Of a DNA stretch of 51,470 bases, positions 1 through 51,470 are shown piece after piece. Every line of letters begins with the position of its first letter. Positions within the stretch are counted from its first letter, which is position 1. The notes under the pieces are model-generated. The model saw only the letters and a program-made list of their open reading frames with translations. It was not told where the DNA came from and did no database searches. The DNA comes from Ruminococcus sp. (GTDB taxonomy: Bacteria > Bacillota > Clostridia > Oscillospirales > Ruminococcaceae), in assembly GCA_017534595.1 (NCBI GenBank), contig JAFXVY010000100.1, positions 1-51,470 on the forward strand, in the 5' to 3' direction. The position numbers were made by a program, and so were the translations under genes.

Positions 1-136
1 ATCATCCGCTTGCATATTTTCCGTCATATTACCCAAATTCTCCTTGCCTTGCGCCAGCAAGGCGGCGTCGAATTTAGGCAATCTGACGAAAAATCTGACT
101 GCGCGTCTGACGCACAATGGTTGTGCGGTGTTGCCT
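1..136. repeat. MITE-like palindromic element, copy 1 (left end outside window)
   Basis: Positions 1-139 match 13989-14127 at 138 of 139 bases (C/T difference at position 55). The complete second copy shows 18-bp imperfect terminal inverted repeats; the right one, GGTTGTGCGGTGTTGCCT, is at 119-136 here. It contains internal hairpins such as CGCACAA-TGG-TTGTGCG and no ORF. It ends just upstream of the GH16 ribosome binding site, so it may supply part of that leader. This is a non-autonomous repeat; no matching transposase is in the window. Confidence 0.8.
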
Positions 137-164
137 AAATGAACTTCACCGGAGGTAAACAGTT

Positions 165-965
165 ATGATGAAAAAGCTTGTATGTATCATTACAGCATTA
201 ACGACAGCGCTCGTTATGGTCTCCTGCGGCAGCAGCGACAGCAGCTCGGTATCCGACACAGTATCCAAGTCGGACAGTTCATCCGCAGCAGAGCCGGAGT
301 CCGCCGCAGACGAGTCTGAGGACGATTCCCCCTATACCCTCAACGGAGATTTCTCCAAGGGCAAGAACGATAAATGGATGGCCTCCGACGGCTGGTCCAA
401 CGGCAATATGTTCAACTGCACCTGGAAGGCTGCCAACGCAGTCTTTGAGGACGGCGTGCTCAAGCTCTCTATCGACAAGCTCTGGGACGACAGCTATACA
501 GGCGGCGAGTATCGCACCAACGACTTCTACGGCTACGGCCTCTATGAGGTCTCGATGAAGCCTATCAAGAACGTGGGCGTCGTTTCCTCCTTCTTCACCT
601 ACACCGGCCCCTCCGACAGCAACCCCTGGGATGAGATAGATATCGAGTTCCTCGGCAAGGATACCACCAAGGTGCAGTTCAACTACTTCACCGACGGCAA
701 GGGCAACCACGAGAAGCTCTACGATCTCGGCTTCGACGCTTCCGAGGAGTTCCACACCTACGGCTTCCGCTGGGAGAAGGACAAGATCACCTGGTACGTT
801 GACGGCGTGGAGGTACACTCCGCCACCGAGAACATCCCCGTGACACCCGGCAAGATCATGATGAACACCTGGAACGGCATCAACGTGAACGCATGGCTCG
901 GCAAGTACGACGGCACCACTCCTCTGACCGCAGAATATCAGTGGGCAAGGTTCACAGCCGAATAA
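165..965 (+). CDS. GH16 lichenase (beta-1,3-1,4-glucanase) lipoprotein
   Basis: This protein probably hydrolyses mixed-linkage beta-glucan (lichenan, cereal beta-glucan) at the cell surface. Residues 1-20 are a signal peptide ending in the lipobox MVSC with lipid-modified Cys21, followed by a Ser/Asp/Glu-rich linker (22-55) and one GH16 domain (about 57-266). The catalytic signature is DEIDIEF, with nucleophile Glu157, Asp159 and acid/base Glu161. The GWSNGNMF segment near residue 76 is typical of bacterial lichenases. The start ATG follows GGAGG. The gene is monocistronic, with a terminator right after it. Family is secure; substrate is inferred from lichenase-like motifs. Confidence 0.9.
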
Positions 966-980
966 TAATTCATAATGCAC

Positions 981-1022
981 AATGCACAATTTCCCGGACG
1001 GGAGGTTGTGCATTTTCTTTTT
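981..1022 (+). terminator. Rho-independent terminator after the GH16 gene
   Basis: AATGCACAA (981-989) pairs with TTGTGCATT (1006-1014), and a T-rich tract follows. Confidence 0.7.
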
Positions 1023-1030
1023 TCCGCAGG

Positions 1031-1080
1031 CTGTCCGAACGGGCATAACGTCCGTGCAGCGGACACCTTCATTGTTCATT
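1031..1080. repeat. Dispersed palindromic repeat, family 2, copy A
   Basis: The stretch carries CCGAACGGGCATAAC, a short hairpin (GTCCG-TGCAG-CGGAC) and ACCTTCATTGTTCATT. The same order of blocks, with compensatory changes in the hairpin, is seen at 26006-26058 between murE and murF. It is not coding. It fills most of the gap between the GH16 terminator and the arsR promoter. Confidence 0.5.
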
Positions 1081-1102
1081 GAAAAAAATTCTGTTTTCCC
1101 TC

Positions 1103-1146
1103 TTGACAAACAGGGATCTTTGTGTTAATATATGAATAGATGTTCA
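1103..1146 (+). promoter_or_regulatory. Promoter and ArsR/SmtB-type operator of the metal operon
   Basis: The -35 TTGACA (1103-1108) and -10 TAATAT (1126-1131) are separated by 17 bp. Immediately downstream, TGAATA-GA-TGTTCA (1133-1146) is an imperfect inverted repeat of the TGAAYA/TRTTCA type that zinc and cadmium sensors of the SmtB/CzrA group bind. Its position over the start site fits repression by the adjacent ArsR protein and release by metal. Confidence 0.75.
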
Positions 1147-1183
1147 AGTGTTCTATTGTTTGACCGCAGCGGAGGTGCTGAGA

Positions 1184-1513
1184 ATGTCAGAAAAAACGGG
1201 TGCGGTGAGCACCGAAACGAAAAAGGAAATGCCGTCAGATGAGGAGCTTTACGATCTCGCGGAGCTGTTCAAGGTCTTCGGGGATACCACAAGAGTCAGG
1301 ATTCTTTCGGCTCTTGAGCTGGGGGAGCAGAACGTCGGCGAGCTGGCTGCAAGGCTGAGCCTTACACAGACCGCCTGTTCGCATCAGCTGCGGGTGCTGA
1401 AAAACAACAAGCTCGTCCGCAGCAGACGCAGCGGCAAAGCGATCTACTATTCGCTTTCCGACGATCATGTGAGGTCGATACTCGAGATCGGTCTCGAGCA
1501 TATACTTGAATGA
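1184..1513 (+). CDS. ArsR/SmtB-family metal-sensing repressor
   Basis: A 109-aa winged-helix regulator. The segment LFKVFGDTTRVRILSAL begins the fold, and the recognition region LTQTACSHQLRVLKNNKLV is typical of the family. The start at 1184 is chosen over the upstream GTG at 1148 because GGAGGT lies at 1171-1176 and because residues before it are not family-like. It is the first gene of an operon with a methyltransferase, a SUKH-3 protein, an HMA protein and a P1B ATPase, with an SmtB-like operator upstream. It most likely senses Zn, Cd or Pb. The exact metal-site class cannot be assigned by eye. Confidence 0.9.
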   Translation: MSEKTGAVSTETKKEMPSDEELYDLAELFKVFGDTTRVRILSALELGEQNVGELAARLSLTQTACSHQLRVLKNNKLVRSRRSGKAIYYSLSDDHVRSILEIGLEHILE

Positions 1514-1528
1514 ACGGAGAAGTGAGCT

Positions 1529-2140
1529 ATGATCTGGGATAAGTTTTCCGCGTTCTATGACCGCGCAGAGACGCTGTTCAACAGAGAGGTCTTTCTCAAT
1601 ACCGGCAAGGTCTGCGCGGAGTATATCGAGAGCAGTGACCGGGTGCTCGAATGTGCCTGCGGCACCGGCGCCATAAGCGTTTGGATAGCACCGGCGTGCA
1701 GGGAGCTGACCGTCACCGATCTCTCCCACAAGATGCTCGCCCAGGCGGACAAAAAGCTTGCGCGCTTTGACAATGTCAGGATCAGGCACGCGGATATCTT
1801 CCGCCTGCGCTGCCCCGACGGCAGCTTCGACAAGGTCATCGCCGGGAATGTCATCCACCTGCTCGACGAGCCCGGCAAGGCTCTTGAAGAACTGCTCCGG
1901 GTATGCAGACCCGGAGGGCTCGTGATACTCCCGACTTATCTTATCGGCAACGATTCCCTCAACAGGGCGGTCGTCGCCGGGATAGACAAGGCAGGAGTCA
2001 ACTTCAGGCACCGCTTCGAGCTTGGCACCTACCGCAGCTTCCTTGAGGAGCTCGGGCACCCCGCAAGAGAGATAAAGGTCGTGAAGGGGCGTATGCCCTG
2101 CGCCGTCGCGGTGATAGAGAAAAAGGGTGAGCAGGAATGA
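1529..2140 (+). CDS. Class I SAM-dependent methyltransferase in metal operon
   Basis: A 203-aa Rossmann-fold methyltransferase. Motif I is VLECACGTGAIS (about residues 39-50), an acidic residue ends strand 2 (TVTDLSHKML), and the post-core segment LLRVCRPGGLVILPTYL is typical of the UbiE/arsenite-methyltransferase-like superfamily. It starts 15 bp after arsR. I see no Cys pattern that would make it a convincing ArsM, so the substrate is open: a small molecule, a metalloid or a cell component. Similar orphan methyltransferases often sit beside ArsR-regulated P1B ATPases. Confidence 0.75.
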   Translation: MIWDKFSAFYDRAETLFNREVFLNTGKVCAEYIESSDRVLECACGTGAISVWIAPACRELTVTDLSHKMLAQADKKLARFDNVRIRHADIFRLRCPDGSFDKVIAGNVIHLLDEPGKALEELLRVCRPGGLVILPTYLIGNDSLNRAVVAGIDKAGVNFRHRFELGTYRSFLEELGHPAREIKVVKGRMPCAVAVIEKKGEQE

Positions 2141-2682
2141 CAGATAAAGTCATCCTGACAGGTACACCGCAGGAGAAGATAACGACCTGCCTCAAAACCG
2201 CCGGCTGGTATAAGGGCCGAAAAGCCGATCTGACAGAAGCGCGAGCCTTCTACGCCTCGGGCGGCATCACGCTTCCGGCGGGAGCCGAGCGGTTCCTTGA
2301 GGAATACCACGGCCTCTCGAGCGGGTGGTATCTCAACGTCCCCCTCGAGCAGCAGAAGGGCAGAGCCCCTGATGTGGAATTCAATATCATCCCTGACGGC
2401 AGCTGGGCGACCAAAAGCTACTTTGAAGAATGCTATGCGGCGGAGTACGCAGAGAATCTCCAAAAGATCTCCGACTTCGCCGGAGAGCAGCTGGTCTGGG
2501 TGGCCTCGATCGGGTATTACTACTCCGAAAGCGTCTATATGGGCAGCACGGATAAGCTTTTTGTCCTGCGTGACGACGGAAAGATCCGCACCTATTACTC
2601 TGTCACGGATATGCTGCTCTGGGACTTTGAGCATCACCCCCAATGGGAATACGTTACCGTGCGCTCACACACAAAAGAATAA
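2137..2682 (+). CDS. SUKH-3-like domain protein
   Basis: A 181-aa protein overlapping the methyltransferase stop by four bases (ATGA), so translation is probably coupled. It follows the SUKH-3 pattern: an N-terminal GWYKGRKADL block (residues 23-32), a FLEEYHGL block (about 52-59) and a central beta-rich region. It ends with VASIGYYYSESVYMG followed by LFVLRDDGKIRTYYS. SUKH proteins are best known as immunity proteins against contact-dependent or polymorphic toxins. No toxin gene is nearby, so its role in a metal operon is unexplained. Assignment is by pattern only. Confidence 0.6.
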   Translation: MTDKVILTGTPQEKITTCLKTAGWYKGRKADLTEARAFYASGGITLPAGAERFLEEYHGLSSGWYLNVPLEQQKGRAPDVEFNIIPDGSWATKSYFEECYAAEYAENLQKISDFAGEQLVWVASIGYYYSESVYMGSTDKLFVLRDDGKIRTYYSVTDMLLWDFEHHPQWEYVTVRSHTKE

Positions 2683-2752
2683 AGAGCGGCGAGGGGAAAG
2701 AAAAACAATGCGTCAGAACAAAAATAATATATATACACGGAGGAAAACCACT

Positions 2753-2974
2753 ATGAAAAAGACATTCAAGCTTGATGAGCTCGACTGCGCCAACTGCGGC
2801 GCCAAGATGGAGGCCGCTGTGAAGAAGATCGACGGCGTTACCGGCTGCACGGTCAGCTTCATGACACAGAAGATCACCATCGAAGCCGACGACGACTGCT
2901 TCGACGATGTCGTAAAGCAGGCAGTAAAGGTCTGCCGCAAGATCGAGCCCGACTGCGAGATAATCGTTAAGTGA
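2753..2974 (+). CDS. Stand-alone heavy-metal-associated (HMA) domain protein
   Basis: A 73-aa single-domain metallochaperone. The metal-binding loop is LDCANCGAKME (C12-x2-C15), followed by the KKIDGVTGCTVSFMTQKITIE ferredoxin-like pattern, and it is Asp/Cys-rich at the C-terminus. The ATG at 2753 is preceded by CGGAGGA (2738-2744). The downstream ATPase (gap of one base) lacks the usual N-terminal HMA domain, so this protein probably supplies that function in trans, delivering Zn or Cd to the pump. A Cu role is possible for the fold but less likely here. Confidence 0.85.
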   Translation: MKKTFKLDELDCANCGAKMEAAVKKIDGVTGCTVSFMTQKITIEADDDCFDDVVKQAVKVCRKIEPDCEIIVK

Positions 2975-2975
2975 T

Positions 2976-4820
2976 ATGAAACGCAAGCAGAAAAAAGTTC
3001 TCGTCAGGATAATCGTCAGCGCGGTGCTGCTGGTGTTCGCAAAGATATTCTGCCCGGATGAATGGTGGGCGGCCTTTGTGTATGCCGTACCCTATCTCGT
3101 GATCGGGTATGACGTCATTTTCAAGGCGGTGCGCAATATCGCCAACGGTCAGGTCTTCGATGAGAACTTCCTTATGGTCATAGCCACGGTCGGCGCCTTT
3201 GCCACCGGGGAATATACCGAGGCCGCAGCGGTAATGCTGTTCTATCAGACCGGAGAGCTGTTCCAGAGCGTTGCGGTCGGCAGGTCGAGGAAGTCTATCT
3301 CGGAGCTTATGGATATCCGCCCCGACTACGCCAACATAGAGCGTGACGGCAAGCTCGAGCAGGTTGACCCCGACGAGATCGCCGTGGGCGACGAGATAAT
3401 CATCAAGCCCGGCGAGAAGATCCCCCTCGACGGCATAGTCCTCGAGGGCAGGAGCGCCGCAGACACCTCCGCACTGACGGGCGAGAGCCTGCCGCGTGAG
3501 ATCGACGCCGGCGACGATGTGGTAAGCGGGTGCATAAACCTCACCGGAGTGCTCAGAGTGAGAGTCACCAAGCCGTTCGGCGAATCCACCGTCTCAAAGA
3601 TACTCGAGCTCACCGAGAACGCCGCCTCGCAGAAGGCAAAGACAGAGAATTTCATAACCCGATTTGCAAGGTACTATACCCCCGCCGTGGTGTTCGCGGC
3701 GCTTGCGCTGGCAGTGATACCCCCGCTGATAGCCGGCGGCGGCTGGATGACCTGGATACACAGAGCACTGATATTCCTTGTTATCTCCTGCCCCTGCGCA
3801 CTGGTCATTTCGGTGCCCCTCAGCTTCTTCGGAGGCATCGGCGGCGCGGGCAGACAGGGTATACTCGTCAAGGGCGGCAGCTGCTTCGAGTCGCTTGCAA
3901 AGACCGATACCGTTGTCTTCGACAAGACGGGTACGCTCACCAAGGGCGTGTTCAATGTCACGGCCGTACACCCGGAGAGCATCAGCGAGCAGCGGCTCAC
4001 CGAGCTGGCAGCCTACGCCGAGAGCAGCAGTACTCACCCGATAGCTGCAGCGCTGCGTGACGCCTGCAATACCCAGATCGACCGCAGCCGCATAACCTCC
4101 TGCGAGGAGATCGCGGGCAGGGGAGTCAGAGCGGTCATCGACGGCGAGGAGGTCTGCGCCGGCAACGGCAAGCTAATGGACGATATCGGCGTGAGCTGGC
4201 ACCCCTGCCACCATGTCGGGACGACAGTTCATATCGCGGTCAACGGCGTGTACGCCGGGCATCTCGTGATCTCGGATGAGGTCAAGGAGACCTCCGCCGC
4301 TGCAATAGCGGAGCTCGGCAGGATAGGGGTAAAGAAAACGGTAATGCTCACCGGCGACGCTGACGCCGTGGGTAAGGATGCCGCTAAGAAGCTGGGCATC
4401 GGCGAGGTCTATACCGAGCTGCTGCCGGCGGATAAGGTGGAGAAGGTCGAAGGGCTGCTCAATGCGGAGCAGGGCGGAGTGCTGGCATTCGTCGGCGACG
4501 GCATAAATGACGCGCCGGTGCTTGCAAGAGCGGATATAGGCATAGCCATGGGAGCCATGGGCTCGGATGCCGCAATAGAGGCAGCGGATGTCGTGCTCAT
4601 GGACGACGACCCCGCAAAGCTGGCAAAGGCTATACTCACCGCCAGAAGAACTCTTAGGATAGTATATGAGAACATCGTGTTCGCGCTCGGGGTAAAGGCT
4701 CTTGTGCTGATACTCGGCGCACTGGGGTTTGCCTCTATGTGGGCGGCGGTATTTGCCGATGTCGGAGTATCCGTTATAGCGATACTAAACGCCATGAGAG
4801 CGCTGAAGGTAAAGAACTGA
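2976..4820 (+). CDS. P1B-2 type Zn/Cd/Pb-exporting ATPase
   Basis: A 614-aa membrane pump that exports divalent soft metals. Visible motifs are TGES (actuator domain), the transmembrane metal site CPC (Cys272-Pro-Cys274), the phosphorylation site DKTGT (Asp316), the HP motif in SSTHPIAAAL, and GDGINDAP (507-514). The last helix carries DVGVSVIAILNAMRAL, the Asp-Gly signature of the Zn/Cd/Pb subclass (ZntA/CadA). No N-terminal HMA domain is present; it is encoded by the preceding gene. It is the last gene of the operon, followed by a terminator. Confidence 0.93.
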   Translation: MKRKQKKVLVRIIVSAVLLVFAKIFCPDEWWAAFVYAVPYLVIGYDVIFKAVRNIANGQVFDENFLMVIATVGAFATGEYTEAAAVMLFYQTGELFQSVAVGRSRKSISELMDIRPDYANIERDGKLEQVDPDEIAVGDEIIIKPGEKIPLDGIVLEGRSAADTSALTGESLPREIDAGDDVVSGCINLTGVLRVRVTKPFGESTVSKILELTENAASQKAKTENFITRFARYYTPAVVFAALALAVIPPLIAGGGWMTWIHRALIFLVISCPCALVISVPLSFFGGIGGAGRQGILVKGGSCFESLAKTDTVVFDKTGTLTKGVFNVTAVHPESISEQRLTELAAYAESSSTHPIAAALRDACNTQIDRSRITSCEEIAGRGVRAVIDGEEVCAGNGKLMDDIGVSWHPCHHVGTTVHIAVNGVYAGHLVISDEVKETSAAAIAELGRIGVKKTVMLTGDADAVGKDAAKKLGIGEVYTELLPADKVEKVEGLLNAEQGGVLAFVGDGINDAPVLARADIGIAMGAMGSDAAIEAADVVLMDDDPAKLAKAILTARRTLRIVYENIVFALGVKALVLILGALGFASMWAAVFADVGVSVIAILNAMRALKVKN

Positions 4821-4824
4821 AGCA

Positions 4825-4858
4825 AACAGGCCGCGGGGCAGACCCGCTGCCTGTTTTT
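4825..4858 (+). terminator. Terminator of the metal operon
   Basis: ACAGGC and GCCTGT arms enclose a GC-rich loop and are followed directly by a T run. Confidence 0.75.
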
Positions 4859-4868
4859 CATTTGGTGA

Positions 4869-4897
4869 TTGACTAATGTGAACGTATGTGATATAAT
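4869..4897 (+). promoter_or_regulatory. Sigma-A promoter of ruvX
   Basis: TTGACT (4869-4874) and TATAAT (4892-4897) are separated by 17 bp, 56 bp upstream of the ruvX start. Confidence 0.75.
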
Positions 4898-4953
4898 ATC
4901 CACAGAGTATGCGGCATAGTGCCGCGGTACATCCCTTTTTCCGGAGGTCGGAT

Positions 4954-5376
4954 ATGAAAATTATGGCTGTCGATTACGGCGACGTCAGGACGGGTCTCGC
5001 CGTCTGCGACCGGACTGAGTTCCTCGCTTCTCCCATCGGGACGATCGAGGAGCGCAATATGCAGATGCTCGCCATGAAGGTCGCTCACATGGCGGAGCAG
5101 TATGAGGTGGGGGAGATCATAGTCGGTCTGCCGCTGAACATGAACGGCTCCAAGGGCCCCCGCGCCGAGAAGTGCGAGGCCTTCGCCCAGCTGCTCGGGA
5201 ACCTCACCGAGCTGCCCGTGAATATGTGGGACGAGCGCTCGACTACCGTTACCGCTCACAACATTCTCAATGAAACAGACGTAAGAGGCAAGAAGCGCAA
5301 GGCGGTAGTGGATACCGTCGCTGCGACGGTTATTCTGGAGGGCTATCTTGAGTATCGCAGGAAGAACAAGCAATGA
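4954..5376 (+). CDS. ruvX: Putative Holliday junction resolvase RuvX/YqgF
   Basis: A 140-aa RNase H-like nuclease of the YqgF family, implicated in Holliday-junction resolution and in 16S rRNA processing. Motifs are AVDYGDVRTGLAV with catalytic Asp7, IVGLPLNMNGSKG, DERSTT, and the C-terminal DTVAATVILEGYL with its acidic residue. The ATG at 4954 follows GGAGGT; the upstream in-frame ATG at 4909 has no ribosome binding site and adds residues atypical of the family. It overlaps the next gene by 29 bp. Confidence 0.9.
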   Translation: MKIMAVDYGDVRTGLAVCDRTEFLASPIGTIEERNMQMLAMKVAHMAEQYEVGEIIVGLPLNMNGSKGPRAEKCEAFAQLLGNLTELPVNMWDERSTTVTAHNILNETDVRGKKRKAVVDTVAATVILEGYLEYRRKNKQ

Positions 5377-6256
5377 GTATAACGCCGACGGGCTGTCGGG
5401 CGTAAAGAAGAATACCCGCCGCCGCAGGGTGATCTTTATCATCGCGATCATACTGCTGGCTCTGCTCGCCGAGCTGCTGAGGTCAAATCTCTATATCTCG
5501 GTGGATGAGTATCTGTATATGAGCAACGACCTTCCCGCCGGGTTCAGCGGAGTGAAGATCGTCCAGATCTCCGACTACCACAACAGCGGCGAAGGCTTCT
5601 GTGACAGGCTGCTTTCCAAGGTCAAGCTCGAGAGCCCGGATTATATCTTCATCACCGGAGATACTGCCGATTCCATCTGCACAGACCTTAAGGCTGCGGA
5701 GGGCTTTCTTGAAAAAGTGTCCAAAATTGCGGACTGTTATCTCGTCTGGGGCAACCATGACCTCGCCCTCTCCCTCGACGATCAGAAGCGCCTCAAGGAC
5801 TGCTGCGTAAACAACGGCATCACCGTGCTCGAGAACAGCTATGCCGTCCTCGAACGCGGCAGCGACAAGGTGCTGCTCGTCGGCACGGATCAGAGCATGG
5901 ACAGCACTCAGGTCGAGCGTATGTTCGGCAGCGTCCCGAAGGGCTGCAAGACGGTCATCTGGCTGCATCACTACCCCGAGGACTTCAAGGATATCGTTGA
6001 CGTCTCAGAAAAAGCGGGCATCGGCGCCGATCTCGTTTTCTCGGGCCACGCCCACGGCGGACTTATCGGCATACCCTTTGCAGAGGGGCTCTACGCACCC
6101 GGTCAGGGCTTTTTCCCGGAATATGCCTCCGGCAGATACGAGTACGGCTCGAGCGTGATGCTCGTCAGCAGGGGAGTCGGCAACAGCGGCTACACCAAGC
6201 GCCTTTTCAACTCGCTGCACCTTGTGGTCTGCGAGCTCAAGAGCGGCAAAAAGTAG
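5348..6256 (+). CDS. Membrane-anchored metallophosphoesterase
   Basis: A 302-aa calcineurin-like phosphoesterase of the YkuE/YaeI group. An Arg-rich stretch and one transmembrane helix (about residues 28-45) are followed by the metal-site motifs: DYH (Asp76, His78), GDTAD (104-108), GNHD (135-138), LHHYP and GHAHGG. The start is TTG at 5348, inside ruvX, because GGAGGG lies five bases before it and the frame has no early ATG. Relatives act on phospholipid or UDP-lipid substrates; the substrate here is unknown. Confidence 0.85.
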   Translation: MSIAGRTSNEYNADGLSGVKKNTRRRRVIFIIAIILLALLAELLRSNLYISVDEYLYMSNDLPAGFSGVKIVQISDYHNSGEGFCDRLLSKVKLESPDYIFITGDTADSICTDLKAAEGFLEKVSKIADCYLVWGNHDLALSLDDQKRLKDCCVNNGITVLENSYAVLERGSDKVLLVGTDQSMDSTQVERMFGSVPKGCKTVIWLHHYPEDFKDIVDVSEKAGIGADLVFSGHAHGGLIGIPFAEGLYAPGQGFFPEYASGRYEYGSSVMLVSRGVGNSGYTKRLFNSLHLVVCELKSGKK

Positions 6257-6267
6257 AATATAAAACT

Positions 6268-6299
6268 GACCCCGGAGCGGCAGTGCTCCGGGGTCTTTG
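6268..6299. terminator. Hairpin between convergent phosphoesterase and cotJC 3' segment
   Basis: ACCCCGGAGC and GCTCCGGGGT form a strong stem. A short T-containing tract follows on the plus strand, and the two genes converge here. Confidence 0.65.
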
Positions 6300-6310
6300 C
6301 GTTGACGGGC

Positions 6311-6725
6311 TTACTTGTCGAACGAGGGATTGAAGGCGTAGAAGTTGCGGGAATCGAGCATATCCTGAACTATGCGCAGCCCCTCTCCGAAACGCTGGAA
6401 ATGCACGATCTCTCTTTCGCGCAGGAACTTGATCGGGTCGCGGACATCCGGGTCGTCGATGAGGCGAAGCAGATTGTCATAGGTCGTGCGGGCTTTCTGC
6501 TCGGCGGCAAGGTCTTCGTGAAGGTCGGTTATCGGGTCGCCCTTCGACTGGAAGGTCATCGCCGAGAAGGGTACTCCCGACGCCGCCTGCGGATAGATGC
6601 CGGTGGTGTGGTCAACGAAGTAGGCGTCAAAGCCGGCCTCCTTGATCTCCTTTATCGACAGATCCCGGGTCAGCTGGAAGAGTATCGCCGAGATCATCTC
6701 CATGTGCGCGAGTTCCTCTGTACCT
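6311..6725 (-). CDS. cotJC: cotJC 3' segment (C-terminal 136 aa of CotJC)
   Basis: This is the C-terminal part of the spore-coat CotJC/manganese-catalase family protein, beginning at GTEELAHMEMI and ending at PSFDK. On its own it lacks a proper start: the reading frame upstream runs into element DNA (TTG at 6739, giving a foreign MFNEA prefix). Joined in frame at AGGT to the 5' segment at 14187-14372 it restores a 198-aa protein. Likely metal ligands carried here, in joined numbering, are Glu65, His68, Glu136 and His169, by comparison with the known Lactobacillus plantarum Mn-catalase ligands. There are no internal stops or frameshifts. Confidence 0.92.
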
Positions 6726-8000
6726 GCTTCGTTGAACAAGTGACGCCCTGAAAGGCTCGCTCACCCCGCAGAGTTCTATGCTCACCTCTCCGTTCCCGAG
6801 GGCGGTGATCCTGCTGACGGCAGCGGAGAGCACTTGGTCGGAAAGCGCCGCTCTGCGAACTGTATCCTCCGGCAGAGCGAGCCTGTGCTTCGAGAGCAGG
6901 CGCAGGGTTTTGTCAGCCGCCGCAGCAGGAGCACCGGTGCTTTCAATCAGCGTGCGCACCTCCGATTTCAGCGCCTCATCGGGCAGGGATGCGTTCCCGC
7001 AGGCAGCGGAGCATCTCCAGGAGCGGTAAACGCCGGCTTTCGTCTTTTTGCTTCGGGAGACATACCCCGCGCCGCACCGCCCGCAGACAGTCTTCCCGCT
7101 GAGAGGGTACCGCGCCGAATAGCTGCTCCTGTCGGCGGGGGTACACCTGCCCTGACGCAGACGGGCAGCAGCGTCGAACAGCTCCCGGGGTATCAGCGCC
7201 CCGTGATGTCCGCGGATAACTGTCAGCTCCGACTCCTCCCGGCAGCGGACGCGGCGGTGGGACAGGTGGTCGGGAGTGCAGGTCTTGCCCTGGACGAGAT
7301 CTCCGGTGTATTTCTCGTTGCCAAGCAGACGCATTACTGCGGCGGGGCTCCATTTGTCTGCATATCTCGCCGGGACGCCCTCGGCGTTGAGCCGTGCGGC
7401 TATGCTCCTGCCGCCGAGCCCGCCGTAAACATAGAGCCGGAAGATGTACCCAACCACCTCCGCCTCCTCCGGTTCGGGGATGAGTACGCCGTCTTTCAGG
7501 GTGTAGCCGTAGGGGCTGCGCCCGAAGACCACACCCTGCTCCATGCGCCGCCGCTGCCCCCAGCGCACCCGCTCGGAGGTGCGGCGGCTCTCCTCCTGCG
7601 CTATGGACGACAGCAGCGTGAGCCGAAGCTCGCCCTCCGGGGCAAGGGTGTCTATACCGTCGTTGAGAAAGGTCACGCCGATGCCGAGCTCCCGCAGCCG
7701 CCGAACGCAGACGAGTGCGTCCACCGTGTTGCGGGCGAAGCGGCTGACCTCCTTGGTGAGTATGCGGTCAAAGCGCCCTGCTTCGGCGTCGGCGAGCATT
7801 CTCATGAACGCCGGGCGGCGCAGCGCCTGAGTCCCGCTGACCCCCTCGTCCGAGTAGACGGCGCAGAGCTCCCAGCCCTCATGGCTGCTTATCATCCGGC
7901 GGAAATACTCTGTCTGATTTTCCAGTGAGCCCGCCTGACCCTGCCCCTCTGTCGATACCCGGCAGTATGCGCACACTCTCAAGATACTCTGCAAAGACAC
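6627..8000 (-). CDS. Large serine recombinase (SpoIVCA-like)
   Basis: A 457-aa site-specific recombinase. The resolvase domain contains AYCRVSTEGQ with catalytic Ser16 and the SRFARNTVDAL segment. A recombinase domain follows (about 158-240, with PYGYTLKDG and LLGNEKYTGDLVQGK), then a zinc ribbon (CGRCG at 306-310 with a C-x3-C partner at 330-334) and a coiled C-terminal part. The GTG start at 8000 follows GGAGGAGGGAGAAC. Residues after Arg426 are read from cotJC DNA in a foreign frame; in the excised circle the frame would end 13 codons later (439 aa) inside a terminator. It is the obvious enzyme for excision and integration of the element. Confidence 0.92.
   Translation of the reverse strand: MSLQSILRVCAYCRVSTEGQGQAGSLENQTEYFRRMISSHEGWELCAVYSDEGVSGTQALRRPAFMRMLADAEAGRFDRILTKEVSRFARNTVDALVCVRRLRELGIGVTFLNDGIDTLAPEGELRLTLLSSIAQEESRRTSERVRWGQRRRMEQGVVFGRSPYGYTLKDGVLIPEPEEAEVVGYIFRLYVYGGLGGRSIAARLNAEGVPARYADKWSPAAVMRLLGNEKYTGDLVQGKTCTPDHLSHRRVRCREESELTVIRGHHGALIPRELFDAAARLRQGRCTPADRSSYSARYPLSGKTVCGRCGAGYVSRSKKTKAGVYRSWRCSAACGNASLPDEALKSEVRTLIESTGAPAAAADKTLRLLSKHRLALPEDTVRRAALSDQVLSAAVSRITALGNGEVSIELCGVSEPFRASLVQRSRYRGTRAHGDDLGDTLPADPGSVDKGDQGGRL
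6715..6740. other. attR-like junction of the cotJC element
   Basis: The cotJC coding sequence (left on the plus strand) meets element DNA here. The shared core ACCT is at 6722-6725, and the element arm TGCTTCGTTG follows at 6725-6734. The same ACCT occurs at 14187-14190 with the opposite composition of flanks, as expected of attL/attR pairs. Confidence 0.85.
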
Positions 8001-8112
8001 GTTCTCCCTCCTCCTTGCTTATGCTGCCCGAAGCCGTGAGCTCGCCCGCGATCCCGCGCAGTATGCAGGAAACGAGCCCGGGATATTCATTTTCGGGTCT
8101 GCCGTTTTTCAT
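7879..8112 (-). CDS. Small ORF upstream of and overlapping the recombinase
   Basis: A 77-aa ORF of unknown family with an Asn/Glu-rich start and a helical middle (GELTASGSISKEEGERVFAEYL). The ATG at 8112 has a good GGGAGG eight bases upstream, in preference to the GTG at 8121. It overlaps the recombinase gene by 122 bp in another frame, so only the first 38 residues are free of overlap. Its position suggests translational coupling to the recombinase. A role as a directionality or accessory factor is only a guess from context. Confidence 0.45.
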   Translation of the reverse strand: MKNGRPENEYPGLVSCILRGIAGELTASGSISKEEGERVFAEYLESVRILPGIDRGAGSGGLTGKSDRVFPPDDKQP

Positions 8113-8273
8113 GGCTTTCACCTCCCGGTATCAAGGATATGCGCTCCCTGCCTGTCCCGATACATCCCGTAAGAATCCGACATTTCGTCTTATTCCACAA
8201 GATATTGCATAATTCTTTGTGAACCCTGCATACAAACAGTGGATAGCTGAAATAAAGTTTGTAGGATTTAACG

Positions 8274-8303
8274 TTGACAAAACAGGGCTTTAAATGGTAT
8301 ATT
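8274..8303 (+). promoter_or_regulatory. Promoter of livK
   Basis: TTGACA (8274-8279) and TATATT (8298-8303) are spaced by 18 bp. The 260-bp interval between the recombinase operon and livK is the divergent control region. I could not identify a convincing sigma-E or sigma-K promoter for the recombinase side. Confidence 0.6.
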
Positions 8304-8372
8304 GTTTATATCTGAAAGGGGGAAGTATCCGGCTTTCCCGCTTTCCGATGAATACAATAAGGAGTGACAAGT

Positions 8373-9581
8373 ATGAAAATGATCAAGAAAATGCTCGCAT
8401 TTTCGCTGGCAGCCGTAATGGCAGGCTCCTGCCTCGCTTCCTGCGGCAGCAGTGATTCGAGCAGCAAGTCCGACGGAAATAACGGCGGTACCGAGGGCGA
8501 CAGCTCCAAGGTCATCACCATCGGCGGCAGCGGTCCTCTCACCGGCGGTGCTGCGCAGTACGGCATCGGCGTAAAGAACGCTGTTGAGCTGGCTGTCAAG
8601 GACGTTAACGCTTCCGGCGAGCTCGGCGACATCAAGCTCGAGGTAGTATTCGAGGACGATGAGGCTGACCCCGCTGACAAGGCTGTAAACGCCTACAACA
8701 CCCTCAAGGACAAGGGTATGGACATCATGGTAGGTACTGTTACCACCGGTTCCTGCCTCGCAGTTATCGACAAGACCAAGGAGGATAACATCTTCCAGAT
8801 CACACCCTCCGCTTCCGCTCAGGATGTAATCGCTAACCCCAACTGCTTCCAGGTCTGCTTCACCGACCCCAACCAGGGCCGCGCTTCCGCAGACTATATC
8901 GCTGACAACAACGTTGCCAAGAAGGTAGCTATCATCTATGACAGCTCCGACGCTTATTCTTCCGGTATCTACAACACCTTCAAGTCCGAGGCTTCCGCCA
9001 AGGGTCTTGAGGTAGTATCCGAGGGCGCATTCACCAAGGATTCCAAGACCGACTTCTCGGCTCAGATCGCCGATGCCAAGAACAAGGGCGCTGAGCTCGT
9101 GTTCCTGCCCATCTACTACACCGAGGCTTCTCTGATCCTTGCTCAGTGCAAGAGCGCTGACTTTGCTCCCAAGTTCTTCGGCTGCGACGGTCTTGACGGT
9201 ATCCTTTCCGTTGAGGGCTTCGACACCGCACTTGCCGAGGGCGTAATGCTCCTGACCCCGTTCGCTGCCGACGCTGCTGACGAGGCTACCCAGAAGTTCG
9301 TTGCAGACTACAAGGCTGCTTACAGTGACGAGACTCCCAACCAGTTCGCTGCCGATGCTTACGACTGCGTAAAGATCATCGCCAAGCTGATCAAGCAGGA
9401 GGGCATCACCGCTGATATGTCCGCTTCCGATATGTGCGACAAGCTCTGCGCCGCTATCACCAACGGCTTCAGCTTCGACGGCCTTACCGGTACCGGCATG
9501 ACCTGGACCGCTGAGGGTGCTGTTTCCAAGAACCCGAAGGCTGTTGTTATCAAGAACGGTACTTACTCCGCTCTTCAGTAA
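8373..9581 (+). CDS. livK: Branched-chain amino-acid ABC transporter, substrate-binding lipoprotein LivK
   Basis: A 402-aa periplasmic-binding-fold type I protein. The signal peptide ends in the lipobox LASC with Cys24, followed by a Ser/Gly linker and the two-lobed LivJ/LivK domain starting ITIGGSGPLTGGAAQYG. The IIYDSSDAYSSGIYNTFK and FDTALAEGVMLLTPF blocks are typical. It captures Leu, Ile, Val or a related ligand outside the cell. The ATG at 8373 follows AAGGAG. It lies inside the cotJC element; a terminator separates it from livHMGF, allowing extra expression of the binding protein. Confidence 0.93.
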   Translation: MKMIKKMLAFSLAAVMAGSCLASCGSSDSSSKSDGNNGGTEGDSSKVITIGGSGPLTGGAAQYGIGVKNAVELAVKDVNASGELGDIKLEVVFEDDEADPADKAVNAYNTLKDKGMDIMVGTVTTGSCLAVIDKTKEDNIFQITPSASAQDVIANPNCFQVCFTDPNQGRASADYIADNNVAKKVAIIYDSSDAYSSGIYNTFKSEASAKGLEVVSEGAFTKDSKTDFSAQIADAKNKGAELVFLPIYYTEASLILAQCKSADFAPKFFGCDGLDGILSVEGFDTALAEGVMLLTPFAADAADEATQKFVADYKAAYSDETPNQFAADAYDCVKIIAKLIKQEGITADMSASDMCDKLCAAITNGFSFDGLTGTGMTWTAEGAVSKNPKAVVIKNGTYSALQ

Positions 9582-9595
9582 TAACAAATGATGCG

Positions 9596-9632
9596 ACGGG
9601 GCATCTGCGAAAAGCAGGTGCCCCGTTTTTTT
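9596..9632 (+). terminator. Terminator between livK and livH
   Basis: ACGGGGCATCTGC pairs with GCAGGTGCCCCGT around a GAAAA loop and is followed by seven T residues. Confidence 0.85.
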
Positions 9633-9696
9633 GCGGATGTTATCATAAGTGCCAAAAATCAGCATTTGCAGAGGCGTATTTTTTAGGAATAGCTTG

Positions 9697-9725
9697 TTGC
9701 AATCCGGCGGATATTGTGATATAAT
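9697..9725 (+). promoter_or_regulatory. Promoter of livHMGF
   Basis: TTGCAA (9697-9702) and TATAAT (9720-9725) are spaced by 17 bp. Confidence 0.7.
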
Positions 9726-9785
9726 ATACTATGTGCGATTATGGGCGCTGCCCGGATATCAGCCAAGGGAAGGAATGTTTGCTTA

Positions 9786-10667
9786 ATGGCTTTTCTCGAT
9801 TACTTGATCAACGGCATCAGCCTCGGAAGCATATATGCCGTTATTGCGCTGGGCTATACGCTTGTCTACGGTATAGCCAAGATGCTCAACTTCGCTCACG
9901 GCGACGTTATCATGGTCGGCGGATACGTCATCTTCACGATGATGTCGAACGTTGGGCTCAACTCCTATGTCTCTGTGCTCATAGCTATGGCTGCGTGTAC
10001 GGTGCTCGGCATTACGATCGAAAAGATCGCCTACAAGCCGCTGCGTCAGTCCACCAACCTCGCCGTGCTCATCACCGCGATAGGAGTCAGCTATTTCCTG
10101 CAGAATATCGCTCTGATAATATTCGGAGAGAAGCCGGTAACTTTCAAGTCGGTCATCGACCTGCCGAAGATCACCCTCTTCGACGGGCAGATAGTCATCA
10201 AGTCCGAGGCTATCGCTTCGATCATCGTTTCGGTAGTAATTGTCGTGGGGCTCTCGCTTTTCGTCAACAAGACCAAGAGCGGACGTGCGATGCTGGCGGT
10301 CTCCGAGGATAAGGACGCAGCAAGGCTCATGGGTATAAACGTAAACCGCACGATCTCCCTGACGTTCGCCATCGGCTCGGGACTCGCTGCGATCGCGGGC
10401 GCACTGCTCTGCTCGAGCTACCCCGTGCTCTCCAACACCACCGGCGCTATGCCCGGCATCAAGGCCTTCGTTGCGGCGGTATTCGGCGGCATCGGCTCGA
10501 TACCCGGCGCTATGGTGGGAGGTCTGCTGATAGGCGTCATCGAGATACTCGGGCGCGCATATATCTCCCCCCAGCTTGCAGATGCCATAGTTTTCGCGGT
10601 GCTGATCATCGTTCTGATAGTAAGACCTACCGGTATCCTCGGCAAGAAGGTAAACGAGAAGGTCTGA
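9786..10667 (+). CDS. livH: Branched-chain amino-acid ABC transporter permease LivH
   Basis: A 293-aa integral membrane protein with about eight hydrophobic segments. The N-terminus FLDYLINGISLGSIYAVIALGYTLVYGI is characteristic of LivH, as is the EDKDAARLMGINVNRTI coupling loop that contacts the ATPases. The ATG at 9786 is chosen because the family begins a few residues before FLDYLI; upstream in-frame sequence from 9741 is not family-like. A GGAAGG lies somewhat far upstream. It pairs with LivM to form the channel for substrate handed over by LivK. Confidence 0.92.
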   Translation: MAFLDYLINGISLGSIYAVIALGYTLVYGIAKMLNFAHGDVIMVGGYVIFTMMSNVGLNSYVSVLIAMAACTVLGITIEKIAYKPLRQSTNLAVLITAIGVSYFLQNIALIIFGEKPVTFKSVIDLPKITLFDGQIVIKSEAIASIIVSVVIVVGLSLFVNKTKSGRAMLAVSEDKDAARLMGINVNRTISLTFAIGSGLAAIAGALLCSSYPVLSNTTGAMPGIKAFVAAVFGGIGSIPGAMVGGLLIGVIEILGRAYISPQLADAIVFAVLIIVLIVRPTGILGKKVNEKV

Positions 10668-10727
10668 CCCCCGGTCATCACGGCATCCACGAAACTATGC
10701 GACTAATCGCGAAAGGAACGATACGCT

Positions 10728-11822
10728 TTGAAGAAGCTGAAAATAAAACCCTCAACGCGCAGCAGCTTTACCACCTATGCAATAGTGACCGCTGCGTTCA
10801 TAGCGGTGCAGATAATGATCTCGACGGGGAGCGCCAGCAATATGTTCAAGGGCCTGCTCATCCCGTTCTGCGTCTACTCCATAGCTGCCGCTTCGCTTAA
10901 CCTCACCGTCGGCATACTCGGCGAGCTCAGCCTCGGCCAGGCCGGATTTATGTGCATCGGAGCCTACTCCAGCGCGATCTTCTCGGTCTGCACCAAGGAT
11001 ACCATAACCAGCGCGTGGATACGCTTCCCGATAGCTCTGCTCATCGGCGGCATCTTCGCCGCGATATTCGGAATACTCATAGGCATCCCCGTGCTTCGTC
11101 TGCGCGGCGACTACCTTGCGATAGTTACCCTTGCCTTCGGCGAGATCATCAAGAACGTCTTTAATGCCCTCTATGTCGGCTACGACAGCAGCGGACTGCA
11201 TTTCTCCCTCACCAGCCAGGGCGACCTGAACCTCGCCCCCGACGGCAAGATGCTCATAAACGGCGCACTCGGCGTCAAGGGTATGCCCCAGGACTCCACC
11301 TTCGTCATCGGCTTTGTTGTCCTGCTGCTGACGCTCATAATCCTCTACAACTTTATCTACTCCTCCACCGGCAGAGCGGTAATGTCTATCAGAGACAACC
11401 GCATAGCCGCCGAGTCGGTAGGTCTCAACATCACCAAGTACAAGCTCATCACCTTCGGCCTCACCGCGTTTCTTGCGGGCGTTGCGGGCGCGATCTTCTC
11501 GCATAACCTCTCGACGCTGCAGGCCTCGAAGTTCGATTACAACCTCTCGATACTGATACTCGTGTTCGTCGTGCTCGGCGGCATAGGCAGCATCAGGGGC
11601 AGCGTTATCGCAGCGATCGTGCTGACCTACCTGCCCGAGGTGCTCAGAAAGCTCAACAGCGACTTCGGCAAGTACCGTATGCTCATATATTCGGTAGTGC
11701 TGATCGTTATGATGATCTTCACCTCCAACGCCAAGATACGCGGCTTCTTTGCGGCAAGCTTTGCAAAGCTCAAGGGGCTCATAATCAAGGATAAGAATAC
11801 ACCGGCAAAGGAGGCGGAGTGA
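10728..11822 (+). CDS. livM: Branched-chain amino-acid ABC transporter permease LivM
   Basis: A 364-aa integral membrane protein. The LNLTVGILGELSLGQAGFMCIGAY segment and RLRGDYLAIVTLAFGEI are LivM hallmarks, and the SIRDNRIAAESVGLNITKYK loop is the coupling motif. The start is TTG at 10728 with AAGGA 11 bases upstream; no ATG fits better. The C-terminus is a short Lys-rich cytoplasmic tail. It is separated from livG by one base, so the genes are co-transcribed. Confidence 0.92.
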   Translation: MKKLKIKPSTRSSFTTYAIVTAAFIAVQIMISTGSASNMFKGLLIPFCVYSIAAASLNLTVGILGELSLGQAGFMCIGAYSSAIFSVCTKDTITSAWIRFPIALLIGGIFAAIFGILIGIPVLRLRGDYLAIVTLAFGEIIKNVFNALYVGYDSSGLHFSLTSQGDLNLAPDGKMLINGALGVKGMPQDSTFVIGFVVLLLTLIILYNFIYSSTGRAVMSIRDNRIAAESVGLNITKYKLITFGLTAFLAGVAGAIFSHNLSTLQASKFDYNLSILILVFVVLGGIGSIRGSVIAAIVLTYLPEVLRKLNSDFGKYRMLIYSVVLIVMMIFTSNAKIRGFFAASFAKLKGLIIKDKNTPAKEAE

Positions 11823-11823
11823 T

Positions 11824-12582
11824 ATGGCACTGCTCGAAGTCAAAAAGCTCGGCATCTCCTTCGGCGGTCTGCGTGCCGTTGACGATTTCTCGGTATCTAT
11901 CGAGAAGGGGGACCTCTACGGCCTCATAGGCCCCAACGGCGCGGGCAAGACCACGATCTTCAACCTGCTCACCGGCGTCTATAAGCCCACCGACGGCTCC
12001 ATTACCCTCGACGGCGTGAACATCACCGGCAAGAGCACCATCGAGATCAACAAGGCGGGCATCGCCCGTACCTTCCAGAACATCAGACTGTTCTCAAAGC
12101 TCAGCGTACTTGACAACGTCAAGGCCGGGCTCACCAATAAGTACAGATACTCCACCGCGACAGGCATCTTCCGCCTGCCCAAGTATTTCAGGCTCGAGCG
12201 TGAGATGACCGAACGCGCACTTGAACTGCTGCGTCCCTTCGAGCTGGACGGCGACGCCGATGTCATAGCGGCGAACCTGCCCTACGGAAAGCAGAGAAAG
12301 CTCGAGATCGCAAGAGCCCTTGCCACGGATCCCAAGCTGCTGCTCCTCGACGAGCCGGCTGCCGGCATGAACCCCAAGGAGACCGCGGGGCTCATGAACA
12401 CGATCCTTACGGTAAGAGACGATTTCGGAGTCACCGTGCTGCTCATAGAGCACGATATGGCACTGGTGTCGGGCATCTGCGAGAAGCTCTCGGTGCTCAA
12501 CTTCGGTCAGCTGCTCTGCGAGGGCCCCACGGGTCAGGTGCTCAATGACCCCGAGGTCATCAAGGCATATTTAGGCGAGTAA
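11824..12582 (+). CDS. livG: Branched-chain amino-acid ABC transporter ATPase LivG
   Basis: A 252-aa ATPase. Walker A is GPNGAGKT (36-43), the Q-loop region is GIARTFQNIRLF, the signature is replaced by the LivG-type YGKQRKLEIARAL, and Walker B is LLLLDEPAAGMNP with the switch His in LLIEHDM. It drives transport together with LivF on the cytoplasmic side of LivHM. The ATG follows GGAGTGAT, overlapping the livM stop region. Confidence 0.93.
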   Translation: MALLEVKKLGISFGGLRAVDDFSVSIEKGDLYGLIGPNGAGKTTIFNLLTGVYKPTDGSITLDGVNITGKSTIEINKAGIARTFQNIRLFSKLSVLDNVKAGLTNKYRYSTATGIFRLPKYFRLEREMTERALELLRPFELDGDADVIAANLPYGKQRKLEIARALATDPKLLLLDEPAAGMNPKETAGLMNTILTVRDDFGVTVLLIEHDMALVSGICEKLSVLNFGQLLCEGPTGQVLNDPEVIKAYLGE

Positions 12583-12594
12583 GGGGGCGGAGCT

Positions 12595-13305
12595 ATGTCA
12601 ATGCTTGAAGTCAAGGATCTGAGCGTCTATTACGGAGTGATACAGGCGCTCAAGGGCATCTCCTTCTCGGTCAATGAGGGAGAGGTCATAGCGCTCATAG
12701 GCGCTAACGGCGCGGGAAAGACCACAACTTTGCATACCCTTACCGGCATACTGCCCGCCAGAACGGGCTCGATAGTCTTCGAGGGTACGGAGCTCACAAA
12801 GACTCCCGCACATAAGATAGTAAAAATGGGCATCGCTCACGTTCCCGAGGGAAGGCGTATCTTCCAGCAGCTGACGGTGCTCGATAACCTGAAGCTCGGT
12901 GCGTTCACCAGAAACGATAAGGACGGCATCGCCGAGGATATGGAGAAGATCTATAAGCGCTTCCCGAGGCTCGAGGAAAGAAAGACCCAGATCGCGGGTA
13001 CACTCTCGGGCGGTGAGCAGCAGATGCTCGCTATGGGCAGAGCGCTGATGTCCAGACCGAAAATGGTGGTCATGGATGAGCCCTCAATGGGTCTCTCGCC
13101 TATACTCGTCAGCGAGATCTTCGATATCATCGAGTCTATCCGCAAGGACGGCACCACGGTGCTGCTCGTTGAGCAGAACGCCAAGAAGGCGCTTTCCATC
13201 GCGGACAGAGCCTACGTCCTCGAGACCGGCAGGATAACCCTCTCGGGCAAGGCCTCGGATCTTATCAACGACGAGAAGGTAAGAAAGGCCTACCTCGGAG
13301 AGTGA
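12595..13305 (+). CDS. livF: Branched-chain amino-acid ABC transporter ATPase LivF
   Basis: A 236-aa ATPase. Walker A is GANGAGKT (36-43), the LivF-typical HVPEGRRIFQQLTV follows, the signature is LSGGEQQML, and Walker B is KMVVMDEPSMGLSP with LLVEQNA in place of the His switch region. It is the fifth and last transporter gene. Preceded by GGGGGCGGAG, it starts 12 bases after livG. Confidence 0.93.
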   Translation: MSMLEVKDLSVYYGVIQALKGISFSVNEGEVIALIGANGAGKTTTLHTLTGILPARTGSIVFEGTELTKTPAHKIVKMGIAHVPEGRRIFQQLTVLDNLKLGAFTRNDKDGIAEDMEKIYKRFPRLEERKTQIAGTLSGGEQQMLAMGRALMSRPKMVVMDEPSMGLSPILVSEIFDIIESIRKDGTTVLLVEQNAKKALSIADRAYVLETGRITLSGKASDLINDEKVRKAYLGE

Positions 13306-13341
13306 CCGGGAAAACATCATCAATGTAAGGGAGCGATCAGC

Positions 13342-13950
13342 TTGGCACAGATCATAACCATAGCCCGCGGCATGGGAAGCGGAGGCAGAACGATAGGTAA
13401 GATGCTCTCCGAGGAGCTCGGGTATAAATACTACGACAAGGATCTCATCCGCCTCGCAAGCGAGGACAGCGGCATCAACGAAGCCTTCTTCGGCAGAGTC
13501 GATGAGAAGCTCAAGAGCTCGTTCATCAAGCGCGGCGGCGTGTATAAGGGCGGAGTCATAGACCCGTCGAGCAGGGAGTTCACCTCCGACAAGAACCTGT
13601 TCAACTTCCAGGCCAAGATCATCAAGGAGCTTGCCGACAAGGAGCCCGCAGTGATAATCGGGCGCTGCGCCGACTTCATCCTCGCCGACAGAACGGACGT
13701 CATCAGGCTGTTCATCTTCTGCGATAAGGAGACGGCGGTGAAGAACGTCGTGGACGCCTACGGCATCACCGAGAAGGAGGCTGCAAAGCTCGTCGAGAAG
13801 ACCGATAAGGACAGGAGCGACTATTACAGCCACTACACCGGCCGCGACTGGGAGTGCGCAAGGAACTACAACATCTGCCTCGACACCAGCCGCCTCGATT
13901 TCGAGACCTGCGTGAAGATCATCAAGGGATATATCTCACTGATAGGATAA
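13342..13950 (+). CDS. Cytidylate-kinase-like protein
   Basis: A 202-aa P-loop kinase of the cytidylate-kinase-like family (Cytidylate_kin2 type) seen in clostridia. It begins ITIARGMGSGGRTIGKML, the P-loop variant, followed by YYDKDLIRLASEDSGI and the conserved AVIIGRCADFIL block; DRSDYYSHYTGRDW is the lid region. The TTG start at 13342 has AAGGGAG upstream. The true substrate of this family is not established. It lies 36 bp downstream of livF on the same strand, probably in the same transcript, and is the last gene before the element end. Confidence 0.8.
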   Translation: MAQIITIARGMGSGGRTIGKMLSEELGYKYYDKDLIRLASEDSGINEAFFGRVDEKLKSSFIKRGGVYKGGVIDPSSREFTSDKNLFNFQAKIIKELADKEPAVIIGRCADFILADRTDVIRLFIFCDKETAVKNVVDAYGITEKEAAKLVEKTDKDRSDYYSHYTGRDWECARNYNICLDTSRLDFETCVKIIKGYISLIG

Positions 13951-14124
13951 AGGCACCACCGCACAACCACCGGCTAACGCCTTTATACATCATCCGCTTG
14001 CATATTTTCCGTCATATTACCCAAATTCTCCTTGCCTTGCGCTAGCAAGGCGGCGTCGAATTTAGGCAATCTGACGAAAAATCTGACTGCGCGTCTGACG
14101 CACAATGGTTGTGCGGTGTTGCCT
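13951..14124. repeat. MITE-like palindromic element, copy 2 (complete, 174 bp)
   Basis: The left terminal repeat AGGCACCACCGCACAACC (13951-13968) matches the complement of the right one (14107-14124) at 17 of 18 bases. Internal sequence from 13989 is nearly identical to the copy at the window start. It directly follows the stop codon of the kinase-like gene and lies 62 bp inside the attL end of the cotJC element. No ORF of its own. Confidence 0.85.
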
Positions 14125-14166
14125 AAAAAAACTGCTGCCTGCGGCTCATGCTGCGGGCAGCTTTTG
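14125..14166. terminator. Bidirectional terminator at the attL end of the element
   Basis: GCTGCCTGCGG (14134-14144) pairs with CTGCGGGCAGC (14151-14161). On the minus strand it is followed by seven T residues (14131-14125), and on the plus strand by four. In the circular form of the element, the recombinase frame ends at a TGA lying in the loop of this hairpin (14148-14146), making it the natural recombinase terminator. Confidence 0.8.
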
Positions 14167-14174
14167 CGTCTTGG

Positions 14175-14200
14175 GTACAACGAAGCACCTATATCGCTGA
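14175..14200. other. attL-like junction of the cotJC element
   Basis: The element arm CAACGAAGCA (14178-14187) meets cotJC coding DNA at the shared core ACCT (14187-14190). Reading on the cotJ strand, the frame goes from CotJC (SDIG) into non-homologous residues (ASLYPRR) exactly here. Confidence 0.85.
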
Positions 14201-14372
14201 GTATCGCCTGAACCTCCCGGCAGGGAGCGGAGTATCTCTGCGACAGATAGCGCATCGCCGCGCCGAGCTCACCGTCAGGACCGCCGAGCTGCGAAATGAT
14301 GACCTTTGCCAGCGCAGGATTGGTGTTCTTGATCCTTACAGGGTACTGAAGCTTTTTCTCATACTGCCACAT
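14187..14372 (-). CDS. cotJC: cotJC 5' segment (N-terminal 62 aa of CotJC)
   Basis: Begins MWQYEKKLQYPVRIKN, the standard CotJC start, and runs to AILSDIG, where the element interrupts it between the first metal ligand (Glu35) and the next pair (Glu65, His68 of the joined protein). In the integrated state the frame runs on through element DNA and the MITE to a stop at 13983, giving a truncated 129-aa product with a foreign tail. The start ATG overlaps the cotJB stop (TGATG) and follows GGAGGT. Removal of the element restores a normal-length gene. Confidence 0.92.
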
Positions 14373-14644
14373 CAGTCATTACCTCCTTCGTTGGCGCAGA
14401 GCTCCCAGGGGAAGGGCTCCGTGACCCATTCCCACTTGCGCGTCCCTTCGGATGCGCAGGCCGTGAGAGGGCCGTACTTCTTCTGATATTCGGCGAGGAC
14501 GCTTTCGTATTTCTCCTTGTGAGTGCGGTAGAAGGCGAGACCCTCGGTGCAGGTCGGGTGGCTGTCAAGATAGAGCACAGCCTCGTGTACCGTGAAGGCG
14601 CACGCCTGAACTCTTCTGAGGAGCTTCTGCTGTTCACTTGTCAT
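14372..14644 (-). CDS. cotJB: Spore coat protein CotJB
   Basis: A 90-aa protein of the CotJB family, which in Bacillus is a component of the inner spore coat polypeptide set with CotJA and CotJC. It has LLRRVQACAFTVHEAVLYLDSHPTC, the characteristic helix, and ends with KWEWVTEPFPWE. It overlaps cotJA by 11 bases and cotJC by one, so the three are translationally coupled. The C-terminus after PFPWE is a short Glu/Gly/Asn tail carrying the cotJC ribosome binding site. Confidence 0.88.
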   Translation of the reverse strand: MTSEQQKLLRRVQACAFTVHEAVLYLDSHPTCTEGLAFYRTHKEKYESVLAEYQKKYGPLTACASEGTRKWEWVTEPFPWELCANEGGND

Positions 14645-14879
14645 TTCGGGCGGCCTCCTCTCCTATAAACGGCAGATCAAGGCAGGGGAACAGCGTACCG
14701 CGGGAGAGCGCGGCGTCGCTGTCGTAGGTCTTCTGCCAGGTCTGGAACGGGACGTATGCCATAGCAAGGGGCATATCTGCGGGGAACACTGATCTCGGCA
14801 TCGGGCAGGCTGCGGCCTCGGGCATGACATCGTCGTCCGAGAGGAGAGCTCCGAGCAGAGTCTTGTCGGTCTTTTCCAT
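14634..14879 (-). CDS. cotJA: Spore coat protein CotJA
   Basis: An 81-aa protein. The conserved CotJA core is LAMAYVPFQTWQKTYDSDAALSRGTLFPCLDLPF (residues about 38-71). An N-terminal variable Asp/Ala-rich part precedes it. The ATG at 14879 follows CGGAGGTAATT. First gene of the cotJABC operon, which is sigma-E-dependent in Bacillus; I could not confirm a sigma-E promoter upstream here. Confidence 0.88.
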   Translation of the reverse strand: MEKTDKTLLGALLSDDDVMPEAAACPMPRSVFPADMPLAMAYVPFQTWQKTYDSDAALSRGTLFPCLDLPFIGEEAARNDK

Positions 14880-15076
14880 AATTACCTCCGATCGTTTAGT
14901 GGGAGCCCGCTTGGGGCTCCGCTATATCCTATTCGCCCGGAGACCCGTAAGTGAGAATTAACATTCTGTTCACAACTTTCTTTCGATTTTGCGGTACTAC
15001 ATATACAGAAGGGGAAAAAGTTCTAAGCATCCAAGCATCTATGATACTAAGAGACTAAAAGGGGTGGTGATCCGGT
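14880..15076. promoter_or_regulatory. Divergent control region between cotJ operon and sigma factor
   Basis: A 197-bp interval with two divergent ribosome binding sites and a hairpin GGAGCCC-GCTTG-GGGCTCC (14902-14920). The half nearer the sigma factor is AT-rich. I see no perfect sigma-A promoter; control by sporulation or ECF sigma factors is possible but not shown. Confidence 0.4.
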
Positions 15077-15616
15077 ATGCAGCAGGCACTCGGGCAGTTC
15101 GAGCCGTTCTATGAAGAGACCAAAACGCAGGTGCTGCGGTATATCGCCGCCCACTGCCTTGATATCGCGGATATCGAGGATCTGTTTCAGGAGACATATC
15201 TGAGCATTTACCGCTCCCTCTCCAACCGGACAGAGAGGATAGAGAACAACGAGAGCTATGCCATCACCGCAGCCAAGCGCACGATCTCAAAGCACTACTC
15301 CGCGTTCAGGAGGTTCACCGCTAAGGTGGGCAGCGGGTTCTCAAAGCTGGGCTCAAAGGACCTCACCGAGGACATCCCCGACGGCTCGGATATCGAGAAC
15401 ATAGTCGCCGACAGGGAGCTTATCGCCGAGATCTCGCAGATCGTCGCCGAGGCTCCGGGCAGCGTCGGCAGGATATTCTATATGCACTATGTGCTGGGGA
15501 TGACCCTCTCCGAGATAGCGGGAGACCTCGGGATGCCGGAGAACACGGTCAAGGCACAGCTCTACCGCACGCTTGCGGAGATAAGAAGGATCTACGGAAG
15601 GAGGGATCTGTTATGA
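15077..15616 (+). CDS. ECF-type RNA polymerase sigma factor
   Basis: A 179-aa sigma-70 family protein. Region 2 is IADIEDLFQETYLSIYRSL (core binding and -10 recognition), and region 4 is MTLSEIAGDLGMPENTVKAQLYRTLAEIRR (helix-turn-helix for -35 recognition). There is no region 1 or 3, the layout of ECF sigma factors. The ATG at 15077 follows a GGGGTGGTGA sequence. It overlaps the next gene by four bases (ATGA), the usual arrangement of an ECF sigma with its regulator. Confidence 0.88.
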   Translation: MQQALGQFEPFYEETKTQVLRYIAAHCLDIADIEDLFQETYLSIYRSLSNRTERIENNESYAITAAKRTISKHYSAFRRFTAKVGSGFSKLGSKDLTEDIPDGSDIENIVADRELIAEISQIVAEAPGSVGRIFYMHYVLGMTLSEIAGDLGMPENTVKAQLYRTLAEIRRIYGRRDLL

Positions 15617-17241
15617 CCGAAAAGGATCTGATACGCTCGGCAGTCGAAAAGATAGCCTCGCGCCCGGATGAATTCACCGCGCAGGAGATACTCCTCCGGG
15701 AGAGCTCCAAGGCGAGAGCCAAGCCGAGCCGCGCTTCGTTCATCATAGCCGTGGCAGCGGCGGCGGTCATCGCAGCCTTCGCGGGGATCTTCCTCAAGCT
15801 CCGCAGCGATGAGATCACTCCCGAGCCTGCCGTTTCCGCACCGGATAAGCAGGTCGCCTCCCGCACCGACGATAAGCAGAAGCCCGAGCCGACCCTCTGG
15901 ATCGACCTGACCTCGATGTCGGGCGAGGAGCTTGAAAATGCCAAGTATTCGGCGGAGCTCCCGACCCTTCCCGGATGGAAGGTCGTTGTCAAAAGCAATT
16001 CTGTCATAGCTTATATGATAAACAGTGACGGTTCTGTGTCATCTGCGGGTAAGAGGACGGTTGTATGGCAAAAGAATGTTAAGCGCGTATACCTTGCCGA
16101 CATCTCGGACGACGGAGCCTATGAGCTCATCTGCGAAACTGGCGGCACCGCAGACAATGACGGCGCGGTGACCGTCTGCAACGTTATCTTGGGCAGCGTG
16201 AGAGATTTCATTATCCCCGGGATCTCGTCTTTCGGCGCCGAGATCAGCGACGGCAGGCTTATGCTCGTTCAGAATAACTGCAGCGGAGAGACCATTCGTT
16301 CATATTTCCCGGCCGAAGGCTATACCCCCGAGTATGTCGAGGGCGTAAAGGAAAAATACCGCAGCACCGTTGATATGCTCCTTGATAAGGATTGGTTTGA
16401 AGTGGATGTCGACGTCACAGAGACGATACCTACCGCAAGCTCAAACAGACAGAACGGATCTGTCACATCTTTAAGCCGTTCGCTCATCACTGCAGATGAT
16501 GCGGCAGCTTATGACATCAGTACCCTGCTTGCGGATGACCGTCTGCTGGAGGATTGTGAGTTTATTGCTCAGAGCGGCACGACGTTCAGCGAACTTACTT
16601 ATCAGTTCATCGATAGGGACTACGGGAAAATTAAGTGGAGCGCAGAATTAACTTCATCAATGGGTCCGATCATGAAATTCTCCGAGAAATGGAGCTCTGT
16701 TTATGTGATGTTTTCCGATCCCGGCGATCCCGGCATCTTCAGCTATCTTCTGAAGCTCTCCGCATCTGCATCCGAGCTCATAAAAAAGAACCTTGAGGAG
16801 ATCGCCGAGAACCGCTCCGTAAACATCGGCGGTTCCGTGTCGGTCAAAGCAGAAAGTCTTGACGACCTGATAAAAAACAACGTTGCGACGAAAATACGCT
16901 GCGCTGTTACCAACGATGAGGTGCGATTCAGGATCGAGAGATCTCCCGACACGGGCGGCCTGCGCCTTACGGTGGAGGATGTCATACGCAGAGATCCCGA
17001 TGTGTCATCGGATATCAGTCTTGCCATGTTTACGGAGACCCACAGCAGCGTATTAACGGTCGAAAAGGGTCAGACTCTTGACATCGGCCAAAGCACAGGC
17101 TGGGTACATTTTGCGGTATACAGTGAAACGAACCCGAAGAAATACCTGACAGAGCAGAAGGGGATACCCTCGGATCAGCTCGATAAGACCGGTGTCAGCC
17201 AGTCGAGCGTTGCGATAACTATATTTGATGATAACGAATAA
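15613..17241 (+). CDS. Single-pass membrane protein, probable sigma-factor regulator
   Basis: A 542-aa protein of unrecognised family. A 40-residue cytoplasmic N-terminal part (EKIASRPDEFTAQEILLRES) is followed by one transmembrane helix (about 41-62) and a large extracellular domain. A helical cytoplasmic segment before a single membrane helix, and the four-base overlap with the sigma gene, suggest an anti-sigma or sensor role. The extracellular part has no motif I recognise. It lacks the HxxxCxxC zinc-finger motif of classic ZAS-type anti-sigma factors. Confidence 0.6.
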   Translation: MTEKDLIRSAVEKIASRPDEFTAQEILLRESSKARAKPSRASFIIAVAAAAVIAAFAGIFLKLRSDEITPEPAVSAPDKQVASRTDDKQKPEPTLWIDLTSMSGEELENAKYSAELPTLPGWKVVVKSNSVIAYMINSDGSVSSAGKRTVVWQKNVKRVYLADISDDGAYELICETGGTADNDGAVTVCNVILGSVRDFIIPGISSFGAEISDGRLMLVQNNCSGETIRSYFPAEGYTPEYVEGVKEKYRSTVDMLLDKDWFEVDVDVTETIPTASSNRQNGSVTSLSRSLITADDAAAYDISTLLADDRLLEDCEFIAQSGTTFSELTYQFIDRDYGKIKWSAELTSSMGPIMKFSEKWSSVYVMFSDPGDPGIFSYLLKLSASASELIKKNLEEIAENRSVNIGGSVSVKAESLDDLIKNNVATKIRCAVTNDEVRFRIERSPDTGGLRLTVEDVIRRDPDVSSDISLAMFTETHSSVLTVEKGQTLDIGQSTGWVHFAVYSETNPKKYLTEQKGIPSDQLDKTGVSQSSVAITIFDDNE

Positions 17242-17261
17242 AAGAAATGAATATATCCCGC

Positions 17262-17299
17262 GCAGGCCTCCGATAATAAAAGAAAGAAAGGAGGTCTGC
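17262..17299 (+). promoter_or_regulatory. Hairpin sequestering the ribosome binding site of the next gene
   Basis: GCAGGCCTCC (17262-17271) pairs over all ten bases (one G-T) with GGAGGTCTGC (17290-17299), which contains the ribosome binding site two bases before the ATG at 17302. The loop is an A-rich 18-nt stretch. Such pairing could hold translation low until it is opened. It may alternatively serve as an mRNA-stabilising stem. Confidence 0.6.
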
Positions 17300-17301
17300 A
17301 A

Positions 17302-17739
17302 ATGGAACAGACTGATACCACCGAGCTGCTCAGAGAATGCAACTCGGGCATCAAAATGGGGATCGACTCGATTGACGAGATGCTCCCCGACGTAAAAAGC
17401 GAAAAGCTCCGGGCAGTGATGCTCCAAGCGAAAAAGGAGCACTGTGATCTGGGTGATGAGACCCACGCCCTGCTCACCGACGTCGGCCGCCAGACCAAGG
17501 AGCCTCACCCGATAGCCAAGGGTATATCTTGGCTCAAGACGGAGGTAAAGCTCGCAGCGGACAGGTCAGACGAAACGGTAGCCGATCTCATCACCGACGG
17601 CTGCGATATGGGCATCAAGTCACTGAGCAGCTATCTTAACCGCTATACTGCTGCCGATAAGGACGTTCGCAGCATAACCAGACGGCTCATCGCATCCGAG
17701 GAAAAGCTCCGCGACGGAGTAAGGGAATTCCTGCGATAA
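17302..17739 (+). CDS. Small all-helical protein, ferritin-like four-helix-bundle candidate
   Basis: A 145-aa protein with no membrane segment or signal. It is predicted by eye to be four amphipathic helices, with regularly placed acidic and His residues (KKEHCDLGDETHALL near the middle, TDGCDMGIKSLSSYLNRY in the last third). The pattern resembles small ferritin-like bundle families of the DUF2383 kind, but I cannot confirm it. It lies downstream of the sigma factor and membrane protein genes with only a 60-bp gap, so it may be part of the same stress module. Confidence 0.5.
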   Translation: MEQTDTTELLRECNSGIKMGIDSIDEMLPDVKSEKLRAVMLQAKKEHCDLGDETHALLTDVGRQTKEPHPIAKGISWLKTEVKLAADRSDETVADLITDGCDMGIKSLSSYLNRYTAADKDVRSITRRLIASEEKLRDGVREFLR

Positions 17740-17744
17740 ACCGT

Positions 17745-17773
17745 TTGACAAAACCGCGCAGGTGTGGTATAAT
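17745..17773 (+). promoter_or_regulatory. Consensus sigma-A promoter of rnpB
   Basis: Perfect TTGACA (17745-17750), 17-bp spacer and perfect TATAAT (17768-17773), ending six bases before the start of RNase P RNA. Confidence 0.9.
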
Positions 17774-17778
17774 CAAAT

Positions 17779-18138
17779 CTGCCGGCAGACTATACGGTAG
17801 CGTAAACGCTTTAGTTTATGAGGAAAGTCCGGGCACCGCAGAGCAGGATAGCTGATAACATCAGCCGAGGGCGACCTCCGAGCAAGTGCAACAGAGATAT
17901 ACCGCCGATTCTTGCTTGCAAGGATCTGGTAAGGGTGGAAAGGCGAGGTAAGAGCTCACCGGGGCGTCGGAGACGGCGCTGCCATGTAAACCTTATCCGG
18001 TGCAACACCAATGGCAGCTTACGGGTCAATGGCTGCTCGTCAGACCCGCGGGCTGTAGGTGGCTAAAGCCGTGCGGCGACGCACGGTGCAGATAGATTAC
18101 CGTACACGACAGAACCCGGCTTATCGGTCGGCCGGCAA
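17779..18138 (+). ncRNA. rnpB: RNase P RNA, bacterial class A
   Basis: Catalytic RNA of ribonuclease P, which matures tRNA 5' ends. Universal landmarks are all present in order: GAGGAAAGTCCGGGC near the 5' end, GTGCAACAGAGA, GTAAGAGCTCACCGG, AACCTTATCCGGTGCAA and the 3' ACAGAACCCGGCTTATCGG. The outermost helix pairs GCCGGC at the two ends. Ends are estimated from this helix, the promoter and the terminator. Confidence 0.95.
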
Positions 18139-18172
18139 CAAAAGCGCTTCTCCGCAGGGAGGAGCGTTTTTG
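18139..18172 (+). terminator. Terminator of rnpB
   Basis: CGCTTCTCC (18145-18153) pairs with GGAGGAGCG (18158-18166) across a GCAG loop, followed by T residues. Confidence 0.8.
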
Positions 18173-18201
18173 CGTCAGGGCGAAAAATTTTCCCGCCCCC
18201 C

Positions 18202-18230
18202 TTGCAATCTGCGGGCTTATCTGCTAAAAT
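18202..18230 (+). promoter_or_regulatory. Promoter of the 18262 gene
   Basis: TTGCAA (18202-18207) and TAAAAT (18225-18230) are spaced by 17 bp. Confidence 0.6.
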
Positions 18231-18261
18231 ATAGATATGATATCAGAAAGGGGGCCGCGAA

Positions 18262-18852
18262 ATGAGCTTTCAGCTTGTGCAGGGCGTTTCAGCCGACGAT
18301 CTTGACGGCATCTGCAGCGCCTATACAGTTACCGATGATTACCTCGACAGCGTCGTATCCGCCGAGCTCATACGTCCCGTGCTGGAGGGCGTGCTCGATA
18401 AGCTCGAGGAGCCGCATTTCTTCTTTGTCGAGATCCCGTGTACCGAGGCCGAGGAGAAGCAGCTGCGCAAATTCGAGTCCGACCCCACCCACAGAAAGGT
18501 CTACTACCTCGACGGCTGTACCCGGGAGGTCTCATTTGCGATACTCAAAAGATACGGCGAGCTGCTCATAAACGACGGTCTCACGCGCTTCGGCTTCGGC
18601 TCGAACAAGACCAACGACGAGGTCTATGTCATGGACTATCAGCAGATCCGCATTTTCGGCATGACCCGCTTCTTCGAGCCGGTGTTCCGGAAGCTCGGAG
18701 TACCCGAAACGGATGAGCTCCGGACCCTCTGGGATAACTTCTCACCCGAGCACCCCGGCGTAAGCTCTTCGATAGAGGTCGAGGGCGAGCGCTGCGAGGA
18801 TATAGTCGAAAACCTCTCCGATGAGGGGATGTATTACGCCGAAACACGCTGA
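18262..18852 (+). CDS. Conserved-looking cytoplasmic protein of unknown function
   Basis: A 196-aa protein with no signal, membrane segment or nucleotide-binding motif. It is acidic, with a mixed alpha/beta look, and contains FGFGSNKTNDEVYVMDYQQIRIFG in the middle, which reads like a well-folded core. The ATG follows AAGGGGG. It is 17 bp upstream of the inorganic pyrophosphatase gene on the same strand, so both may share its promoter. I do not recognise the family. Confidence 0.75.
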   Translation: MSFQLVQGVSADDLDGICSAYTVTDDYLDSVVSAELIRPVLEGVLDKLEEPHFFFVEIPCTEAEEKQLRKFESDPTHRKVYYLDGCTREVSFAILKRYGELLINDGLTRFGFGSNKTNDEVYVMDYQQIRIFGMTRFFEPVFRKLGVPETDELRTLWDNFSPEHPGVSSSIEVEGERCEDIVENLSDEGMYYAETR

Positions 18853-18869
18853 ATACAGGAGGAATAAAT

Positions 18870-19400
18870 ATGAACATCTGGCATGACATCTCACCCAAGC
18901 ATATCCACAGCGAGGAATTCACGGCAGTCATCGAGATCCCCAAGGGCTCGAAGATCAAGTACGAGCTCGATAAGGAGACCGGTCTGCTCAAAATGGACAG
19001 GATACTCTATACATCCACCCACTACCCCGCCAACTACGGCTTTATCCCCCGTACCTATGCCGATGACGGCGACCCCCTCGATGTCCTCGTGCTCTGCTCC
19101 GAGACGCTGCAGCCCCTCTCTCTCGTGGACTGCCGTCCGATAGGCGTTATCCTCATGCTCGACAACGGAGCCAACGACGAAAAGATCATCTGCATCCCCA
19201 CCAAGGACCCCAACTACAACCAGTACACCGATATAGCCAACCTCCCGAAGCACATCTTTGACGAGATGTCCCACTTCTTCTCGGTCTACAAGCAGCTCGA
19301 GGACAAGGACACCGTTATAGACGACGTCCGCGATGCCGCAGCAGCCAAGCAGATCGTTCAGAGCTGCATCGACAACTACATCGAGAAATACTGCCGGTGA
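18870..19400 (+). CDS. ppa: Inorganic pyrophosphatase, family I
   Basis: A 176-aa enzyme hydrolysing diphosphate to phosphate, pulling biosynthetic reactions forward. The motif DDGDPLDVLV contains the Mg ligands Asp66, Asp68 and Asp71. Also present are EIPKGSKIKYELDKETG near the N-terminus and YPANYGFIPRT before the motif. Length is normal. GGAGG precedes the ATG. A strong terminator follows about 60 bp later. Confidence 0.95.
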   Translation: MNIWHDISPKHIHSEEFTAVIEIPKGSKIKYELDKETGLLKMDRILYTSTHYPANYGFIPRTYADDGDPLDVLVLCSETLQPLSLVDCRPIGVILMLDNGANDEKIICIPTKDPNYNQYTDIANLPKHIFDEMSHFFSVYKQLEDKDTVIDDVRDAAAAKQIVQSCIDNYIEKYCR

Positions 19401-19458
19401 GGGCAATTAAGGTCAATAATTCAGGTGTGCGCCGGAGGTGCACGGTTCCTGGAATTTT

Positions 19459-19493
19459 GCCGCAGGTAAGCTGACGCTGCCTGCGGCTTTTTT
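19459..19493 (+). terminator. Terminator of the ppa transcript
   Basis: GCCGCAGG (19459-19466) pairs with CCTGCGGC (19480-19487), followed by six T residues. A further imperfect inverted repeat lies just before it (19418-19456). Confidence 0.85.
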
Positions 19494-19709
19494 GCGGCCT
19501 GTGATTGTTAATTGCTTAACGGAGCTCGGAGTGATTTACAAAAAGTTTACAATAGTATAGGGGTGGGACGTTTGTAATAATTAAATCCGTTAACAAAATA
19601 AAATGCGTCGGTTTATATCATAAAACGGCATACCCTGAATAAACAAGTACAAAAAAACGAACTGCACAAAAAGTCTTTTGTAAAATTGTGCTTTTTTCGT
19701 GAAAAAGTG

Positions 19710-19820
19710 TTGACCTATACAACATATTGTGGTATAATATATCTGACAGAAAATGTCCGCCCGACGAGCGAACCTATGTTTGAATTGCGGCTCCGATCAG
19801 CCGGACGCGGTTCTTTTGTT
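19710..19820 (+). ncRNA. Candidate small transcript or leader upstream of mraZ
   Basis: A strong promoter (TTGACC 19710-19715, 17 bp, TATAAT 19733-19738) faces no gene for 360 bp. About 75 nt are followed by a terminator-like structure: GAACC (19770-19774) with GGTTC (19809-19813) and TTTTGTT, enclosing CGGCT-CCGATC-AGCCG (19788-19803). An alternative pairing GTCCG (19755-19759) with CGGAC (19802-19806) overlaps the inner stem. I do not recognise a known RNA family. The remainder of the gap to mraZ is AT-rich and non-coding, with another hairpin plus T run at 19664-19697. Confidence 0.4.
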
Positions 19821-19957
19821 AATATAGCGTTCATAAATTACAATTAGGTTAAGCGATTTCGGAAGAATATTACAAAAGTTCCGAACAATTTACATAATTA
19901 TCGGTCGGATTTTTTGTCAGCGGAGGCGAAGCAGCAAAAAAATAGTCGTTTTTGCTG

Positions 19958-20018
19958 TTGCATTTTCCGGATTTGTGGTGTATAATAAAGTCAAAGTGGT
20001 GAAAAGTGCAAAAAAGTG
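19958..20018 (+). promoter_or_regulatory. mraZ promoter with MraZ operator boxes
   Basis: TTGCAT (19958-19963) and TATAAT (19981-19986) are spaced by 17 bp. Just downstream, AAAGTG occurs three times with an exact 10-bp period (19993, 20003, 20013). MraZ is known to bind direct repeats of this type at the head of dcw operons (AAAGTG in mollicutes, TGGG repeats in E. coli), so this is very likely its autoregulatory site. Confidence 0.8.
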
Positions 20019-20100
20019 GTGAAGTTTCCCTGAAATTTCACAAACTTGAATGCGCCTTTCGCCTTAAAGTCTTACACTGCAAAACCGGGAGGTGAACACT

Positions 20101-20547
20101 TTGTCCGACGAGCGGAACGAAAAACACATCTTAAAAGGGACCTTTTACCAGACTATGGATGCCAAGGGGAGAATGACATTCCCCGCAAAGCTCCGCGAGA
20201 TCATCGGAGAAAGGTTCATCGTAACGCGAGGCAGCGACGGCTGTCTGTTCGTCTATTCCTGTGAGGATTTTGAAGAACGCGCCGAGAAGATCAGGCGCCT
20301 GCCCATGTCGCAGGCAAGGAACTTCCAGCGGGTGTTCATGGCGAACGCAGGCGAGGTCGAGGCCGACAAGCAGGGCAGGATACTTATCCCGCCTGTCCTC
20401 AGAGAGCTTGCAAAGCTCGATAAGGACGTAGTAGTGACGGGCGTTTCCGACAGGTGCGAGATCTGGGACAGACAGACATGGGAGGACTTCAACAACAGCG
20501 TTGACCTCGGCGCACTCATGGACGCTCTGGAGGGACTTGATTTTTAG
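20101..20547 (+). CDS. mraZ: Transcriptional regulator MraZ
   Basis: A 148-aa AbrB-fold DNA-binding protein that represses its own dcw operon. It has the two duplicated cores: GTFYQTMDAKGRMTFPAKLRE and ANAGEVEADKQGRILIPPVLRE, each with a DxxGR motif. The start is TTG at 20101, eight bases after GGGAGG; an in-frame GTG at 20092 lies inside that ribosome binding site. First gene of the dcw cluster, with AAAGTG boxes in its promoter. Confidence 0.93.
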   Translation: MSDERNEKHILKGTFYQTMDAKGRMTFPAKLREIIGERFIVTRGSDGCLFVYSCEDFEERAEKIRRLPMSQARNFQRVFMANAGEVEADKQGRILIPPVLRELAKLDKDVVVTGVSDRCEIWDRQTWEDFNNSVDLGALMDALEGLDF

Positions 20548-21479
20548 TGGAATTCCGCCATTACTCCGTTATGCTCCGCGAGAGCATCGACGGACTCGAT
20601 ATTAAGCCCGACGGCATCTACGTTGACGGCACCGCCGGCGGCGCAGGTCATTCCCGGGAGATAGCATCCCGCCTTGAAGCAGGGCAGGGAAGGCTCATCG
20701 CCCTCGACCGCGACCCCGAGGCTGTGGCTGTGGCAGCGGAAAGGCTCAGAGGGCTGCCCGCGCAGGTCGTCAGGGCAAACTACGCCGATATCGCCAAGAT
20801 ACTTGAGGAGCTCGGTGTCGGCAGGGTCGACGGCATACTGCTCGACCTCGGCGTCTCGAGCTATCAGCTCGACAACGCGGAGAGAGGGTTCTCCTATCAT
20901 AAGGACGCGCCTCTCGACATGAGAATGAGCGGCGAGGGTACCTCGGCGTGGGATATCGTCAACGGATACACTGAAGAAGAGCTCTCCCGCTGTATCTTCG
21001 AGTACGGCGAGGAGAAATACGCAAGGAGCATTGCCGCCAATATCGTAAAGGCAAGGCAGCAGGCTCCGATAAACACGACCTTCGAGCTCGCGGAGATCAT
21101 CAAGGCGTCGGTGCCCCAGAAGGTAAGGCGCGAGAAAAATCCCTGCAAGAAGACCTTTCAGGCGATCAGGATCGCCGTGAACAACGAGCTCGGATACCTC
21201 TCCGAAGCCCTTGACGCGGCTTTCGGGTGCCTGAAGATCGGCGGAAGGCTGGCTGTCATAAGCTTCCATTCCCTCGAGGACAGGATAGTAAAGGTCAGAT
21301 TCAACAGCTTTGCATCGGGCTGCACCTGCCCGCCGGATTTCCCGGTGTGCGTGTGCGGGAAGAAGCCGAGGGGCAGGCTCGTGACGAGAAAGCCCGTCGA
21401 GCCCTCCGAGAGCGAGCTCGCGGAAAACAACCGCAGCCGCAGCGCAAAGCTCCGCATCATCGAAAGGATCGCGGAATAA
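20547..21479 (+). CDS. rsmH: 16S rRNA (cytosine-1402-N4) methyltransferase
   Basis: A 310-aa SAM-dependent enzyme (MraW) that methylates C1402 in the decoding centre of 16S rRNA. The SAM motif is VDGTAGGAGHS near the N-terminus. Typical features are GILLDLGVSSYQLD, RGFSYHKDAPLDMRM, KKTFQAIRIAVNNEL and the C-terminal KLRIIERI. The GTG start overlaps the mraZ stop by one base (TAGTG). Confidence 0.95.
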   Translation: MEFRHYSVMLRESIDGLDIKPDGIYVDGTAGGAGHSREIASRLEAGQGRLIALDRDPEAVAVAAERLRGLPAQVVRANYADIAKILEELGVGRVDGILLDLGVSSYQLDNAERGFSYHKDAPLDMRMSGEGTSAWDIVNGYTEEELSRCIFEYGEEKYARSIAANIVKARQQAPINTTFELAEIIKASVPQKVRREKNPCKKTFQAIRIAVNNELGYLSEALDAAFGCLKIGGRLAVISFHSLEDRIVKVRFNSFASGCTCPPDFPVCVCGKKPRGRLVTRKPVEPSESELAENNRSRSAKLRIIERIAE

Positions 21480-21516
21480 GTAACGTTTTTTGGTAAACAC
21501 AGGTCAGGTGATAACG

Positions 21517-22017
21517 ATGGCAGATATGAATGTGCATAATCTTGCTTACGATTACAGTATATATGACGAAGAGACCGAGCAGGAGCTTGAGGACACCGAG
21601 AAGGAGCAGCAGCGCAGGAAAAAGGCTCACGGTGCAGGCCACAAGACCACTACGAGCGTCATCAAGGCGCTGGCAGTGGCGGCGGCGGTCATGGGTCTGC
21701 TCTGCGCGATGATCTACGGCAGAGTCGAGCTGACGAGCCTCTATTCCAAGCAGAGCGAGCTCGAGACAGAGCTGTCAAGGCTCCAGAACGAGAACGTCAG
21801 CCTTGAATCCGAGCTGGCTCAGAAAACAGGTCTCACCAAGATCGAGGACTACGTCGAGAATGAGCTGGGTCTCAGGAAGCTCGACCGCAGCCAGATCGAA
21901 TATGTCGAGGTGCCCAAGACCAAGGTGGCCGAGGCCGCCGAGAATGACGACGGCAACCTGTTCGTAAGCATCAAGCGCTGGTTCAGCGGAGTGCTGGAAT
22001 ATATCGGCGCGCAGTAA
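21517..22017 (+). CDS. ftsL: FtsL/DivIC-like division protein
   Basis: A 166-aa bitopic membrane protein: a charged cytoplasmic part (1-47), one transmembrane helix (about 48-67), then a leucine-zipper-like coiled coil (SELETELSRLQNENVSLESEL) and a short conserved tail (KIEDYVENELGLRKLD). It belongs to the FtsLB complex that activates septal peptidoglycan synthesis. The ATG at 21517 follows AGGTGATAACG. Position between rsmH and the PBP gene supports FtsL. Sequence conservation in this family is low. Confidence 0.82.
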   Translation: MADMNVHNLAYDYSIYDEETEQELEDTEKEQQRRKKAHGAGHKTTTSVIKALAVAAAVMGLLCAMIYGRVELTSLYSKQSELETELSRLQNENVSLESELAQKTGLTKIEDYVENELGLRKLDRSQIEYVEVPKTKVAEAAENDDGNLFVSIKRWFSGVLEYIGAQ

Positions 22018-22113
22018 AATAGAATAAAACAGGCAGCAGAGCGCATCGGCAGGATCCGGTGACGCTCTCCTGACTGTTATGTCCGCAGGGCGGAAAGAAG
22101 AGGTTATTTTGCG

Positions 22114-24468
22114 ATGAGCAGATCCAATAATCGGAGCGATACTCCGAATAAGATAATGAAGAACCGCCTGACGCGGTATGTCGTGATCGCCATATTCGTT
22201 CTGGTGGTGTGGATAGTCGTGCAGCTGTTCAAGGTGGCTGTAACCGAGGCCGACAAGTGGCAGGAGCTCGCAAACTCACAGCAGGTGAGGAGCACCGTTG
22301 TCCCCGCCTCGAGAGGCACGATGTACGACATCAACGGCCAGGTGCTCGCGCAGAGCGCCACCGTTTATAACGTCTACTGCGACCCCGTGATGCTGTGGGA
22401 TAACTACCTCAACGTCCGGGACGAAAGGATAAAGGAGCTCAACGAGCTGATAGAGGAGACCAAGAATGCCGAGAAGCTCGCGGAGTACCGCCGGAAGCTG
22501 GCTGACACCAAATCCTCCGAACAGAGCTACGACGAGCTCGTGAAGTTCCTCTCCACCAAGCTCGGCGTCGAGACCGAGACGGTCAGGGAGAAGTGCCGGA
22601 ACCGAAACAGCCAGTATGAGATCATCAAGCGCAACGTCGAGAAAACGCTTGCCGCTGAGATCGACAAGTATCTCTCCGACGAAGGACTCGACGGAGTGAG
22701 ATGCGAACCCACCACCAAGAGATTTTATCCCCAGGGCTCCCTTGCTGCGAATGTCCTCGGGCACCTCGACTACGACGGCAACGGCATCTACGGCCTTGAG
22801 GCCTATTACGACGATTACCTCCGCGGCATCGACGGCAGAGTCATCACCGCCACCGCCCGCGACGGTACGGAGATACCTTACAGATACAGACAGTCCTATG
22901 AGGCTCAGGACGGCGATTCGCTTATCCTGAACATTGATGTGAATATACAGTATCAGCTCGAAAAGGCTATGGCAAAGGCCGTCGAGAAGCATAAGCCCGC
23001 CGACCGTGCCTGCGGCATCATAATGAATCCCAAGACCGGCGCTGTATATGCAATGGCTACCAATTACAGCTACGATCCCAACAAGCCCGCCGAGGTCACG
23101 GATGAGGAAGCTGCCGCCAAGCTCGCAGCCCTCGCCCCCGAGTCCGACGAGTACGACAAGATCGAGAAGGACGCCTGGAACACTCAGTGGAAGAACAAGG
23201 CGGTCTCCGAGCTCTATTATCCCGGCTCGGTATTCAAGGTAATAACCGGCTCCTCGGCTCTCGAGGACAAGGCGATAACTCTTGAGGATACCTTCAGCTG
23301 CAATACGAGCATAGTCGTCGCGGATACCAAGATCAGCTGCTGGTCGAACAGGAACCACGGCGCTCAGAACCTCGCCCAGGCCATGACCAACTCCTGCAAC
23401 CCCGCGTTCATTCAGATAGGTCAGAGGCTCGGAGTCGAGAGCTTCTCCAAGTATTTCAAGGCCTACGGCCTTACCGAAAAGACCGGCATCGACCTCCCCG
23501 GAGAGGCCTCGCCGATCTATCACAGACCCGAGAATATGTCCATAGTCGATCTTGCGGCTTCAAGCTTCGGCCAGTCCAACAAGATCACTCCCATACAGAT
23601 GATAACCGCCTACTGCGCAGTTATCAACGGCGGCTACCTCGTTACCCCGCAGGTGGTCGATAAGATACTCGACCCCAAGGGGAATATCGTGCTCGACAAT
23701 GAGCCCGTCATCAAGAGACAGGTCATCTCGTCGGAGGTCTCCGCAGAGATGAGAGCTATCCTCGAGAACGTCGTGAATTCGGCGCAGGGCTCCAACTCCT
23801 ATATCAAGGGCTTCCGCATCGGCGGCAAGTCCGGTACCTCCCAGAAGCTCGACGAGGACGTTAAGGGTGAGACCTACGTCGCCTCCTACTGCGCCTTTGC
23901 TCCCGCCGACGACCCGGAGGTCATCATGCTCGTAATGGTAGACCACCCCACCGGCGAGGACTACTACGGCTCGCAGGTCGCAGCACCTATCTGCGTTGAG
24001 GTGTTCGAGGAGCTGCTGCCTTACCTCGGCTTCTTCCCGTCCTATACCGACGAGGAGCTCTCCGAGCTTCAGGTCAGCGTTCCGAATACCGAGTACACCC
24101 AGCCTGCCGACGCTCAGAAGACCCTTACGGATCTCGGACTCAAGGTGAAGATAGTCGGCAGCGGAAATACCGTCTACAAGCAGGTGCCCTTCGCAGTCAA
24201 TGTCGAGAAGGGAAGCACGGTCGTGCTCTATACCGAAAAGAACTATACCGAGACACAGGCAGTAGTGCCCAATCTCCAAGGCCTCTCGAGGCATGAGGCC
24301 AAGTCGCTGCTTGAAAGCGTCGGGCTCAACCTGACCTCCGAGGGCAGCGCCATAGACCAGGAGGACGCTGTCGCATCTTCCGACCAGAGCTATGCCGCAA
24401 ATACAATGGCTCCCGTCGGCACGGCGGTATCCGTAACGTTCGTTTCCAAGAAGATCAGCTCACAATGA
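22114..24468 (+). CDS. Class B penicillin-binding protein with PASTA domains
   Basis: A 784-aa septal transpeptidase (FtsI/SpoVD type). A transmembrane helix (about 22-42), a pedestal/dimerisation domain starting SRGTMYDINGQVLA, and a transpeptidase domain are present. The active-site motifs are S372VFK, S427CN and K572SGTS. Two C-terminal PASTA domains follow (about 650-708 and 712-782; VPNTEYTQPADAQKTL and VPNLQGLSRHEAKSLL). PASTA domains are shared by PBP2x/SpoVD-type enzymes, so it could serve vegetative division or spore cortex synthesis. The dcw position favours division. Confidence 0.92.
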   Translation: MSRSNNRSDTPNKIMKNRLTRYVVIAIFVLVVWIVVQLFKVAVTEADKWQELANSQQVRSTVVPASRGTMYDINGQVLAQSATVYNVYCDPVMLWDNYLNVRDERIKELNELIEETKNAEKLAEYRRKLADTKSSEQSYDELVKFLSTKLGVETETVREKCRNRNSQYEIIKRNVEKTLAAEIDKYLSDEGLDGVRCEPTTKRFYPQGSLAANVLGHLDYDGNGIYGLEAYYDDYLRGIDGRVITATARDGTEIPYRYRQSYEAQDGDSLILNIDVNIQYQLEKAMAKAVEKHKPADRACGIIMNPKTGAVYAMATNYSYDPNKPAEVTDEEAAAKLAALAPESDEYDKIEKDAWNTQWKNKAVSELYYPGSVFKVITGSSALEDKAITLEDTFSCNTSIVVADTKISCWSNRNHGAQNLAQAMTNSCNPAFIQIGQRLGVESFSKYFKAYGLTEKTGIDLPGEASPIYHRPENMSIVDLAASSFGQSNKITPIQMITAYCAVINGGYLVTPQVVDKILDPKGNIVLDNEPVIKRQVISSEVSAEMRAILENVVNSAQGSNSYIKGFRIGGKSGTSQKLDEDVKGETYVASYCAFAPADDPEVIMLVMVDHPTGEDYYGSQVAAPICVEVFEELLPYLGFFPSYTDEELSELQVSVPNTEYTQPADAQKTLTDLGLKVKIVGSGNTVYKQVPFAVNVEKGSTVVLYTEKNYTETQAVVPNLQGLSRHEAKSLLESVGLNLTSEGSAIDQEDAVASSDQSYAANTMAPVGTAVSVTFVSKKISSQ

Positions 24469-24496
24469 GGGGAATATCAAGAGAGAAGGAATGAAT

Positions 24497-25930
24497 ATGA
24501 GGCTTTATGAATTGATGAGGGGGATAGCGGACTGCTCCCTGCCCGACCGCGAGATAACCGATGTTACCTCCGATACCCGCAGGCAGCTTCCCGCAGGCTT
24601 TGTGTTCGTATGCATCAGGGGCAATACCTTCGACGGCCACGATGCCGCTGCCGAGATGCTTCAAAGAGGTGCCTGCGTTGTAGTCACCGAGCGTGACCTC
24701 GGCCTTGAACAGCAGGTCATCGTCTCCGATACGAGAGCCGTGTATCCCATGCTCTGCGCAAGATTTTTCGGCGACCCGCAGAAGCAGCTCAAGCTCATAG
24801 GCGTCACCGGTACCAACGGCAAGACCACGATAACCACCGTTCTCAAAAAGGTGCTCGACGGCTTCGGAAAGAAGGTCGGCCTCATAGGCACCTGCCAGAA
24901 CGAGATCTGCGACAGAGTGCTCCATACCGAGAGAACTACTCCCGAGCCCTACGAGCTGTTCGAGCTGTTCCGCGAGATGGCGGACGCCGGCTGCGAGTAT
25001 GCCGTAATGGAGGCTTCATCTCAGGGACTTGAGCAGAAGCGCCTCGGCCCCTGCGAGTTCACGGTCGGAATATTCACCAACCTCACTCAGGATCACCTCG
25101 ACGTCCACGGGACAATGGAGAATTACTATCAGGCCAAGAAGCTGCTCTTTGACGTTTCCGCTCAGGCCATAATCAATATCGACGACTTCTACGGCAGACG
25201 CTTCCTCGAGGAAGTCACCTGCCCCAAGAATACATATTCCGCAGAACAGAAGGCCGACTTCTACGCCGAGGATATCCTCCTTTTGGCAAGCGGCGTCAAG
25301 TATGTCTACTGCGACGGCAGGACCAAGCACAACGTTGACTTCAAGATGCCCGGCGTGTTCAATGTTTCCAATTCGCTGGCGGTCATCGCCTGCTGCGAGA
25401 CCCTCGGCTTCAACGCCGACGCGGTCATCAGGCAGCTCAACGGTATGCAGGGCGTCCGCGGCAGAGCGGAGGTCATCCCCACGGGACGTGACTTCACCGT
25501 TATCTGCGATTACGCCCATACCCCCGACGCTCTTGTTAACGTCCTCTCGGCGATCAGAACAGGCGCCGAGGGCAAGGTAAAGTGCCTGTTCGGCTGCGGC
25601 GGCAACCGCGACGCCACCAAGCGTCCGCTCATGGCAGCTGCGGCGGCGGACAACGCCGACTTTCTCATCATCACCTCGGATAACCCCCGCAACGAGGATC
25701 CCGAGGACATCATCAGCGATATACTCAAGGGCCTTGAAGGCAAAGATACACCTTACATAAAGATAACCGACAGGCGCGAGGCTATCCACTGGGCGATCAA
25801 AAACGCCGAGAAGGACGATATAATCGTGCTTGCAGGCAAGGGCCACGAGGACTACCAGATACTCGCCGGCGGCGTCAGGATCCGCTTCGACGAGCGCGAG
25901 GTAGTCGCGGAGGCACTTGAGAATAATTGA
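24497..25930 (+). CDS. murE: UDP-MurNAc-L-Ala-D-Glu ligase, meso-DAP type
   Basis: A 477-aa Mur ligase adding the third stem-peptide residue. The ATP loop GTNGKTT begins at Gly105. The substrate motif is DNPR (Asp395-Arg398) followed by NEDP, which marks meso-diaminopimelate-adding enzymes rather than Lys-adding ones. TPEPYELFELFREM and QDHLDVHGTMENYYQAK are typical. The ATG at 24497 is preferred over the one at 24491 because AGAAGGA abuts the latter. In the same operon as the PBP gene. Confidence 0.94.
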   Translation: MRLYELMRGIADCSLPDREITDVTSDTRRQLPAGFVFVCIRGNTFDGHDAAAEMLQRGACVVVTERDLGLEQQVIVSDTRAVYPMLCARFFGDPQKQLKLIGVTGTNGKTTITTVLKKVLDGFGKKVGLIGTCQNEICDRVLHTERTTPEPYELFELFREMADAGCEYAVMEASSQGLEQKRLGPCEFTVGIFTNLTQDHLDVHGTMENYYQAKKLLFDVSAQAIINIDDFYGRRFLEEVTCPKNTYSAEQKADFYAEDILLLASGVKYVYCDGRTKHNVDFKMPGVFNVSNSLAVIACCETLGFNADAVIRQLNGMQGVRGRAEVIPTGRDFTVICDYAHTPDALVNVLSAIRTGAEGKVKCLFGCGGNRDATKRPLMAAAAADNADFLIITSDNPRNEDPEDIISDILKGLEGKDTPYIKITDRREAIHWAIKNAEKDDIIVLAGKGHEDYQILAGGVRIRFDEREVVAEALENN

Positions 25931-26085
25931 TAATTAACAAGTAATAATAAATGATTATGGTGTGCGCCTGCGGCACAGCTCTTCGCTCCCCACAGTGCCC
26001 GAATGGGCATAACCATCGGTGCGCAGCACCGATACCTTAATTATTCATTATTCATTATTCATTATTAATTATCCAAGGAGAAGGA
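25931..26085. repeat. Palindromic repeat between murE and murF, family 2, copy B
   Basis: A 155-bp imperfect palindrome. AT-rich ends (AATAATTGATAATTAA and a run of ATTATTCATT units) face each other, with a hairpin ATCGGTGC-GCA-GCACCGAT in the middle and CCCGAATGGGCATAACC beside it. It shares block order with 1031-1080. It sits inside an otherwise compact operon, without a T-run terminator. Confidence 0.6.
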
Positions 26086-26094
26086 GACGGTAGT

Positions 26095-27450
26095 ATGGAA
26101 AAAATGACGCTCGCCGAGATAGTTTCGGCAGTGGACGGCAGCTTCGGCTATCCGTCCGATCTGTATGTCGAATGTATCTCGTCGGACACCCGGCAGATCA
26201 GCGGGAACTCCGTGTTCATCGCCCTCAAGGGCGATAACTTCGACGGCCATGACTTCGCAGCCAAGGCCATGGAGCTCGGTGCCGCCGCAGCGATCACCGA
26301 AAGACCCGTTGACGGAGCGAAGTGCATAATCGTCGATTCCACTGCAAGAGCTCTCCTCGATCTCGGCAGATACTACCGCAGAAAGTTCGATATCCCGCTG
26401 GTCGGCATAACCGGCTCGGTGGGCAAGACCACTACCAAGGATATGATAGCCTGCGTAATGTCGCGGGGCTTTAAGACACTCAAGACCATAGGCAACCATA
26501 ACAACGAGATCGGCGTCCCTCAGACGCTTTTCGGGCTCGATAACAGCTGTGAGGCTGCGGTCATCGAGATGGGCATGAACCATACCGGCGAGATGTCGAG
26601 GCTCTCGACCTGCGCCGAGCCCACGCTCTGCGTTATAACCAATATAGGAGTCTCGCATATCGAGAACCTCGGCTCGCAGGAGAATATCCTCCGCGCCAAG
26701 CTCGAGATCCTCGACGGCGCGTCCCCCGACGCTCCGCTCATACTCAACCGTGATGATAAGCTGCTTGCCTCGGCGGAGATCCGCGGCAGCAGGGAGATAA
26801 TGTACTATTCCCTCAAAAAGAAGGACTGCCCCGTATACGCCGCCGATGTCACCGTCAGCGACAGCGGGATAGAGTTCGGCATCGTATATAACGGCACGAG
26901 ATATCCCGCCAGGATAAACGTCCTCGGCGAGCATAATGTCCGCAATGCCCTCGCAGCCTTCTGCGTAGGGGTAAGGCTGGGGATAGACCCCGCCGAGTGC
27001 GCCGCCGGCCTCTCGGATTTCAAGCCCGAGGGTCTCAGACAGAATATAAGATACGCCAAGGGCATGACCTTTGTGGTCGATTGCTACAATGCGGCCCCCG
27101 ATTCCATGAGAGCGGCGCTTTCGGTGCTCTCACAGGTGAGCGTGGGTGAGGGCGGCAGACGCTTCTGCGTGCTCGCGGATATGCTCGAGCTCGGCAAGAA
27201 CGCCCGTACCTACCATAAGCAGGTCGGCGAGTATGTAAAGGCAGATATGCTGCTCTGCTACGGCGAAAATTCGAGATACTATATCGAGGGCGCCGTGAAG
27301 AAGGGCTTTGACGAGTCCGCGTGCAGATATTTTGAAAGCAAGGATGAGCTCACGGCTTTCCTGAAAAGCGAGCTGAAGGAAGGAGATGCCGTGCTCTTCA
27401 AGGGCAGCCGAGGCATGAAGCTCGAGGAGGTCATCGAACAGCTTGTCTGA
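26095..27450 (+). CDS. murF: UDP-MurNAc-tripeptide D-Ala-D-Ala ligase
   Basis: A 451-aa Mur ligase adding D-Ala-D-Ala to complete the UDP-MurNAc-pentapeptide. The ATP loop is ITGSVGKTTTKD; HNNEIGVPQTLFGLD and EMGMNHTGEMSRL are MurF-specific blocks, and DCYNAAPDSMRAAL is the conserved catalytic-region segment. The ATG at 26095 follows AAGGAGAAGGAGA. Its last codons overlap the next gene's TTG start. Confidence 0.95.
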   Translation: MEKMTLAEIVSAVDGSFGYPSDLYVECISSDTRQISGNSVFIALKGDNFDGHDFAAKAMELGAAAAITERPVDGAKCIIVDSTARALLDLGRYYRRKFDIPLVGITGSVGKTTTKDMIACVMSRGFKTLKTIGNHNNEIGVPQTLFGLDNSCEAAVIEMGMNHTGEMSRLSTCAEPTLCVITNIGVSHIENLGSQENILRAKLEILDGASPDAPLILNRDDKLLASAEIRGSREIMYYSLKKKDCPVYAADVTVSDSGIEFGIVYNGTRYPARINVLGEHNVRNALAAFCVGVRLGIDPAECAAGLSDFKPEGLRQNIRYAKGMTFVVDCYNAAPDSMRAALSVLSQVSVGEGGRRFCVLADMLELGKNARTYHKQVGEYVKADMLLCYGENSRYYIEGAVKKGFDESACRYFESKDELTAFLKSELKEGDAVLFKGSRGMKLEEVIEQLV

Positions 27451-28495
27451 TATCCTGAAAATGTTTGTCCCGATGCTGCTCTGCGCAGTTACCTGCGTGC
27501 TGCTCGGGCTTACCGCGATACCCCTGCTGCGTGCGAGGATGACCGGGCGCTTCGAGCCCCGGATCGGCAGCCGATTCAAGACGGACGGCTCCGAGCCCGT
27601 TATGGGCGGCGCCGTGCTGGTGCTTGCCTTCGCACTGTGGTATTTTCCCCTGTCGCTGACCGGGGATATCTCAAGATCATCGAATATACAGGATTCCCGC
27701 GCGGGCTTGATCCTTGCGGGAATTTATGTTATAGCTGTGACTGCCGTCGGCATAGCCGAAGACAGGCTCAGGCATTTCTTGGCGAGACCTGCCGGCGTGT
27801 CAAAGCTGTTCAAGCAGCTGCTCATTTACACCCTCAGCCTCTCGCTCACCCTCGGCCTGACGGCATTCTCGAGCTCCTCGACAGAGGTGCTGCTGCCGTT
27901 TCATTTGGGCTATATCGAGTTCGGAGTTCTGTATTACCCGCTTACGGCGCTGGTCATGACCCTCGCCGTGAACCTCTCCAAGCTGCTTTTCTGCTTCGGC
28001 GGGGATACCTCCGGCTCGGTCGGGGGACTCTCCGAGCTGACGGGTGCGGTCTCGCTTCTGAGCGTATCCGTCTGCTGCCGGATCGTTTACTCATACGCCG
28101 GTCAGATCTTCGCGGACTGCGCCGCAGCTGCCTGCATAGGTATGCTCTTCTGGACGCTCGCGCCCTCGAAGCTCATAACAGGGGAGTCCGGCTCGCTTTG
28201 TATCGGAGCCATGCTCTCGGCAGCTGTGCTGCTGACAAAGCTCGAGTTCCTGTTTTTGCTCACCTCCGTGCCGCAGATCATTGATCTTGCCGGCGGAGCG
28301 TTCTGCTTCGCAAGGGGCAGGAAGGCGTACAGGGATACCGGCGCGATCCCCCCGAGATCGCTGCACCGCGCCCTGCTCGATAAGGGCAGAGGCAGCTATA
28401 CCGTGCTGCTGATCTTTTTGCTGCCCGCACTGGCGGGCGCCGCGCTCTCGCTGATCTTCGCTTACTATGCGGGAGCATTCGTCATCAGAATCTAA
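27443..28495 (+). CDS. Aberrant MraY-family protein lacking most catalytic residues
   Basis: A 350-aa polytopic protein that aligns along its length with MraY (lipid I synthase) and sits at the mraY position. The key residues differ: the DDxxK motif is EDRLR (106-110), the NLTDGLDGL loop is replaced by NLSKLLFCFGGDTSG, the MGDTGS motif is TGESGS (246-251) and the C-terminal HHH cluster is absent (PPRSLHRALL, 303-312). Flanking family features, such as the TKLEFLF helix, remain. The TTG start overlaps murF by eight bases. It is either inactive or altered in function; a true MraY should exist elsewhere. Confidence 0.75.
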   Translation: MSDILKMFVPMLLCAVTCVLLGLTAIPLLRARMTGRFEPRIGSRFKTDGSEPVMGGAVLVLAFALWYFPLSLTGDISRSSNIQDSRAGLILAGIYVIAVTAVGIAEDRLRHFLARPAGVSKLFKQLLIYTLSLSLTLGLTAFSSSSTEVLLPFHLGYIEFGVLYYPLTALVMTLAVNLSKLLFCFGGDTSGSVGGLSELTGAVSLLSVSVCCRIVYSYAGQIFADCAAAACIGMLFWTLAPSKLITGESGSLCIGAMLSAAVLLTKLEFLFLLTSVPQIIDLAGGAFCFARGRKAYRDTGAIPPRSLHRALLDKGRGSYTVLLIFLLPALAGAALSLIFAYYAGAFVIRI

Positions 28496-28508
28496 GGAGG
28501 CAATCTCA

Positions 28509-29765
28509 TTGTCAGAATATACAGAAGGCTATACCGGCCTGCCCGATGCTCCCGATACCCCGGAAGAGCAGCCGCAGCAGCCTCCCAGGGAAAAGGAGGC
28601 GCAGCCGAAGGTAGCCCAGGCGCGAAAAAAATTCAATCTGCGATTTATAAAGACCGAGATAGATAAGCCGTTCTGCATACTTGTAATATCGCTGCTGGTG
28701 TTCGGCATCGTTATGATGTTCTCGGCAAGCTATGCCAGAGCCATAGCCGAGCTCGGCGACGGCTACTTCTATGTAAAGAAGCAGATATTCTCCGCTGTCC
28801 TCGGACTTATAGCAATGCTGCTGATGTCCTTCCTCGACTACCATTTCTTCCAGACGACGTATATAGCGTGGGGATTCTTTGTATTGACGCTCGGCCTGAC
28901 GTTCATCACCACGTTCATAGGCTCCACCACCGCCGACGCTACCCGCTGGCTCGACTTCGGCTTCATACAGCTGCAGCCTTCCGAGCTCATGAAGGTCGGG
29001 TTCATAGTCATCTTCGCGTTCATCATGGCGGTCAACTTCCCCTATTTCAGGAAATGGCAGTATTCGACTCTGCCGTTCGCGGTGATAATGGGCGCCGTAA
29101 TGCTCGTGCTCGTAATGCAGAGACATATGTCCGCCGTGCTGCTGGTCGGCACGATAGGCCTTACCATGATGTTCGTCAGCGGGATGCCGAAAAAGCATTT
29201 CTTCGTGTTCATCGGCCTCGCTCTGCTCGCGGGCGGCCTGTTCGTTCTCTATAAGATGTTCATAGACAAGGACTTGGGCTATATATCCGACCGTATCCAG
29301 AGCTGGAGAGACCCCCTCTCCGACCCCACCGACAAGACCATGCAGACCTATAACTCCCTTATAGCCATAGGCTCCGGCGGAGTATTCGGGCTGGGCTTCG
29401 GCGAGTCGAGGCAGAAGTACCTCTACCTCCCCGAATCGCAGAACGACTTCGTGTTCTCCATTGTCTGCGAGGAGCTGGGGCTTATCGGCGCACTTGTCGT
29501 CATACTGCTTTTCGTTATGTTCATCCTCCGCGGCTTCTATATCGCGTCCCGCGCAAAGGACCGCTTCGGTATGCTCCTTGCAACGGGCATCACCGTGCAG
29601 ATAGGCGTCCAGGCACTGCTCAATATCGCCGTCGCCAGCAACGCCTTCCCCAATACGGGAATATCCCTGCCGTTTTTCAGCTACGGCGGCACCGCGCTGC
29701 TCATACAGCTTGCCGAAATGGGCATCCTGCTGAGCGTCTCAAGGCAGTCGAATATGCAGAAATAG
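28509..29765 (+). CDS. ftsW: SEDS peptidoglycan glycosyltransferase FtsW
   Basis: A 418-aa SEDS protein that polymerises septal glycan with its partner PBP. A Pro/Glu-rich cytoplasmic N-terminus (about 1-50) precedes about ten transmembrane helices. Signatures are MFSASYARA, TRWLDFGFIQLQPSELMK (containing the conserved Arg and Pro/Ser), YLPESQNDFVFSIVCEELGLIG (with the catalytic Asp) and NTGISLPFFSYGG. The start is TTG at 28509, eight bases after AAGGAGG. It ends the first dcw transcript before a terminator. Confidence 0.93.
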   Translation: MSEYTEGYTGLPDAPDTPEEQPQQPPREKEAQPKVAQARKKFNLRFIKTEIDKPFCILVISLLVFGIVMMFSASYARAIAELGDGYFYVKKQIFSAVLGLIAMLLMSFLDYHFFQTTYIAWGFFVLTLGLTFITTFIGSTTADATRWLDFGFIQLQPSELMKVGFIVIFAFIMAVNFPYFRKWQYSTLPFAVIMGAVMLVLVMQRHMSAVLLVGTIGLTMMFVSGMPKKHFFVFIGLALLAGGLFVLYKMFIDKDLGYISDRIQSWRDPLSDPTDKTMQTYNSLIAIGSGGVFGLGFGESRQKYLYLPESQNDFVFSIVCEELGLIGALVVILLFVMFILRGFYIASRAKDRFGMLLATGITVQIGVQALLNIAVASNAFPNTGISLPFFSYGGTALLIQLAEMGILLSVSRQSNMQK

Positions 29766-29803
29766 CGGGCTTCCATATATGAACAGCACTTAATAAAATA
29801 TGT

Positions 29804-29836
29804 AAAAAATACGGATTGACAAATCCGTATTTTTAG
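29804..29836 (+). terminator. Terminator after ftsW
   Basis: ACGGATT (29811-29817) and AATCCGT (29822-29828), flanked by A and T runs, form a terminator-like hairpin. A TTGACA (29816-29821) within it could be the -35 of a murG promoter with TATATC (29837-29842), though the 15-bp spacing is short. Confidence 0.65.
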
Positions 29837-29863
29837 TATATCATTAAATTTGGAGTGATATGT

Positions 29864-31000
29864 ATGCTCAGAGTTTTACTTGCCGGCGGCGGTACGGCAG
29901 GACATATAAATCCCGCCCTCGCCATAGCCGAGATCATAAAGGAACATCATCCGGACGCCGAGTTCTGCTTCGCCGGGAACCCCGATAAGCTCGAGGCCAG
30001 ACTCGTCCCTCAGGCGGGCTACCGCTTTGAACCGATCAGGATCGAGGGCTTCCAGAGGCACCTCTCCGTCGGGAATATCGGCCGCAATTTCAAGGCCGTC
30101 CACTACCTTGCACATTCGGGCAGGAGAGCCGCGCAGATCATCAAGGATTTCAAGCCCGACCTCGTTGTCGGCACCGGCGGCTATGTCTCCGGGCCTATCG
30201 TCAGGAAGGCCGCTAAAATGGGGATCAAGACCGCTATCCATGAGGCCAATGCCTATGCCGGCGTGACCACAAAGCTGCTCAGCAAGCAGGTCGATAAGAT
30301 CATGCTCACCGTCAAGGAGACCAAGAACCTCGACCCCTCTGTCATGGATAAGGTCACTGTCACCGGGCTGCCTGTGCGCCACGCCTTCGAGAAGCGCTCG
30401 AAGTCCGAGGCGAGAAAAGAGCTCGGCTTCTCCGACAGCGATATCGTCATCCTTTCCTGCGGCGGCAGCCTCGGCTCCAAGACCATAAACGAGACCGCGG
30501 CAAAGCTCTTCCGCTGGTATAAGGAGACCGGCAGGAACGTCTGCCATATCCATTCCTACGGCACCTATAAGGACTACGCCGGCTTCGTTGACGAGCTTGA
30601 GGCCTCCGGCGTGCCGGTAAGGGACAACAAGCGCTATATCGTCAGCGAGTATGTCAATATGCCGCTGGCGCTCACCGCCTGCGACCTCGTTATCTCCCGC
30701 TGCGGCGCCAGCACTCTTACCGAGCTTGAGGCCGTCGGCAGGGGCTCGATACTCATACCCTCGCCCATAGTTGCGGAAAACCACCAGTACCATAACGGTA
30801 TGGTGCTCCAGAACGCCGGCGCCGGCTTTGTATTTGAGGAGAAGGATCTCGGCGAGAATACCGTCACCGATAAGGTCGCCGAGCTCATCGACAGCCCCGG
30901 AAAGCTCGAGGAGCTGTCAAGAAACGCCGCATCTATCTATATCGGCGATACAAACGAGCGCATCTACGAAACTATCAGGCCGCTCATAAGCGAACAGTAA
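29864..31000 (+). CDS. murG: UDP-GlcNAc:lipid I GlcNAc transferase
   Basis: A 378-aa peripheral membrane GT28 enzyme making lipid II. The N-terminus MLRVLLAGGGTAGHINPALAIAE contains the G-rich lipid-I-binding loop. IHEANAYAGVTTKLLSK, SCGGSLGSKTIN and the sugar-nucleotide site SRCGASTLTELEAVGRGSILIPSP are MurG hallmarks. The ATG at 29864 follows TGGAG at suitable distance; the upstream GTG at 29855 adds three odd residues. Confidence 0.95.
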   Translation: MLRVLLAGGGTAGHINPALAIAEIIKEHHPDAEFCFAGNPDKLEARLVPQAGYRFEPIRIEGFQRHLSVGNIGRNFKAVHYLAHSGRRAAQIIKDFKPDLVVGTGGYVSGPIVRKAAKMGIKTAIHEANAYAGVTTKLLSKQVDKIMLTVKETKNLDPSVMDKVTVTGLPVRHAFEKRSKSEARKELGFSDSDIVILSCGGSLGSKTINETAAKLFRWYKETGRNVCHIHSYGTYKDYAGFVDELEASGVPVRDNKRYIVSEYVNMPLALTACDLVISRCGASTLTELEAVGRGSILIPSPIVAENHQYHNGMVLQNAGAGFVFEEKDLGENTVTDKVAELIDSPGKLEELSRNAASIYIGDTNERIYETIRPLISEQ

Positions 31001-31024
31001 AGAAAAACATAAGAGGAGAGACAA

Positions 31025-31876
31025 ATGCCTAAGCAGAGAGGATCAATGGATTCCATAAATCTTCCCGATAAGGAACAGCTCAGCAGCCTGTCCGGCGGAT
31101 ATGCCGACAGCCGCAGGGTCTACCGGGAAAAGGGCATAGACGATTTCGGCAACGCCGTAAGAGCCGATTTCAATTCGGCCACGCCGGTCAGGATGCCCGA
31201 AAGAGCTCCCGCTCAGGAGGAGCCCAAGGATGAGTTCGATAAGCTCATCGAACAGGAAAAGAACAAAAAAGCCAATGCCGTGAAGCATAAGGGCTTCAAG
31301 ATCGCGGGCAGGTATGTCCAGAGGTGGCTCGTTATCAGGATAGCCGTCATCATAGTTGTGATACTGTTCATCCTTGTCACCTTCTTCCCGCCCTTTACCT
31401 TCTCGAGCACCGACGGCAGAGTCATCGAGGGCAATATCTTCGAGAACAGGAGCCTCGCGCAGGTCAAAGAGGATGTCCTGATGTCCGACTTTGTCTATAA
31501 CATCGACGCCCTGAGTTCGGTAAATCCCAATAATTACAGGGTTTGTACCGTAGATATAGACATCAAGAACTTCAGCCCGTATAAGGTCGAGCTGCCCGGC
31601 TTCAGCATCGTCAGCTGCGACCCGCTCTATAAGGACAAATTCATCTCCGCCCGCCTCAACGGCGGCACCTGTGAGATAAGCGCATTCTCGGTCAAGACGG
31701 TCACGGTGGAAGTGCTTATGAACGTCCACGAGCTCAACGCCGAACAGTTCGACGCCGCCATGACCAGCCTTGTGATCCGTACCAACGGTATGCGCAAGAA
31801 GCTCGGGCCTATCTCCATACCCACAGTGCCCGCATTCGTGTTCGTCAACGATTCGCTCGAGTACCACCTGAAATAA
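31025..31876 (+). CDS. Bitopic membrane protein of unknown function in the dcw cluster
   Basis: A 283-aa protein: a charged cytoplasmic region (1-100), one transmembrane helix (102-122) and an extracellular beta-rich domain (about 123-283). It is not FtsQ, FtsL or any Mur enzyme, and I recognise no domain. It lies between murG and murA with short gaps, so it is co-transcribed with wall synthesis genes and may be a clade-specific divisome or wall factor. Confidence 0.75.
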   Translation: MPKQRGSMDSINLPDKEQLSSLSGGYADSRRVYREKGIDDFGNAVRADFNSATPVRMPERAPAQEEPKDEFDKLIEQEKNKKANAVKHKGFKIAGRYVQRWLVIRIAVIIVVILFILVTFFPPFTFSSTDGRVIEGNIFENRSLAQVKEDVLMSDFVYNIDALSSVNPNNYRVCTVDIDIKNFSPYKVELPGFSIVSCDPLYKDKFISARLNGGTCEISAFSVKTVTVEVLMNVHELNAEQFDAAMTSLVIRTNGMRKKLGPISIPTVPAFVFVNDSLEYHLK

Positions 31877-31959
31877 CGCTCTCACTCCCCGGGGGAAAAA
31901 CGCATAGTATAAGGCACAGTCCTTTATCGGCATTTTTCTCGTGAGGGGGAGAGGCGGCT

Positions 31960-33219
31960 ATGCAAAAGCTTGTTATCGAGGGTGAAAGACGGCTCTGCGG
32001 TGAGCTGACCGTTCAGGGGGCAAAGAACAGCGCACTTCCGCTGCTTGCAGCCTGCCTGCTCGCAGACGGCGAGAGCGTGCTGCATAACTGCCCGCAGCTC
32101 AGCGACGTCTGCTCCGCCTGCCGGATACTCGGCTGCCTCGGCTGCGAGTGCAGGCTCGAGGATCATACCGTTACCGTCAGGGCGGATGCGCCGTGCGGCT
32201 GCTGCGTGCCCGATGAGCTGATGCGCGAGATGCGCTCGTCGATAGTTTTTCTGGGCGCCGTGCTCGGCAGGGTCGGGGAGTGCTCGCTCTCCTTTCCCGG
32301 CGGCTGCGAGCTGGGTCCGAGGCCCATAGATATGCATCTCAACGCCCTTCGCAGGATGGGCGCCGAGATAAAAGAGTGCCACGGCGTGCTCAGATGCACC
32401 TGCCCCGAGGGGCTGCACGGTGCAAAGACAGCGCTGTCCTTCCCGTCAGTGGGGGCGACCGAAAACATAATGCTCGCCGCTGTCCTTGCGGACGGTGTCA
32501 CCGTCATACGCAACGCGGCGCGTGAGCCGGAGATCTGCGACCTCGCGGGTTTCCTCAGAGGCTGCGGAGCCCGCATAAAGGGCGACGGCAGCGATACGAT
32601 AACAATTGAGGGCGTGACCTCGCTGCACGGCTGCGAGTATACCGTCATGCCCGACAGGATAGTTGCCGCCACCATGATGGCAGCCGCAGCCGCAGCAGGC
32701 GGCGAGCTCGCACTCATCGGCGCAAGATCCGGCGACCTCGACGCGGTGATACCTGTCTTTGAGGAAATGGGCTGCCGGATCTATCCCTACAGCGACAGAC
32801 TGTTCGTGACCCGCAGCCTCCCGCTGAAAGCCGTGCGCACCGTCAGGACGATGCCCTATCCGGGCTTCCCCACAGACGCGCAGGCGGTCGTTATGGCCGC
32901 GCTTGCAAAGGCCAAGGGCACGAGCATTATCGTCGAGAATATCTTTGAGAACAGATACCGCCATGTCGATGAGCTCATACGCATGGGCGCCGTTATCAAG
33001 ACCGAGGGCAAGGTCGCCGTCATAGACGGGGCGCCGCGGCTCTACGGGGCTAAAGTGCGCGCCGCGGAGCTCAGGGGCGGGGCAGCGCTTGCCGTCGCAG
33101 CTCTCGCCGCAGAGGGAGTCACCGAGCTGACCGGCGTAAGATATATCGACAGAGGATATGAAAGACTTGAAGCACAGCTCACCGCTGCGGGAGCATCAGT
33201 GAAGCGCTTGCTTGAATAA
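31960..33219 (+). CDS. murA: UDP-GlcNAc 1-carboxyvinyltransferase
   Basis: A 419-aa enzyme of the EPSP-synthase fold that transfers enolpyruvate to UDP-GlcNAc, the first committed wall step and the fosfomycin target. The N-terminus has GELTVQGAKNSALPLLAA. The active-site loop FPGGCELGPRPIDMHL carries catalytic Cys116, so the enzyme should be fosfomycin-sensitive by this criterion. Near the C-terminus FPTDAQAVVMAALAKAKG and ENRYRHVDELIRMGA are typical. Length is normal. ATG follows GGGGAGAGG. Confidence 0.94.
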   Translation: MQKLVIEGERRLCGELTVQGAKNSALPLLAACLLADGESVLHNCPQLSDVCSACRILGCLGCECRLEDHTVTVRADAPCGCCVPDELMREMRSSIVFLGAVLGRVGECSLSFPGGCELGPRPIDMHLNALRRMGAEIKECHGVLRCTCPEGLHGAKTALSFPSVGATENIMLAAVLADGVTVIRNAAREPEICDLAGFLRGCGARIKGDGSDTITIEGVTSLHGCEYTVMPDRIVAATMMAAAAAAGGELALIGARSGDLDAVIPVFEEMGCRIYPYSDRLFVTRSLPLKAVRTVRTMPYPGFPTDAQAVVMAALAKAKGTSIIVENIFENRYRHVDELIRMGAVIKTEGKVAVIDGAPRLYGAKVRAAELRGGAALAVAALAAEGVTELTGVRYIDRGYERLEAQLTAAGASVKRLLE

Positions 33220-33233
33220 ATGAGGAAGAACAA

Positions 33234-34226
33234 ATGAAGGACATTGTAAAAAGTCAGGTAAATGACGAATACAAGGTTATAAACGGCCGCAAGGTCAAGG
33301 TCTCCCGCCGCAGACGGCGCTCGAACCTCACCACCTACTGCGCCATAGCCGTAGCCGGGTTCTCCGTGCTCGGACTTGTGATAAGCCTGTTTTTCCTGTT
33401 CGACCTCAAGGATGTCACCATCAGCGGCGTCTCGCTCTATACCAACGACCAGATACTCCTCGTCGGGGGCGTCGAGAAGGGAGCCAATCTCATAAGAACC
33501 AATACCTCGGTCATCGAGCAGCGCCTTGTGGATACGCTGCCCTATATCGAGAAGGCCACCGTCACCAAGGACTATCCCAATTCGCTGGCGATAAGCGTGG
33601 TCGAGGCCGAGAAGTGCGCGGATATCGAGCTCAACGGCAGGTACTTCATACTCTCCTCTTCGGGCATCATTCTCGAGGCGGATAACCAGTACCACGACGA
33701 AACGCTGCCCCTTGTAAGGGGTATGCAGCTCAAGGACGCCGAGCCGAATGCACAGCTTGCCAGTGAGGACGCCGGCAAGACCAAGGTCCTGATGCAGATA
33801 CTCGATTCGATCAAAAGCACCCGCTTCGAGCGCATAACCGAGATCGACCTGCTCGACCGAACGGATATCGTGCTCAAGTACGAGAACAGGATAGAGCTCA
33901 AGGTCGGAAGTGCAATAGATATGAGCTATAAGCTCAGCTACATGAAAGCCGTCATTGACCAGTATATGCCCGGGGACTTCGAGGGCACGCTGATCTATAA
34001 CGGCGCCAACAGCGGCGTCTCCGCTATTTCCAAGGAGGCGCAGGAGGCCAACGAGAGCAACCGCTCCGGCAGCGGAGTGATACGTTCCTCGCTGACCCAT
34101 GACTTCGGCGAGCCGACGGAGATCGTCAACGGCGGCAGCTCACAGCAGCAGGGCGAAAGCTCCGCTTCGGAGCCCCCCGTTCAGCAGCAGGGAGCCGCCG
34201 ATGAATATACCGGCTGGAGAGAGTAA
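33234..34226 (+). CDS. divIB: Cell division protein FtsQ/DivIB
   Basis: A 330-aa bitopic protein. A basic cytoplasmic N-terminus (RRRRR near 25) is followed by one transmembrane helix (about 33-56), a POTRA domain beginning LKDVTISGVSLYTNDQIL, and an FtsQ-type beta domain. The long Ser/Gln/Glu-rich tail (about 265-330) is disordered. It connects FtsL/DivIC to the septal synthases. Fifteen bases separate it from murA; it closes this operon. Confidence 0.85.
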   Translation: MKDIVKSQVNDEYKVINGRKVKVSRRRRRSNLTTYCAIAVAGFSVLGLVISLFFLFDLKDVTISGVSLYTNDQILLVGGVEKGANLIRTNTSVIEQRLVDTLPYIEKATVTKDYPNSLAISVVEAEKCADIELNGRYFILSSSGIILEADNQYHDETLPLVRGMQLKDAEPNAQLASEDAGKTKVLMQILDSIKSTRFERITEIDLLDRTDIVLKYENRIELKVGSAIDMSYKLSYMKAVIDQYMPGDFEGTLIYNGANSGVSAISKEAQEANESNRSGSGVIRSSLTHDFGEPTEIVNGGSSQQQGESSASEPPVQQQGAADEYTGWRE

Positions 34227-34319
34227 ACGGGCACATTGTGAATTTTGAACAATATGACCAAAAAAACGTACCCGTTTTTATTCATTTGCTGAAAAATCAA
34301 AAATTAGCGGCTTCTGCGC

Positions 34320-34348
34320 TTTACTTTTTTAGGGAATTGTGATAAAAT
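34320..34348 (+). promoter_or_regulatory. Promoter of ftsZ
   Basis: TTTACT (34320-34325) and TAAAAT (34343-34348) are spaced by 17 bp, about 105 bp upstream of ftsZ. A weak hairpin with a T run (34230-34281) probably ends the divIB transcript. Confidence 0.55.
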
Positions 34349-34455
34349 ATCTATGTATCTATGTTATAGGGGATAATTGCGCCCGTTCAGGACGGAATAC
34401 CGCTGAAATGTAAGAATTTTAGGAGAATATAAATTTCATTAGGAGGAAACAGATT

Positions 34456-35577
34456 ATGTCTTATGAGTATGTTGAAGCACCCGTTGAAGGAGCAAGGATC
34501 AAGGTCATCGGTGTCGGCGGCGGCGGCGGAAACGCTCTTAACTGTATTGCCAGCCAGGGCATCGCGGGCAACGTTGATTATATCGCAATAAATACCGATA
34601 TCCAGGCTCTCAAAGGCTCCAAGGCCACCGAAAAGATCCAGATCGGCGCAAAGCTGACCCACGGCCTCGGCGCAGGTGCCAAGCCCGAGATCGGCGAGGC
34701 TTCCGCTCAGGAGAGCAAGGAGGAGATCAGCGAGGTCATCAAGGATGCCGATATGATCTTCATCACCGCAGGTATGGGCGGCGGTACCGGTACAGGTGCG
34801 GCTCCCGTAGTTGCTGAGATCGCTCAGGAAATGGATAAGCTCACCGTAGCTGTCGTTACCAAGCCCTTCAAGTTCGAGGGCGCAAAGAAGATGGAGAAGG
34901 CTGAGAAGGGTATCGCTGCGATGCTCGCTCACGTTGACGCTCTCATCGTTATCCCCAACCAGAATCTCCTTACCGGCGGTCAGAAGCTCACCATGCGTCA
35001 GAGCTACGCTCTCGCTGATGAGGTGCTCAAGGACGACGTTATCTCTATCGCCGAGATCATCACAAGACATGACGAGATCAATGTTGACTTCGCCGATATA
35101 ACCACTATCATTAAGAACGCAGGCTTCGCTCACATGGCCAAGGGTCACGGCTCCGGCAAGGATAAGGTAGCCGATGTCGTATCGCAGGTGATTTCCAGCG
35201 ATCTGCTCGAGACCTCCATCAAGGGCGCTAAGAGACTGCTTGTAAACATCACCATGAGTGAGGATATCGTAGTTGACGAGATCGACGAGCTCACCAATGC
35301 CATCACCGAGGCTGTTGATGAGGATGCTGAGATCATCTTCGGCAACGGCTACGATCCCGAGGCCAACGATGAGGTATACGTTACCGTTATCGCTGCCGAC
35401 TTCGACGATGCCGCAAGAGCTGCCGAGAGCACCAAGAGAGCTGCTTTCTCCGCAAGCTATAAGCCCTCCGAGGCCGATGCCAAGGCTGATGCCGAGGCAA
35501 GACATAAGGCCGGTGTGAAGGCCGCCGATAACCCCGACTATTACGACGACATCTTCAACATCTTCAAGACTAAGTAA
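34456..35577 (+). CDS. ftsZ: Cell division tubulin homologue FtsZ
   Basis: A 373-aa GTPase that forms the Z-ring. The tubulin signature GGGTGTG is at 108-114, with the N-terminal IKVIGVGGGGGNALN and the T7 loop NVDFADITTII. The C-terminal linker is short (Ala/Lys/Glu-rich), and the protein ends DDIFNIFKTK rather than in the usual DIPxFLR-type peptide. A strong AGGAGG precedes the ATG. Codon use is strongly biased, consistent with high expression. It is transcribed on its own. Confidence 0.97.
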   Translation: MSYEYVEAPVEGARIKVIGVGGGGGNALNCIASQGIAGNVDYIAINTDIQALKGSKATEKIQIGAKLTHGLGAGAKPEIGEASAQESKEEISEVIKDADMIFITAGMGGGTGTGAAPVVAEIAQEMDKLTVAVVTKPFKFEGAKKMEKAEKGIAAMLAHVDALIVIPNQNLLTGGQKLTMRQSYALADEVLKDDVISIAEIITRHDEINVDFADITTIIKNAGFAHMAKGHGSGKDKVADVVSQVISSDLLETSIKGAKRLLVNITMSEDIVVDEIDELTNAITEAVDEDAEIIFGNGYDPEANDEVYVTVIAADFDDAARAAESTKRAAFSASYKPSEADAKADAEARHKAGVKAADNPDYYDDIFNIFKTK

Positions 35578-35587
35578 AGATCGTATG

Positions 35588-35625
35588 GGACGGGCATTTT
35601 ACGGTGTTCGTCCTGTCCTTTTTTA
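35588..35625 (+). terminator. Terminator of ftsZ
   Basis: GGACGGG and CCTGTCC arms (one G-T) are followed by a T6 run. Confidence 0.65.
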
Positions 35626-35714
35626 AACCGTTTTTGCACGGTGGGAAATCTGCACAAAACGAGTAGCGCTTTTTTGTGACTATCAATAAATTTTTGGAAA
35701 ATTCATTAAATTTG

Positions 35715-35743
35715 TTGAAATTGAAACAAAAGCATTGTATAAT
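35715..35743 (+). promoter_or_regulatory. Promoter of divIVA
   Basis: TTGAAA (35715-35720) and TATAAT (35738-35743) are spaced by 17 bp. Confidence 0.7.
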
Positions 35744-35778
35744 AAATTTATTAAATTATCTTATGGAGGTAATGGAAA

Positions 35779-36735
35779 ATGGCAAATAACGGTTTTCTCA
35801 GAACAGTCAGAATGGGCGGCTTCGATAAGTCCGACGTTCTTGCTTATGTAGATGATCTCAACTCTAAGATCTATAACCTCGAGACCAAGGTCAAGGATCA
35901 GGAGGAAACCATTGATCGCCTCGAAAAGAATGCCGGCAACGCCGATGCTAACTTTGAAGGCAAGGCCGAGCTCGAGAAGAAGGTCGAGGAGGCTAAGAAT
36001 AAGGTAGCAGAGCTGATGGCTTCTACCGATACAATGAAGATGCAGATCGCTGACTACGAGCAGCAGATCTCCGAGAAGGATACCGAGATCGACCGTCAGA
36101 AGAACGAGATCGAGGATCTCAAGGAGAAGCTCGCTAACGCTGAGGCCAACGCCAATTCCGGCGCTTCCTCGCAGGCATTCGACCTCGGAAACGTATTCCT
36201 CGAGGCTCAGAATACCGCTAACAAGATCGTTAACGAGGCTAAGAAGGCTGCCAAGCAGATGACCGACGACGCCGAGGTCCAGGCTAACCAGATCATCGAC
36301 GACGCCAACAATCAGGCCGAGAGCACCGTTACCAACGCTCAGGCTGAGGCTTCGAGAACTCTCGAGGCTGCAAGATCCAGCGCCGCTTCCATGACCGCTA
36401 CCGCAAAGGCCGAGGCTGATGCAGTTACCAGCGCCGCCAATTCCGAGGCTGCCGCAGTTACCAATAAGGCTAACGCCGAGGCAGCTACCGTTACCTCGCA
36501 GGCTCAGGCTCAGGCCAAGAAGATGATCGACGATGCTACCGCAGAGGCCGGCATCATCAGAGCCAAGTCCGCAGACCTCAGAAGATCTGTCAAGGAAGAG
36601 TACGATTCCCTCAGCGAGAACATCACTCAGGTCATCTCCTCGCTCAACGACCTCTTCGGCTCCAGCATCGGCTCCGCCAATAAGGCAAGAGACCTCATCG
36701 ACGACGGCCTCTCGCTGGTTGAAGAGCAGCAGTAA
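35779..36735 (+). CDS. divIVA: DivIVA-like coiled-coil protein
   Basis: A 318-aa protein. The N-terminal FLRTVRMGGFDKSDVLAYVDDLNSKI matches the DivIVA membrane-curvature/pole-targeting domain. A long coiled coil follows (about 28-125), then a second Ala/Glu-rich helical region (about 145-260) with repeated EA-rich units, like the ATPase-stalk-type coiled coils. It probably marks division sites or poles. It is preceded by its own promoter and overlaps the next gene by one base. Assignment as a true DivIVA versus a DivIVA-domain paralogue is open. Confidence 0.8.
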   Translation: MANNGFLRTVRMGGFDKSDVLAYVDDLNSKIYNLETKVKDQEETIDRLEKNAGNADANFEGKAELEKKVEEAKNKVAELMASTDTMKMQIADYEQQISEKDTEIDRQKNEIEDLKEKLANAEANANSGASSQAFDLGNVFLEAQNTANKIVNEAKKAAKQMTDDAEVQANQIIDDANNQAESTVTNAQAEASRTLEAARSSAASMTATAKAEADAVTSAANSEAAAVTNKANAEAATVTSQAQAQAKKMIDDATAEAGIIRAKSADLRRSVKEEYDSLSENITQVISSLNDLFGSSIGSANKARDLIDDGLSLVEEQQ

Positions 36736-37292
36736 TGAGCTCTCCGAAAAGAGTAGACGCGCAGAAGCTCAGAGAGGCGGCAGCCGATCAGAGATGCGGG
36801 GACAAGATTTTGCTCACCGGCTTTGTCTATACCTCGAGAGACGCTGCGCATAAACGTATAATGTCGCTGATCGAAAAGGGCGAAAAGCTGCCCTATGAGA
36901 TCAGAGACGCCGTGATATACTACGCGGGCCCCACTCCCGCACCCGAGGGTAAGCCTATCGGGTCCTGCGGGCCGACAACTTCCGGCAGGATGGACAGATT
37001 TGCTCCGAAGCTGCTCGATATGGGTCTCGCCGGTATGATCGGCAAGGGTGAGCGTTCCGCCGAAGTGAGGGACGCGATACAAAGAAATAAAGCTGTTTAT
37101 TTATGCGCCGTGGGAGGCGCGGGCGCTTTGGCCTGCAACTGTATCAAGAGCTGTGAGGTCATTGCATTTGAGGATCTCGGCTGCGAGTCTGTGAAGAAGC
37201 TCTGGGTCGAGGATTTTCCGCTCATCGTTGCAAACGACTGCTTTGGCGGCGATATATTTGAACGCGGCAGAGCTGAGTTTGCTTGTTTATAG
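36735..37292 (+). CDS. Class I fumarase/tartrate dehydratase beta subunit
   Basis: A 185-aa Fe-S hydro-lyase C-terminal-domain subunit. The segment GKPIGSCGPTTSGRMDRFAP holds the conserved substrate-binding block, followed by GLAGMIGKGERS and YLCAVGGAGALACNCI. It would catalyse fumarate-malate interconversion with an alpha subunit carrying the 4Fe-4S cluster, which is not in this window. The ATG overlaps the divIVA stop (TAATG), so the two are co-transcribed, an unexpected pairing. Length fits a stand-alone beta subunit. Confidence 0.88.
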   Translation: MSSPKRVDAQKLREAAADQRCGDKILLTGFVYTSRDAAHKRIMSLIEKGEKLPYEIRDAVIYYAGPTPAPEGKPIGSCGPTTSGRMDRFAPKLLDMGLAGMIGKGERSAEVRDAIQRNKAVYLCAVGGAGALACNCIKSCEVIAFEDLGCESVKKLWVEDFPLIVANDCFGGDIFERGRAEFACL

Positions 37293-37306
37293 GATTATGA
37301 AAAAGT

Positions 37307-37342
37307 AAACAGAGAGCCTATCCGCTCTCTGTTTGTTTTTTT
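37307..37342 (+). terminator. Terminator of the divIVA-fumarase transcript
   Basis: AAACAGAGAGC (37307-37317) pairs perfectly with GCTCTCTGTTT (37324-37334), followed by a T-rich run. Confidence 0.88.
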
Positions 37343-37452
37343 GCGGGATGTTTGAGACCGCTGTTTATTCGTCAAAATAACTATTATAGCTTTCGTAAAT
37401 ATGTCGAATGATACAAATATTTCCGCATTATTAAATTTTTTTAAAACTTTGC

Positions 37453-37481
37453 TTGACTTTGTATAAATCAAATGATATGAT
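37453..37481 (+). promoter_or_regulatory. Promoter of the SigH-like gene
   Basis: TTGACT (37453-37458) and TATGAT (37476-37481) are spaced by 17 bp. Confidence 0.65.
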
Positions 37482-37517
37482 ATAAGTACATCTTGGACGA
37501 TGGTGGGGTATGCGTTG

Positions 37518-38075
37518 ATGTTCGGAGATGGAGCAGGTCCGCTTGACAAACTCAGCAGCGAGGAGCTTGTGGCTCTTTGCAGAAAAGAAGACCGCCTTGC
37601 TCTTACCGAGCTTATCAAGCGCTTTGTGCCTTCGGTTCGGAAAAGGGCTGAATCCTTTGCGGGCGGAAATCCCGACGACCTCATGCAGGAGGGCTTTTTG
37701 GCGCTCCTCGACGCCGTCAGGAACTTCGATCCCGACAGGGGGGCCGGGTTCACTACCTTTGCCCTTTCGTGTATCCGTAACCGGATGATAAACGTGTACA
37801 AGAAGAACAGCATCAGTACCGATGAGCTTACCGAGGATCTTGAGCTTCCCGATGACGACGCGGTCATACCCGAGAATATCGTCGCGGAGCAGGCTGCCTT
37901 TGAAGAACTCAGCTCGAAGATCACCGCAGCGCTGTCAAAGCTGGAGCTCAGCGTGTTCAGACTCTATGTCAGGGGCATGAGCTATGAGCAGATAGCCGAG
38001 GAGCTGGGTGTCCCGGAGAAGTCGGTGGACAATGCCGTTCAGCGTATGCGGCGCAAGCTCAAGGAAGTCCTTTGA
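37518..38075 (+). CDS. SigH-like RNA polymerase sigma factor
   Basis: A 185-aa sigma-70 family protein. Region 2 is DDLMQEGFLALLDAVRNFDPDRGAGFTTFA with the -10-reading helix IRNRMINVYKK; region 4 is LRLYV-type helix followed by SYEQIAEELGVPEKSVDNAVQRMRRKL, very like the end of Bacillus SigH. SigH drives early sporulation and competence genes, which is relevant given the split cotJC gene upstream. It is slightly shorter than SigH. The start could also be the ATG at 37500; 37518 fits the GTGGGG sequence better. Confidence 0.8.
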   Translation: MFGDGAGPLDKLSSEELVALCRKEDRLALTELIKRFVPSVRKRAESFAGGNPDDLMQEGFLALLDAVRNFDPDRGAGFTTFALSCIRNRMINVYKKNSISTDELTEDLELPDDDAVIPENIVAEQAAFEELSSKITAALSKLELSVFRLYVRGMSYEQIAEELGVPEKSVDNAVQRMRRKLKEVL

Positions 38076-38083
38076 TGATAATA

Positions 38084-38157
38084 TGGCCGATGTAGCTTAA
38101 TTGCAGAGCGTTGTTAGGTTTTTCTACAAAGATGTCGGTGCAAGTCCGGCCGGGGCA
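38084..38157 (+). other. tRNA-like sequence without CCA end
   Basis: A 74-nt stretch has a convincing T-arm (GTCGG-TGCAAGT-CCGGC, with T54, C56, A58, C61 in place) and a D-arm-like TAGCTTAATTGCAGAGC that lacks the G18-G19 pair. A stem TTGT/ACAA lies where the anticodon arm should be. The acceptor halves (TGGCCGA and CGGGGCA) pair at only four of seven positions. No CCA follows. It may be a decayed tRNA or a tRNA-like leader of the zinc-ribbon gene; a functional tRNA seems unlikely. Confidence 0.4.
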
Positions 38158-38182
38158 AAATTTTTTAGCGAGGTAAAGAAGT

Positions 38183-38461
38183 ATGTACGAGGACAAGACA
38201 TTAGTATGCAAGGACTGCGGCAACGAGTTCGTATTCACCGCAGGCGAGCAGGAGTTTTATGCTGAGAAAGGCTTTGTAAACGAGCCCCAGCGCTGCAAGG
38301 CTTGCCGTGACGCAAGAAAGAATGCGTCCAGAGAGGGCAGACAGATGTATACCGCTGTTTGCGCTAACTGCGGCAACGAGGCCAAGATCCCCTTCAAGCC
38401 CAGAGAGGACAGACCTGTTTACTGCAGCGAGTGCTTCGCTCAGATGAAGCAGGATCAGTAA
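38183..38461 (+). CDS. Small double zinc-ribbon protein
   Basis: A 92-aa protein with two zinc-ribbon units. The first has CKDCG (9-13) and CKACR (37-41) around an FTAGEQEFYAEKGFVNEPQRC segment, the zf-trcl pattern. The second has CANCG (60-64) and CSEC (81-84). Widely found in Firmicutes; the function is unestablished and a role in nucleic-acid or ribosome binding is possible. AGCGAGG precedes the ATG. The tRNA-like sequence lies directly upstream. Confidence 0.85.
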   Translation: MYEDKTLVCKDCGNEFVFTAGEQEFYAEKGFVNEPQRCKACRDARKNASREGRQMYTAVCANCGNEAKIPFKPREDRPVYCSECFAQMKQDQ

Positions 38462-38475
38462 TAACATACTAAGTC

Positions 38476-38507
38476 AAGCCCCGCAGAGCATTTCTGCGGG
38501 GCTTTGT
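38476..38507 (+). terminator. Terminator of the zinc-ribbon gene
   Basis: AGCCCCGCAGA (38477-38487) pairs perfectly with TCTGCGGGGCT (38493-38503), followed by a T-containing tail. Confidence 0.8.
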
Positions 38508-38610
38508 TCGTTAGAGACGGTCTTATCCGCAAATGTAAACAATCAATTAGCAGATTGTAAACATACATCGGAAAAGTGAGTGAACACCAGAGTTTTGACG
38601 TAATAAAGGA

Positions 38611-38650
38611 CGAGGGGACGGGAAACGTCCCGGAGAAAAGGAGTGTTTCA
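38611..38650 (+). promoter_or_regulatory. Conserved hairpin leader, copy 1
   Basis: A 40-bp block identical to 39954-39993 and placed identically relative to the start codon. It holds the stem GGGACG-GGAAA-CGTCCC (38615-38631) and the ribosome binding site AAAGGAG. The hairpin stands 15 bases before the start codon's ribosome binding region. Confidence 0.65.
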
Positions 38651-38652
38651 GA

Positions 38653-39861
38653 ATGAAAAGACGTTTTATCTGCATCGCAGCCGCATCCCTTATGCTCGCA
38701 GCCTGCGCGGACAGCAGCAGCGTATCCGATGCGGGCAGCAGTACCGCGCCTGACAGCACAGCTGAAAGCACCGTCACGGCCGATCTCTCGGCAGAGCCGG
38801 TCAGGAGCGCTTACAGCGGCGCCGAGGCGCTTTTCGGGATGAGCTTCCCCGGCTTCGAGATGCCCGATAGCTTCGAGGTGCCGCTTGTGGAGAGAGTCTA
38901 CGAGCTGAGCTATAACAATGTTTCCGGCGAAAACTCCGCCGAAAACAGTAAGGAGATATTCAAACGGTTTTTCGGCGAGAGATACGATCCGTCCAACGAG
39001 CTCGGCAACGGCAGCACAGGTCTGATGTACAGATCAAAGGAGCAGGAGATAATCACCGAGGAACAGCCCGACGGCAGCAAGGCCGAAATATACGCACAGG
39101 ACTACGGCGAGATAGATAACGGCTTCATTATTCTCTGCGATAAGCAGTCCTATATCCTGAGCTATCATGACAGCGAGTTTACCCGTTACAGAACAGCGAC
39201 CCGCGGTGCAGAACTCATAGAGACCAAGGCTGGCGAGATATCCGTGGCACAGGAGGCTTCCTATATCGAGAAGGAGGTAAACGAGCTGATAGGCGACGCC
39301 GCAGCTCCGTTCGCTGTCAAGGTCATGTTTGTTGATGTATATGACATCGGAAAGATCGCCGCAAGATGCGCCCTGACCTATGACGGCGTTCCGGTGCAGT
39401 ACGGCTTTCCGGCTTACGAGGTGCAGAAGGAGAACGGAAAGGAGACGGGACTGTATTTCTGCGTCAACGTTTTTCTTTCCGATGACAATGTGATCCACGG
39501 ACTTGACGTGGCTCTGCCGCAGAACCTGATCGAAGCCAAGCAGGTCGATCAGATATTATCTCTCAGGAGAGCTGTGGGCATACTCAAAGAGACCTTCACC
39601 GAGAACGACAGCTATACCTTCACCGACGTCAAGCTGCTCTACTGCGGCAGGACGCTGGACAGAACATGGGCGTCCGAGGTCATGAGCGACCCCGAAAAGC
39701 ATCTTGATGTCTTCAAAAGCTATGCCGCCGAGACCAAGAACCTCCGCCCGACATGGTGCTTCTTTCTGAACAGCGAGACCAACATCGACATTGAGCCCTG
39801 CGTCAAGATCGACGCCATAAGCGGCGAGGTCTTCCTTGACTTTGCGGAAAAGAAGCAATAG
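38653..39861 (+). CDS. Paralogous lipoprotein 1 (PepSY-like C-terminus)
   Basis: A 402-aa lipoprotein. The signal peptide ends LAAC with Cys18. After a Ser-rich linker the shared family core begins at AYSGAEALFGMSFPGFEMPDSFEVP. Near the C-terminus RRAVGILKETF, FTDVKLLYCGRTL, PTWCFFLNSE and CVKIDAISGEV occur in order; the last resembles the ending of PepSY or YycI-type domains. Function unknown. First of three tandem paralogues, the first two with an identical leader. Confidence 0.82.
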   Translation: MKRRFICIAAASLMLAACADSSSVSDAGSSTAPDSTAESTVTADLSAEPVRSAYSGAEALFGMSFPGFEMPDSFEVPLVERVYELSYNNVSGENSAENSKEIFKRFFGERYDPSNELGNGSTGLMYRSKEQEIITEEQPDGSKAEIYAQDYGEIDNGFIILCDKQSYILSYHDSEFTRYRTATRGAELIETKAGEISVAQEASYIEKEVNELIGDAAAPFAVKVMFVDVYDIGKIAARCALTYDGVPVQYGFPAYEVQKENGKETGLYFCVNVFLSDDNVIHGLDVALPQNLIEAKQVDQILSLRRAVGILKETFTENDSYTFTDVKLLYCGRTLDRTWASEVMSDPEKHLDVFKSYAAETKNLRPTWCFFLNSETNIDIEPCVKIDAISGEVFLDFAEKKQ

Positions 39862-39953
39862 CGTTTTGCACAATTCCCACTGCTTTGAATTGTACACTCC
39901 TACAAAGTTTCAGAAAAGGTGAGTGGAAACGGGATGTTTGTCGTATAAGTGGG

Positions 39954-39993
39954 CGAGGGGACGGGAAACGTCCCGGAGAAAAGGAGTGTTTCA
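39954..39993 (+). promoter_or_regulatory. Conserved hairpin leader, copy 2
   Basis: Identical over 40 bp to 38611-38650, with the GGGACG/CGTCCC stem and AAAGGAG. Sequence further upstream is also related (GAAAAG-TGAGTG), so the duplication included the 5' flank. Confidence 0.65.
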
Positions 39994-39995
39994 CT

Positions 39996-41111
39996 ATGAG
40001 AAGACGTTTTATCTGTATCGCAGCCGCAGCGCTTATGCTCACAGCCTGCGCGGACAGCAGCAGTTCGGGCGCCGAGGGCGGTACCGCCGACCTGTCGGGC
40101 GGCTCCCCGAGAGCAGCCTACAACGGAGCGGAGGAGCTTATGGGCAAGAGCTATCCCGGCTTCGAGATGCCGGCAAGCTTTGAGACCCCCGAGATCAATG
40201 AGGTCTACGAGATAACCTATAACAAGATCCCCCGCGAATACGAAAAGGAGCAGGCGGCAGAACTGTTCAAGCGCTTTATCGGCGAGGATTACGATAAGCG
40301 GTTCTTTCACAGGGACGACGCTTTCAGCAGCTTCTATTACAACGGCGAGGACGCCAACGCCAACTGCTCCTGCGGCAGCGGTGTCATCAATATGGGTATG
40401 ATATTCGACGTTCCGGCCGGACGCCGGCGCACCGGACATTATAACGTCGGCACCGAGCCGGATACAGCGATAACCGTCGGAAGCCTCGATACTTCGGTCT
40501 CGCAGGCTGCAGGCTTTATGGATAACGAGCTCAATACGCTCCTTGACGGCTTCCTCGCCCCCTTTGAGATCAGGTCACAGGTGATAGAGGTCTACTCCGA
40601 CGGTGCTGTCTTCGCCAACTGCGCCCTGACACTTGACGGCATCCCTTTGCAGTCATGGAAATCGGCATACAACAGAGTCGTCGAGGGGCAGGGAGTGGAA
40701 TACTTCGATTGCTTCACTAACGGCGCAGAGATCGTTGACCTCGACAGGCTGCGGTATCTCTTCGTAACGGACTGCCCGACAGTGATCGAGAAGAAAAAGC
40801 TCGATCAGATGATCTCCCTCAAGCGGGCGGTGGGCATACTCCAGAGCGAGCTTGACGTCACCGACAGCTATGAGTTTTCGGATGTAAGGCTTATGTACTG
40901 CGGGCTGGTCGTCAATCCGAGATCGGGTTCAGTGATCACCGATGCCGAGCTTGATTCACAGCAGCAGGAGGTCTTCCGCGCGGAGAGCAGGACCCTCACC
41001 CCGACCTGGTGCTTCTTCCTCAAATTCGATGAGGAGGACAACACCGACCGCTGTATCAAAGTCAACGCCGTCACCGGCGAGGTCATTTACGATATAGCAG
41101 CAGGAGCGTGA
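39996..41111 (+). CDS. Paralogous lipoprotein 2
   Basis: A 371-aa lipoprotein with lipobox LTAC (Cys18), nearly identical to paralogue 1 in its signal peptide. The core starts AYNGAEELMGKSYPGFEMPASFETPEI and ends KRAVGILQSEL, FSDVRLMYCGL, PTWCFFLKF and CIKVNAVTGEV. The middle third diverges, including a unique Cys-containing NANCSCGSGV segment. The ATG at 39996 follows AAAGGAG; the in-frame extension back to 39885 reads through the leader and is rejected. Function unknown. Confidence 0.82.
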   Translation: MRRRFICIAAAALMLTACADSSSSGAEGGTADLSGGSPRAAYNGAEELMGKSYPGFEMPASFETPEINEVYEITYNKIPREYEKEQAAELFKRFIGEDYDKRFFHRDDAFSSFYYNGEDANANCSCGSGVINMGMIFDVPAGRRRTGHYNVGTEPDTAITVGSLDTSVSQAAGFMDNELNTLLDGFLAPFEIRSQVIEVYSDGAVFANCALTLDGIPLQSWKSAYNRVVEGQGVEYFDCFTNGAEIVDLDRLRYLFVTDCPTVIEKKKLDQMISLKRAVGILQSELDVTDSYEFSDVRLMYCGLVVNPRSGSVITDAELDSQQQEVFRAESRTLTPTWCFFLKFDEEDNTDRCIKVNAVTGEVIYDIAAGA

Positions 41112-41116
41112 TAAAT

Positions 41117-42349
41117 ATGAAAAGGATAATGTGTATCGCAGCCGCAGCGCTGCTTCTCGTGTCCTGTGCCGACAGCGACAGCAGCAAGACTGCCACCGCC
41201 GACCTCACAGGCGAATCCCCGAGATCGGTCTATCAGGGAGCCGATGACTTCATGGGCAAGAGCTACCCCGGCTTCGTCATGCCCGAGAACTTCGATGTGC
41301 CGGAGATACAGCGTGCCTACACCGTGACTTTCAGCAGCACGATAAAAGAGGCCGCCGTGGAAAGGGGCAAGGAGCTGCTGAAAAAGTGGTTCGGGGACAA
41401 ATACGACCCGAGGTGCGTCGTCACCGACGGCAATAACAGTCTGGTGTATTCGCCCATTAATCTCGCGGATGAGTTGGGTATAGCGGACGACGATCTGGAG
41501 GGCGCTGTATGGCCTGATGTGGGCGGCAGCGGATTTTTCTCGCCCGGCTGGATATCAGTCAGCGACAATTATACGTTTCCCTCTTTTCAAAGCAGGATCT
41601 CGGCGGAGACAATGACGGAGAAGGAATATAACGAGGCGCTCAAAAACTATGTCCCGAATACAGACGAGTACAGAGTAGCTTCCGACGGAGGCTCGCTCAT
41701 ACAGCTCAAGGACGGCGAGATCTCGGTGGCGCAGGAGGCTCATATTGCCGATGAAAAGCTCAATGAGCTTCTAGGCGATTATGCCGCTCCGTTTGAGATC
41801 AAGACGATCGCCCTGACCGTGGATCACGACAGTGAGCAGATACAGGCCCTTGCCGCGCTGACCTGTGAGGGCATACCGATACAGTGCTATTCCACCGACG
41901 GCGAAGTATATGACGAGAACAACGGCACCGAAAGTCCTTTGGTCGTATTGCTCATGGGTATGTTCTCCCTCGATAACGAGCTGCATCAGGTCATTGCTTC
42001 TGAAATGCCCGACACCGTGAGCCTCTCCGAGCCCCTTGAAAGGATCATCTCTCTCAAAAGGGCGATAGGCATTTTGCAGGAGACTCTCGACCCCGCGCTG
42101 ACCGTGGAATTTTCCGATGTCCGGCTGATGTACTGCGGACGAGAAACTATGCCGTGGACAAGAAAGGGAGTAGAGAAGGGCGGCTATACCGACCAGCAGC
42201 TCAGAAAAGAATACTATGCCAAGCCCAAGACTCTCAACCCTACATGGTGCTTTTTCATAAAGGGAGACAGGATCGGCGTAATGGAAAAATGCATCAAGAT
42301 CAACGCCGTCATCGGAGAAGTCACCTTTGACACACTGACCAAAGACTGA
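41117..42349 (+). CDS. Paralogous lipoprotein 3
   Basis: A 410-aa lipoprotein with lipobox LVSC (Cys17). It shares VYQGADDFMGKSYPGFVMPENFDVPEI, KRAIGILQETL, FSDVRLMYCGR, PTWCFFIKG and CIKINAVIGEV with its two neighbours. The central insert differs again and is Gly/Asp-rich. It starts five bases after the stop of paralogue 2 with AGGAG inside the previous gene, so it is in the same transcript and lacks the hairpin leader. Function unknown. Confidence 0.82.
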   Translation: MKRIMCIAAAALLLVSCADSDSSKTATADLTGESPRSVYQGADDFMGKSYPGFVMPENFDVPEIQRAYTVTFSSTIKEAAVERGKELLKKWFGDKYDPRCVVTDGNNSLVYSPINLADELGIADDDLEGAVWPDVGGSGFFSPGWISVSDNYTFPSFQSRISAETMTEKEYNEALKNYVPNTDEYRVASDGGSLIQLKDGEISVAQEAHIADEKLNELLGDYAAPFEIKTIALTVDHDSEQIQALAALTCEGIPIQCYSTDGEVYDENNGTESPLVVLLMGMFSLDNELHQVIASEMPDTVSLSEPLERIISLKRAIGILQETLDPALTVEFSDVRLMYCGRETMPWTRKGVEKGGYTDQQLRKEYYAKPKTLNPTWCFFIKGDRIGVMEKCIKINAVIGEVTFDTLTKD

Positions 42350-42374
42350 TGCCTGTCTTTTTTAAAAAAAGCAC

Positions 42375-42403
42375 TTGCAATTTCGGGAAAAATAGGGTAT
42401 AAT
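42375..42403 (+). promoter_or_regulatory. Promoter of the DUF1858 gene
   Basis: TTGCAA (42375-42380) and TATAAT (42398-42403) are spaced by 17 bp. Confidence 0.7.
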
Positions 42404-42453
42404 AGATGTATACCGAAAATGTAGGTTTTGTAAAGGAAAGGAGAGTGTTTAAA

Positions 42454-42657
42454 ATGGATTTTGTTGTAACAAAGGATACGATCATCGGTGAGATCATGGA
42501 TCATGACGATACGACCGCCGACATCTTCATGTCGATCGGTATGCACTGCCTGTTCTGCCCCGCTTCGAGAGGCGAGACAGTCGAGCAGGCCTGCATGGTA
42601 CACGGCGTTGATGCCGACGAGCTCGTTAAGAAGCTCAATGCTCATATCAACGGTTGA
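42454..42657 (+). CDS. DUF1858 redox-disulfide domain protein
   Basis: A 67-aa protein of the small family linked to hybrid-cluster proteins. It has the VTKDTIIGEIMDHDDTTADIFMSIGMHCLFCPASRGETVEQAC pattern, with the redox CLFC motif (residues about 31-34) and a third Cys in the ACMVHG segment. Probably a cytosolic thiol-redox or sulfur-handling module. AAGGAGAG precedes the ATG. Its own promoter and the terminator after it make it monocistronic. Confidence 0.85.
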   Translation: MDFVVTKDTIIGEIMDHDDTTADIFMSIGMHCLFCPASRGETVEQACMVHGVDADELVKKLNAHING

Positions 42658-42663
42658 TCTTCG

Positions 42664-42697
42664 CGCTGCCGCGATACTGCGGCAGCTTGTTTTTTAG
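42664..42697 (+). terminator. Terminator of the DUF1858 gene
   Basis: GCTGCCGC and GCGGCAGC form a perfect 8-bp stem followed by TTGTTTTTT. Confidence 0.85.
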
Positions 42698-42719
42698 CCG
42701 GCGCTGCAGGAGGCATTAT

Positions 42720-43001
42720 ATGCTGCATATCTTAGCTAATGACAGCTCCGCTTCGGATAAGTGGGGCAAGTTCGGCGAGGTCATGGGCGACGTGAGCAAG
42801 TCTGTTTACTTTTATATACTTATTATCGTTATCCTTGTTATACTTATCGCCGCACTGATAATGGCATACTTCAGAAAACGTAAGCGCCCGGAAGGCACAG
42901 GTGAGGACAACAGGAAGAATGTCCCGTTAAGGATAGTTATATATGTGCTTGCCGGGGTACTGTTCCTTGTGATCTTTCCAATTATCTTCATAAATATATG
43001 A
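42720..43001 (+). CDS. Small two-helix membrane protein
   Basis: A 93-aa protein with two transmembrane helices (about residues 31-50 and 73-91) and a basic loop between (RKRKRPEGTGEDNRKN). The ATG at 42720 follows GCAGGAGG; the frame upstream runs through the terminator and is rejected. It lies 12 bp before trmK. No recognised family. Confidence 0.7.
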   Translation: MLHILANDSSASDKWGKFGEVMGDVSKSVYFYILIIVILVILIAALIMAYFRKRKRPEGTGEDNRKNVPLRIVIYVLAGVLFLVIFPIIFINI

Positions 43002-43013
43002 GAGGTGAGTGCT

Positions 43014-43700
43014 TTGAATGACCGCAGACTTCTTGCCTGTGCGCAGCTGTGTAAGGGCAGCCGCGTCTGCGACGTCGGCACCGATCACGGCTATCTTGCC
43101 ATAGAGCTCGTTTCAAGCGGGAAGTGCCAAAGCGCCGCTGCCTGCGACATAAACGAGCAGCCGCTTGCTTCCGCGAGGGAGAACATCGAAAAATCCGGCC
43201 TCTCGGACAGGATAGAGACCTTTCTCTCAGACGGGCTCGACGCCGTTCCCGACGCGGGGATCACGGATGTGGTCATCGCCGGCATGGGCGGTGAGCTGAT
43301 AACCGACATACTCTCCCGGGCAGGGTGGATAAAAGAACGCCGGGTGAATCTCGTCCTCCAGCCCATGACCAAGTGGGATCACCTGCGCGGCTGGCTCATG
43401 AAAGAGGGCTTTGAGGTCACAAAGGAGCTCGCCTGTGCGGAGGGGCGGTTCGTCTATTCGGTCATTCAGGCGGTATATACCGGCAGGGTACACGATACAA
43501 AGCCCGGGCTCGACTACCTCTACGGCGGCCTTGTTTCCCCCGATACAGAGGACGGCAGAGCGTACCTGAGCCGTCAGGCTTCGCGGCTTCGGACAGCCGG
43601 GGAGGGCATAGCAAGAGACCCCGCCCGCTCGTTTGAAGCGGGGCAGTACCTTGAGGCTGCGGATATCCTCGAGGACAGGATAAAAGAACATTCGCCGTGA
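43014..43700 (+). CDS. trmK: tRNA (adenine-22-N1) methyltransferase TrmK
   Basis: A 228-aa SAM-dependent enzyme methylating A22 in the tRNA D-loop. The SAM motif is VCDVGTDHGYLAIEL, with AGMGGELI and QPMTKWDHLRGWLMKEGFEV as TrmK-specific blocks. The TTG start at 43014 follows AGAGGTG; GTG at 43005 is an alternative. The nif3-type gene follows 32 bp downstream, the standard Firmicutes pair. Confidence 0.9.
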   Translation: MNDRRLLACAQLCKGSRVCDVGTDHGYLAIELVSSGKCQSAAACDINEQPLASARENIEKSGLSDRIETFLSDGLDAVPDAGITDVVIAGMGGELITDILSRAGWIKERRVNLVLQPMTKWDHLRGWLMKEGFEVTKELACAEGRFVYSVIQAVYTGRVHDTKPGLDYLYGGLVSPDTEDGRAYLSRQASRLRTAGEGIARDPARSFEAGQYLEAADILEDRIKEHSP

Positions 43701-43732
43701 GTACGGCTCAAATAAATCAAGAGGTGAGATAA

Positions 43733-44491
43733 ATGACGACAGTTAAGGACATCTACAGCTACATCGACAAGATCGCGCCCTTCTCCAATCAGGAGAGCTA
43801 TGACAACAGCGGAGTGAACATCGGCTGGGGCGACGATGAGGTCAAGTCTGCACTCATAGCGCTGGACGCCACCACCGATGTTGTGCGCGACGCTGAGCAG
43901 GTCGGAGCACAGCTCATCATCACGCATCATCCCGTTATCTTCGACCCGATAAAGAAGATCAGCTTCAAGTCGGTCTCGGGCAGACTTGCCTTTGACGGCA
44001 TCAACGTTATCTGCGCACATACCAGCTTCGATTCCGCCAAGATGAACGACCTCCTCTGCGAGAAGCTCGGGCTCATTCCCACCGAGCCGCTGAGAGTGGA
44101 GAACGGCGTTCCCACAGGCTATATCTGCGAGTGCGCCAACATGAGCCCCGAAAGGCTCGTTACCCGCATCCAGGCAGCCCTCGGCACCACCTGCGTCAGA
44201 TACAACAACATGGGCGGCGAGATCAACCGTACCGCGGTATGCTCGGGCAGCGGCGGAAGCTTTCTGCAGGATGTCATCGCCAAGAACGTTGACTGCCTCA
44301 TCACCGGCGACGTCAAGCACAGCGTCTTCATCGACGCCTACAACGCCGGAGTCATGGTCATAGACGCAGGCCATTATCATACCGAGGAGATCTTCTGCGA
44401 GTACATGAGAAGCGTGCTCTCGGATAAGTTCCCCGATGTACATTTTGAAGTCGCACCCTCCGAGAGGGATATTCTGAGTTACCAGTTCTGA
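43733..44491 (+). CDS. Nif3-like dinuclear metal centre protein
   Basis: A 252-aa NIF3/YqfO-family protein, often annotated as GTP cyclohydrolase 1 type 2 homologue. Metal-site blocks are LIITHHPVIF and CAHTSFDSAKMNDLL near the N-terminus, and DAGHYHTEE near the C-terminus. Function in bacteria is unsettled. The central insert domain of the longer Bacillus form is missing, as in the short versions. AGGTGAGA precedes the ATG; rqcH follows 10 bp later. Confidence 0.88.
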   Translation: MTTVKDIYSYIDKIAPFSNQESYDNSGVNIGWGDDEVKSALIALDATTDVVRDAEQVGAQLIITHHPVIFDPIKKISFKSVSGRLAFDGINVICAHTSFDSAKMNDLLCEKLGLIPTEPLRVENGVPTGYICECANMSPERLVTRIQAALGTTCVRYNNMGGEINRTAVCSGSGGSFLQDVIAKNVDCLITGDVKHSVFIDAYNAGVMVIDAGHYHTEEIFCEYMRSVLSDKFPDVHFEVAPSERDILSYQF

Positions 44492-44501
44492 GGAGATCCA
44501 A

Positions 44502-46253
44502 ATGGCTCTTGACGGAGTATTTTTAAGACAGGTCAGGCTCGAGCTCGCCCCGCTGATAGGCGGCAGAGTCGATAAGATACACCAGCCCTCCCGCGAGGAG
44601 CTGCTGATAACACTGCGCACCCGCGAGGGCGCCTACCGGCTGCTGATAAATACCGGTGCAGGCACCGCAAGGGTACACGTAACAAGGGCGGATATCGAAA
44701 ACCCCAAGGTCCCGCCCATGTTCTGTATGCTCATGCGCAAGCAGCTTTCCTCCGGCAAGCTCGTGGATATCAGGCAGGACGGCCTCGAGAGGATACTGTA
44801 TCTCGATTTCGATGCCGCCAACGAGCTCGGGGATATCTGCCGGCTCACGCTCGCCGTGGAGATCATGGGCAGGCATTCAAATCTCATACTTATAAATTCC
44901 GAGGGCAGGGTAGTGGACAGCATCAAGCGCGTCGGGCAGGATATGTCGCAGGTGCGCCTCGTGCTCCCCGGGATAGCCTATACTCTCCCGCCCAAGGAGC
45001 CCCGGCTCTCCCTCGTTGACGACGACCCCGCAGCCATAACCGCCGCGGCTCTCGGGAAGACCGGAATGAAGCTCCCCAAGGCGCTCATGGCGGTAATGGA
45101 GGGAATCTCCCCCGTATTTGCGAGGGAGGCGGAGTTCTACGCCGGCAGAGGGCGTGAGCTCGCCGTCTCCGATATGTCGCAGGACGAAGCAGACCGTCTG
45201 ACCTTCTATCTGAAAAAGACCGCCGCCGAGCTTGCCGACGGCACCAATCACTATACCGTTCTGCGCACGCAGGACGGGCAGTTCAAGGACTTCTGCTTCA
45301 CCGAGATCCACCAGTACGGCACGCTTATGGTGACCTCCGAGGCCGAGTCCGCCTGCGATACACTTGACAGGTTCTTCTCCGAGAGAGACCGTACCGCCCG
45401 AGTCAAGCAGAAGGCGCAGGATCTCTTCCGGCTGCTCGTGAACGCAACGGAAAGGGTCTCCCGCCGAACGGCAAATCAACGCCTCGAGCTCAGCCAGTGC
45501 GCTGACCGCGACAAGCTCAGAAGGTACGGCGACCTTATCATGTCCAACCTGTACAGGCTCGAAAAGGGCGACGGCGAGGCCGTTGTCGAGGACTATTTCG
45601 AGGAGGGCAGCCCGACGGTGCGCATACCCCTCGAGCGCCGGCTCACCCCCTCGCAGAACGCCCAGCGCTACTATAAGGAATACCGCAAGGCAGACACCGC
45701 CGAGAAGATGCTTGAAGGCCTCATTGCCAAGGGCGAGGAGGAGCTCGAGTACCTTGACTCGGTATTCGATGCGCTGACAAGGGCGCAGGGCGAGGCTGAT
45801 ATCGCCGAGCTCAGGGCAGAGCTTGCGGAGCAGGGATATATCAAGCGCAGCAAGGTAAAAGAGAAGCCGGGCAAGGTGCGCCCGCCGATGCTTTTCGTGT
45901 CCTCGGACGGGTACGAGATAAGGGTCGGCAGGAACAACCGCGAGAACGACAGGCTGACCTGCAAGGATTCCGAGAAGCTGGACATCTGGCTGCACACGAA
46001 GGACATCACGGGCTCGCATACAGTCATTTCGTGCCACGGCGAGACCCCGCCTGACAGAACGATAAGGGAGGCGGCGGTCATCGCGGCGTACCACTCGAAG
46101 GCGAGGGAGTCGTCGCAGGTACCGGTGGATTATACGCTTATCAAGTATGTAAAGAAGCCGTCTGGAGCGAAGCCGGGGATGGTGATTTTTACCAACAACT
46201 CGACGGTATATGTTACGCCGGACGGGGAGCTGGCAGCGAGACTGGCGAAGTAA
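44502..46253 (+). CDS. rqcH: Ribosome quality control protein RqcH (NFACT family)
   Basis: A 583-aa protein that binds obstructed 50S subunits and adds poly-Ala tails to stalled chains. The NFACT-N domain starts ALDGVFLRQVRLELAPLIGGRVDKIHQPS; a coiled-coil stretch lies about 270-440, and the NFACT-R domain has DIWLHTKDITGSHT from Asp494. Sometimes called a fibronectin-binding protein in older annotation. GAGGAGA precedes the ATG. A repeat-rich non-coding region follows. Confidence 0.9.
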   Translation: MALDGVFLRQVRLELAPLIGGRVDKIHQPSREELLITLRTREGAYRLLINTGAGTARVHVTRADIENPKVPPMFCMLMRKQLSSGKLVDIRQDGLERILYLDFDAANELGDICRLTLAVEIMGRHSNLILINSEGRVVDSIKRVGQDMSQVRLVLPGIAYTLPPKEPRLSLVDDDPAAITAAALGKTGMKLPKALMAVMEGISPVFAREAEFYAGRGRELAVSDMSQDEADRLTFYLKKTAAELADGTNHYTVLRTQDGQFKDFCFTEIHQYGTLMVTSEAESACDTLDRFFSERDRTARVKQKAQDLFRLLVNATERVSRRTANQRLELSQCADRDKLRRYGDLIMSNLYRLEKGDGEAVVEDYFEEGSPTVRIPLERRLTPSQNAQRYYKEYRKADTAEKMLEGLIAKGEEELEYLDSVFDALTRAQGEADIAELRAELAEQGYIKRSKVKEKPGKVRPPMLFVSSDGYEIRVGRNNRENDRLTCKDSEKLDIWLHTKDITGSHTVISCHGETPPDRTIREAAVIAAYHSKARESSQVPVDYTLIKYVKKPSGAKPGMVIFTNNSTVYVTPDGELAARLAK

Positions 46254-46270
46254 CAACAAAACCTGCGGCT

Positions 46271-47010
46271 CCAAACGCGAAGCGAAATGGGGTCAAGGGG
46301 ACTCGGTCCCCTTGCGGGTCGAGGGCAGAGCCCCGCAGAGTCAAGGGACAGAGTCCCTTGCAGAGTGCATTTTTCCGGGACGGAAAAATTACAGAGCTCT
46401 CACTCGGAGCGTAAGCTCCGACCCCGGCTCCGCAGGCACTAAAAACTCAACACAAAACAAGGCGCTGCGCCCAAAATCCAAAGGGCACAGCGCTTTCTGT
46501 ATCTGTATGCAGTTATAGGGACTATCATTCGCAGCGCCGACCAGCTCCGTCCGGCGCCCGCAGGCACAGAAACAGAGAGCGAGCACCGCGAGCGAACGTT
46601 TTTCGTCCGGCTCCGCACCCGAAGGGGTTCGGGGGCGACCGGAAAGCCCCCGAGATAGGGCGGGCGCCGATCTTTCGGACAACACAAAGCTTTGAGCGTG
46701 ACACTCAGAACCGCCTCTTACTTCGGAGCCGGACGGAATTCGCTCGGGTGCTTTGCACCCTGCTATTCCTATGCCTGCGGGCGACGGACTTCCTTGTCGG
46801 CGCTGCGAATGATAGTCCCTATAACTGCATACAGATACAGAAAGCGCTGTGCCCTTTGATTTATGGGCGCAGCGCCTTATTTGTATTGAATTATTGCTTT
46901 GTGCGGAGCCGTGCGGGGCTCTGCCCTCGACCCGCGAGGAGGGCTCTGCCCCCTCGACCCCCGCAAGGGGGAAGCGTCCCCCTTGACCCCATTTCGCTGT
47001 CGCGTTTGGG
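46271..47010. repeat. Large imperfect inverted repeat region between rqcH and GH26 gene
   Basis: About 740 bp without a credible gene. Outer arms: 46271-46336 (CCAAACGCGAAGCGAAAT start) and 46912-47010. Inner arms: 46459-46541 and 46796-46878, 83 bp each and nearly identical in inverse orientation, with weaker pairing extending to 46438 and 46899. The outer-arm sequence recurs at 51271-51345. The layout suggests back-to-back copies of one dispersed palindromic element. Confidence 0.75.
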
Positions 47011-47014
47011 TCTG

Positions 47015-48820
47015 TCAGCTTGCCTTGCTGCTGTCAGTCTTACTGTCCGCCTTACTGTCCGCCTTGCTGTCCGTCTTGCTCTCATCCGCCTTACTGCTCT
47101 CATCCGCAGTACCGCTCTCATCAGCCTTCGAGCTCTCATCCGCTGCCTTGCTCTCCGCCGCAGCCTTCTCTTCCGCAGCCTTCTTGTCAGCCTCTTCAAG
47201 CTCCGCCGCTCTCGCCTTCAGATCCGGCAGCTCGTCACGGGTGATCGTTATGTCGTTCGCGTAGAATTGCTTGAGATCGTCAAGCTTGTTGTATTCCGGG
47301 TTGAGCGTCGCGTCTTCTTTGAGGAGGAAGCTCCCGCCCCACTGCCCTATGTAGCCCCAGTATGCGTGCTGATCCGCTATCGACTGTACCGACGGCAGCG
47401 TGCCGCATTCGCTCATGACTATCGGCTTGTTCGCCGAGATGTTTTTCAGGAATATCAGCCTGTCAGCGTGTGCCGAAAGATTTGCCTTGTCGTAAATGTC
47501 CGCCGAGATGATGTCGCACTGCTTGTCGCCCACATACCAGCCCGCGTTCTGCGCCGACCATACCCAGATCAGATTGTTGAGCTTGTGGTAGTTCGTCTGA
47601 CGCTGATAGAGCAGGCTCCACAGCCATTTGTAAGAGGCTGCCGTCTTGCCCCACCAGAAGTACCCGTTGGATGCCTCGTGCAGCGGCCTCCAGATGACCG
47701 AGATCCCCTTGTCCTGCAATTCTTTCAGCTTCTCGGAGACCTTATCAATATCCTTGACTATCGCAAGGCATTCCTCCGAGATCTTCTCCTCCTCGAGGAG
47801 CTTTTCAAGCTCGGAGATCGGAAGCGTTGCGATCTTTTCTTTCGTTACCGCCTTGGTGAGATCGAAGTCGGTCTCGTCGGAGTAGTAGCTCTTGCCGCCG
47901 ATGGGGTCTGTCCAGTGCCACATATATCCTACTATACCGCCCTCGGACGCCCATTTCTCAGCGTACTCGATCTCGTTCTCGCCCATTATCATATCCTGAG
48001 TAAAGGGCATCAGGTCGCCGAAGCGTATCGCGGGGCTGCGGCCTGTGATCTCAAGGATCTTCCGTGTCTCGGTGAGGGTACCCACAGTGTCGTGCTGACC
48101 TATGAGCACCTTGCTGCCGAAGCTCTCGCAGAGGTAGGAGTAGAGCGCCTTGGTGTTGTAGTCGGCGTTGGCGTTGACGAGCGTGCTCTTGAGAGGAGTG
48201 AGCTTGAGATCGCGGATCTCGGTGCTCGCGGTGACAGCCGCATAGTCAACGTCCACCTCGCCGGAGCTTACGGTCAGCGCAAGGTCTGCGCCGCCCTTGG
48301 CAAGATAGATATTCGAGAAGGTGAACAGCGAGAAGGTCTCTCCCGCCGCCACAGTGAAGTCACCGACATGGGAGGCGTTGGCGTTGAGCGTGCAGACGCT
48401 CTTTTTCTCCGCTGCCACAGCTACCGACAGATTGTAATACTGGCTCTCGGGGGCGTCGAAGTGCAGGACTATGCCGCTGTCCTTGTCAACTCCCTTTACA
48501 TAGCCCTCTCCCGAGAAAGCCTCCCTCTCCTTGGAGACCTCGGCCTTGCCGGAGAGCTCGCCGGTCTCGGCTTCGAGAGTTATGTCGAACTCCGCAAAGG
48601 GCAGCTCCGCGGGAACTATCTTCACGTCCTCCGCCGTGGTGGTCGTTACCTCCGGTTCGGGGACGCTGTCCTCGACCGGGACGGTGGTCACGGTGGCCTC
48701 GGTGGTCTTCTCTGTCTTTTTGGGCTCGGGGATGTCGTTATTCTCAGCGATCTTTGTCCCGCAGCCCGAAAGCATGAGCATTACTGCCGCAGAAATTGCG
48801 GCAAGCCTTTTAGTTTTCAT
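47015..48820 (-). CDS. GH26 endo-beta-mannanase lipoprotein with CBM35-like domain
   Basis: A 601-aa surface lipoprotein (lipobox LSGC, Cys20). After a Thr/Glu-rich linker (21-72) comes a CBM35-like beta-sandwich (about 76-199, from FDITLEAETGELSG) and a GH26 domain (about 210-505). Catalytic residues are acid/base Glu382 in WRPLHEASNG and nucleophile Glu471 in VMSECGTLP. The C-terminus (about 520-601) is a charged coiled stretch and low-complexity ADESSK/DSKADSK repeats. It likely cleaves mannan or glucomannan. It is the second gene after the GH95 gene, 20 bp apart. Confidence 0.92.
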   Translation of the reverse strand: MKTKRLAAISAAVMLMLSGCGTKIAENNDIPEPKKTEKTTEATVTTVPVEDSVPEPEVTTTTAEDVKIVPAELPFAEFDITLEAETGELSGKAEVSKEREAFSGEGYVKGVDKDSGIVLHFDAPESQYYNLSVAVAAEKKSVCTLNANASHVGDFTVAAGETFSLFTFSNIYLAKGGADLALTVSSGEVDVDYAAVTASTEIRDLKLTPLKSTLVNANADYNTKALYSYLCESFGSKVLIGQHDTVGTLTETRKILEITGRSPAIRFGDLMPFTQDMIMGENEIEYAEKWASEGGIVGYMWHWTDPIGGKSYYSDETDFDLTKAVTKEKIATLPISELEKLLEEEKISEECLAIVKDIDKVSEKLKELQDKGISVIWRPLHEASNGYFWWGKTAASYKWLWSLLYQRQTNYHKLNNLIWVWSAQNAGWYVGDKQCDIISADIYDKANLSAHADRLIFLKNISANKPIVMSECGTLPSVQSIADQHAYWGYIGQWGGSFLLKEDATLNPEYNKLDDLKQFYANDITITRDELPDLKARAAELEEADKKAAEEKAAAESKAADESSKADESGTADESSKADESKTDSKADSKADSKTDSSKAS

Positions 48821-48840
48821 TTCGTTTCACCCTGAAAAAT

Positions 48841-51141
48841 TTATTGTGCCCTGCCGGGTATCAGCCGGTAGGTCTTGTCCGGCTCGGCCTCAAAGGTAAA
48901 GGCTCCGCCGCCGTACTCTCCGTTTATCTCCGTGTCTCCGCAGAGGATCCTGTCTCCGCTGCCGCAGACAACGGTGCAGCGCCCCGCCGCAGAGGGTACT
49001 ATCCTCGCCTCGGTGAGGCTGCCGTTTTCCCAGCTTGCCGAGACGGTGTATCCTCCTCTTGCCCGCAGGCCCTCAAAGCTCCCGCTTACCCATTGGGGAG
49101 GAAGTGCCGGCAGCAGGCTGATCTCCCCGCTGTGGGACTGTAACAGCGCCTCCGCTATGCCTGCCGAGCCGCCGAAGTTGCCGTCTATCTGGAAGGGCGG
49201 GTGCATATCGAACAGGTTGCGGCTCGTCGAATGGCTGAGCAGCGCCTCAATGTTCTCCGCCACCTTTTCTCCGTCACCGAGCCTCGCCCAGTGATTGATG
49301 ATCCACGCCCTCGACCAGCCGGTGTGACCGCCGCCGTTTGCAAGCCTGCGCTCGAGGGTGGCTCTTGCCGCCGCCGCAAGCCCGGGAGTTTTCCGCAGGG
49401 AGATCCTGTCCGCAGGATAGAGCGCAAAGAGCTGTGAGATGTGCCGGTGCCCCGGCTCAGCCTCGTCGTAGTCCTCCGCCCACTCCATGATCTGCCCGTA
49501 CTTGCCGATCTCCGGCTTGGGGAGCCTTTCTCTCAGCGAGCGCACAAGATCCGCAAACCCCTCGCGCTCCCCGAGTATATCCGCTGCCTCGGCTGTCGCC
49601 GTGAACAGCTCGTAGATGATCTGACTGTCCATTGACGGCCCCTGACATACCGAGCCCTTGACGCCGTCAGCGGTGATGTAGGTGTTCTCCGGGGATACCG
49701 ACGGGCTCGTCACCAGCCTGCCCTTGCCGTCGTCGGTGAGGAAGTCCACAAAGAACCTCGCCGCCTCGCAGAGAGTATCGAACTTCTCCGCAAGGAACTC
49801 CCGGTCAAGAGTGAAGCGGTAATGCTCCCATATATGCAGGCAAAGCCAGGCCGCACCCATCGGCCACTGGGTCGCAGGCATCCAGAGATCCTGCGGAGCC
49901 GTGTCGCCCCAGATATCAGTGTTGTGATGGCATACGAACCCGCCGCAGCCGTACATCTTCTCGGCGGTGATCCTGCCGTTCGGCCTCATCCGCTCGATGT
50001 GGTCGAAAAGCGGCGTGTGGAGCTCCGGCAGACCGCAGATCTCCGCGCCCCAGTAGTTCATCTCGGTGTTGATGTTCACCGTGAACTTGCAGCCCCACGC
50101 CGGCCACATATCCTTGTTCCAGATGCCCTGCAGATTTGTCGGCAGCGTCCCCTCCCGGGAGGCCGCGATCAGCAGATACCGCCCGAAATTGAAGTAAAGC
50201 TCGGCAAGCTTGCTGTCCGGCTTGCCCTGCGAGAAGCGTTCAAGGCGCTTGTCCGTCGGCAGAGCCGAACCGCCCTCGCTGTCGTCGGGAAGAGATATCC
50301 CGCAGCGCGAGTAATACTTTCCGTAGTCCGCAAGATGCGCCGCAAGCAGCTCGTCATAGCTCTTTGCCGCAGCAGACTCCGCATCAAAGGCCGCCTGACC
50401 CTTGTGATCCTGCTGCCTGAACGAGGTCTGCGCACCGATCGTCAGAAGCAGCTCGTCGCAGCACTCACAGTCAAGATAATTGCCGTAGGGACGTACTTTC
50501 CCGCCCTTTGCGCTCGCCTTGAGATACGCCGCGAAGCTTATGCCGTCGCTGCCTCCCTCGGCTCCGCAGAGCAGGATATGATCCCCCTCGGGGGCGTTGG
50601 AATCGAAGTAATCGTCGCGCCCGTCGAGCTTGAGCCTCACGCTCACCGAAGCGGGTCTGTCGGCGGTTATGCGGATGACCATGACCTGATCCGGCTCGGA
50701 GACGAACGCCTCCCGCCTGTAATTGACGCCGCCGGCGGTATACTCGACAGTGCTGACGGCGGTACGCAGGTCGAGGGAACGTCTTTGATACGCGCACTCG
50801 GGGTGTACCGGGTCGATGATATTGAGATCGCAGAGGGGCATATAGTGCCTCTGATTGACGGGTGTACCGCAGAAGGCCTCGGCGACGAGCTTTTCGGCCT
50901 CGGGTATCCTGCCGTCGGCGATGAGGTCGCGGACGCGGTCGAGTTCTGCGAGTGCGGAGGAATTATTGCGTGATCTGGGGCCGCCCGACCAGAGGGAATC
51001 CTCATTGAGGCAGATCCTTTCATAGAGGGGCTGCCCGAAGACCATAGCGCCGATACGGCCGTTACCGAGGGCGAGGGCGTCATTCCAATCCTCGGCGGGG
51101 AAGTCGTACCACAATATATGGGAACAATTATTTTTCGGCAT
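48841..51141 (-). CDS. GH95 family glycoside hydrolase (alpha-fucosidase/galactosidase type)
   Basis: A 766-aa cytoplasmic enzyme (no signal peptide). The N-terminal domain starts [26 protein letters not shown], typical of GH95; the (alpha/alpha)6 part holds [17 protein letters not shown] and the catalytic region SPSVSPEN with Glu485. GH95 enzymes remove alpha-1,2-L-fucose or related alpha-L-galactose from xyloglucan and glycans. ATG at 51141 is chosen because of ACGGAG before it; the longer frame to 51177 has no site. Together with GH26 it suggests a hemicellulose-degradation operon. Confidence 0.9.
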
Positions 51142-51181
51142 AAGAGTGACTCCGTTTCTGCAAAAACAGTTATACATTTAC

Positions 51182-51210
51182 ATTATATCACAGAAAGCGG
51201 GAGATGTCAA
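51182..51210 (-). promoter_or_regulatory. Consensus promoter of the GH95-GH26 operon
   Basis: On the minus strand TTGACA (51210-51205), a 17-bp spacer and TATAAT (51187-51182) stand about 40 bp before the GH95 start. Confidence 0.85.
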
Positions 51211-51270
51211 ATAGGGGCAGGTGGCTAAGCAAAGTGCAAGTGTAGGAGGCTGAACAAAGCTGAGTGACCC

Positions 51271-51466
51271 AAACGCGAAGCGAAATAAAGCGCGCGGTCG
51301 AGCCTCGCGCCAGAGGCTCGCGGGGTCAAGGGGCAGAGCCCCTTGTCGCCGTCCGCAGACGGCGAAACTCCCCTTACCGGAGGGCGCTCCGAGAGGGGTG
51401 AATTTAAAAACAGTCCGGTGGACTGTTTTTAAAGAGGGGAGGCCCTGCAAGAGAGGGCCTCCCCTT
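51271..51466. repeat. Dispersed palindromic repeats at the window end
   Basis: AAACGCGAAGCGAAAT (51271-51286) and GGGGTCAAGGGGCAGAGCC (51322-51340) match the outer arms at 46271-46336 and 46912-47010. Two further palindromes follow: AAACAGTCC/GGACTGTTT within 51408-51427 and GAGGCCCT/AGGGCCTC within 51439-51462. No gene is seen from 51211 to the window end. Confidence 0.6.
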
Positions 51467-51470
51467 GTTC

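Follow-up and report, generated by a model that had tools for sequence, protein, structure and literature searches.

In the window, a 51,470-nucleotide stretch of Ruminococcus sp. DNA, a 7,465-bp element that encodes a large serine recombinase (LSR) interrupts the coat catalase gene cotJC at codon 62, and both halves of the gene are intact and in frame. The element is quite probably a developmentally excised gene-intervening element that acts like skin in sigK. This proposal draws on the anatomy of the split gene, the symmetry of the att sites, the reading frames, selection on the pieces, the association of LSR families with break sites and the motifs enriched upstream of the LSRs. An earlier note on this DNA had described cotJC as split by a 7.5-kb serine-recombinase element with its halves intact and in phase, and the measured length agrees with it.

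The 5' half of cotJC ends in SDIG, the 3' half begins with GTEELAH, and the sequence AGGT is present at both junctions (Table 1). Joining the halves at AGGT, as the same note had suggested, yields a gene of 198 codons that is free of internal stops, ends in TAA and keeps the five ligand residues Glu35, Glu65, His68, Glu136 and His169; cotJB and cotJA lie upstream of the 5' half. The predicted circle junction reads CAACGAAGC-AGGT-GCTTCGTTG, in which 9-bp arms form a perfect inverted repeat around AGGT, a match expected by chance at a given centre with a frequency of about 4^-9. Over 25 positions on each side the symmetry of this junction is 17/25, and the best value elsewhere in the element is little lower, at 16/25.

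Table 1. Features of the split cotJC locus and its intervening element (window positions).
Feature	Positions	Strand	Basis
cotJC 3' part, codons 63-198 and TAA; core AGGT at 6722-6725 (attR)	6311..6725	-	ORF list and own-genome search
LSR, 457 aa, apparently without most of the coiled-coil region; its 3' end enters cotJC	6627..8000	-	Domain profiles, tail comparison
Intervening element (7,465 bp, counting one core copy)	6722..14186		Junction reconstruction
Small ORF (77 aa from its ATG), putative directionality factor	7879..8112	-	Clusters with small ORFs upstream of similar LSRs
Sigma-E-like promoter candidate, ATC-N17-CATATCCT, 21 nt upstream of small ORF	8134..8161	-	Found by eye
livJ-like binding protein (cargo)	8364..9581	+	Pfam Peripla_BP_6
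livH-like permease (cargo)	9741..10667	+	Pfam BPD_transp_2
livM-like permease (cargo)	10728..11822	+	ORF; conserved in relatives; named by operon order
livG-like ABC ATPase (cargo)	11824..12582	+	Pfam ABC_tran, BCA_ABC_TP_C
livF-like ABC ATPase (cargo)	12595..13305	+	ORF; kept beside cotJ in relatives; named by operon order
Cytidylate-kinase-like gene (cargo)	13342..13950	+	Pfam Cytidylate_kin2, 182 bits
cotJC 5' part, codons 1-62; core AGGT at 14187-14190 (attL)	14187..14372	-	ORF list and own-genome search
cotJB	14372..14644	-	Pfam CotJB, 91.7 bits
cotJA	14634..14879	-	Pfam CotJA, 68.6 bits

The recombinase that had been noted to abut one junction carries the Pfam domains Resolvase, Recombinase and Zn-ribbon, and the final 99 nt of its ORF, stop included, span attR inside cotJC. 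Its tail after the Zn-ribbon measures 124 aa, read-through included, as compared to 167-197 aa in 13 of 14 further LSRs; the LSRs of G014 and L060 have tails of 128 and 117 aa. As most of the coiled-coil stretch seems to be missing, the window LSR may be biased towards excision. The adjacent small ORF, which is 38% identical to its counterpart in G014, may serve as a directionality factor, although members of its family also occur with LSRs for which no neighbouring cotJC was seen.

Besides the LSR and the small ORF, the main ORFs of the element are livJHMGF and a cytidylate-kinase-like gene (cmk). Phage structural genes were not found among the main ORFs covered by the profile scan (all except livM and livF). 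In relatives, the liv transporter operon adjoins an intact cotJ operon. The layout cotJC3'-LSR-small ORF-liv-cmk-cotJC5' recurs across two contigs in G014, a well-separated second species with a SpoIVA about 0.48 changes per site from that of the window genome (G000). A liv tree groups G014 with G005 and not with G000, on no starred branch, and the spoIVA tree gives no resolved placement of G000 relative to G014.

That the split is an assembly artefact is extremely improbable: although the window genome is in 144 contigs, a single contig contains both halves and their matching att arms, the layout is repeated in G014, and cotJC is also split in the single-contig genomes G119, G205, G127 and G219 and in named isolates, among them Lactonifactor longoviformis DSM 17459, Pseudoflavonifractor sp. 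An44 and Anaeromassilibacillus sp. An250. A search of the window genome (93% complete) at an E limit of 10 matched only the two halves, and no second full cotJC, which the earlier note had named, together with absent junction reads, as grounds for refutation, was found. Uninterrupted cotJC is present in the relatives G009, G002 and others.

A cotJC match is present in 78 of 100 relatives, and in 29 of these 78 an LSR lies beside or near a break. The gene is broken at five sites (codons ~10, 31, 62-67, 135 and 173), and in some relatives, single-contig genomes included, it is in three or four pieces; G094, G020 and G219 have such multi-piece genes. CotJB is unbroken in all 72 genomes in which it was found. 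Five of these 29 relatives are not clean cases: in G022 the LSR is 3.4 kb away, in G003, G055 and G082 it is cut by a contig end, and G042 has a split cotJC with stops and a frame break and retains only an LSR remnant. Joined and split forms initially seemed to stand side by side in G062 and G011 (contig-end overlaps of 141 and 110 bp). This reading was rejected because the overlaps begin 12-16 nt before the site-C core, and both genomes were left out of the split count. Among 111 distinct LSRs, family and break site go together in 110. Site labels alone require 4 changes on the tree, and all five labels require 14, as compared to a shuffled mean of 66.

The pieces might instead be separate genes, or give a split protein by assembly, and the 5' half does read on into a 129-aa ORF. 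This is nevertheless very improbable, as the cut separates ligand residues from one another (as had been pointed out earlier), the 3' pieces lack a consistently placed start of their own, and cuts at five sites leave pieces of as few as ~10 and 33 codons. Split cotJC is under purifying selection and is as constrained as intact genes: the third-position share is 0.602 for split genes (81 pairs, L076 excluded) and 0.605 for intact genes (131 pairs). Even the four-piece genes stay open. In L076, another complete cotJC lies within the element, so that some hosts may be able to do without excision.

Of the two triggers that the earlier note had proposed for the predicted excision, the results favor sporulation, and none of them points to oxidative stress. 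SpoIVA is found in the window genome (661.8 bits) and in 25 of the 27 genomes with cotJC fragments in which an LSR was seen. At the position equivalent to the window's promoter candidate, G014 has ATA-N17-AATATCCT; no strict sigma-E pattern occurs upstream of the LSR in the window or in G014, or upstream of the window cotJA. As judged from sequence motifs, cotJC-linked LSRs are enriched for putative sigma-E-type promoters, most strongly at site B, and other LSRs are not. CATANNNT occurs upstream of 62/102 cotJC-linked LSRs versus 10/38 other LSRs, and ATA-N17-CATANANT upstream of 9/64 site-B LSRs, 2/30 at other sites and 1/33 in the background, with 17 as the only spacing that peaks. When sites A and D are considered by themselves, their LSRs have no sigma-E enrichment; site-A LSRs are enriched for a sigma-70 motif (2/10 versus 0.1), and sigma-K-type sites are not enriched upstream of LSRs.

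It could be argued that integrative elements merely use cotJC as a safe attachment site, with excision being random or coupled to transfer, spores mostly lacking CotJC, and the pieces intact as the insertions are recent and reversible. LSR elements do target conserved genes (PMC10083194), 16 of 181 viral-contig loci contain a cotJC fragment, and the catalase may be dispensable. Such an account is unlikely, given the layout shared with the distant G014, the equal constraint on split and intact genes, the open four-piece genes and a sigma-E-type enrichment specific to cotJC-linked LSRs. Two possibilities had first been raised for this locus, an insertion of recent date and a conserved excision switch; the G014 layout, purifying selection and motif enrichment favor the switch.

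Under developmental excision, cotJC would remain split and silent in vegetative cells. In the mother cell, a sigma-E-type promoter would turn on the small ORF and the LSR, which would recombine attL with attR, releasing a 7.5-kb circle with liv-cmk and leaving a seamless 198-codon cotJC behind cotJA and cotJB. As the mother cell dies, the loss of liv would not be inherited. Other Clostridia would hold up to three such elements in cotJC, each LSR family at its own site. With less assurance, but on balance likely, cotJC in much of Clostridia is a DNA-level gene in pieces, with two to four exons between recombinase elements that represent at least five LSR groups and are all cut out in the mother cell; the element of the window lineage would hold a host nutrient-uptake operon, making excision tolerable only in a dying cell and tying the host to sporulation-specific timing.

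Several described systems resemble this arrangement. In skin of Bacillus subtilis and Clostridioides difficile, an LSR element likewise splits a mother-cell sporulation gene, sigK, and excision restores it (PMC4191935, PMC10747680). Here, however, the target is a coat catalase and not a sigma factor, one gene has several sites and LSR families, and the window cargo is a liv operon instead of phage genes. The gin element in gerE of Bacillus cereus ATCC10987 is also a non-phage LSR element in a short sporulation gene and needs the small partner GirX, but it is a single 28.6-kb element with three LSRs at one gene site (PMC5595907). The available text of PMC10747680 and PMC4191935 describes further sporulation-gene elements, yin in yabG (Clostridium botulinum, with reports for just a single strain), SPbeta in spsM, vfbin in spoVFB and vrin in spoVR, which are single, unlike those of cotJC, and cotJC is not among the genes described there.

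A literature search found no report of an interrupted cotJC, and sporulation excision has so far been described, in the accounts available, for one gene at a time and with a single element in each. Here a single gene is targeted in many Clostridia by several recombinase groups, at five places in all, and its pieces are under full selection. In heterocysts of cyanobacteria, several DNA elements interrupt nif genes and are removed in the terminal cell, but lineage, recombinases and genes differ from those of cotJC. The cotJC gene offers a natural test case for the question why elements of this kind are found in spore genes and supplies many matched sets of LSRs, att sites and partners. Because the gene is in pieces, cotJC may be overlooked by annotation in gut spore formers, and the host operon inside the element suggests how such an element could become difficult to lose.

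Viral contigs contain no exact copy of the attP 22-mer. In named phage records (E 1e-60), the site-C LSR has 3 distant matches, the site-D LSR has 1 and the site-B LSR has 138, and identity is below 60% in all of them. A CotJC query matched 12 phage records, 8 of which are unannotated faecal contigs.

The earlier note had described cotJC in this contig as two intact halves parted by a serine-recombinase element, and the arrangement was borne out: cotJA, cotJB and the cotJC 5' part lie on the minus strand, followed by an element of 7,465 bp and then by the cotJC 3' part. AGGT is common to both halves, and joining them gives an open 198-codon frame followed by TAA, in which all five residues named as Mn ligands (Glu35, Glu65, His68, Glu136 and His169), which we take them to be, are present. 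The element contains a large serine recombinase (LSR), a small ORF, the livJHMGF operon (liv) and a cytidylate-kinase-like gene (cmk), and from its two ends the predicted circle junction is CAACGAAGC-AGGT-GCTTCGTTG. A search of this 93%-complete genome for cotJC, with E up to 10, brought up nothing beyond the two halves, and SpoIVA is found in the genome; uninterrupted cotJC does occur in relatives, among them G009 and G002. At its 3' end the LSR ORF runs into cotJC, whose DNA supplies its final 33 codons (counting the stop) in a different frame; the relative G014 shows this overlap too, and because of it excision would alter the LSR C-terminus.

Positions of the features discussed (window coordinates unless a locus is named; break sites by their shared core in cotJC)
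Feature	Position	Strand
cotJC 3' part	6311-6725	minus
LSR ORF	6627-8000	minus
LSR 3' end overlapping cotJC	6627-6725	
Small ORF	7879-8112	minus
liv-cmk block	8364-13950	
cotJC 5' part	14187-14372	minus
Break site 0	about codon 10	
Break site A	codon 31	
Break site B	codons 62-67; second LSR group, B2, also 62-67	
Break site C	codon 135	
Break site D	codon 173	
Whole cotJC between cotJC halves	L076:7723-8313	
First tandem LSR	L126:401-2011	
Second tandem LSR	L126:2308-3954	

The split of cotJC is real and recurrent. A cotJC match was obtained in 78 of 100 relatives, this genome included; as the match table was read by eye, 38 have a single piece (184 aa or longer, identity 59% or higher), 37 have fragments only and three only a paralogue (35-37% identity). 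Locus DNA was examined for 35 fragment-only genomes (all except G024 and G059) and for G017 and G043. Of these 35, 27 have a break with an LSR next to it or nearby, the weak cases being G022 (at a distance of 3.4 kb) and G042 (an LSR remnant of 231 aa, with stops in cotJC); no LSR was seen in the other eight, often at contig ends (G011, G015, G034, G045, G049, G062, G076, G084). Both G017 and G043, near full length in the table, have a cut at around codon 10 and an LSR to one side of it, giving 29 of 78 genomes with an LSR at a break, the other 36 full-length genomes being judged for codon-10 cuts by the table alone. SpoIVA was matched in 25 of the 27 LSR-bearing fragment genomes, not in G038 (78% complete) or G052 (84%), and by matches below the cut-off only in G022 and G042.

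Across the class-wide draw of Clostridia, 99 of 146 genomes gave a cotJC match, and fragments were again frequent among the matches listed; they occur also in single-contig genomes (G119, G205, G127, G219). The best 80 of 581 LSR relatives in named genomes yielded 68 loci with a cotJC match, in 59 of which an LSR stands no more than 2.5 kb from a site-B break (56, plus three duplicating earlier loci). Viral loci fetched with LSR groups A1, A2 and A3 carry a cotJC fragment in 16 of 181 cases (two being one contig), and in nine the two ends of a single cotJC piece are flanked by LSRs of different groups. At L126 two site-B-family LSRs stand in tandem, adjoining one cotJC 5' piece. In each of the 72 genomes with a match, the control gene CotJB was a single piece covering 70 or more of its 76 positions, a control limited by the gene being shorter than cotJC, so that short pieces might escape; G024 gave one further weak match, and G038, G059 and G061, which have cotJC fragments, gave no CotJB match at all. 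SpoIVA is itself broken at about codon 411 in G044 (L405, L406) and G061 (L403, L404), where an LSR related to the site-B family adjoins its 3' piece.

Each LSR of at least 380 aa took the label of the closest break up to 2.5 kb away (122 LSRs, of which 111 distinct; two more were unlabellable and dropped). By best query match, A1 fell at site B in 72 of 72, A2 at site C in 11 of 12 (L251, a weak match, is at site A), A3 at site D in 11 of 11, Aa and Ab together at site A in 11 of 11, and B2 at site B in 5 of 5. The grouping queries came from loci of known site, and limits were extended manually to allow for overshoot, which makes the tree the stronger test. This FastTree phylogeny, which took in 40 LSRs not seen near cotJC and drew a warning of long branches, needs 4 changes for the four sites (least possible 3) and 14 for all five labels, against a mean of 66.1 after shuffling, with none of 200 shuffles reaching so low a value. 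Outside the labelled set there are exceptions: in G119 and G205, cut at site A, the nearby LSR piece is weakly A1-like and not Aa, and B2-like LSRs occur at site 0 in G017 and G043.

Several genes are in more than two pieces. G094 has four, which follow one another in gene order and share a strand of a 1.55-Mb contig, and G020 has four on two contigs, of which the first and second pieces lie on opposite strands of contig C23 (L045, L046), which points to an inversion in the element or around it. Three pieces each are found in G089, G119, G205 and G219 (in order in the last only if the contig is circular), and in G127 two pieces are 157 kb apart. Joined by script, cotJC from the window's genome, G094, G020, G089, G073, G060 and G021 reads through 198-199 codons without a stop, the G094 and G020 frames continuing past codon 198 and G021 having one extra residue that shifts its last ligand by one. 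The distance from sites A-D to a ligand is 1-4 codons (P 0.0044), and the DNA at these sites is rather conserved (P 0.0044), both values treating four hand-placed sites as random draws and leaving out site 0; conservation at site B alone is surpassed by 33% of windows.

Selection was measured on fetched loci, with 28 split genes and 25 intact ones, G042 lying outside this set. None of the 28 split rows has a stop. Third-position share was 0.602 for split (81 pairs) and 0.605 for intact genes (131 pairs), and median dN/dS 0.101 (33 pairs) against 0.153 (66 pairs), the pairs not being independent; this genome and G014, both with the window-type element, give 0.085 over 127 codons. The split is probably programmed. 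At L076 a further whole cotJC (44/62 and 107/136 residues identical to the halves) lies between the halves of a split gene and is perhaps a replacement carried by the element. On G068 contig C1 (L401, L402) a whole cotJC is accompanied, 56.7 kb downstream, by a displaced 3' fragment (codons 153-197); no LSR was seen in these stretches, and an element perhaps brought a new 3' end.

Elements of this kind are already known; what appears to be new is that cotJC is the target, at many sites and with multi-piece genes, and that a liv operon lies inside. Full-text search outside subscription journals and preprints found no report of an interrupted cotJC, including in passages of PMC5595907, PMC11222575, PMC10747680, PMC10083194 and PMC4191935; an earlier report in subscription journals or preprints is possible.

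The 300 nt upstream contain the motif CATANNNT for 62 of 102 cotJC-linked LSRs and for 10 of 38 others, with six permuted or reversed patterns at 26-39 of the 102; we take this motif to be the -10 type of mother-cell sigma factors. Upstream of site-B LSRs CATANANT peaks at 200-300 nt (17 against 3.1), with ATA exactly 20 nt before it in 13 of 44 among the matches listed, near-copies included. In non-redundant sets ATA-N17-CATANANT precedes 9 of 64 LSRs of site B, 2 of 30 of sites A, C and D and 1 of 33 others, where permuted patterns give 0.1, 0.4 and 0.2, and spacing 17 gives 11 occurrences where spacings 8-16 and 18-25 give 0-3. Sigma-K-type sites are not enriched (2/103 against 1.3), sigma-E enrichment is absent for LSRs of sites A and D alone, and sigma-70 enrichment is seen upstream of site-A and background LSRs. 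Neither the window's LSR nor that of G014 has a match to the strict sigma-E pattern upstream, and the same holds for the window cotJA; by eye, ATC-N17-CATATCCT stands 21 nt before the window's small ORF and ATA-N17-AATATCCT at the corresponding place in G014. This small ORF clusters with 57 site-B and 15 background ORFs upstream of LSRs; further clusters hold eight site-C ORFs, and four site-D with four background ORFs. The clustered ORFs are partners of LSRs in general, and are candidate directionality factors by analogy with gin (GirX) and the C. difficile skin element.

The element of G014 has the window's order, spread over two contigs, with identities of 60-61% (LSR), 38% (small ORF) and 77-90% (liv). 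These two LSRs are without the greater part of the coiled-coil stretch present in other site-B LSRs, and in the light of work on serine integrases the window-type LSR may be an excision-biased enzyme; the LSR of L060 also lacks most of that stretch, with no liv capture in evidence there. Within one clade the liv-cmk block occupies three places: inside cotJC (the window and G014), beside cotJA (G002, G009, G005) and on another contig (G013, by livJ). liv is divergent and adjoins cotJA in G009, G002 and G005, no close livJ was found in G003 or G008, and since its location differs among these genomes, liv is an operon of this clade with a variable place. In G005, with liv beside cotJA, cotJC is cut at site A.
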